Origin: Planctomycetota bacterium
GTDB taxonomy: Bacteria > Planctomycetota > Planctomycetia > Pirellulales > Pirellulaceae
Assembly (NCBI GenBank): GCA_029979005.1
Contig: JAPOIJ010000041.1
Coordinates: 1 to 32,367, forward strand
Direction: 5' to 3'
DNA length: 32,367 nt
The translations under genes were made by a program, and so were the position numbers. Positions 1 through 32,367 of the stretch are shown piece by piece (position 1 is the first letter of the stretch; each line of letters opens with the position of its first letter). The notes under the pieces were generated by a model. It did not search any database. It saw only the letters and a list, made by a program, of their open reading frames with translations, and was not told the DNA's origin.

Positions 1-1362
1 AATCGAAACCACTTGAAAGAGGCTGTTTCGAAAAGCGGTTTCAAACGGCTGAAAATCAACGTTACCCGACCGCATTCCAAAGATGACAATTGAGATCGTC
101 GCAAAGGCGATGATGCCAAGGTAGGTTCGGAACTCGAGATCCAGAAATAGTTGTTTTGTTTTTAAACGGACGATCGGGAAAAGCAATAAGAAATTTGCTC
201 CCGCCAAAGTCATGAATAGGATGACCACATACTCAATCGCTCGTCCATTAAGCCCTTGATGAAAGAAATGGCCAAGACTGTCGTTGTACGTGCTAAAACC
301 TCCGGTGGCCATGGTAGCAAAGGCATGGCATATCGAATCAAAGGGCGACATTCCAAGAACAAATAGAATGAACGCGAGGATGATATTGAGCATGACGTAC
401 ATGCCCGCAAAACGCCATGCCGTGTGCTGCATTCGCGCCCGTGAGCTTTCATAAGTCGGACCCGGCATTTCGGTTCTCATCAATGCTTTACCTGCGGATC
501 CTTGTCCCAGCAAGACCACGAACAGGACGATGATTCCTAAACCGCCAAGAAAATGTGTGCTGGCTCTCCAGAACAAAATACAGTGGGGGACGAGATGAGG
601 ATCCTCTAGATCGCAAATCACCGTGGCGCCAGTGGTGCTAAAACCCGACTGGGATTCGAACAGCGAATCTACCAGTCCCATCTTGACCCACTTCAAGCGA
701 TAATGGGTCGCTCGATCGGCAGGGGCGGCTGATTCTTCGCCGGGACCAATTAACCATTCATTCCATGGTGATTTTTGCTTCAACCGTGAGAATACTGCGG
801 GTGCAGTGGAGAGTCCCGTAGCTTTGATGAAATCCCGAGTTGATAGGCCGCGGGCGGTTGTGTTGGCAAGTGTTTCAAGGACGATTAAATTTTCGGTGTC
901 CTTCAAACGATCGGAATCTTGGTTTCCGTTGTCCTTCCATTGGTCTGTTTCTTGCCAGGTCTCCCAGACTCTCCAGCGAGACGAGGCAACGACAACGGTG
1001 TCGGGTTCATGAAAAACTCGAATCGACGGGCCACGATTGGTGCCGCTAAATATGTAAGGCAGAGCACCCAGCACGCTGGCTAAAACCCAGCTCAGGCCGA
1101 CGATCGCCATTGCTTCCTTGCGGTAAATTTTTGCATTTCCGGCCGAACGGCCGAATTGCACCATTGCTCCACCTAGAATCCAGCAAATAACCGCACTGTA
1201 AACAAGAGCCCAGATGCCATTGCTCTCAAGCTGGTTTGCTTGTACAGCCGCATCGGTATGGGAACCAATGTTGGGATCTGCCCAAATCAAACTGAACAAC
1301 ATAAAAGTGCCGATCAGAATTGTGAGCACGCCAAGCAATTTTGAAAGGATGCGAAAATTCAT
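1..1362 (-). CDS. trkH: TrkH-family potassium uptake transporter, partial (3' end outside window)
   Basis: Membrane subunit of a Trk/Ktr potassium uptake system, which moves K+ through a pore built from four repeated hairpins and is normally gated by the cytosolic protein TrkA. The reading frame stays open to base 1, giving 454 residues. Two pore loops are visible: SGFSTTGAT at residues about 239-247 and ATGGFST at about 352-358. The frame stops at FQVVSI, just before the third pore loop is expected. Hydrophobic helices lie near residues 8-27, 50-66 and 86-106. The segment between the third helix and the first pore loop (about 107-230) is roughly 100 residues longer than usual and is polar, so it probably forms an extracytoplasmic domain. 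The ATG at 1362 opens directly into the first helix; no strong ribosome binding site is seen. It is the last gene of a minus-strand run that begins at 3144. Confidence 0.9.
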   Translation of the reverse strand, partial: MNFRILSKLLGVLTILIGTFMLFSLIWADPNIGSHTDAAVQANQLESNGIWALVYSAVICWILGGAMVQFGRSAGNAKIYRKEAMAIVGLSWVLASVLGALPYIFSGTNRGPSIRVFHEPDTVVVASSRWRVWETWQETDQWKDNGNQDSDRLKDTENLIVLETLANTTARGLSTRDFIKATGLSTAPAVFSRLKQKSPWNEWLIGPGEESAAPADRATHYRLKWVKMGLVDSLFESQSGFSTTGATVICDLEDPHLVPHCILFWRASTHFLGGLGIIVLFVVLLGQGSAGKALMRTEMPGPTYESSRARMQHTAWRFAGMYVMLNIILAFILFVLGMSPFDSICHAFATMATGGFSTYNDSLGHFFHQGLNGRAIEYVVILFMTLAGANFLLLFPIVRLKTKQLFLDLEFRTYLGIIAFATISIVIFGMRSGNVDFQPFETAFRNSLFQVVSI

Positions 1363-1434
1363 GAGATCAGTTGTAGGGTCGAAGTACGATTCTGGTTTTT
1401 GAAACAGTTATCAAATTTCGACAGCGTATTGAGT

Positions 1435-1938
1435 TTAAAGTTCCGGATGTGTTTCGATCAACCGATTGGCAGAAATCTTAGCACCAATCAGCAGGCTTGC
1501 CGGAAAGCAAAGTAAGTAAACAAACGTCATTGTCTTTTTCGCGGGAGCGTCCTGAATGATGGTTTGTAAATGCATCACAAACATCAAAACAGCTACAAAA
1601 GCCGCGTGTGGAAAAAAAGCGAATGGTGCGGTTCGTACAACTAGCCATCCAATCATGGCAGATAATAAACAATTGAAAGCTACCGCTAAACAGAACATTG
1701 GAATGGGAATGACCGACCATGGCTCAGATGCCATGATCTTCTCTTGTTCTTCGATCGTTAAGTTCAAGAAATTTACAAAACTAGGAAACAGCAAATAACC
1801 AAGTATTAAAAATGTTGAGAAAAGCGACAGCACGGTCATCACGTAACCAGAAGCAACCGTTAGGAAGCTTCGTAGTAACATGGCGGGTGGCAAGGTTGGT
1901 TGAGACATGCGGTTTTCTTGAGCAGGTAAAAACCGCAT
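1435..1938 (-). CDS. Small integral membrane protein, function unknown
   Basis: I do not recognise this 167-residue protein. It is strongly hydrophobic with about four membrane helices, near residues 23-50, 75-98, 104-124 and 135-155, separated by short polar loops. The segment between helices 1 and 2 contains an acidic patch (TIEEQEKIM). No catalytic motif is visible. A second in-frame ATG at 1908 (protein beginning MSQPTLPP) is an equally good start, giving 157 residues; neither has a clear ribosome binding site. It lies 72 bases upstream of trkH on the same strand, so co-transcription is possible, but a role in potassium transport would be a guess. Confidence 0.6.
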   Translation of the reverse strand: MRFLPAQENRMSQPTLPPAMLLRSFLTVASGYVMTVLSLFSTFLILGYLLFPSFVNFLNLTIEEQEKIMASEPWSVIPIPMFCLAVAFNCLLSAMIGWLVVRTAPFAFFPHAAFVAVLMFVMHLQTIIQDAPAKKTMTFVYLLCFPASLLIGAKISANRLIETHPEL

Positions 1939-1998
1939 TGTAGGCCAGTTGCTGCAAGGCTTGAACCCGAGTGGACTTTGGCGGTAAGTCCTTGGAGA

Positions 1999-2658
1999 CT
2001 ATCGCCTTTCGGTTTCCGAAGCCTGCTCTGCAACATTTAACCCCGTTAATTGCTGCTTTTCAAACACGATCATCGCGTCACAGTCTTGAAGATCCGGGCC
2101 AAGGGTGACTCCAGTGACAAAGCGTTTCCCATCGGCAAAAAACTTAAGAAAGGATTTTGACTTTGCAATTGTACCGTCGGGCAGTGCTTCCGAGGTCTCA
2201 ATAACCAATCCATCGTCTCGTGATTCGAGAATTCGCCAGTTGCCTTGAGAACCATCTCGCATTACTTGGCCATCGATCGAAACCATTTCTAAATCGTTTT
2301 CGAGTGTGCCGTCTGGTTTGTATTCAACGGCCATGATGGTCGAGAGGAAACTAGAGGCTTTAGCAAGGATTAATTCTTGCTGTTCAGATGGCAATGATGA
2401 AATTTTCTTGGTTAGTTTTGCTTCATCGAGAATGGCATTGCCCAGCCAAATCCCCGGTAAGTCATTCGAGGTAGGTTGGGCTTCAACCGCAGGCACCGCC
2501 GCTGGAGTTGCGGAGGCGACTTGAGCGTCAGGGGCGGTGGTGGGCGTTGGGCTTGAAGTTACCGATGTTGGTTCAGAGCAGCCTAGTGTTCCAACGATAA
2601 AGCCGGCCAGTAGGATGCCAAATAAAATACGTGTCTGTGAAGATCTATCAATCAACAT
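1999..2658 (-). CDS. Predicted lipoprotein with lipocalin-like pattern
   Basis: A 219-residue protein with a lipoprotein signal peptide: a basic start, a hydrophobic stretch at residues 11-25 and a lipobox ending in TLGC (Cys27). A low-complexity Ser/Thr/Pro/Ala linker follows (about 30-65), typical of a tether to a membrane-anchored domain. The folded part begins with a G-x-W element (PGIWLGN), continues with YKPDGTLE and another GNWRI element, and ends around residue 205. Such spaced G-x-W strands resemble small lipocalin-like beta barrels, but no family can be named. A GGGAG ribosome binding site lies six bases before the ATG. The neighbouring lipoprotein upstream (2695-3144) shows the same strand pattern and may be a distant relative. 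Confidence 0.7.
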   Translation of the reverse strand: MLIDRSSQTRILFGILLAGFIVGTLGCSEPTSVTSSPTPTTAPDAQVASATPAAVPAVEAQPTSNDLPGIWLGNAILDEAKLTKKISSLPSEQQELILAKASSFLSTIMAVEYKPDGTLENDLEMVSIDGQVMRDGSQGNWRILESRDDGLVIETSEALPDGTIAKSKSFLKFFADGKRFVTGVTLGPDLQDCDAMIVFEKQQLTGLNVAEQASETERR

Positions 2659-2694
2659 GGTAAACTCCCTTTCACCACGAAATAAGCAATCGCT

Positions 2695-3144
2695 TTATGG
2701 CTGTTTTGTAAATGTGATTTTTGTGCGGGTGCCAGCCATATTGGGCGGCACTAATTTAATGGTCGTTGCGTTGATGAAATTGATTTCGTGTTCTGATTGT
2801 TGGCTTTGGATGTCACACAAAACCGTCATCTTATCGGATGATTCATCGTAGGAAATGAATTTCCACGTTCCAATTTTACCCTGATCAATCTCACCCATTT
2901 TTGTTGACGTTTCTAACTGCCCATTCCAGCTGAAACGAATCAACATTTTTGGAGGGCCGGGATTGACTGAAAAATCATTCGGATCCAGTGTTGCCGCGGG
3001 GTCATCTTCATTGATTCGCTCCATCACGGTATCGGCTTGTTGGATCCCCCAAGTCCCTATGATTTTTGAACGATTAGCATCACTGCAGCCAATTAAAGTG
3101 CATGCAAGCACGCTGGCAAAAATTACTTTTAGAAGAACTTCCAT
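2695..3144 (-). CDS. Predicted lipoprotein, lipocalin-like pattern
   Basis: A 149-residue protein with a short lipoprotein signal peptide ending in LIGC (Cys20). The mature part starts with IIGTWGI, contains FSWNGQLET and then GKIGTWKFIS. This gives the G-x-W / G-x-L / G-x-W order seen in the next gene downstream, so the two are plausibly diverged copies of one barrel-type domain. There is no catalytic motif. It is the first gene of the minus-strand run that continues into the other lipoprotein (36-base gap), and it faces away from the Cys-rich lipoprotein gene at 3305; the 160 bases between them should hold both promoters. Its role is unknown. Confidence 0.65.
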   Translation of the reverse strand: MEVLLKVIFASVLACTLIGCSDANRSKIIGTWGIQQADTVMERINEDDPAATLDPNDFSVNPGPPKMLIRFSWNGQLETSTKMGEIDQGKIGTWKFISYDESSDKMTVLCDIQSQQSEHEINFINATTIKLVPPNMAGTRTKITFTKQP

Positions 3145-3304
3145 TGGAGTTACTTTGAAAAAATAGCTAGGGCGAATTGAATGTTGCGGAAGGAAAATGG
3201 TGAAAGTTTACCAATTGTATGGTTTTTTTTGATTGGCAAACAAATAACGGTCGATAAATCCGAAGCATGCACTTTGCATGTTAATTTCATTGGGGGATGA
3301 ACGA

Positions 3305-3913
3305 ATGATTCGATTTTGCTTGATCTTAACAGGTTTAACCATTTCGGCGATGTCAATTGGTTGCTGCGGTCCGATTGGGTGTGGCGTGGATATCTCAATG
3401 GGGCACAACGGGGGTGTTGATTGTGTAGAGCCTGTGTATCGTCCCCTCGATGGTGTTCGGCAGCTTCGCGGGCGCTGGGCCTGTGGCAGCGGTTGTGCTG
3501 AAACTTATTATGGTGAATGGCGAAGCACTCCACCTGATGCGCACGACCCTTGCTGTGACCAAGGCTGTGTCGAAAGTCGCAGAATCTATTGGAGCGGCTG
3601 CTGGCAACCGGGTGCTTTACTTCGTGGACTCTATGGCGTTCGTTATTGTGATGATTGCGGTTCAGATGTCGGATGTGATTGCGAAGGCGGAATGACCCAC
3701 CAATACATGGACGAAGAGGTAGTACCCGAGGCGGCTGAGCCAACGGTTGCGATGATGACAGGTGGATGTGACTGCCCCAGTTGCCGCACAGGCAACGCGG
3801 TAACCGTAGCGGGATATCCTCAAACCATTCGGCAGTCGGCAGCAGTTTATGCGCCGTCCTCAAGAACCGTTTCGTATCGCAAAGCTGTCCCCGCGAATCA
3901 GAGAGTGCGTTAA
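3305..3913 (+). CDS. Cysteine-rich lipoprotein
   Basis: A 202-residue exported protein. The hydrophobic leader (residues 3-18) ends in SIGC, so Cys20 is the probable lipid-modified residue. About 17 cysteines occur in the mature part, mostly in the first 130 residues, in clusters such as CCGPIGC, CDDC, CDC and CDCPSC, with many Gly, Asp and aromatic residues. This suggests a small disulphide-bonded or metal-binding surface protein. The C-terminal 40 residues are Cys-free, basic and Ser-rich. An upstream in-frame ATG at 3278 would place nine extra residues before the signal peptide; the ATG at 3305 is preferred because GGGGGAT lies at 3292-3298, at suitable spacing. No described family is recognised. 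Confidence 0.7.
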   Translation: MIRFCLILTGLTISAMSIGCCGPIGCGVDISMGHNGGVDCVEPVYRPLDGVRQLRGRWACGSGCAETYYGEWRSTPPDAHDPCCDQGCVESRRIYWSGCWQPGALLRGLYGVRYCDDCGSDVGCDCEGGMTHQYMDEEVVPEAAEPTVAMMTGGCDCPSCRTGNAVTVAGYPQTIRQSAAVYAPSSRTVSYRKAVPANQRVR

Positions 3914-3984
3914 TCAGTCGGCGTTGTCGTCCTGAGTACCCGCCGACCCTCGCGCAATATCAGTTTCTCGCGGCTTCAGGCTCT

Positions 3985-4338
3985 CTAGCCGGGTGGCCAC
4001 GAAAGCGGTCGTCGGGCGAGAATGTGCAAGTGGAGATGGTCGACGGATTGTCCTCCGTCTTGTCCGCAGTTCGCAACTACTCGATAGCCAGAACCTTCAA
4101 TCCCCAGTAATCGTGCCACTTTGGGTACGGTAAGCAACAGGTGCCCCGCGAGCTCCTGGTGGGCTTCGTCGAGCGAATCAACATTCACAATTTCCTGTTT
4201 GGGTATTAACAGGACGTGAACCGGTGCTTGCGGAGACGCATCGTGAAACGCGAGACATAAATCGTCTTGGTAGACAATGTCGGCCGGAATCTCGCCGTCG
4301 ATTATCTTTTTGAAAATCGTTTTTTCTTCGCTCGTCAT
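3985..4338 (-). CDS. HIT family nucleotide-binding hydrolase (HinT-like)
   Basis: A 117-residue histidine-triad protein. Members of this branch hydrolyse purine nucleoside phosphoramidates and similar adducts in the cytoplasm. The family signature DHLHLHIL is at residues about 101-108, with the middle histidine acting as nucleophile. The N-terminal FKKIIDGEIPADIVYQDD and the central FHDASPQAPVHVLLIPK are typical of the HinT branch, and the length is the usual 110-120 residues. It lies 32 bases downstream of the Trm112-like gene on the same strand and probably shares its transcript. It ends 71 bases from the stop of the convergent Cys-rich lipoprotein gene. The physiological substrate cannot be told from sequence. 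Confidence 0.93.
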   Translation of the reverse strand: MTSEEKTIFKKIIDGEIPADIVYQDDLCLAFHDASPQAPVHVLLIPKQEIVNVDSLDEAHQELAGHLLLTVPKVARLLGIEGSGYRVVANCGQDGGQSVDHLHLHILARRPLSWPPG

Positions 4339-4370
4339 TTTAATGGTTCCGCAATTGGAAAGTTAAGAGT

Positions 4371-4649
4371 TCAGGCGTCTTCTTTGCCGGCTTCGTTCAA
4401 ATCGATGGCTTGGTCTTCGATTAAAATGACGATGCCTCCCCGAATTGGAAGGAGCAAGGTTTGGCTTTCATTAATGTATCCGCCTTCGAGCGGTGTCGCG
4501 ATAGTTTGTCCGATTCGATTGACAAGTTTTTTTTCGAGAATTTGTTGATTGAGAGAGGCAATTAAATCGGGATCAGCAGTTTCGAGTGGTGATTTGGTAA
4601 CGGGGCATCGAATGATTTTTGAAAATTCCACGTCGGTAGGTGAAGACAT
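4371..4649 (-). CDS. Trm112-like small protein (UPF0434-type)
   Basis: A 92-residue protein of the Trm112 type. In eukaryotes and archaea Trm112 is a zinc-binding activator of methyltransferases; the bacterial relatives are small proteins of uncertain role. The N-terminal IIRCPVTKSPL (residues about 12-22) matches the family's usual CPxCxxxL knuckle, but the second cysteine is replaced by threonine, so zinc binding at this site is probably weakened or lost. The C-terminal part NRIGQTIATPLEGGYIN...LLPIRGGIVILIEDQAI matches the conserved end of the family (I-R-x-G-I-P-x-L/M-L-x-x-E-A). It is the first gene of a likely two-gene operon with the HIT gene. Confidence 0.78.
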   Translation of the reverse strand: MSSPTDVEFSKIIRCPVTKSPLETADPDLIASLNQQILEKKLVNRIGQTIATPLEGGYINESQTLLLPIRGGIVILIEDQAIDLNEAGKEDA

Positions 4650-4829
4650 CGAGGATTTACTTTCTCACCCTCAACAGCGGGGTGCTTGGGCAATTAGTAA
4701 TTAGAAGCAGTTGAATCTATGGGATTACCGCATTCGGGCGTCCTGCCGTAGCCGGTATCGTACTGCCTATCAGATCATAGATTTATTTTTGAGATAAATC
4801 AAAGTGGAATAATTCAGAGGCAAAAAGCG

Positions 4830-5546
4830 TTAGGCTTCTGTTGCATTGAGTGTTTGCTGGGCAACCATCATCCAATCGACTTGTTCATCAAACTCATCTC
4901 CTTCATACCGAAGTCTGGTAAGGACAGGGGAGACTGAGCGGCTTGAGATTTGTTCCCGATTCGTTTCCATGCTGACGTCACCATCAAACATCCTTGCGTC
5001 ATTCAGAATGACCCCCGCGATTGGAATTCCATCACGAAAGCAGGCGGCGGTAATTAAAGCAGAGAGTGACTGGTTAATCACACCGATTGAATTGGGTGCG
5101 ACGACGATGGTTGGGTATCCGAGATCGTAGGCGACATCGGCGAAATACTCATCGTCACTGATCGGTGACATAAGTCCACCTGCGCCTTCGACAATCACGA
5201 TATCGCACTCATCGGCCCACGCTGAAATCCCGGATCTCATCAACTCGGTATCGAGCTCGCGTCCTTCGTGTCGGGCGGCCAGATGCGGAGCGAGAGGCGC
5301 CTGGAATCGTTGAGGGCAAACGGCTTCCAGTGTCAGTGGGTGCCCTGCGGCTTCCCATAAGGCAACGGCGTCTTCGGAGACGAGTTGTCGTCCGTCAGAA
5401 ACACATTCGCTGGCAGCGGGTTTATAAACGCCAACGCGATGCCCAGCCGCCACTAAATCCTTGACGATATGGGTCGCAACGTAGGTTTTTCCTACTTCAG
5501 TATCCGTGCCGGTGATGAACAATCCGAAGGGTGGTTTCTTTAACAT
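4830..5546 (-). CDS. bioD: Dethiobiotin synthetase (ATP-dependent)
   Basis: Catalyses closure of the ureido ring of dethiobiotin from 7,8-diaminopelargonic acid, CO2 and ATP, the penultimate step of biotin synthesis. The 238 residues carry the P-loop GTDTEVGKT (13-21), the substrate-contacting YKPAAS (41-46), and the EGAGGLMSPI loop that binds the diamine and Mg2+. Length and motif order are normal for the family. No other biotin gene is adjacent, so the pathway must be scattered in this genome. It is divergent from aguB across about 160 bases. The ATG has an AAGG close in front rather than a well-spaced site, so the start is probable but not certain. Confidence 0.94.
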   Translation of the reverse strand: MLKKPPFGLFITGTDTEVGKTYVATHIVKDLVAAGHRVGVYKPAASECVSDGRQLVSEDAVALWEAAGHPLTLEAVCPQRFQAPLAPHLAARHEGRELDTELMRSGISAWADECDIVIVEGAGGLMSPISDDEYFADVAYDLGYPTIVVAPNSIGVINQSLSALITAACFRDGIPIAGVILNDARMFDGDVSMETNREQISSRSVSPVLTRLRYEGDEFDEQVDWMMVAQQTLNATEA

Positions 5547-5707
5547 GCCTTAAGACTACCATTGAGGAGATTAACGTCCAGATAGGAAGTCGGAATATCG
5601 CGTCTTCTTTCCTGAAGATCAACATTAAAATCAGGTTAGGGAAGCGATCAGAGCAAAGAAAATTTGGACGTTCCGCATTTATGGTTTCTATTCCCCGAGA
5701 TAAAAAC

Positions 5708-6574
5708 ATGAATTCCACTCTCGATATTGCAGTAATTCAGGCCACATGTCGTTCCGACGGGGAAGCGAATCTCAGGGCAACCGTTGGCCAGATTGTGGAC
5801 GCAGCGGGGGCGGGAGCGAAGCTCATTTGCCTTCAGGAGTTGTTTGCTTCGACTTATTTTTGCCAGTCTGAAAATCATGAGCATTTTGATTTAGCTCAGT
5901 CGATCCCCGGAGCGATCACAGATCAGTTGTCGAAACTAGCAAAAGAGCTACAGGTCGTAATTGTTGCGCCGGTGTTCGAGAGGCGGGCTGCCGGTTTGTT
6001 TCATAACTCAGCGGTGATCATTGAGTCCGATGGCTCTCTTTTGGGCACCTATCGAAAGATGCATATCCCCGACGATCCTTATTTCTATGAGAAGTTCTAT
6101 TTCACTCCCGGTGACCTTGGTTTTCAGTGTTTTGAGACGTCGGTTGGAAAAGTTGGCATTTGTATTTGCTGGGATCAGTGGTTTCCCGAAGCCGCTCGCT
6201 TGACCGCACTTCAAGGTGCTGAAATTCTTGTTTACCCCACGGCAATCGGATGGCAGGCGGGTGAAAAAGCAGAGTATGGTCAAAGCCAGCTGAATGCGTG
6301 GCAAACGATGATGCGATCTCATGCAATTGCCAACGGTGTGTTTGTGGTTGCGCCGAATCGAGTCGGCATCGAAGAGAATATTGAATTTTGGGGATCTTCC
6401 TTTGTGGCCGATCCGTACGGTGTCGTTCTCCAAACCGCTTCCGTCGAGCAACCGGAGACCATGATCGTCTCTTGCGATTTGTCATTGGTGGAAACAGCTC
6501 GAACGCATTGGCCATTTTTTCGAGATCGTCGAATTGACGCGTATGGTGATCTTTCTAAGCGCTGGCTCAACTGA
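5708..6574 (+). CDS. aguB: N-carbamoylputrescine amidase
   Basis: Nitrilase-superfamily amidase that converts N-carbamoylputrescine to putrescine, CO2 and ammonia; it is the second step of the agmatine route. The catalytic triad is visible: Glu44 (LQELFAS), Lys117 (YRKMHIPDDP) and Cys154 (ICICWDQWFPE). HIPDDP and the FYFTPGD segment are typical of the AguB branch. With the start at 5708 the protein is 288 residues, the normal size. The open frame extends back to 5531 and includes an ATG at 5681, but the extra residues are not family-like, and a CGAGA lies eight bases before the chosen ATG. The partner aguA follows after 42 bases, giving the complete agmatine-to-putrescine pair in one operon. 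Confidence 0.93.
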   Translation: MNSTLDIAVIQATCRSDGEANLRATVGQIVDAAGAGAKLICLQELFASTYFCQSENHEHFDLAQSIPGAITDQLSKLAKELQVVIVAPVFERRAAGLFHNSAVIIESDGSLLGTYRKMHIPDDPYFYEKFYFTPGDLGFQCFETSVGKVGICICWDQWFPEAARLTALQGAEILVYPTAIGWQAGEKAEYGQSQLNAWQTMMRSHAIANGVFVVAPNRVGIEENIEFWGSSFVADPYGVVLQTASVEQPETMIVSCDLSLVETARTHWPFFRDRRIDAYGDLSKRWLN

Positions 6575-6616
6575 ACTATTTTTGGATTTCTCTTTCAAAT
6601 TGTCGTGGTGGTTTAA

Positions 6617-7648
6617 ATGACGCAACCTCTTCCATTGACTATGCCTGCTGAGTGGGAGCGACAGTCTGCAGTTTGGCTGAGTTGGCCCCATAATCAAGAG
6701 ACATGGCCTGAAAATCTGGAACCAGCTCAGCGTGAATTTTTGGATTTGGTGCGCACAATCGCAACAACTGAACAGGTCATGGTCCTGGTCGATTTCGCAG
6801 AATGTGATCTGGCGGTGGAGACGATGCGTAGCTGGAATAATGTTACCTGCGTCGACATTCCTACCAACGATGCGTGGGCACGCGATTACGCGCCTACGTT
6901 TGCAATTGATTCTCGAGGCGGACTGGTTGCGGTCGATTGGCAATACAACGCCTGGGGAGGCAAATATCCTCCGTACGACCTCGATCAACAGGTTGCGAAA
7001 CGAGTGGCCGGGTATCTCGGGATTGACTACGTGTCTCCTCCATTTTGCTTCGAAGGTGGCGCGATCGAGGTGAATGATCATGGTGTGCTGCTCAGTACCC
7101 GATCATGTGCTCTGAATCCCAATCGCAACCCGGGAATGGATACCGGTCAAGTTGAATCTATCTTGAGGAAGTATCTTGGAGTGAAGGTTTGCCTATGGCT
7201 CACTGGAAATGCAATCGAAGGCGATGATACCGATGGACATATCGATCAAATTGCTCGATTTGTGAATCCAACCACAATTGTGGTGGCGGCAGATTGCGGG
7301 ACCGCTGAGGTTCGGCGCGAGGGTCTTGAGCGGAATCAGAAAGACTTGAAGGAACAACTAGAATTCCATGGATTAGGGCATTACCAAGTGATATCGTTGC
7401 CGTTGCCGAGTTCTTTCACATTCTGCGGCCGGGTGATACCGGCGAGTTATTGCAATTTTTTGATTACCAACGAACTCGTCATTGTTCCCCAATTTGGGGT
7501 GGAAGAAGACGAACAAGCCTTACAAATTTTAAGTCCTTGGTTTCCGGAAAGGGAAGTTGTGGGATTGGCCTCTAAGAATATTGCGGTTGGTTTGGGCTCG
7601 TTTCATTGTCTTTCACAGCAACAGCCAGAGATTCAAAAAAACATTTAA
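6617..7648 (+). CDS. aguA: Agmatine deiminase
   Basis: Converts agmatine to N-carbamoylputrescine and ammonia; it belongs to the guanidino-group-modifying enzymes related to Porphyromonas peptidylarginine deiminase. The 343 residues show the family's landmarks: NDAWARDYAP (about 84-93), FEGGAIEVN (145-153), the catalytic GDDTDGHID (202-210, His208) and the C-terminal nucleophile Cys331 within FHCLSQQQP. Most relatives have GGGNIHC before the nucleophile; here it is GLGSFHC, a mild change that leaves the His-Cys pair intact. A GGTGG lies shortly before the ATG. It follows aguB by 42 bases and is probably translated from the same message. The peptidylarginine deiminase alternative is unlikely because no signal peptide is present. 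Confidence 0.93.
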   Translation: MTQPLPLTMPAEWERQSAVWLSWPHNQETWPENLEPAQREFLDLVRTIATTEQVMVLVDFAECDLAVETMRSWNNVTCVDIPTNDAWARDYAPTFAIDSRGGLVAVDWQYNAWGGKYPPYDLDQQVAKRVAGYLGIDYVSPPFCFEGGAIEVNDHGVLLSTRSCALNPNRNPGMDTGQVESILRKYLGVKVCLWLTGNAIEGDDTDGHIDQIARFVNPTTIVVAADCGTAEVRREGLERNQKDLKEQLEFHGLGHYQVISLPLPSSFTFCGRVIPASYCNFLITNELVIVPQFGVEEDEQALQILSPWFPEREVVGLASKNIAVGLGSFHCLSQQQPEIQKNI

Positions 7649-7811
7649 AAAATTCTGTCGCGAACTGAGTGGTCTTGCGTGTATCCTATTTCGAGATTCA
7701 GGCGGCTTTCCAGCGGTGGGATGTGATTCCAAGCTATTTTTGGTGAGTCAAATTTTTGAGTAAATCAATTGGCGGGTTCACGCCAAATTAAAAACTTTGT
7801 CGGAGGAATTT

Positions 7812-8579
7812 ATGAGAATTTCATACAAATTATGTCTGCCATGTACTGTGATGGCGCTCGCGTTTTTACTTGGGTCAACAGACGTGATGGCCCAGCCTGG
7901 CGGTGGTCGTGGCGGACGCGGCGGACGAGGTGGGGGAGAAGACAGTTCGTCTCGCCTGTTGCGAAACGAAGCAGTTCAGAAGGACTTGGAGCTTTCGGAC
8001 GAGCAAATTGAGCTCATTGAAGGGCTCTCGCAAGGGCGTGGCGGGGATCGTGAGTCAATTATGGCTGAACTCGATGGGCTTTCGGGTGAGGAGCGGATGG
8101 AGAAGATACGAGAGATTCGGGATCGCCGAACAGAAGAGATGAAAAAAGAGCTAGACGATATCCTCTTGCCACATCAAATTGAGCGGTTGGAGCAGATTGC
8201 CAACCAAGCCTCTGCTCAGGGGGGGGCAAGATCTTTGATTGGCGGAAGTCTGGCCGAAAAACTGGGAATTACAGAAGATCAAAAGGAGAGGCTTCGCTCA
8301 AAAGCAGAGGAACTCCAACGAGAAATGAACGAAAAAATTGCGAAACTCCGAGCCGAAATGCAGGATGAGCTTTTAGGTGAACTGACGGCCGATCAACGGG
8401 CTCAGTATCGTGAGATGATGGGTGAAGCATTTAAGTTTGAGCGAAGTACACGCGGTGGCCCCGGCGGTGATCGTGGCGGACCGGGTGGTGATCGCGGTGG
8501 AATCCGTGGCGGTGATCGTGGCGGACCAGGTGGCGATCGTGGCGGAAGTCGCGGTGGCGACCGTGGCAGTGATTTTTAG
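7812..8579 (+). CDS. Secreted Gly/Arg-rich (RGG-repeat) helical protein
   Basis: A 255-residue exported protein. A signal peptide (residues 1-27) ends VMA, followed by a GRGGRGGRGGG box. The middle (about 40-205) is charged and helical with two repeats of the pattern L-x-L/I-(S/T)-(D/E)-(E/D)-Q (LELSDEQIELI and LGITEDQKERL), similar to the periplasmic LTxxQ/CpxP-Spy type, and ends in LTADQRAQYREMM. The C-terminal 40 residues are a run of GGPGGDRGG-like units. GGAGG at 7802-7806 fixes the ATG at 7812; a TTG 15 bases upstream is not needed. It is monocistronic: 163 bases separate it from aguA and a strong terminator follows. A periplasmic chaperone-like or envelope role is possible but not shown. 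Confidence 0.75.
   Translation: MRISYKLCLPCTVMALAFLLGSTDVMAQPGGGRGGRGGRGGGEDSSSRLLRNEAVQKDLELSDEQIELIEGLSQGRGGDRESIMAELDGLSGEERMEKIREIRDRRTEEMKKELDDILLPHQIERLEQIANQASAQGGARSLIGGSLAEKLGITEDQKERLRSKAEELQREMNEKIAKLRAEMQDELLGELTADQRAQYREMMGEAFKFERSTRGGPGGDRGGPGGDRGGIRGGDRGGPGGDRGGSRGGDRGSDF
8450..8575 (+). repeat. In-frame GGPGGDRGG-type tandem repeat
   Basis: Degenerate repeats with a core close to GGCGGTGATCGTGGCGGA encode the Gly/Arg/Asp tail of the secreted protein. Units vary between GGPGGDRGG, GGIRGGDRGG and GGSRGGDRG, with synonymous differences between copies, so the array is not a fresh duplication. Such arrays can change length by slippage. Confidence 0.8.
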
Positions 8580-8612
8580 TCAACTACGGTCAATCAGATT
8601 TGATAGTACAGC

Positions 8613-8652
8613 AAACGCTCCAGCGACCAATTTCGCTGGAGCGTTTTTTTTG
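8613..8652 (+). terminator. Rho-independent terminator after the RGG protein
   Basis: A perfect 14-base-pair stem (8613-8626 with 8633-8646) around a six-base CCAATT loop is followed by an unbroken T run to 8651. It lies 34 bases after the stop codon of the RGG-rich protein gene and is the strongest terminator in the window. Confidence 0.95.
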
Positions 8653-8711
8653 CAATTACCTGATCGCTTATTCGATACTTCTCGAGGTTCAGAAATTAAA
8701 TTCATCCAAAG

Positions 8712-9503
8712 TTAAACAAACAGGTGAGTTTTTGGTTTTCCCATGCGCCGTGCTTTAATTCGAATATAAGGTGCAATGAATTGACAGCGATGAGCAAAAC
8801 TATTGGTCTCTGAATTTGGTTTGGCGTGCATCGGCTCGGTAATATCTTCAATGACCAAGCCCGCCCGGCACATTTCGCCTAACAATTGTTCCCAGCGATG
8901 GACGTATTCTAGCGTGCCATCTTCGCGGATTAGATTGGGGTGAGGACTCGGGGGCAGGGGAGTCGAGGCGTAGTAAGGATGCTCAATGCGATACTCCCCC
9001 TGGTCGGCGTTCAGCGACGCCTGGAGGCTGGTCGGTTGTTTGTGCTGGCTAATGTAGATGCCGTCAGGGCAGAGGACACGAGCAATTTCTTGATAAACGG
9101 GAGCAACATTTTGCACATAGCAGGTGCTAACTGGGTGAATGACAATTTCAAACGAGTCATTTTTGATGGCTGACAAATTATCCATGGAGGCTTCGATGGT
9201 TTGGAGGTTCAACTGTCGTTGCTCAGCGACGCGTCGATCGAGTTCCAGCATGGCAGGGCTGATGTCCACGACCGTCACGAAGGCCCCTGCGGCTGCATAA
9301 ATGGGCCCTTGCCGCCCCCCTCCGGCAGCGAGGCATAGGACGCGTTGCCCCCGAATGTCACCTCCCAGCCATCCCGGCCCATCGACCGACTGCAGTGGGT
9401 TCTCAAAATCGATATCACGGGCAGGTTTTGCGAGTCGATCTTGCTTTTTTGCTAATCGGTCCCATGCTGCCCGGTTGTGCCAATGTTCTTCTGACGGTTC
9501 CAT
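8712..9503 (-). CDS. Class I SAM-dependent methyltransferase
   Basis: A 263-residue Rossmann-fold methyltransferase. The SAM-binding motif I is LCLAAGGGRQG (about 56-66), followed by a VTVVDIS strand whose Asp should bind the ribose (about 77-83), then the region around SFEIVIHPVSTCYVQN and the post-motif LCPDGIYISQHKQP. The first residues (HWHNRAAWDRLA) resemble the N-terminal helix of small-molecule methyltransferases with a YxxxAxxWD start. The substrate cannot be read from the sequence. Its start is only 20 bases from the start of the divergent thioesterase gene, so the two promoters must overlap or lie within the opposite genes. Confidence 0.85.
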   Translation of the reverse strand: MEPSEEHWHNRAAWDRLAKKQDRLAKPARDIDFENPLQSVDGPGWLGGDIRGQRVLCLAAGGGRQGPIYAAAGAFVTVVDISPAMLELDRRVAEQRQLNLQTIEASMDNLSAIKNDSFEIVIHPVSTCYVQNVAPVYQEIARVLCPDGIYISQHKQPTSLQASLNADQGEYRIEHPYYASTPLPPSPHPNLIREDGTLEYVHRWEQLLGEMCRAGLVIEDITEPMHAKPNSETNSFAHRCQFIAPYIRIKARRMGKPKTHLFV

Positions 9504-9523
9504 AGTGCTTACGATTATTCAAA

Positions 9524-10033
9524 ATGATATGTTGGTATAGTCTGGAAGTTCGAGTCCCGTTTCGAGATGCCGTGTCTGCTTCATCCCCATTAATCGCCGA
9601 ATTTGAGTTGATCCGCGAAGTTCGATTGGTTGACACTGATTCGACGGGATTCGCGCATTTTTCTTCTTATGTAAGGATGATGGAGGAAACGGAGTACGCG
9701 TTTCTTCGAAGCCGTGGGCTTCGGGTGGTATTGTACGATGAACGAGGCACGATGGGATTCCCCCGGCTTCATGTTAGCATCAGTATTTTTGCCCCGGTCA
9801 GCTTTGGAGAGCAAGTCCTCGTCAAATTAAAGTTGACTGAGCTGGATGGTAAACAAGTGACGTACTGTTTTGATATTTGTAATCAGCAGGGGGATGTGAT
9901 CGTCGAAGGAATATTTCGAGCGGCGTTTTGCCGTTTCCCGGATGACGCGCCGCCGTTTGCGATTCTAATTCCTGATTTTGTAACGACAGCTTTAACCGGC
10001 TCGCCCGACTTAATCCCTGAAACTCAAGCATAG
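9524..10033 (+). CDS. Acyl-CoA thioesterase, 4HBT/YbgC-like hotdog fold
   Basis: Predicted cytoplasmic thioesterase that hydrolyses an acyl-CoA or acyl-ACP. The hotdog-fold motif is LVDTDSTGFAHFSSYVRMMEE (about 35-55), matching the family pattern Y-x-D-x-D-x-x-G-x-x-x-x-x-x-Y with the catalytic Asp39 and a helix after the GFAHF turn. The later strands (HVSISIFAPVSFGEQVLVKLKL) fit the family. The N-terminus is uncertain: the first 16 residues from the ATG at 9524 look unlike the family, and an in-frame GTG at 9572 gives a more normal 153-residue protein. It lies 37 bases upstream of ferrochelatase on the same strand and may be co-transcribed with it. Confidence 0.8.
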   Translation: MICWYSLEVRVPFRDAVSASSPLIAEFELIREVRLVDTDSTGFAHFSSYVRMMEETEYAFLRSRGLRVVLYDERGTMGFPRLHVSISIFAPVSFGEQVLVKLKLTELDGKQVTYCFDICNQQGDVIVEGIFRAAFCRFPDDAPPFAILIPDFVTTALTGSPDLIPETQA

Positions 10034-10070
10034 TTTATTTTAATTCTTTCAACTTTTTATTGATATTCTT

Positions 10071-11120
10071 ATGACAGCCGAACCTACCTACGATGCATTG
10101 TTTCTTGTTTCTTTTGGCGGACCTGAGGGGCAGGACGAGGTCATGCCATTTCTAGAGAATGTATTGCGCGGGAAAAATGTTCCGCGGGAGAGGATGCTGG
10201 AGGTTGCTGAGCACTATCGGCACTTTGACGGAGTTAGTCCGATCAATGCACAAAATCGGGAGTTGATTGCCGCCATCGAACAGGAGCTAAAAGAGAATGG
10301 TATCGACCTTCCGGTTTACTGGGGGAATCGAAATTGGCATCCGATGATTCCGGAGGCACTTGAAAAAATGAAGGCTGACGGAGTGCAAAATTCGCTCGCA
10401 TTCTTTACGTCAATTTTTAGCTGCTACTCTGGTTGCCGGCAGTACCGGGAGAACATTGCTGAGGCCCAAGCTGATATTGGCGAAGGTGCCCCATCGGTTA
10501 ACAAGCTTCGGATGGCCTTCAATCATCCTCTCTACATCGAAGCATCGGTGGAGCGGGTGCGCGATGCAATTAAACAAATTACCGAATCGCGTCGAGAGTC
10601 AATTCGATTTATTTTCACGGCGCACAGTATCCCGCTGTCGATGGCTGAGGGATGTAAGTATTCGACCCAATTAACGGAGGCTTGCCGTCTCATCATGGAA
10701 GCTATTGGCGATTACCCCTGGGACCTCGTTTATCAAAGTCGTTCTGGCCCGCCAATGCAACCATGGCTCGACCCAGATGTTTGCGACCATTTGCGAACAA
10801 TCAAAGAGACAGACGATGTTAGCGAAGTGGTAATCATGCCGGTAGGTTTTGTATCCGATCACATGGAGGTCTTGTTTGATCTTGATACGGAAGCAAAAGA
10901 GGTGTGCGATGAACTGGGCATTGAAATGGCTCGCGCAAAGTCCGTGGGCGTTCATCCAAGTTTCATCAAAATGATTCGAGAACTGATCCAGGAAAGAATG
11001 ACTGGTTCAGAGAAGCGTGCGATTGGAAATATGCCGCCAAACTGGGACGTTTGCCCCAAAGATTGCTGTACTTATGATCCGCCAAAGCGCCCCACACGTC
11101 CCAGCAGACCTGTAGGTTAA
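10071..11120 (+). CDS. hemH: Ferrochelatase, resembling the coproporphyrin type
   Basis: Inserts ferrous iron into a porphyrin, the end phase of haem synthesis. The 349 residues include the family landmarks VYWGNRNWHP (82-91), the catalytic His185 in FTAHSIP and the acidic VGFVSDHMEVLFDLD (258-272). GNRNWHP and CYSGCRQYREN are closest to what I know of the actinobacterial/firmicute enzymes that work on coproporphyrin III; this assignment is an inference. The C-terminus carries Cys328, Cys332 and Cys333, with Cys118/Cys122 inside, which could supply ligands for a [2Fe-2S] cluster. No Shine-Dalgarno is seen in the AT-rich leader. Its stop overlaps the stop of the convergent downstream gene by two bases. 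Confidence 0.92.
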   Translation: MTAEPTYDALFLVSFGGPEGQDEVMPFLENVLRGKNVPRERMLEVAEHYRHFDGVSPINAQNRELIAAIEQELKENGIDLPVYWGNRNWHPMIPEALEKMKADGVQNSLAFFTSIFSCYSGCRQYRENIAEAQADIGEGAPSVNKLRMAFNHPLYIEASVERVRDAIKQITESRRESIRFIFTAHSIPLSMAEGCKYSTQLTEACRLIMEAIGDYPWDLVYQSRSGPPMQPWLDPDVCDHLRTIKETDDVSEVVIMPVGFVSDHMEVLFDLDTEAKEVCDELGIEMARAKSVGVHPSFIKMIRELIQERMTGSEKRAIGNMPPNWDVCPKDCCTYDPPKRPTRPSRPVG

Positions 11121-11680
11121 GAGTTAGCCAGCGACTGGTTTTGTGTCAATTTGAATTGTGTGTCCGATTTGATAATCGAGCAAGTTTCCGGAAACGTATG
11201 GAACGTGCGAACCTTGACGTGCTTCCTGAATGCCTGAACGTTGATGTAACTAATGGCTCCAAAGGCAAGTCTGCCATTGGATTCAAATCGCTGCACCAAG
11301 CCTTCGCACTCCACTCTTTGGTCCAGTTGTTGCTGGATTGAGACAAACATTTTTGCGGGTACGCACTCGAGTTGAACCTTAGATGAAAAACCAATTTGCC
11401 CATCGTAAACGGCTTGGTCGATTGTGGTGCCTTCAATGGGATGTGAGATAAGGATGTTTCCGCTGGGTAACGAGTGATGGGCTCCGGCACTGACTTCCGT
11501 CAAAATAATGGAGCCGTGGTGGAAACTGATTGCATGGCCATCGGTGGTGATCTTAAGTTTGAGTGAGTAGTTTTCTCGTTCAATGTGTCGCGAGGCACAG
11601 ACTTCGAACAGCTCTGGATGAATATTCCTAGCAAACAAGTGGAAATTTAAGTCGGTGATTTTTGGACGAACGGATAGCAC
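11117..11680 (-). CDS. DUF2617-like protein, function unknown
   Basis: A 187-residue soluble protein. The pattern of the N-terminal VRPKITDLNFHLFAR, the central GHAISFHHGSIILTEV and the C-terminal RTFHTFPETCSIIKSDT looks like DUF2617, where the end typically reads W-H-T-Y-P followed by a short strand. I rate this as likely but unverified. There is no signal peptide, membrane helix or recognisable catalytic motif; several His residues cluster at 53-55 and 68-69. It is convergent with ferrochelatase, the two stop codons overlapping at 11118-11119, and no terminator is visible between them. Confidence 0.6.
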   Translation of the reverse strand: MLSVRPKITDLNFHLFARNIHPELFEVCASRHIERENYSLKLKITTDGHAISFHHGSIILTEVSAGAHHSLPSGNILISHPIEGTTIDQAVYDGQIGFSSKVQLECVPAKMFVSIQQQLDQRVECEGLVQRFESNGRLAFGAISYINVQAFRKHVKVRTFHTFPETCSIIKSDTQFKLTQNQSLANS

Positions 11681-12282
11681 AGTAAACTTTCATAGGGTCG
11701 CAAATAAGCAAGCAAGACGAAGTGAATTTACTTCGAGTGCCTGAGTATGCCATTGTAAAGTCGCAGCCGAATAAAATCTGCTTTTGATTTTGTTTTTTCG
11801 ATATGGAATTGAAAAAAACAGAAGTGAAATCTTAAACAAAAATAATGAAATAAAGTTGACAATTGACAAATCACAAAAGCCATTTCCGGGATTGAACGAT
11901 TTGTTAGTTCGGCCTTTGTTCAGCTTTTTTAACGCGGGTCCGTTCCGGCTTTTTTGTCGAACTGGAATTCCAATCCGTGAATCTCTTGTCGAAGTGGATC
12001 GTAGCGATTTATTTAGAATGAACCAATGTTAAAAATCTACGGTTTAAGATCGCGCCAGCGGACGCTTATTAATTTAATTTCCGATGGTTAATTCAGGCGT
12101 TTGCTCCCGACCATCAGGAAAGGCGAGTTTTGCTGTGTCGAGTAAAAAATTAAAAACAAACGTAAAGATTCTTGGTGGAATCGTAATATTTTCATGTTTT
12201 TTATTATCGATAGGGTTAATATGACGTCCAACTGATTTGCCTTCAGACGCAAGTGTGCCACGAATAAATCGAGGGAGACGAA
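11681..12282. other. AT-rich intergenic region
   Basis: About 600 bases without a convincing gene. The stretch 11780-11880 is notably A/T rich and contains two TTGACA boxes (11856-11861 and 11863-11868), but no well-spaced -10 box follows, so a promoter cannot be claimed. Open frames here have no family-like features. The last bases hold the ribosome binding site of the small protein that starts at 12283. Confidence 0.5.
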
Positions 12283-12522
12283 TTGAAAAATAAAGTGCTG
12301 ATAGTTGTTTTTGTCGTCACCGTTATCGCTGGTCTGTTCTGTTGGCCTATTTCGATCAATTGCGCACAGTGTGGTGAGTCCATTCGATATGAAGCTCTGA
12401 TGGCTCGCATTGCTGGAAGTTGGGAAGATAACTTTATGTGCGACCTCGAATGTACAGAGGCATGGCTTGATGAGCACCCAATTGAGCGAGACGAAGATGG
12501 GGCCGTCATTACACGCCACTAG
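12283..12522 (+). CDS. Small membrane-anchored protein with Cys pairs (zinc-knuckle-like)
   Basis: A 79-residue protein starting at TTG, supported by GAGGGAG at 12271-12277, five bases before the start. Residues 4-22 form one hydrophobic helix (signal anchor or signal peptide). The rest has Cys27-x2-Cys30 and Cys53-x3-Cys57, the latter in FMCDLECTEAWL, which resembles the second half of a treble-clef (TRASH-like) zinc knuckle with an aromatic before the first Cys. The C-terminus is acidic. No family is certain. It stands alone, with about 600 empty bases upstream and the end of ung downstream on the other strand. The longer overlapping minus-strand frame (12088-12642) has no protein-like pattern. 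Confidence 0.55.
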   Translation: MKNKVLIVVFVVTVIAGLFCWPISINCAQCGESIRYEALMARIAGSWEDNFMCDLECTEAWLDEHPIERDEDGAVITRH

Positions 12523-12652
12523 TAAGATTAATCGATTTGCTTTGCAGGTTTGCCTTTTGGTTGGATAGCAAGCTGTCATGGGGGCGAGTTGCTCGCTCAA
12601 GTATTTCTTTTTTGAGAGGCTTTGAGTTGCGCTGGTTAACATTGAATCGGGA

Positions 12653-13342
12653 TTAGATTCGCCAGTCGATGGTCTTGATTCCGCGTTGAGTCAACTCAAG
12701 ATTGATCTTGGAAAATGGCTGACTGCCAAAAAATCCTCGATAAGCGGAAAGTGGAGAAGGGTGTGGCGCAGAGAGAACAAGATGTTTTTCTTGGTTAATG
12801 AGCTTTGATTTTTTTTCCGCGGGTTTTCCCCAGAGAACAAAAACAAGCGGATCCGAACGTACATTCAATTTCTGAATTACCTCGTCGGTAAAGAGTTCCC
12901 AGCCTTTTTTACGGTGGGAGTTTGCTTCGCTCTTGCGAACAGTTAGCACCGTGTTTAACAGAAAAACACCTTGTTGAGCCCAGGGCGTTAGATTGCCGGT
13001 AACTGGCATCGGAATGTCTAAATCCGCAGATAGTTCTTTGAAGATGTTCCTGAGTGAAGGGGGCAGCGCATTTCCCTCTTCGACTGAAAAACTCAACCCA
13101 TGTGCCTGATTTGGACCGTGATAAGGATCTTGTCCAAGAATAACGACTTTTGTCCGGGCGTAAGGCGTTAGACGAAACGCATTAAAAACATTTTCTTCGG
13201 TTGGATAAATGGTTTGTGACAGCCGCTCTTTTTTGATGAATTGAAACAATTCAAAAAAATCTGGACTGGCAAGTGCTGTATCAAGCACTTCAGTCCAGTC
13301 GCTTTTTGTGGGCCAGCCGGGGGGCAGAAGTGCGCGGTTCAT
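12653..13342 (-). CDS. ung: Uracil-DNA glycosylase, family 1
   Basis: Removes uracil from DNA produced by cytosine deamination or dUTP incorporation; first step of base excision repair. The 229 residues contain the water-activating motif GQDPYHG (70-76, Asp72), TPWAQQGVFLLNTVLTV, the uracil-binding LVFVLWGKPA, and the DNA-intercalating HPSPLSAYRGF loop (194-204, His194). Length and order are standard. The ATG overlaps the recJ stop in an ATGA arrangement (13339-13342), so translation is probably coupled to recJ. No other candidate function. Confidence 0.97.
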   Translation of the reverse strand: MNRALLPPGWPTKSDWTEVLDTALASPDFFELFQFIKKERLSQTIYPTEENVFNAFRLTPYARTKVVILGQDPYHGPNQAHGLSFSVEEGNALPPSLRNIFKELSADLDIPMPVTGNLTPWAQQGVFLLNTVLTVRKSEANSHRKKGWELFTDEVIQKLNVRSDPLVFVLWGKPAEKKSKLINQEKHLVLSAPHPSPLSAYRGFFGSQPFSKINLELTQRGIKTIDWRI

Positions 13343-15099
13343 GTGGTTGCAACCGGAGACTGGCTTGGACGAAAATCGATCAGTTGGACTTCGACATTGC
13401 GGCGGCCTCGGAATTCATTAATCACGGGGCGAAAGGCAAAGTCGAAAAACGCCTCGGTATCGCTTAACTCGGCCGCCCACTCTCCTTTCCCAAAAGCGAC
13501 GCCTCGGATGGTTGAATTGTGTTGTTTTAATTGAAGGGAAAGGTGTCGGCCGTCGGCTCCCATTGTTTTTGCGGGAGCCGCCAGTTGAACCTGAGAGGCA
13601 CACAATACGGGGCGAGGGTTGTCTTGCCCAAAGGGAGCGAGTTTTTCAAGTTCATTCATCATGCCGATGGTGAGATGTCCAATAAAGGCCTCGGCGTCGA
13701 TTTCCAGATCTGGGATCAGTTCATTTACGCTGACCTGATCAATCACCTGTTCGCAAAAATCTTCTCGAAATGCATCGATGTTCTTTGGATCGATACTGAT
13801 TCCAGCGGCCGCTTTGTGACCGCCAAACTTAATCAAATGTTGTTGGCACCCCTGAAGCGCTTTGTAAAGGTCAACTCCACAGGAGGTCCGACAGGAGCCA
13901 ATTCCCGGACGATTGTTTAGCGGGTCGGTAGAGATCACGATCGTTGGGCGATGGTAGGTAGAGGCAATTCTTCCTGCAGCGATTCCAATAACGCCAAGGT
14001 GCCAGTCTGGCTCGGTTAAAACCAGTGCCGGTTCTTGTTCAGGATCATGGTTTTCCTTGATCATTTTATTGGCTCCGCGAATGATTTTACGCTCTAACGT
14101 ATCGCGATTTTTATTGAGTTCATCGATGTAGTTTGCCAATGCTTCCCCGCGTTCCTCTGAATCGCAAGTCAGTAGTTCGACACCTAATTGCGCCTGCCCC
14201 AATCGACCCGCAGCATTTAGACGGGGACCGATGGAAAATCCAATGTCCTCAGAGCCAAGCTTGGGCTTGTTATCACATTTTGCTAAACGCATCAGGTGTT
14301 TCAGGCCTTCGCTGGAGTATTGTCTCATGCAATTAAGTCCATGATGAACAATGATTCGATTTTCATCGAGCAGAGGAACAACGTCGCAGACTGTTCCAAT
14401 GGCGGCCAATGAGATCGCACCAAACAAAAAATTGCGATATCTTTCGGGCAGTTTGGCAGAGCCGCAATGATGTTGACAAAGCGCCCACGCGAGCTTGAAG
14501 GCAACACCAGCACCGCAAAGTCCGGTAAAGGGGTAATCAGTTCCCGGAATGGCAGGGTGAACAACAGCGTTGGCTGGTGGAAGCGAAGGCCCAGGATGAT
14601 GGTGGTCGGTAACGACAATTTCCATGCCTTCGTCACGGGCAAATTGCACTTCGTCGACGCTGGAGATTCCACAATCGACCGAAATAATCAATTCAGCTCC
14701 GCGACTTTTTAACTTGCCGAGGTTCTCAATGCTCAGCCCGTATCCATCATTGAGTCGATTGGGAACAAAGTAGGACACATCGGCGTCGAGCAACTGAAGG
14801 CAGCGAAATAGTATCGCCGTCGAAGTCATTCCATCTGCGTCGTAATCGCCGTAGATGAAAATTTTCTTTTGATTGGTGATCGCACGATAAATAACTTCGA
14901 CCGCCTGGCTGACTCCCGGAAGCTCTTGCGGCGGTCGCAAGCCTGTCATTTTTAAATCTAAAAAAGAGGTGATCTGGTCGTTATTGGTCAGCCCTCGTAG
15001 CGCCAGAATTTGAGCAACGACAGGGGAGACGTTGGTGGATCGTTCAATCGCCTGGATTATTTCCGTGTCGTGTGTGCGAATCGACCATTGCATTGCCAT
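13339..15099 (-). CDS. recJ: Single-stranded-DNA-specific exonuclease RecJ
   Basis: 5'-to-3' exonuclease on single-stranded DNA used in recombination, mismatch repair and gap processing during base excision repair; DHH/DHHA1 phosphoesterase superfamily. With the chosen start there are 586 residues. Metal-binding motifs are DYDADG (about 85-90), SVDCGIS (about 141-147) and DHH (165-167); the DHHA1 part includes GRLASTYHRPT-like GRIASTYHRPTIV and GSCRTSCGVDLYKAL, followed by the GGHKAAAG signature. ATGs lie at 15105, 15099 and 15093; 15099 is preferred because AAGGA sits six bases before it. The last codon overlaps the ung start. The family's full core is present, with no truncation. Confidence 0.96.
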   Translation of the reverse strand: MAMQWSIRTHDTEIIQAIERSTNVSPVVAQILALRGLTNNDQITSFLDLKMTGLRPPQELPGVSQAVEVIYRAITNQKKIFIYGDYDADGMTSTAILFRCLQLLDADVSYFVPNRLNDGYGLSIENLGKLKSRGAELIISVDCGISSVDEVQFARDEGMEIVVTDHHHPGPSLPPANAVVHPAIPGTDYPFTGLCGAGVAFKLAWALCQHHCGSAKLPERYRNFLFGAISLAAIGTVCDVVPLLDENRIIVHHGLNCMRQYSSEGLKHLMRLAKCDNKPKLGSEDIGFSIGPRLNAAGRLGQAQLGVELLTCDSEERGEALANYIDELNKNRDTLERKIIRGANKMIKENHDPEQEPALVLTEPDWHLGVIGIAAGRIASTYHRPTIVISTDPLNNRPGIGSCRTSCGVDLYKALQGCQQHLIKFGGHKAAAGISIDPKNIDAFREDFCEQVIDQVSVNELIPDLEIDAEAFIGHLTIGMMNELEKLAPFGQDNPRPVLCASQVQLAAPAKTMGADGRHLSLQLKQHNSTIRGVAFGKGEWAAELSDTEAFFDFAFRPVINEFRGRRNVEVQLIDFRPSQSPVATT

Positions 15100-15249
15100 G
15101 TGCATTCCTTTTCTCGCTTGATCAGTCGAGCTTATCGTAAAGAAAACCGTTTATAGCGGCAAGCAAGCGATGGGAAATCCGCGGGAAGCGAACGGGGCAG
15201 CTCTCCAGTTTTTTAGTTTGATGCTGGATTGCATATGACTACAGGCGCG

Positions 15250-15282
15250 CAAAAAACGACCACGCTATAAGAGCGTGGTCAT
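15250..15282 (-). terminator. Rho-independent terminator after rpmG
   Basis: Read on the minus strand, a perfect nine-base-pair stem (15272-15280 with 15258-15266, five-base loop) is followed by G and six T (15257-15251). It lies 35 bases after the stop of rpmG and separates it from recJ. Confidence 0.88.
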
Positions 15283-15317
15283 TGCATGTTCCGACAGCCA
15301 GCCGAGGGCTGGGAAGA

Positions 15318-15485
15318 CTACTTTTTCTTTTCGACGTGGACGGTGTGCTTGCGAAGTCGTGGCGAAAACTTTTTGAGTTTAAGCTTCTCGCCGCCACCTT
15401 TCTTACGAATGGTGTAGTTGTAATCACCTGTCTCTTCGCAAACGAGATGGAAGATTTCCAGTTTTTTCTTACTTTTGCCTGCCAT
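15318..15485 (-). CDS. rpmG: 50S ribosomal protein L33
   Basis: A 55-residue basic protein of the large ribosomal subunit. The core [20 protein letters not shown] (about 34-53) matches the L33 signature (E-K-L-x-L-K-K-Y-x-P-x-x-R-K-H). Only one cysteine is present (HLVCEETG), so it is not a four-Cys zinc-binding form. The open frame begins 11 codons earlier, but the ATG at 15485 gives the normal L33 length and has GAGG nine bases upstream. It is not next to the usual secE/nusG or rpmB genes here; it stands alone with its own terminator. Confidence 0.88.
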
Positions 15486-15716
15486 GGGTAGCCTCGAGGT
15501 CCCTGAATTTCCGAACAATTTGGAGTCGCGGAGTATATCAACTATTGTCGAGTTGAGTAAGGTACAAATTTAATAAAATCGGGGCTTTGGGCGGTTTGCT
15601 CTGAAATTTCCCGAATTGAGAGGGATCGGAAGCCCCAAAAACCGAAGATAATTCCGGAAAATGGGCGTTCCGTTCAAAGTCAGTCCGCACCAGATGACCC
15701 CGGAATCGGCGCGGAA

Positions 15717-16928
15717 TTAGTCCTCGTTTGTGATAATCACGCTTGATTCAGTATCCTGATAATCACGCAGTGATTCATCCGCATGTTTCTCGATTTCGAG
15801 GTCGTACTTCGAGATCGGCGCCGGTCTGCCGTAGTAGTATCCTTGGCCGAGTTGAAAACCCATTTGAACCAAGATGTCATGACACTCTCGGGTTTCAACT
15901 CCTTCAGCAAGCGTCTGAATTCCTAGATTGTTGACGAGCGTGGCAAACAAAGCGACCAACTCTTGACGCTTGATTGAGGCATGTTCGATGTTGTTCGTAA
16001 GTTTCATGTCAAATTTAAGGAAATCGGGTCGCACTTCTCCGAGTTCCACCAAACGCGCTTTTCCAACCCCGAAATCGTCAAAGGCCAACATGATGTTCAG
16101 GTCTTTCAGGACTGAGCAAAGCTCTCCCATTAGGGTCATGTTGGTCACCGCGGCTTCATGGATTTCGAGCGTGATTTTCTGCTCAGGTGCTGCCTTGCGG
16201 ACTTCTCGCAGTGAGTCGTAAAGTTCCGAGTTGCCAAGTTCTTTAGGGTGCGTATTGACAAAGAGGTTTGAATCCGGACCGAAAGCGGTGCCGATTTCAA
16301 CTCCACGGAGTCTGAAAGCTTCACTCAGTTGAGATTCCATATTTAACTGGGATGCCGCTTGGAACATTTCCTGTGGCGTTTGAAGACCAAACAGCCGACT
16401 GCGTCCGAGAACTTCATAACCGACGAATGCCTGATCTTCGAGTTGCACGATGGGTTGAAAGTGTGGATAAAGTCCGCCGTCACTGATTAGTTTTTCGAAC
16501 TGAATCATCGCAAGCGCCTGGTCACAAACGTCCTCATGAACGGTGTTATAGGAACCAACACTCTCTTGGTTAACCCCGACGCGAAATACGAGAGCGGCAA
16601 AATGAATTAGGTCATTTTCCTGAATTTCTCTTTCACCTGTGATTTGTTCGCCGTTGACAAACGTTCCATTGGTGCTGCCAAGTTCGCGCAGCGTTAATCG
16701 TCCATCATCCGACACGATGATTTCAGCATGGTTTTTCGAAATGCAACCGTCAGGCAGGTGCAGCGAAGAGTCGGATTTCCGGCCAATGGAAAAAGGAGTC
16801 GAATGAATTGGAAACTGACGATTGGGTTGCGAGGGGTCGAGTTGACCAGTCAAAAACCAACGACAGTTTTTGGGTGCTTTTCCCTCACTTTGAGGGATGT
16901 TTGAGCTGATTGCATTCAAGTCGATCAT
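15717..16928 (-). CDS. FHA domain-EAL domain protein (phosphothreonine reader/c-di-GMP phosphodiesterase)
   Basis: A 403-residue soluble signalling protein. Residues about 45-118 are an FHA domain, which binds phosphothreonine peptides: GR at 49-50, SKNH at 64-67 and GSTNGTFVNG at 84-93 are the canonical contact residues. Residues about 150-375 are an EAL domain, which hydrolyses cyclic di-GMP: Glu172 (YEVLGR), Asn225 (FVNTHP), Glu255 (LEIHE), Asp284-Asp285 (FDDFG), Lys305, Glu342 (AEGVET) and Gln362 (GQGYYYGRP) are all kept at near-canonical spacing, so it should be active. There is no GGDEF domain and no membrane helix. It faces away from the AAA+/kinase-tubulin pair across 459 bases; FHA is a natural reader for that kinase, which is an inference from context. 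Confidence 0.92.
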   Translation of the reverse strand: MIDLNAISSNIPQSEGKAPKNCRWFLTGQLDPSQPNRQFPIHSTPFSIGRKSDSSLHLPDGCISKNHAEIIVSDDGRLTLRELGSTNGTFVNGEQITGEREIQENDLIHFAALVFRVGVNQESVGSYNTVHEDVCDQALAMIQFEKLISDGGLYPHFQPIVQLEDQAFVGYEVLGRSRLFGLQTPQEMFQAASQLNMESQLSEAFRLRGVEIGTAFGPDSNLFVNTHPKELGNSELYDSLREVRKAAPEQKITLEIHEAAVTNMTLMGELCSVLKDLNIMLAFDDFGVGKARLVELGEVRPDFLKFDMKLTNNIEHASIKRQELVALFATLVNNLGIQTLAEGVETRECHDILVQMGFQLGQGYYYGRPAPISKYDLEIEKHADESLRDYQDTESSVIITNED

Positions 16929-17387
16929 GAGTGGGCTTGAATCGTAAATGGTTTAGTCGGACTTCCGGAACCAGGTGAGGTAATTTGCTCCAAGGCGTGA
17001 AACAAACAAAGTCACGTTTTCGGGTGGTTCCGCCCGAGGAATTTCGAAGGATTATCCTTCCCAGTAAGGATTTGTAGCTTTTTAATAAACAGTTGGCTGA
17101 AACAAAAAAGACAAAATCACCAAGGTCGACAAATGATTTTCAAAGCTTTCCCCAGTTGGCAATGGATCGGTTCGGGAAGGCCTTAAAAACTGCGGTGGAT
17201 ATAGGGCTTGTAGCGGTGGTGTCAGTTAATTCAGATTTTGCATCCCTTTCAAGCGAGTCGGAACCGCTTAAATCCATTCAGGTCGTTCCTTTTGATTTCA
17301 TTGCGAGAATTGTTGGTGAGGCGACGATATACTTCTTTAATGGAAGATCAATTGATTCATGATTTCTTTGCAATCTGAGACATCGCC
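16929..17387. other. Divergent intergenic region between FHA-EAL and AAA+ genes
   Basis: 459 bases that should carry the promoters of both divergent genes. A TTG-initiated frame at 17093-17362 (89 codons) crosses it but lacks a ribosome binding site and has no domain-like pattern, so I do not call it. No long dyad or clear -35/-10 pair stands out. Confidence 0.45.
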
Positions 17388-18716
17388 ATGTTTACTCAAA
17401 CCCCGCCAAGCCTCGGCTCTGGATTGCTCGCGACCATTTTGGCCGACGAGTCATTTCGCCCCTCAGAACCCAATTCGCTTCCAGAAACAAGTTTGCCAAA
17501 TTCTCTGATTGAGAACTTGTTACTCAAACGACTCGCTGTGGTAGGAATGAGTAGCGGACGTCAACTTTCTAATGATCTGTGTTTACCATTTAGCGTGTTA
17601 CAAAAGTTGTTTGCACAACTTCGATCGCGGCAGATCATTGTTCATAACGGGTCGGCACCACTCAATGATTACAGTTACACTTTGACTGAAAGCGGTCGCG
17701 AGCGGGCGGCGCTTGCAAGTCAGCACTGTTCTTATGTAGGACCGGCTCCAGTTCCTTTAATGGACTATGTCCTTAGCGCGGAGGCCCAGACGATCCGGGC
17801 CGAGTCACCAAAACGCAAGCAACTTCGAAACGCCTTCGGCGATATCTCGATTAACGAGTCGCTCTTCGAGAATCTAGGACCTGCGATTAATTCCGGTGCC
17901 GGATTGTTTTTGTATGGAGAACCCGGGAACGGGAAATCGACGCTGGCTCATCGAATTACCCGGTGTTTTGGTAATGAAATCTGGGTTCCGCATGCAATTT
18001 ATGAAGATGGTCACATCATCAAATTTTTCGATGCCGCCTATCACAAACCTGCTCAAGATGATTCTAATTCACTGATTCACGAGGCTGCTTACGACAAACG
18101 CTGGGTGAAGATACGCCGGCCAACAGTCGTTGTCGGCGGTGAATTAACGATGGATTCACTGGAAATTCGTTACAACCGGAACAGCAATGTCAGTGAAGCT
18201 TCGCTGCAGATGAAAAGTAATTGCGGTTGTCTTTTGATTGATGATTTTGGCCGCCAGCGAATTGAACCGCAAGAATTATTAAATCGCTGGATTGTCCCAC
18301 TGGAGAGTCGAGTTGATTTTCTCAAGTTGGCAACGGGCAAGAAAATTATGGTGCCGTTTGAGCAGTTGATAATTTTTTCAACGAATCTTGAACCGAGTGA
18401 CTTGGTCGACGAAGCATTCCTTCGTCGGATTCCGTACAAGATTGAAATTAGCGATCCTTCTACCAAAGAATTCCACGTTTTATTCGAGATTTACTGCGAT
18501 AAATTGGGGTTTGAGTATGACGCTGAAGTGGTTGATTACTTGATCGAGACGCACTTCACCTCGGCCTCGCGGCGACTGAGGCGATGCCATCCGAGAGATC
18601 TTTTGACGCAGATTAGAAATTTCTGTGCTTACAATGAGTTGCCCGTTGAAATTCGTCCTGAATATTTTGACCGAGTTGTCAAAAGTTACTTTACGGAAGT
18701 TCTAAATAAGAATTGA
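17388..18716 (+). CDS. Winged-helix AAA+ ATPase
   Basis: A 442-residue predicted ATPase. Residues about 40-110 look like a winged-helix domain (LPFSVLQKLFAQLRSRQIIVHNG then YTLTESGRERA, typical of a wing followed by a terminal helix). The AAA+ core follows: Walker A GEPGNGKST (177-185), Walker B CLLIDD (281-286), sensor-1-like FSTN (330-333) and paired arginines LRRIPY (345-350) where a finger or sensor 2 would sit. An insertion with WVKIRRPTVVVGGELT lies between Walker A and B. The C-terminal 60 residues form a helical lid ending in the basic RRLRRCHPRDLL. There is no signal peptide. It precedes the kinase-tubulin gene by 365 bases on the same strand. It might remodel proteins or bind DNA; the target is unknown. 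Confidence 0.85.
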   Translation: MFTQTPPSLGSGLLATILADESFRPSEPNSLPETSLPNSLIENLLLKRLAVVGMSSGRQLSNDLCLPFSVLQKLFAQLRSRQIIVHNGSAPLNDYSYTLTESGRERAALASQHCSYVGPAPVPLMDYVLSAEAQTIRAESPKRKQLRNAFGDISINESLFENLGPAINSGAGLFLYGEPGNGKSTLAHRITRCFGNEIWVPHAIYEDGHIIKFFDAAYHKPAQDDSNSLIHEAAYDKRWVKIRRPTVVVGGELTMDSLEIRYNRNSNVSEASLQMKSNCGCLLIDDFGRQRIEPQELLNRWIVPLESRVDFLKLATGKKIMVPFEQLIIFSTNLEPSDLVDEAFLRRIPYKIEISDPSTKEFHVLFEIYCDKLGFEYDAEVVDYLIETHFTSASRRLRRCHPRDLLTQIRNFCAYNELPVEIRPEYFDRVVKSYFTEVLNKN

Positions 18717-18760
18717 GCTGAGCGAGCATTTTTAGCATCGAATCCGAATCTTGATCCCTT

Positions 18761-18788
18761 TGGCAGCAATCAAGTGGCAGCAATCAAG
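18761..18788 (+). repeat. 14-bp direct tandem repeat
   Basis: TGGCAGCAATCAAG occurs twice head to tail (18761-18774 and 18775-18788), followed by a degenerate third start (TGGGAGCGAGG). The two full copies are identical, so it is a recent slippage product or a paired binding site. Confidence 0.85.
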
Positions 18789-18797
18789 TGGGAGCGA

Positions 18798-18846
18798 GGC
18801 GGTCGAGAATCATAGTTTTCCGATGATTCGATCCCCCAAGACCGCC
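18798..18846 (+). promoter_or_regulatory. Imperfect hairpin in the kinase-tubulin leader
   Basis: GGCGGTC at 18798-18804 pairs with GACCGCC at 18840-18846, and GAATCAT at 18807-18813 pairs with ATGATTC at 18823-18829. The outer and inner stems are separated by an asymmetric internal loop. No T run follows, so it does not look like a simple terminator. Confidence 0.5.
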
Positions 18847-19081
18847 CATTTCCCAGTCACCTCTCAAAACGGTCTTCCCCATTTGCCGGTCGGTTGGCCC
18901 GTCAGTCGTAGCAAATGTTCCAGTTCTTTGGAGGGAGGAGTGATTTTTCGGGTGAATCTTTGCCGGTTTTCACCTCCGATTCTATCCAAAAGCTACCTTT
19001 CCGAGGCACTTCGCACGCTTAATGCTGCAGCTGAGTAATTGAACTCTGTTAAAAACGGCGAATTTTCGGTAGAGGAATCCA

Positions 19082-22000
19082 TTGAAATCTGAACGACTAG
19101 AATCTCAGCGCGACATTCTCGGCTACACGCTTCAGAATCGGATTGGTACCGGCGGGTTCGGTGAGGTCTGGTCGGCCATTGCGCCGGGCGGTCTTTCCAA
19201 GGCACTGAAGATTATCTACGGATTTCACGACGAGAAACGGGCACAATCGGAACTGAAGTCACTCGATCGAGTCAAGGCATTGCGACATCCGTTTCTGCTC
19301 TCGCTCGAAAGAATTGAGGTTTACGAAGGCCAGTTAGTGGTCGTCTCCGAATTAGCTGACCAGAGTCTGGCAGAAGCATTCAACGAGTATACCGCAAAGG
19401 GGCAGTTGGGAATTCCTCGAGCTTTGGTGTTGCGTTATCTCCGTGGAGTCGCAGAGGCTCTCGATTATATGCGTGAAGAGCACAAGCTCCAGCATCTCGA
19501 CATTAAGCCGGAAAACTTATTGTTAGTTGGGGACCATGTTAAAGTTGCTGATTTTGGATTGATCAAGGACATTGATGCCGGCTCGCACTCACTGATGTCC
19601 GGGATGACACCTGCGTATGCGGCGCCGGAGCTGTTTGATGGCTGTCCGGGGATGCATAGTGATCAGTACTCTTTGGCAATTGTCTACCAAGAAATGCTAA
19701 CCGGCACCCGTCCGTTTCCGGGGAACACACCCGCACAGCTCGCTGCGCAGCATCTTCACGGAAAGCCAAACTTGAGACTGTTACCGAAAGGTGATCAGCC
19801 GATTGTGGCCAAAGCACTCTCAAAAGACCCAACGTTGCGGTATTCCACTTGCGGCGATTTCATTAACGAGCTGGTCAATAAGAAGCGAACTGTTAAAAAA
19901 TCGGTGCGTCGATCAGATATCCATCTCGATGTGGATTCGAACACGATGACCTTGCCAGGTTCTAACAATAGTCAACAGGTCACGCCAACGCTGTCTGGGA
20001 TGGGCTTGCCTTACAAGGGAACTGCACTGAAGTCCCTAGGTCCACCCGACTGTAACCCTCAACAGGCGAAGTTGCGACCGACGCTGGTGGTTACGATCGG
20101 TGAGACTGCGAATCGAATCGCCCATAAATTAAAAAAGCAAATTGGGTGCCGGCATGGAGACCTCGCAGAATTACCTTCGACTGAAATACTCGCCATCGAC
20201 ACTGACCGTCAGGCATTAAATGAATTGTGTGCAATTGGTGTTAACGGTGCGTTAGGCGTGAGTGAGGTGATTGATGTTCCTCTGCGAAAGCCTGAAGTAT
20301 ATCGTGACCGCACGCATTCTCTGCTTTCCTGGTTGGGGCGACGCTGGATTTATAATGTGCCACGGTCACTGCAAACTGAAGGATTGCGCCCCCTTGGAAG
20401 ACTTGCGTTTGCAGATCACTTCGACATGATTTGCAATCGCATTCAAGAGAGTCTTCGCAAGATCATGGCGGTTGAAAATCTTGCAAAGTCGGCGGACAAA
20501 TTAAATATTGATCCCGGTGAATTATCCCCCCGGGTATTTCTGGTGACCTCAATCAGTGGCGGTGTTGGCAGTGGAATGGCCCTCGATCTTGCCTACACAC
20601 TCAAGCTGCTGATGAACGAGAATAACATCGATTCCAATACACTTTGTGGAATATTGTTGCATTCGACGTGCAAACAAAAACGCGATCCAACTCTCTCGAC
20701 AGCGAATTCGATTTCATTTTTGACGGAGATGCGGCATTTTGTAGAGCGTGGCTACACCGGAGATCCAACGATCGGGTTGCCTGATTTTGAAAATGAGCCG
20801 CCTTTTGATTTTACTTACTTCAACGATTTGGGGCACGATTTGAGGTCAAGTGAATTTGATCACAATCTTGATCAAGTCGCGGAGTACATTTATTTGTCAA
20901 GCACTTCCCGTTGTGCTGAGTTTTTGGATAAATGTCGCGATATTGAGTCGGATTTTGATCACTTTTCCCTTCGGACGTTTGGAATGAGTTCCACAGGTCC
21001 CGGGAATTTAAAAACTGGACAGGACGCCGTTAGTCGGGTCGCCAGTGGGTTGGTCTCGCGATGGTTGGGAGGTGAACGCGGTAGGCAATTCAACGCGAAT
21101 GAATTTATTGACCGTCAAATGGCAGTGGCTGGATTGGGAGAATCCCAGTTAATTCAGCGGATTTCTGGTGTCGCAGAAAATGTATTCGAAGGCAAGATTG
21201 GAACGATCGTATCTGATGCAAAAGAAATAGTTTTAGCGACCTCGGTTGATTCGCGAGAAACGATACAAGAGTTTCTCGATGGTGTTTTTGGTGCCTCCGG
21301 CGCGGCCAACGCCGAAAGTGTTGAGCTGGAAGTTTGTCATCAGATGAAAGAGCTTACCCAACAAATGGCCGCGAAAGATGCCGGTGTTTTGCAGGCTGAG
21401 ATTTTTAAAATGGTCAGTAGCCAGGAACTGAATATTTTTAAAGCGCAACAATCGATTGACTGTCTCCTTGCGAGACTCGATGGAGTTCAGGTAAAGCTTG
21501 AGCAGTCTATTCGCAGTCATCGTTCTGATTTAGGAGTCAAACTGAACGAATTGCGTCCATTTTCTGACGAGCGAGCACGGTCGAGTCAAGAGTTTGAGGT
21601 GAGATTCGATCGAGCTGTTAGTGCCTACTGCGATGCGAGATGTACTGAATTTTATCAGCGTTTCGCGACGTCCTATTACCGGACCGTTGCTCGTGAATTG
21701 GATTCAACTCGGGAAATGATTTACAAGTTCAAAACTAAACTTGAAAAAATACAGGTTGATTTTGAATCCTTCGAAGAAATTGAAGAGGTGGAGACCACTG
21801 ATGAATTTAACATGAATCAAATTTTCAGCGATAATATCAATCGGGATCTCGATCAACAAATATTGAAAACCGAACTGCAAGTTTACCAATCACTGATTCG
21901 AGACTGGGGCGATTACGTTAGCGTATTTAATGATGCGTCGCTCATGAGGAGCCAATTGCCGCAGCAAATCAGATCGTCAGCACAACGCGTTTTAACCAAT

Positions 22001-22384
22001 GCTTATAAAAAAGTATCATTGGATGATGTGGTTCAAAAAGAAAATATTGGCCCTGAACAGTTAGTGAAGTGGGCGAAAGATCGCATCCGTGAGGCAAGGC
22101 CTGAGGTTGACGATTGCGGCGGCACTTGCCGGTTGATGGTTGGCATGCCGGCGTTGTCCGGTGAGTCGATGCTGCCAAGAATCCTGGAAAATAAATTCAA
22201 ATTAAAGAACTGTGCAGTCAACGGGACTCAAGGTAATTTCGTGCTCTGTTTCGAAGGCGAGGACGTCCCGCTTGCTAATGTGGCGTTTCGATTGCTCGAG
22301 AGCCAACCGAATGCTCCCGAATTAGTAAGGCGAATCAATACCAGAAATGACATTGATTGGTCGACGCTCGATGAATTGCTGTAG
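19082..22384 (+). CDS. Ser/Thr protein kinase fused to a tubulin/FtsZ-like domain
   Basis: An 1100-residue cytoplasmic protein, with no membrane helix. Residues about 10-270 are a complete Hanks-type kinase: glycine loop GTGGFGEV (22-29), Lys43, catalytic HLDIKPEN (138-145), DFG (157-159), activation-loop MTPAYAAPE (175-183) and Asp194. A Ser/Thr-rich linker (270-330) leads to a tubulin-like region: LVVTIGETANRIAHKL (335-350), LAIDTD (370-375), and VTSISGGVGSGMALDLA (488-504), the last equivalent to the GGTGSG nucleotide-binding loop of FtsZ and tubulin. This fits the bacterial tubulin-like family (Tubulin_2 type). The C-terminal half (about 690-960) is charged and helical with coiled-coil character. 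The start is TTG, fixed by GAGGA at 19072-19076, five bases away. It follows the AAA+ gene on the same strand. Confidence 0.88.
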   Translation: MKSERLESQRDILGYTLQNRIGTGGFGEVWSAIAPGGLSKALKIIYGFHDEKRAQSELKSLDRVKALRHPFLLSLERIEVYEGQLVVVSELADQSLAEAFNEYTAKGQLGIPRALVLRYLRGVAEALDYMREEHKLQHLDIKPENLLLVGDHVKVADFGLIKDIDAGSHSLMSGMTPAYAAPELFDGCPGMHSDQYSLAIVYQEMLTGTRPFPGNTPAQLAAQHLHGKPNLRLLPKGDQPIVAKALSKDPTLRYSTCGDFINELVNKKRTVKKSVRRSDIHLDVDSNTMTLPGSNNSQQVTPTLSGMGLPYKGTALKSLGPPDCNPQQAKLRPTLVVTIGETANRIAHKLKKQIGCRHGDLAELPSTEILAIDTDRQALNELCAIGVNGALGVSEVIDVPLRKPEVYRDRTHSLLSWLGRRWIYNVPRSLQTEGLRPLGRLAFADHFDMICNRIQESLRKIMAVENLAKSADKLNIDPGELSPRVFLVTSISGGVGSGMALDLAYTLKLLMNENNIDSNTLCGILLHSTCKQKRDPTLSTANSISFLTEMRHFVERGYTGDPTIGLPDFENEPPFDFTYFNDLGHDLRSSEFDHNLDQVAEYIYLSSTSRCAEFLDKCRDIESDFDHFSLRTFGMSSTGPGNLKTGQDAVSRVASGLVSRWLGGERGRQFNANEFIDRQMAVAGLGESQLIQRISGVAENVFEGKIGTIVSDAKEIVLATSVDSRETIQEFLDGVFGASGAANAESVELEVCHQMKELTQQMAAKDAGVLQAEIFKMVSSQELNIFKAQQSIDCLLARLDGVQVKLEQSIRSHRSDLGVKLNELRPFSDERARSSQEFEVRFDRAVSAYCDARCTEFYQRFATSYYRTVARELDSTREMIYKFKTKLEKIQVDFESFEEIEEVETTDEFNMNQIFSDNINRDLDQQILKTELQVYQSLIRDWGDYVSVFNDASLMRSQLPQQIRSSAQRVLTNAYKKVSLDDVVQKENIGPEQLVKWAKDRIREARPEVDDCGGTCRLMVGMPALSGESMLPRILENKFKLKNCAVNGTQGNFVLCFEGEDVPLANVAFRLLESQPNAPELVRRINTRNDIDWSTLDELL

Positions 22385-22423
22385 TTGTCGCGTGGCTTGC
22401 CATCTCAGTTCACCAGGCGATTG

Positions 22424-23395
22424 CTATTTTTCCAAAACATACGCGAAGATTAACGGCGCGACGATTGAGGCATCGGAGTTAATCATGAACCGCGGTGTGT
22501 CCGCTGCTAATTTACACCAGGTGATTTTTTCATTGGGCACGGCGCCGGAGTAAGAACCATAGGAAGTGGTTGAGTCTGAGATTTGAGCGAAGTACTGCCA
22601 AAGTCGAATATCTTTTTTCAAGTCTTGAATGATCGTTGGAACGGCACAGATTGCAAAGTCTCCGGCGATTCCGCCCGCGATTTGGAAAAATCCAATTGGA
22701 GCCTGAGCATCCGTTTCTAAATACCAGTTCACGAGATGCTCCATTTGCTCGGTACCCGATCGTAGTGCATGGTGTGATTTGATTTTCTTTTCAATGCACC
22801 TCGCAGCGAAGATATTCCCAAGTGTTGAATCCTCGAAGCCCGGCGAGTAAACCGGAATCTGTTTTTCATAAGCTGCCAAAAGCCAGGAGTTAGCCGGATC
22901 GATCTGAAAGTGAGATTCGAGTACACCGGTTTCAAACAGTTTGTAAAAAACCTCGAAGGGAAACAGGCTTGCTCCTTTGTTGGCATTCTCAGCGCAAATG
23001 GACATGAAATTTCCTTCAAGATGCCGCATCACGGTTTCCGGAATACATGTGTCCGTGACCCGGTTAAACCCTTCCTCGAGCAGCGCTGTTTCATCGCTTG
23101 GCGAAAGGTCTCGATAGTTAGGGACTACTCGATATTCATCGTGGGCGACCAAATTGAAGACATCTTCTTCTAGATTAGCGCCGGTGCAGGAGATGGCGTG
23201 AACTTTGTCCATACGGATCATCTCGGCCAGAGAAATGCCGAGTTCTGCCGTACTCATTGCCCCCGCCAGGCTGACCAGCATTTTTCCACCAGCGGCGAGA
23301 TGTTCTTTGTAGCCTCGCGCGGCGGCGACCGTTTCTCTGGCATTAAAATGCAGGAAATTCTGTTCAAGAAAATCAGAAATGGGGGAATTCGACAT
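22424..23395 (-). CDS. Deoxyhypusine synthase-like protein
   Basis: A 323-residue NAD-dependent enzyme of the deoxyhypusine synthase family. The eukaryotic enzyme moves the aminobutyl group of spermidine to eIF5A; bacteria have no eIF5A, and bacterial relatives are thought to act on free polyamines (for example making homospermidine), so the product is an inference. Seen here: LVSLAGAMSTAELG (40-53), ISCTGANLEEDVF (68-80), the GFEDSTLGN segment (186-194), the FQIAGGIAGDF stretch (237-247) and ITWCKLAADT (291-300) with Lys295 at the position of the catalytic lysine (V-S-W-G-K in eukaryotes). Length is slightly shorter than the human enzyme. It is convergent with the kinase-tubulin gene (39-base gap). 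Confidence 0.9.
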   Translation of the reverse strand: MSNSPISDFLEQNFLHFNARETVAAARGYKEHLAAGGKMLVSLAGAMSTAELGISLAEMIRMDKVHAISCTGANLEEDVFNLVAHDEYRVVPNYRDLSPSDETALLEEGFNRVTDTCIPETVMRHLEGNFMSICAENANKGASLFPFEVFYKLFETGVLESHFQIDPANSWLLAAYEKQIPVYSPGFEDSTLGNIFAARCIEKKIKSHHALRSGTEQMEHLVNWYLETDAQAPIGFFQIAGGIAGDFAICAVPTIIQDLKKDIRLWQYFAQISDSTTSYGSYSGAVPNEKITWCKLAADTPRFMINSDASIVAPLIFAYVLEK

Positions 23396-23735
23396 GGCAG
23401 TGATTTTTTTCGGAGAGTGCGTTTAGGGATCAGGTTGAAGGTTCACGCGATCCAGCACAAGTTCGTTTAATCCTTGTTGGCTCGCGGGGAAAACGTCGTT
23501 TGTTGTATCAGTTTCTTGTTGTACCAAAAACTGATTCTTGGGGATGCACAAATGAAACAACAAGTTGCATCCTAGCGACACGATGCAAAAATGCATCAAC
23601 CGTAAATTGCTGGAATTTCGAAAAAACCGAGGTTTTTTGATGATTTAGGCCAGGTTCAGGCTTCGGCACCAAGTTTGCAATTGGAGCGGTAGATGCCTTT
23701 TTCATTATTCCGGTAAATTTTCGAAGAAACAAACA
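23396..23735. promoter_or_regulatory. Dyad-rich divergent intergenic region
   Basis: 340 bases between two divergent genes. It contains an 8-bp inverted repeat (ATCAGTTT 23508-23515 with 23528-23535), GATGCA/TGCATC inverted pairs at 23543-23548 with 23566-23571 and at 23582-23587 with 23592-23597, and an 8-bp palindrome with a 2-base centre (23621-23638). Such clustering suggests operator sites or RNA structures for one or both genes; no regulator can be named. Confidence 0.5.
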
Positions 23736-24566
23736 ATGCACGCCAGTCAACTCGCAGAACTTGGAAGTTGGATCTCACTTCATGCTGGTAATTTTATTTA
23801 CGGCGAAAATCATCAGCCTTCACTTGCCGCGACCAATTATTGGACGGCTTCCAAGGTACGGCTTCAGCGATGGGTTGCGGCCTTAAAGATGTTTGAGCAG
23901 GATTTCGCCAGTCGTGATTCTGAGCATGACCCCTGGCCGGCATTTGAGATTGTTGTGCAAGAAATATTACTTTCGGAATTGCTGACACGAGTGTGGTCGG
24001 CGACGGTAATTACACACGACTGGTACCATCAACAAGATGAAATGCATGGAGTGGCTCATTCTGTTCATGTAGCCCACATCGAAGCTAAAAACCGGGCGAT
24101 TCGAATTTTGCTTCATGCCCGTCCTGAAAATGAAGCGGTATTTGATCGATTGAATCGACTGCGGCGTCGAGTTGAACGCTGGACAGATATGTTTTTAGGA
24201 CAGCTTCCCAATGGGGAAAAAGCTTCAGTTTTTGGTTTTGACCGTAATCGTGTACTCGATTTCAATCGCGAACAGGACGATGCATTGGAGTCTGAAATCG
24301 TAATGCGTCAACGGGTGATTGCCGCTTCCTTTTCGGTCGATGTTGTTCGAGACCAAACACCTTATTCCGCCAATCCAGATCTCAATCGCGAGTTGGCTGC
24401 CGGGATCTTAGACTTTTTCACCGCGGATCGATTCGATTCAAACAGTATGCCGAAATCAACCAGAATGATCTGGATGGAAAAAGCTCAAATCGATACTCAG
24501 TTGTTGCTCGACGAACTGGTTGAATTTGAAACCGAGGCAGAGCAGCCTCGTTTTTCTCTCCAGTAA
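23736..24566 (+). CDS. Conserved-looking helical protein with a His/Glu cluster, unknown
   Basis: A 276-residue soluble protein I do not recognise. It is predicted mostly helical. The most distinctive part is residues 76-116, with Glu76, Glu81, His94, Trp96, His98, Glu102, His104, His108, His111, His114 and Glu116. This density of potential metal ligands on successive helical turns resembles ferritin-like or other di-metal helical proteins, but no canonical ExxH pair is certain. The segment 140-190 is Arg-rich, and the C-terminus is acidic. There is no signal peptide or membrane helix. The ATG has only a weak GAAG upstream. It lies convergent to the O-methyltransferase-like gene (14-base gap) and divergent from the deoxyhypusine-synthase-like gene. 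Confidence 0.65.
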   Translation: MHASQLAELGSWISLHAGNFIYGENHQPSLAATNYWTASKVRLQRWVAALKMFEQDFASRDSEHDPWPAFEIVVQEILLSELLTRVWSATVITHDWYHQQDEMHGVAHSVHVAHIEAKNRAIRILLHARPENEAVFDRLNRLRRRVERWTDMFLGQLPNGEKASVFGFDRNRVLDFNREQDDALESEIVMRQRVIAASFSVDVVRDQTPYSANPDLNRELAAGILDFFTADRFDSNSMPKSTRMIWMEKAQIDTQLLLDELVEFETEAEQPRFSLQ

Positions 24567-24580
24567 CGCAAGACGCTACC

Positions 24581-25579
24581 TTATGCACGCTGGGCCAGAA
24601 TCAGGCCCCAGTAATAAGGTGTTGCGGGTAAATGAGCGAATTGGACTTGCTCAAATCCACTGGAACGCAGCTCACTTTCAAGCGCCAGTGGGTCGTGCAG
24701 ACGTCCCTGTGAAGAGCGTAATCCTAGTTCGAGATTGAAAATGGCCAGATTTTTGTCGCCACTCTCCTGCCCAGGAAAGACGTCGACGATGGCGAATTCT
24801 CTGTCAGGTTTTACAAGTTTGTGAACCTGGCTGAAAAGTCTTTGGCAGGAACCTAAAGTCATTCGATGAATTTGGCCGGCGATTAATACCAAGTCAAAGG
24901 AATCATTTTGAATTTCTTGAATGGAGTCAAGATCGAGTATATTTTCGGCTTCGACGTAAGTAACATCGTGTTCAGCCCCGACACTTTCAATTGTTTTACG
25001 GGCTCTTTGAATTCCAATCGGACGGTCGAGAAGCGTGATTTTTGCTCCCGGATCTGAGTGGGTTAGGGTTGCTGAGAAGATCGCAGAGCCGCACCCAATT
25101 TCGAGAATTCGCAAATCTTTTCTGGATTTCCCGATATCGAGTGCCTGAGTCGCAATCATGGCAGTTGGCGTAAGAGTCCACTCTTCACTGGTTTTGTTGG
25201 CGATGTAATCAATGTCCTCTACCGGGACCTCATCGCACACAGGAAGCGGAGCGCCGGTTTTGGTATGGAGAACGAGGTGTTTCCAGTATTCGTCGCCAAA
25301 GTCGTAAAAACGATCGGGGATTAACCTTGCAATCGAAGAGAGTGCATAATCATCACCGTATTTTTCTACGAGTTCGGTTTCTGCAACAGCATCTAACAAC
25401 CGGGTGAGTGCTTCTGGGTGTGCTCCCAGTTCATCAGCGAGTTGCGCAGCGGTTCGCTGACCATTGCGAAGCGCGTTGATAACGCCGAGTTCAACGGCTG
25501 CACGAATTGCATGAGAAAGTGCATTTCGATGCTGGAGGGAGATAAAATCTTCAAGTGTTTTCTGTTGTGAACTGGACAT
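24581..25579 (-). CDS. O-methyltransferase-like class I SAM methyltransferase
   Basis: A 332-residue two-domain methyltransferase. Residues about 15-100 form the winged-helix dimerisation part typical of plant/polyketide O-methyltransferases (HAIRAAVELGVINAL, then TAAQLADELGAHPEALTRLLDAVA). The SAM domain follows with motif I LEIGCGSAIFSA (159-170), an acidic residue after ITLLD (about 185) and VKPDREFAIVD. In plant enzymes a conserved His acts as base; here IAGQIHRMTLGSCQRLF carries His at about the expected place. The substrate is unknown, and no biosynthetic cluster surrounds it. It is divergent from the haem protein (52-base gap). Confidence 0.83.
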   Translation of the reverse strand: MSSSQQKTLEDFISLQHRNALSHAIRAAVELGVINALRNGQRTAAQLADELGAHPEALTRLLDAVAETELVEKYGDDYALSSIARLIPDRFYDFGDEYWKHLVLHTKTGAPLPVCDEVPVEDIDYIANKTSEEWTLTPTAMIATQALDIGKSRKDLRILEIGCGSAIFSATLTHSDPGAKITLLDRPIGIQRARKTIESVGAEHDVTYVEAENILDLDSIQEIQNDSFDLVLIAGQIHRMTLGSCQRLFSQVHKLVKPDREFAIVDVFPGQESGDKNLAIFNLELGLRSSQGRLHDPLALESELRSSGFEQVQFAHLPATPYYWGLILAQRA

Positions 25580-25631
25580 TGTTTCCTTTCTGTTTCAAAC
25601 TGTATTCCACACGTTCGGGAGGACTTTATCA

Positions 25632-28211
25632 ATGCCACACAGGTTAATATCTATGATTATTCAATTTGCACCGGTCAAATTTGTGTTTGCGAGAGGCCAA
25701 AACAACGTTTTCGTTGGCATGCTGCTGGTCTTTTTATTGGTTGCTTTCAGCTTAGAGACTGCTCAGGCTCAGACTACCCGCGCAGAGGACTTGAAATTGC
25801 CAGCTGGTTTTCGGGCCGAGCTGTTGTATAGCGTGCCCGGTGAACAAGGTTCGTGGGTTTCGATGACTTCGGATCCACAAGGGCGATTAATCGCGTCCGA
25901 CCAGTACGGAAAACTTTATCGGATTACTCCCGGTGCCGGGGATTCGTCTAAGGTGGAACAAATTGATTTGAGTATCGGTTTCGCACAGGGCTTGTTGTGT
26001 GCTTTTGACAGTTTGTACGTAGTCTCTTACGGAATTAGTCCTCCAAAAGTAAAAAAGGGCGAAAAACCAGGTAAGAAGACGGAAGCAAAACCTGCTGGTT
26101 TATATCGCGTCCGGGATACCAATCAGGACGACCAATATGACAGTGTTGAATTACTGCGCGAGTTTGTTGGGAAGTCGGAACATGGTCCTCATGCGGTGAT
26201 CCTTAGTCCGGATAAGAAATCACTTTATATTTGTGCTGGCAATGCCACAAAAATTCCCAACCCTGAAACGACACGTGTCCCCAAATTATGGAAAGAAGAT
26301 CAGGTGCTCAACCGCCTGCCTGATGCCCGAGGTCACGCTGCAGGGCGACTTGCGCCAGGCGGGTGGATTTGCAAAACGGATCCTGATGGTAAGTCGTTTG
26401 AATTGGTGGCGATGGGGTTTCGTAACGAATACGACATTGCCTTTGATCCCAACGGTGAGTTGTTTACCTATGATGCAGACATGGAGTGGGATGTTGGGCT
26501 TCCCTGGTACAGACCGACAAGAGTTTGCCACGTGGTGAGCGGAGGTGAGTTTGGCTGGAGGCATGGGTCGGGGAAGTGGCCGGAGTATTATCCCGACAGT
26601 GTTCCTCCTGTGTTAAATATTGGTCCTGGTAGTCCAACGGGCATCGTGTTTGGAACTGGCGCGAAGTTTCCAGCCGATTATCAAAATGCGTTGTTCATTT
26701 CTGACTGGAGTTACGGCATGATTTATGCCGTTCGAATGTCTGCCAACGGCTCAAGTTATCGTGCGACCAAAGAAAAGTTTTGTTCCGCACCGGCTTTGCC
26801 TGTGACGGATCTAGTCATTAACCCTGTGGATGGTGCCATGTACTTTTTGGTTGGTGGCCGTCGTTCTCAATCAGCGCTCTACCGCGTTACCTATGTGGGT
26901 GACAAGTCGGTTGCGCCTGCCGTTTACCCCGATCTTGACGATGCGGTCGCAGTAAGGCGAAAGCTGGAGTCATTTCATATTCCAGGTGCCGTTGTCGACT
27001 GGCCGTTGGTTTGGGAAAAACTGGCGGATCCCGATCGAATGATTCGCTATGCGGCGCGAACAGCGCTGGAGTTGCAGGATTTTGATAAGTGGCAGGATCC
27101 TTTTGCAGCAACTCAACCACAACGTGTGCTGGAGTTAATGACAGCCGTCGCGCGATGTGGTGATGAACAGAATCAGGCAAAGGTAATTGAGCAACTTGCG
27201 AAGCTAGATTGGAATCAACTTTCGAGAGAGCAGAGGCTTCATTTGATTCGCGTTTATGGGTTGACGCTTTGCCGATTGGGTGCGCCGACTGAGTCAACGC
27301 AAGCGTCTATTCGAAGTTTAGCTCAGCATTTTCCGGCTGAGGATGAACAATTGGATCGCGAATTGGCCAAGCTGTTAGTCGCCGTCAAAGCAGAAGAAGT
27401 GACCGCCAAAATCGTCGATAAATTGTTGACGCCCAGTGCTCAGGAACCGCAAATCGCCTACGCGATGATTTTGAGCGACGCACAAACCGGATGGGACAAT
27501 GCTCTTAGAGAAAAGTATTTTCGCTGGTTTGTAGAATCTGCAAAAACCAAAGGTGGTAATTCGTTTGGTGGATACATTAACAACATCAAGAAATACGCGG
27601 TCGAAAAGTTGTCGAATCAGGAGAAAAAAGATTTGGCGAAGGTGTTGGCATTGAAGCCGGAAGTTAGCGATCCGTACGCTGACCTAAAGGCAAGGCCCGT
27701 CGTCAAGAAATGGGCAATGGATGATTTTATGGATGATTTTATGGATGACGAAAAAACCATGTTTGCGAATCGAGATCTTGAAAATGGAAAGAAAATGTTC
27801 GCGCTTGCAACGTGTTATAAATGTCATCGAATGGAAGGGCAGGGCGGGATTGTTGGTCCTGACTTGACTCCCGCCGGGCATCGCTTTAGCACTCGCGATT
27901 TAATTGAGACCATCGTTGATCCGAGTAAAGAAATTTCGGATCAATATGAGGCAACGATTTTCCAGCTCGACGACGGAACAATGGTTACCGGGAGGGTCGC
28001 GAATCTAAACGGAAATCGATACATGGTTCAGGAGAATATGATTGACCCTGGAAGATTTACCAATGTCCAGGTCGATCAAATTGAAGTGATGAAGCCTTCG
28101 AAAACCTCGATGATGCCGACGGGGTTGCTCGATACTTTGACGCGCGACGAAATCCTCGATTTGTTAGCGTATATGAAATCGGTTGGAAAACGGGCAGCTG
28201 GCGGGCAATAA
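25632..28211 (+). CDS. Secreted beta-propeller/HEAT/cytochrome c protein (Pirellula/Verrucomicrobium haem type)
   Basis: An 859-residue exported protein. A long signal peptide ends AQA (about residue 46). Residues about 50-430 form a PQQ-sugar-dehydrogenase-like beta propeller (repeated short strands such as GLYRV, ELFTYD and GGEFGWRHG), 440-690 is helical and HEAT-like (DPDRMIRYAARTAL), and 715-855 is the cytochrome c-like domain with haem motif CYKCH (728-732) and the downstream GPDLTPAGHRFSTRDLIETI and PTGLLDTLTRDEILDLLAYM elements. This is the planctomycete/verrucomicrobial arrangement for periplasmic dehydrogenases whose substrates are mostly unknown. GGAGG at 25618-25622 is nine bases before the ATG. 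A short in-frame repeat (DDFMDDFMDD) precedes the haem domain. Confidence 0.93.
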   Translation: MPHRLISMIIQFAPVKFVFARGQNNVFVGMLLVFLLVAFSLETAQAQTTRAEDLKLPAGFRAELLYSVPGEQGSWVSMTSDPQGRLIASDQYGKLYRITPGAGDSSKVEQIDLSIGFAQGLLCAFDSLYVVSYGISPPKVKKGEKPGKKTEAKPAGLYRVRDTNQDDQYDSVELLREFVGKSEHGPHAVILSPDKKSLYICAGNATKIPNPETTRVPKLWKEDQVLNRLPDARGHAAGRLAPGGWICKTDPDGKSFELVAMGFRNEYDIAFDPNGELFTYDADMEWDVGLPWYRPTRVCHVVSGGEFGWRHGSGKWPEYYPDSVPPVLNIGPGSPTGIVFGTGAKFPADYQNALFISDWSYGMIYAVRMSANGSSYRATKEKFCSAPALPVTDLVINPVDGAMYFLVGGRRSQSALYRVTYVGDKSVAPAVYPDLDDAVAVRRKLESFHIPGAVVDWPLVWEKLADPDRMIRYAARTALELQDFDKWQDPFAATQPQRVLELMTAVARCGDEQNQAKVIEQLAKLDWNQLSREQRLHLIRVYGLTLCRLGAPTESTQASIRSLAQHFPAEDEQLDRELAKLLVAVKAEEVTAKIVDKLLTPSAQEPQIAYAMILSDAQTGWDNALREKYFRWFVESAKTKGGNSFGGYINNIKKYAVEKLSNQEKKDLAKVLALKPEVSDPYADLKARPVVKKWAMDDFMDDFMDDEKTMFANRDLENGKKMFALATCYKCHRMEGQGGIVGPDLTPAGHRFSTRDLIETIVDPSKEISDQYEATIFQLDDGTMVTGRVANLNGNRYMVQENMIDPGRFTNVQVDQIEVMKPSKTSMMPTGLLDTLTRDEILDLLAYMKSVGKRAAGGQ
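27717..27746 (+). repeat. 12-bp in-frame tandem repeat
   Basis: ATGGATGATTTT occurs twice in tandem (27717-27728, 27729-27740), followed by a partial third copy starting at 27741. It encodes DDFMDDFMDD just before the haem domain and could be a slippage-prone acidic linker. Confidence 0.85.
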
Positions 28212-28235
28212 TTTCAAGGGGCGAACGAACAAATG

Positions 28236-28856
28236 CTATTTCTTCGGCGATCCGGCCGGTTTTAATTCAAACCGTTCGGTCGTTCTGGAATAACCTCGTC
28301 CCCCCATGCGCCCAATGGTATCCAATTTAGAGGGATCAATTTTTTGATCGTGGTCTAGGATGTTATCCGCGATATTCATTAAGACAATTTTGCCAATGAT
28401 AACGTTCGCTGCGAGGGGGCCCTCTCCGACCGGGACGATCTGGATGACTTTGCATTCAAACTGAATCGGAGATTCCAGAACACCGGGAGGCTGGACTTTT
28501 TGGCTGGAGACGGGGTTGAGTCCAACTTCGTTAAACTCACTCGTTTCATATTGAAAGTCGCCAGCCGTTTCAACCATTGGCTGGGCAATTGAGAACGGCA
28601 CGACATTGACGACAAATTCTCCATTGGCGCGGATGTTGATCAGCGTATCTTTGGGCGAACCGTCTGGTCGGTTGACTGGTGAGAACATCAGAGCTGCGGG
28701 TGAGCTGCAGATTCCGTTGAAATAACTGAAGGGAGCGAGGTTGGTCACTCCCGCTGGCGAGATGGTAGATACCCAGGCAATCGGTCGTGGCGTAATTGCG
28801 CGAATCATCGTTGAGTAAACAAATGATGCTGACTCGGCTTCGGGGTCAATTAACAT
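28236..28856 (-). CDS. Flavin-reductase-like FMN-binding protein
   Basis: A 206-residue protein of the FMN-binding split-barrel type (flavin reductase-like domain). The pattern ITPRPIAWVSTISPAGVTNL (about 21-40) followed by APFSYFNGICSSPAALMFSP and the later NGEFVVNVV fits flavin-binding reductases that supply reduced flavin or act as small FMN oxidoreductases. The C-terminus has the common GRMGGRGYSRTTERF element. It lies 57 bases downstream of the homogentisate-dioxygenase-like gene on the same strand and is probably co-transcribed. The electron acceptor is unknown. Some relatives are annotated as HpaC-like, but the Pirellula-type pairing with a dioxygenase does not prove a shared pathway. 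Confidence 0.85.
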   Translation of the reverse strand: MLIDPEAESASFVYSTMIRAITPRPIAWVSTISPAGVTNLAPFSYFNGICSSPAALMFSPVNRPDGSPKDTLINIRANGEFVVNVVPFSIAQPMVETAGDFQYETSEFNEVGLNPVSSQKVQPPGVLESPIQFECKVIQIVPVGEGPLAANVIIGKIVLMNIADNILDHDQKIDPSKLDTIGRMGGRGYSRTTERFELKPAGSPKK

Positions 28857-28913
28857 AATTTCAGATTTACGGAACGGTTCAGTGTTTTTGAGTGCATCGG
28901 GAAATTGCTTGGT

Positions 28914-30083
28914 TTAGAGCCAGCTCATGGGATAGCTTGGATCATCCATTTCCATCGCTTGTTGTGTGAGGAAAAGAGGACGGTCAGTGTCGTACATGAC
29001 GGCCATTTCGTTTGTGAAATCCATCCCCATGCTCTTCATGATGGTTCCTGGGTGTGGACCGTGAGGAATCCCGCCGGGATGGAGTGTCATGCTGCCTATG
29101 TCGACTCCCTTACGTGAACCAAATTCGCCGTCGACGTAGTACAGGACTTCATCAGCTTCGACGTTGCTGTGGACGTATGGGACTTTAACTGCTTTGGGAT
29201 GATGGTCGAGATGCCTTGGTGCGAATGTGCAAATCACAAACCCTCTCATCTCGAATGTCTGTTGGTAAGGAGGGGGCAGGTGGAGGGTGCCAGTCAGTGG
29301 TTCAAAATCCCAGGCATTAAAAGTGTAGGGATAGAGAAAGCCGTCCCAGCCGACGACGTCGAATGGGTTATTGGCCATGACGACGCGCGTTAGTTGACTG
29401 CCATTTTTAATGAGGATCGATGTTTCGACTTCTTCGTCCTGTGTATCAAGCTCAATTGGGCTGTGAAAATCTCGCTCGCTGTAGGGCGAACCAAGGAGCA
29501 TCTGCCCGTCTTGGTTGAGGTATTGCTGCGGAATCCGAACGGGTCCGTTGCTTTCGATGATCAGATGGTCTTCTACCGAAATAGAATCGCTGACAATGCG
29601 GTAATTGCAGGTCCTTGGAATGACGCAGTAATCCCCGCGGCGGTAAGGGAGTCGCCCGTACGTGGTTTCGATATACCCTTGGCCATGATGAATAAAGATG
29701 ATTTCATCGGCAGCCGCATTTCGGTAAATCTCTGCCTGTTGTCGGTCGGGTCGGACACGGTAAGCGGTAAGATCTTCATTGAACATCATGGGGACGCGAT
29801 CGGTTACCGGATCACCACCTCTGACGAGGTTTCCGGATTTTATGTGGTGATGTCTCAGTTCTTGATCTGAGCAAGGCTTCACTTCGATTTTACCGACGGT
29901 CTCCGTTGAGACGACGCGTGTTGGAGGTCGGCGATGGTAAAGGATGCTATAGACGCGATCGAATCCCTGAGTCGTGACAACATGTTCATAGAACAGGCCC
30001 TCATTCAAATAGCTTTCGCCCTGATTTTCAAATTGCATGTGGCGTTTGGGGGGGATTTCCCCGAGGCGGCGGTAGCTAGGCAT
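28914..30083 (-). CDS. hmgA: Homogentisate 1,2-dioxygenase-like protein
   Basis: Cupin-fold, non-haem iron dioxygenase. Homogentisate dioxygenase opens the ring of homogentisate to maleylacetoacetate in tyrosine/phenylalanine catabolism. The 389 residues follow the family's two-domain cupin layout, including IIFIHHGQGYIET (128-140), NNPFDVVGWDGFLYPYTFN (238-256) and the metal-binding C-terminal part: His305 (YVHSN), Asp311/Glu312 (ADEVLYY) and His341 (GGIPHGPHPG). The spacing from His305 to the acidic ligand is one residue longer than I expect if Glu312 is the ligand, so it may belong to the shorter branch of the family found in non-proteobacteria. No fahA or hppD is adjacent. It is the first gene of a likely two-gene operon with the flavin-reductase-like gene. 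Confidence 0.85.
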   Translation of the reverse strand: MPSYRRLGEIPPKRHMQFENQGESYLNEGLFYEHVVTTQGFDRVYSILYHRRPPTRVVSTETVGKIEVKPCSDQELRHHHIKSGNLVRGGDPVTDRVPMMFNEDLTAYRVRPDRQQAEIYRNAAADEIIFIHHGQGYIETTYGRLPYRRGDYCVIPRTCNYRIVSDSISVEDHLIIESNGPVRIPQQYLNQDGQMLLGSPYSERDFHSPIELDTQDEEVETSILIKNGSQLTRVVMANNPFDVVGWDGFLYPYTFNAWDFEPLTGTLHLPPPYQQTFEMRGFVICTFAPRHLDHHPKAVKVPYVHSNVEADEVLYYVDGEFGSRKGVDIGSMTLHPGGIPHGPHPGTIMKSMGMDFTNEMAVMYDTDRPLFLTQQAMEMDDPSYPMSWL

Positions 30084-30315
30084 AACGACAAACCGTTAAA
30101 AAAAATGGGTTACTAGGCAGGGATCGATTCACACTGGGAGAATCAGTTTTTATAGAATTGCCTCAAAACTTTTTGGACTATTCTACTCATCGACCGAATC
30201 AAAACCCGGAATTTATCTTGGTTCGCGGGAATTGGCAACTTGTTCAATGGTCTGTAAGGTAACACAATCGACCGTCGATCTGAATTTGAAGTTCCAATAA
30301 TTGGACAGCTGGCTT

Positions 30316-31041
30316 ATGAATCTCGAAGCAAATCAAAATCCAGTATGCCTGGTGACGGGCGGGAGTAGCGGAATTGGCTTGGCGACGGCCATACTTTTCG
30401 CCGAAAAAGGCTACGAGATAGCGATTTGCGGGAGACGTGAATCGAATCTGTTGGAGGCTAAGCGTTCGATTGACGCAATTTTGGGCGACCGCGAGTGTTA
30501 TGCGATGGTGGCTGATCTGGAAAATACGGAGCGGGCTCGCGAGGTGGCGGCAGAGACGGTAAGTCGATTTGGGCGAGTTGATCTGTTGGTAAATAATGCT
30601 GCTGCATCACCCCTGTCGCCGTTCCATGAAATTTCACCGGAGACTTTTGAGGCGACTATCAACACGAATATCAGAAGCTTGTTTTATCTTACGCAGGTGA
30701 TTTGGAAAAAAATGCGAGACCAGCGAGCGGGAGTAATCGTTAATATTTCATCACTTTCAGCGGTTGACCCGTTCGACGGGTTGGGGTTTTACGGAGCTTG
30801 CAAAGCGTGGATGGATTTGATGACACAATCGCTTGCCAGCGAAGGTGCTGATTTAGGGTTAAGGGTTTGCTCTATTCGGCCTGGAGCGGTGGAAACTCCG
30901 ATGCTTAGACGACTGTTTCCAGATTTTCCGTCTGAGCAATGTGTTGAACCTCGGAGGATTGCGGAAACGGTTTGGGGGTGTGTTTCAGAACCCGAAAACT
31001 ACCCAAGCGGTGAGGCATTTACCATTACGGATCAACCTTAG
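30316..31041 (+). CDS. SDR-family oxidoreductase
   Basis: A 241-residue classical short-chain dehydrogenase. The cofactor motif TGGSSGIG is at 14-21, NNAA at 93-96, the catalytic Ser146 in NISSLSAV and Tyr159-x3-Lys163 in FYGACKAW, with RPGAVETPM after it (the usual PG motif). The residue after beta-strand 2 is CGRRESN, and the arginines suggest NADP(H). A TTG at 30301 would add five residues; the ATG at 30316 is preferred because GGACAG lies just in front. The PTPS-like gene follows 33 bases later; a role in pterin reduction is an attractive guess from that pairing, since some SDRs reduce pterins, but other substrates are equally possible. Confidence 0.88.
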   Translation: MNLEANQNPVCLVTGGSSGIGLATAILFAEKGYEIAICGRRESNLLEAKRSIDAILGDRECYAMVADLENTERAREVAAETVSRFGRVDLLVNNAAASPLSPFHEISPETFEATINTNIRSLFYLTQVIWKKMRDQRAGVIVNISSLSAVDPFDGLGFYGACKAWMDLMTQSLASEGADLGLRVCSIRPGAVETPMLRRLFPDFPSEQCVEPRRIAETVWGCVSEPENYPSGEAFTITDQP

Positions 31042-31074
31042 TTTTTTCTTATTCACGAAAGCAATAAAAGTTGC

Positions 31075-31884
31075 ATGGTGCGTCTCTCTCGAGAAATTCG
31101 ATTTTCACTGGTTTCACCGGATAGTATCGGTGCGGTGGAATCAAAGAATTCATGGGCTGGTTGGCCGTCAACCAACGCCGTGGTTCCTTCGCTCGTGATA
31201 GGCTGCGTAATCGAGGGAGCACCGAATGCGGAATCGGGCTATCTTTGCGACGTCTCAAAAATCGACGGACTGTTGAGATCGATTGCAACAGATCTATTGA
31301 TTGGTAACCCTCAGCGTTTTCCAACCGGTGAGCTAATGATACGTGGGGTTTGTCGAGAGTTTCTAAAGCGTTGGGATCATCCATCGAGCCTGGTTTCTAT
31401 TTCATTGGCGACAAATCCGTACTTAGAGTTTTCAATTCACGTAGAGCAAGATATGAACGCAATGGCAGACGAAGATGTGACGGTACAGTTGACCCAGCAA
31501 TTTGAGTTTTCTGCGGCACATCGGTTGCACTGTAGCCAACTTTCGGATGAAAAAAATCGGCAGTTATTTGGCAAGTGTAATAACCCAGCGGGGCATGGAC
31601 ATAATTATGTTCTCGATATCACGTTGTCTAATCAGGTTGAAAATCAGACCGGAGCCATTGTGTCGTTAGGCGAGTTCGAAGCGGCGGTAAAAGAGCTGGT
31701 AATTGACCGGCTCGATCACAAACATCTGAACCATGACGTTGCTTATTTTGCGGACGTTAATCCCACGGTTGAGAACATTGCTGCAGCGGTTTTTGAGTGG
31801 CTTGACGGCCACTTTGGCGAGGCAACACTTGAGCGGGTTCGAGTTTATGAAACTCCCAAAACATGGGCCGAGTGTACCCGTTGA
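31075..31884 (+). CDS. Tandem 6-pyruvoyltetrahydropterin/6-carboxytetrahydropterin synthase
   Basis: A 269-residue two-domain protein of the PTPS/QueD T-fold. The C-terminal domain (about 135-269) has all key residues: zinc ligands His149 (SAAHRLH), His174 and His176 (GHGHNY), nucleophile Cys168 (GKCNNP), DHKHLN at 214-219 and Glu259 (VYETPKTW). It should make 6-carboxytetrahydropterin (queuosine route) or 6-pyruvoyltetrahydropterin from dihydroneopterin triphosphate. The N-terminal half (1-125) shows a weak copy of the same pattern (SGYLCDVSKIDGLLR, like the family's G-x-x-x-D-x-x-x-L) but lacks the HGHNY zinc site, so it is probably a degenerate structural domain. It follows the SDR gene by 33 bases. 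Confidence 0.88.
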   Translation: MVRLSREIRFSLVSPDSIGAVESKNSWAGWPSTNAVVPSLVIGCVIEGAPNAESGYLCDVSKIDGLLRSIATDLLIGNPQRFPTGELMIRGVCREFLKRWDHPSSLVSISLATNPYLEFSIHVEQDMNAMADEDVTVQLTQQFEFSAAHRLHCSQLSDEKNRQLFGKCNNPAGHGHNYVLDITLSNQVENQTGAIVSLGEFEAAVKELVIDRLDHKHLNHDVAYFADVNPTVENIAAAVFEWLDGHFGEATLERVRVYETPKTWAECTR

Positions 31885-31929
31885 GCGAATTCAATTGGTT
31901 AGGAACGGGTAGCCAATTAAATTGCAAAT

Positions 31930-31958
31930 CTCGCCCGCCTGGATTTCGGCGAGTTTTT
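31930..31958 (+). terminator. Probable terminator after the PTPS gene
   Basis: CTCGCC (31930-31935) and GGCGAG (31948-31953) form a six-base-pair stem with a 12-base loop, followed by five T. The stem is short, so the call is moderate. The same dyad could also serve coaD on the opposite strand. Confidence 0.6.
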
Positions 31959-31979
31959 ATTACAGTTATGCAAAGTCAA

Positions 31980-32367
31980 TTATGGCGTTAGTTTCTTCCG
32001 CAGGTCAGGGATGATTTCGGCCGGTACGAATCTTGCAAGCTGTTCGTCGGTTGCCAAAGGCGTGATCTGTTTGATCAGCGAACTGGAGACGTGAGCGTAT
32101 TCACCATCAGCCATCAGAAAGACAGTCTCCAAATCATCATTAAGTGCGCGGTTGGCCATCATCATTGTAAATTCCGCAGCGATATCAGTCAGCGGCCGTA
32201 CACCACGGATCATCACTTTCGCGTTGCACTTTTTAACAAAGTTGACCGCAAGACCTTCGAACGTTTCGACTTGGACGTTGTTCAAATGGGCAGTCACCCG
32301 GTGGACGAGGTCCAGTCTTTCATCCGACTTAAATAGACCAGTTTTCTCAATATTGACACCAATTCCT
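31980..32367 (-). CDS. coaD: Phosphopantetheine adenylyltransferase, partial (5' end outside window)
   Basis: Transfers AMP from ATP to 4'-phosphopantetheine, the penultimate step of coenzyme A synthesis. The frame is open to the window edge, starting GIGVNIEKTGLFKSDERLDL, which is the family's N-x-x-K-x-x-L-F-x-x-E-E-R segment. It continues with IRGVRPLTDIAAEF (R-G-x-R), MANRALNDDLETVFL, and the C-terminal VSSSLIKQI, where the SSxxIR-like nucleotide-binding motif sits. The N-terminal GxFDPxTxGH motif is outside the window. A GTG at 32297 has been counted as a start by frame scanning, but the upstream residues are clearly CoaD, so it is internal. About 128 residues are visible. Confidence 0.94.
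   Translation of the reverse strand, partial: GIGVNIEKTGLFKSDERLDLVHRVTAHLNNVQVETFEGLAVNFVKKCNAKVMIRGVRPLTDIAAEFTMMMANRALNDDLETVFLMADGEYAHVSSSLIKQITPLATDEQLARFVPAEIIPDLRKKLTP

Follow-up and report, generated by a model that had tools for sequence, protein, structure and literature searches.

An FtsZ-like-1 protein with a built-in Hanks-type kinase in a planctomycete and its conserved FHA-EAL and frequent AAA ATPase gene partners

The FtsZ-like-1 (Tubulin_2) family shares with the protein analyzed here its Tubulin_2 domain, a long helical C-terminal part, and an N-terminal kinase, the last of which was noted in four planctomycete members by Makarova and Koonin in 2010 (PMC2875224). The same paper reported a vWA-domain protein in the majority of the family's operons, and one of its reviewers drew attention to a c-di-GMP phosphodiesterase beside the gene of Pirellula staleyi. 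The planctomycete kinase-tubulin fusion is also in print in PMC9871819, and of the domains that this phylum has in its cytoplasmic kinases only, the tubulin-like one is the most common (PMC11032199); the fusion was thus rejected as a new architecture. FHA does not occur in the main text of PMC2875224, and sections 4 and 6 of that paper contain no AAA partner, linker motif, or joint loss of kinase and FHA-EAL. No published account of the FHA-EAL and AAA setting of the fusion was found in the open-licence literature, and the available part of the literature on the family yielded no tested function for FtsZ-like-1 proteins.

Two further systems resemble parts of this locus. Bdellovibrio DgcB (FHA-GGDEF; PMC6733907) likewise couples an FHA domain to a c-di-GMP enzyme domain; it synthesizes c-di-GMP and binds the tail of its own chain, its kinase is unknown, and its ligand, similar to the one proposed below, is a Thr peptide that is hydrophobic at +2 and +3, as is the FHA ligand in OdhI. 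Unlike in DgcB, the enzyme domain here is EAL, and the kinase and proposed ligand lie in a partner protein. In the Halo_FHA clade of haloarchaeal ESCRT systems, an FHA protein, an AAA ATPase (Vps4), and Ser/Thr kinases occur in one setting, as here, which has been read as phospho-dependent recognition (PMC10936438). The core of that clade is ESCRT-III and Vps4, differing from the winged-helix type of AAA protein at our locus, and the available part of that source describes no Tubulin_2-kinase fusion or EAL domain there.

The window (the whole stretch of DNA analyzed, 32,367 nucleotides) contains a single unbroken frame at positions 19082 to 22384 (+ strand, as for all features of this gene), which begins with TTG and encodes a kinase-tubulin fusion of 1,100 amino acids. 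The earlier note's observation of such a fusion is confirmed: the protein is a planctomycete FtsZ-like-1 (Tubulin_2) member with a built-in Hanks kinase. The kinase domain (residues 15 to 268; 19124 to 19885) matched PF00069 with an E value of 4e-31 and 108.8 bits (cut-off, 31.7), in line with the intact kinase claimed at about residues 10 to 270. The glycine loop (GTGGFG, residues 22 to 27), the lysine (K43 in KALK), the catalytic aspartate (D140), and DFG (residues 157 to 159, with D157), which place it among Hanks-type kinases, are all there, as is APE (residues 181 to 183), with HLD standing in place of the usual HRD. HLD was kept in 77/78 kinases of relatives and DFG in 76/78, the two exceptions being one cut by a contig edge (L086) and one without the DFG stretch (L073). 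The kinase domain is common to PknB-type bacterial Ser/Thr kinases, from which the fusion differs by HLD and by the lack of any PASTA domain in its Pfam scan; NF033483 (Stk1/PknB PASTA kinase) matched residues 106 to 299 (E value, 7.5e-26) with 91.3 bits against a cut-off of 450, which leaves the protein outside that family.

After a Ser/Thr-rich linker between the kinase and tubulin matches, present as the note had claimed (residues 269 to 332; 19886 to 20077), comes a region with a predicted tubulin/FtsZ-like GTPase fold (residues about 329 to 661; 20066 to 21064). Tubulin_2 (PF13809) matched residues 335 to 622 with an E value of 1e-24 and 87.9 bits (90.1 bits in the genome search; cut-off, 27), which assigns the protein to this family; the scores of this match and of the kinase match are so far over their cut-offs that neither is a chance match. 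The classical Tubulin/FtsZ family (PF00091) matched residues 484 to 508 only, with 14.3 bits against a cut-off of 33, and FtsZ_C was absent from the Pfam scan of the fusion, so that the protein belongs neither to that family nor to cell division FtsZ. The AlphaFold2 model is confident (mean pLDDT, 88.4), and all 24 PDB matches returned by Foldseek at an E value of ≤0.001 are titled FtsZ, CetZ, or tubulin. The best structural match is the archaeal tubulin-like protein CetZ2 (4b45; E value, 1e-5; 334 columns; 12% identity; TM-score by target length, 0.51); unlike CetZ, the present protein carries a kinase and a large helical region along with its tubulin part. When a sequence profile built from the tubulin and tail part was searched against PDB chains, the best 60 of 104 matches were coiled-coil-like and other helical proteins, with no FtsZ among them; support for the fold thus comes from Pfam and the predicted structure. 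The GGVGSGM signature loop for nucleotide binding was found where the earlier note had placed it (residues 493 to 499; 20558 to 20578), with G493 and G498 in 73/73 rows, and most of the family's invariant or near-invariant alignment columns fall in the block RRWIYNVPRSLQTEGLRPLGRLA (residues 420 to 442; 20339 to 20407). A predicted structure without a tubulin fold, or an HMM placement of residues 330 to 700 in another family, had been named in advance as counting against this assignment; both were looked for, and neither was found. The "long helical tail" of the same note stands in part: in the model, residues from about 665 to 1003 (21074 to 22090) are mainly helical, and the description is incomplete, since the model closes with a separate small alpha/beta domain (residues about 1004 to 1100; 22091 to 22381) with conserved CGG and R.NTR.DI.W.

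The fusion is the common form among the relatives retrieved: kinase and Tubulin_2 share a frame in 77/80, the frames of the other three beginning at a contig edge, and in 25/30 of a further set. The earlier note's premise that bacterial tubulin-like proteins usually stand alone is corrected for planctomycete FtsZ-like-1 proteins, whose kinase fusion has been in print since 2010. In contrast to FtsZ-like-1 operons, a Pfam scan of 20 window proteins revealed no partner of the vWA, OmpA-like, or P-loop GTPase type; a vWA neighbor is a typical context of the family and no part of its definition. A viral origin of the fusion was also considered and rejected, as a scan of viral_contigs gave no relative.

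Two neighboring genes accompany the fusion. The first (15717 to 16928, − strand; 403 amino acids) encodes an FHA domain (16599 to 16790; PF00498, E value of 4.6e-18) and an EAL domain (15822 to 16496; PF00563, E value of 3.1e-41). Residues R50, S64, H67, and N87, taken here as the FHA binding residues, are invariant wherever an aligned row has a letter (59, 59, 59, and 60 rows), as expected of a genuine FHA domain. The eight EAL residues that we assume to be catalytic are all intact in the window protein and in 38/61 rows; the domain is thus predicted to be an active c-di-GMP phosphodiesterase in this clade and degenerate in a distant one, and its degeneration in about a third of the partners argues against c-di-GMP hydrolysis as a universal output. 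The second gene (17388 to 18716, + strand; 442 amino acids) encodes a winged-helix and AAA-type ATPase in which G177-K183, D285-D286, S331-N333, and R346-R347, presumably the Walker, sensor, and Arg residues, are conserved in 47 rows. Its model matched 8p49, a Pyrococcus protein titled uncharacterized (E value, 2.6e-7), which is only a hint because the core of the model is poor (mean pLDDT, 72; 48 to 61 in the other four models).

Among loci with >4.5 kb upstream and >3 kb downstream, tblastn placed the FHA-EAL gene within 8 kb of the fusion in 51/53 and the AAA gene in 40/53 (46 and 38 by predicted frames alone); outside the Mariniblastus group the counts were 36/36 and 25/36, compared with 0 to 4 of 36 when eleven further genes of the window served as controls. 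The loci are related, so these counts are not independent events; gene order and strand of the partners vary among them. Within the genus, the fusion is present in 24/28 genomes, and a close orthologue of the AAA protein was found in 24/24 genomes with the fusion and 0/4 without it. In a draw across the phylum, the FHA-EAL gene lay near 31/33 Tubulin_2 loci of families f1 and f21 and the window's order, of which 22 came from a search of up to four candidates per genome, one (G042) and eight more from profiles; the exceptions were a protein without a kinase (G182) and a short partial Tubulin_2 match (G055). The profile recheck covered 20 regions, and the ten around Gemmata-type fusions yielded no FHA-EAL (0/10). 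Kinase motifs are kept in the Gemmata-type fusions, none of which was flagged, which implies a role for the kinase there that does not need FHA-EAL; homologues of FHA-EAL are also present in genomes of the phylum that lack Tubulin_2.

The fusion and FHA-EAL are also lost together. Among 60 related genomes, the tubulin part was detected in 40, in a search that scored up to 12 candidates per genome and that a very divergent tubulin part could escape. Full-length FHA-EAL was found in 38 of these 40 (37 by single-sequence search, with only a 46% paralogue in G023, and G042 by profile) and in none of the 20 genomes without a detected tubulin part, which include G055 with its partial match; adjacent genes may, however, vanish together with one missing contig. 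Genome G018 carries an FHA-EAL fragment at a contig edge. In the two genomes with a tubulin part and no FHA-EAL, the kinase is missing (G040) or degenerate (G031, with HLN for HLD and an altered glycine loop), and this turns what would be a guess from a single sequence into a prediction.

Thr motifs resembling known FHA ligands are enriched in the linkers of these proteins, those of Gemmata-type fusions excepted. The motif T.[VILMT][FILVM], which is short and was picked after the linkers had been inspected, occurs in 21/21 linkers of the Mariniblastus group and in 36/57 of other Pirellulales (13.5 in shuffles), being missing from the remaining 21. As an earlier test included rows nearly identical to the discovery set (L132 equals L083), we used instead a test set of 12 rows with <85% kinase identity to that set, in which the motif was found in 8 (2.8 in shuffles; reached by 3/2000), and a thinned set (n = 33), in which it was found in 18 (8.1 in shuffles; reached by 0/2000). 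Without L127, which is the gene L031 that had been seen before the motif was picked, the test set gave 7/11 (2.6 in shuffles; reached by 2/2000); the four test rows that lack the motif each have an intact set of kinase motifs. The Ser analogue stayed below shuffled levels in the same sets (14/57 versus 16.5, 2/12 versus 3.2, and 7/33 versus 10.2), and in the Mariniblastus set it was above shuffles too (14/21 versus 6.4). As controls, 23 other kinases of the same genome (34 matches, of which 30 loci were taken and the fusion and six with too short a post-kinase stretch were dropped) had the motif in 8 (6.3 in shuffles), and Gemmata-type fusions had it in 2/10 (3.6 in shuffles). The window's copy, VTPTLSG (residues 300 to 306; 19979 to 19999), is a candidate autophosphorylation site at T301 and, with T-P-T-L, a weaker match at +2.

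The genes found alongside the fusion suggest that its kinase marks the linker of the same protein for docking of a c-di-GMP-type partner. We propose that the fusion works with the neighboring FHA-EAL protein and, in most lineages examined, with the winged-helix AAA ATPase: the kinase would phosphorylate a linker threonine of its own chain (here T301, in a context like that of FHA ligands), the FHA domain of the partner would bind the resulting phosphothreonine, docking would place the EAL domain, with its presumed c-di-GMP hydrolysis, on the tubulin-like and putatively polymer-forming scaffold, and the AAA protein might remodel or reset the assembly. To this sequence of steps, in which a c-di-GMP-type domain is tied to the scaffold, we give about an even chance; that kinase activity would thereby decide, through a self-written docking mark, whether the FHA-EAL phosphodiesterase or its degenerate form is seated, with the AAA protein resetting it, seems to us slightly short of even. 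The earlier note's interpretation is therefore partly supported. Its suggestion of a kinase acting on the linker of its own chain is indirectly supported by the FHA-ligand-like Thr motif and the closely linked FHA partner. For the output of the kinase, the evidence points instead to a phosphothreonine reader with a c-di-GMP-type domain being recruited, and nothing was found in favor of control over polymerization or membrane association. Should the proposed module operate, the FtsZ-like-1 family would gain a concrete partner, phosphosite, and output, and three genes would tie protein phosphorylation and c-di-GMP to a tubulin-family protein in bacteria without detected FtsZ_C (PF12327; 0/40 relatives, including the window's own genome, versus 13/14 control genomes).

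The output that the earlier note had proposed, close to the 2010 family paper, was a cytoskeletal or membrane-remodeling filament whose polymerization or membrane association the kinase controls by phosphorylating the linker or tail; FHA-EAL would then be a separate regulator. The FtsZ/CetZ-like fold, the conserved nucleotide loop, and the absence of FtsZ_C are in its favor, as is residue 616, close to the beginning of the helix that follows a T7-like loop, which is D or E in 58/73 rows and would leave hydrolysis by the tubulin-like domain possible; that loop is short, however, and the acid was placed by the order of elements without superposition. The 2010 authors did not confidently identify the T6-H7 elements in the family and left filament formation open (PMC2875224), and a filament does not account for the lack of FHA-EAL in genomes whose kinase is missing or degenerate. 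We consider it unlikely. Equally improbable to us is that FHA-EAL recognizes different phosphoproteins or a different position in the fusion, such as the activation segment, the linker motif being incidental. The genome has 33 further kinase-family matches, its 12 FHA matches leave room for other readers, and the motif is missing from more than a third of the other Pirellulales linkers; against this stand the Thr-specific enrichment in the test and thinned sets and its absence from the 23 other kinases and the Gemmata-type fusions.

A biological-conflict or defense system of the kind represented by the GTPase-tubulin-HSP70 systems reported in 2020, in which tubulin-like proteins occur (PMC7159879), is very improbable: the AAA protein has partial IetA matches (PADLOC, E value of 4.6e-8 over residues 325 to 377; NCBIfam IteA, E value of 1.8e-6, far below cut-off), but the 20 window proteins scanned include no vWA, HSP70, or TRAFAC GTPase that would assign the locus to those systems, the PADLOC matches of the fusion lie within its kinase region, FHA-EAL has none, and presence in 24/28 genomes of the genus is unlike a patchy mobile system. 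We find it just as hard to credit that the fusion stands in for FtsZ in cell division, as the absence of FtsZ_C from all 40 relatives might suggest, since Tubulin_2 was found in only 50/393 genomes of the phylum and a third of the 60 relatives had no detected tubulin part, so that division in general is independent of the fusion.

The genome also has seven GGDEF matches. A GGDEF-like neighbor in the distant clade was considered as a matching cyclase and rejected; by simple pattern the signature is missing in 17/20, and no cyclase activity is claimed. The three pattern matches among these neighbors are GADDL, SADDL, and, in L071, a generic GGDEF match.

The gene at 19082-22384 on the forward strand is a single frame with a TTG start, uninterrupted over 1100 aa, in which a protein kinase domain (residues 15-268; Pfam E 4e-31) and a Tubulin_2 domain (residues 335-622; Pfam E 1e-24) both lie far over their cut-offs; the chain scores under the cut-off of the classical Tubulin family of Pfam. 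The earlier note's claim that a kinase and a tubulin-like region share one chain, with GGVGSGM at residues 493-499, is thus borne out, and the two checks it had named agree: the profile search gave the Tubulin_2 match, and for an AlphaFold2 model of residues 329-1100 from 73 sequences (mean pLDDT 88.4, pTM 0.81) all 24 Foldseek matches in the PDB at E <= 0.001 are titled CetZ, FtsZ or tubulin. The top match, CetZ2 (4b45; E 1e-5), aligns over 334 columns at 12% identity, with a TM-score of 0.51 normalized by target length; FtsZ was not found by sequence profile among the 60 of 104 matches to PDB chains shown. In FtsZ the elements run S6-H7-T7-H8; going by the order of secondary-structure elements, the modeled strand 577-585, helix 589-607, short loop and helix 612-624 may correspond to them. 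A T7-like acid is possible in the fusion family, since position 616 (D616 here), close to where helix 612-624 starts, carries D in 50 of 73 rows and E in a further 8. A conserved alpha/beta domain of small size follows the helical region and closes the chain. The 2010 authors (PMC2875224) could not confidently identify the T6-H7 elements in the FtsZ-like-1 family.

The kinase has its glycine loop, Lys, catalytic Asp and DFG. HLD is kept in 77 of 78 relatives and DFG in 76, the exceptions including L086, a locus cut by a contig edge, and L073, which lacks the DFG stretch. HLD in place of HRD would suggest a kinase independent of activation-loop phosphorylation.

Kinase-tubulin fusions are already in print: PMC2875224 has four from planctomycetes, and PMC9871819 and PMC11032199 report the fusion as well. 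A search of 60 related genomes including the window's own, scoring the best 12 candidates or fewer in nearly all and read by eye, matched the tubulin part in 40 and left 20 unmatched. Besides the window's, the relatives are 45-97% identical; the gene occurs in 24 of 28 genomes of the genus (split across two contig ends in G007), with more distant relatives in 16 genomes outside it. Eighteen tubulin-and-tail parts were aligned (A1) and used to scan genome_contigs, and the best 80 of 98 passing loci were kept. Among these, Mariniblastus sp. WTFU01000050 is the closest contig with a name, at 97% identity across the tubulin and tail part, so the window's genome is probably Mariniblastus-like, within the Pirellulaceae; that genome has one Tubulin_2 match. 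At 77 of the 80 loci one frame holds the tubulin part together with a near-complete kinase; the remaining three (L086 with a partial kinase, L055 and L084 with none) have frames that begin at a contig edge. The L086 contig, which bears a planctomycete-type kinase-tubulin gene, is labeled Candidatus Nealsonbacteria and is perhaps misplaced. Across the phylum, Tubulin_2 matched (E <= 0.001) in 50 of 393 genomes, over cut-off in 46, and a kinase lies in frame with it at 25 of 30 loci fetched; the five without it are L112, whose frame begins at a contig edge, and L114, L115, L121 and L128.

Two genes accompany the fusion: one for an FHA-EAL protein (15717-16928, reverse strand, 403 aa) and one for a winged-helix AAA ATPase (17388-18716, forward strand, 442 aa). 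When the window genes were compared by tblastn with the 80 loci and counted in the 53 having >4.5 kb upstream and >3 kb downstream, homologues lay within 8 kb of the fusion at 51 loci for FHA-EAL (36/36 outside the Mariniblastus group) and at 40 for AAA (25/36), and at 0-4 of the 36 for eleven other window genes used as controls. At L041 (G009) and L046 (G020), where the fusion has no such neighbors, the two genes adjoin each other elsewhere in the genome. Order and strand differ: in the window a divergent FHA-EAL gene precedes the AAA and fusion genes; L063, L093 and L095 have AAA, fusion and FHA-EAL on one strand, L204 has FHA-EAL, AAA and fusion on one strand, and L072 and L090 have FHA-EAL immediately before the fusion.

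In the phylum list, families f1 and f21 and the window's order hold 33 Tubulin_2 loci, with an AAA homologue within 10 kb at 30 and FHA-EAL (E <= 1e-15) at at least 22, both read by eye. Because this first FHA-EAL search scored at most the best four candidates per genome, further regions were tested by profile, which added FHA-EAL beside the fusion in G042 and at eight loci (L195-L200, L202, L203) and brought the count to 31 of 33; the other two are a Tubulin_2 protein without a kinase (G182) and a short partial match whose region was not fetched (G055). In family f23, ten genomes carry three Tubulin_2 loci apiece. In ten fetched regions of this family (L185-L194, one per genome, 14 kinase-tubulin frames, L188 and L192 cut by contig ends) Tubulin_2 is kinase fused, in tandem in some (L185, L186, L188, L190), and profiles found neither FHA-EAL nor AAA homologues; the partner is therefore tied to one branch of fusions. 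AAA family members occur in 105 of 393 phylum genomes, many without Tubulin_2, so the tie to the fusion is that of one orthologous group. The AAA protein has no Pfam match over cut-off, and part of the phylum carries several of its paralogues in each genome; its top PDB fold match is 8p49, an uncharacterized Pyrococcus protein. The main text of PMC2875224 does not contain "FHA"; its reviewers' exchange mentions that the Pirellula staleyi gene has a phosphodiesterase next to it. The fusion/FHA-EAL pair was not found in the excerpts of PMC10936438, PMC4672568 and PMC7159879, nor any description of the FHA-EAL or AAA association in titles and opening abstracts of the open-licence papers listed by the searches.

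Full-length FHA-EAL was found in 37 of the 40 tubulin-part genomes by single-sequence search (in G023 as a 46% paralogue only) and in G042 by profile, and no match listed covers both FHA and EAL in the 20 unmatched genomes, of which G018 has an 89% FHA-EAL fragment at a contig edge, G051 an EAL-only match and G055 its partial Tubulin_2 match. The two of the 40 that lack it are telling: the tubulin protein of G040 (L172, G040:C247, 4649-7165) has no kinase domain, with the AAA gene directly upstream, and the G031 kinase (L174, G031:C29, 7129-10479; also L030) has HLN instead of HLD and an altered glycine loop; neither genome gave a profile match covering FHA and EAL. Within the genus, a close AAA orthologue (>=74%) is present in 24/24 fusion genomes and 0/4 without the fusion, which have only paralogues (47-50%); these co-occurrence counts come from related genomes, with just two kinase losses, and adjacent genes can drop out together in incomplete genomes.

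The linkers between kinase and tubulin part align poorly and share a recurrent motif, T.[VILMT][FILVM], which was picked after viewing them and then tested on further sets. It occurs in 21/21 Mariniblastus-group linkers, where the Ser analogue is likewise over shuffles (14/21 versus 6.4), and in 36/57 other Pirellulales linkers (13.5 in shuffles). In a test set of 12 loci with kinases <85% identical to the discovery set it occurs in 8 (versus 2.8; 3/2000 shuffles reach 8), or in 7/11 without one earlier-seen row (2.6; 2/2000), and in a thinned set of 33 sequences (<70% kinase identity, discovery rows included) in 18 (8.1; 0/2000); the Ser analogue gave 2 (3.2) and 7 (10.2). Other kinases of the window's genome gave 8/23 (6.3), and Gemmata-type fusions 2/10 (3.6), which fits the absence of FHA-EAL from the latter. 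In the excerpts, FHA ligands of DgcB (pT-S-I-V) and OdhI are hydrophobic at +2 and +3 (PMC6733907), and the +3 residue affects binding (PMC5549992). At the window's candidate site, T301 in the linker (residues 269-332), the next residues are P-T-L, which match fairly at +3 but weakly at +2.

In an alignment of 61 FHA-EAL sequences, the FHA residues R50, S64 and H67 never change in the 59 rows that have a letter there, nor does N87 in its 60; all eight EAL residues are intact in 38, the window's included. The other 23 include L085, cut by its frame, and L062, with seven residues kept; the domain is degenerate in a distant clade. With the FHA residues invariant and the EAL residues intact in 38/61 only, the fixed function seems to be phosphothreonine reading, and c-di-GMP turnover the one that varies. 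Given seven GGDEF matches in its genome, the host probably makes c-di-GMP. A gene encoding response regulator, GGDEF and CBS domains by Pfam (L090, 6158-7525, the sole member of its kind scanned) has counterparts near 19 further loci; of these 20 loci, 15 belong to the 21 with degenerate EAL. In the distant clade such proteins have mostly lost the GGDEF signature by a simple pattern, and their genes are mostly divergent from FHA-EAL.

The simplest account of the fusion and its partners is a self-marking scaffold, in which the kinase would write a mark, FHA would read it, EAL or a domain derived from it would give the output, and the AAA protein would remodel the assembly. The write-read step, whose chemistry is inferred, draws support from the conservation of the FHA residues, the enrichment of the linker motif and the co-loss. 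The earlier idea of a self-phosphorylated linker is thereby kept in changed form: the linker would still be marked by its own kinase, with the mark now read by the FHA partner.

Elsewhere in the window, a carbon-nitrogen hydrolase (5531-6571), a protein of the Porphyromonas-type peptidyl-arginine deiminase family (6617-7645) and a deoxyhypusine-synthase-like protein (22424-23395; top NCBIfam match a homospermidine model, under cut-off) possibly form a polyamine pathway spread across it. The window also encodes a large PVC-type heme-binding (CxxCH) protein (25632-28211) and a divergent homogentisate-dioxygenase-like protein (28914-30083).
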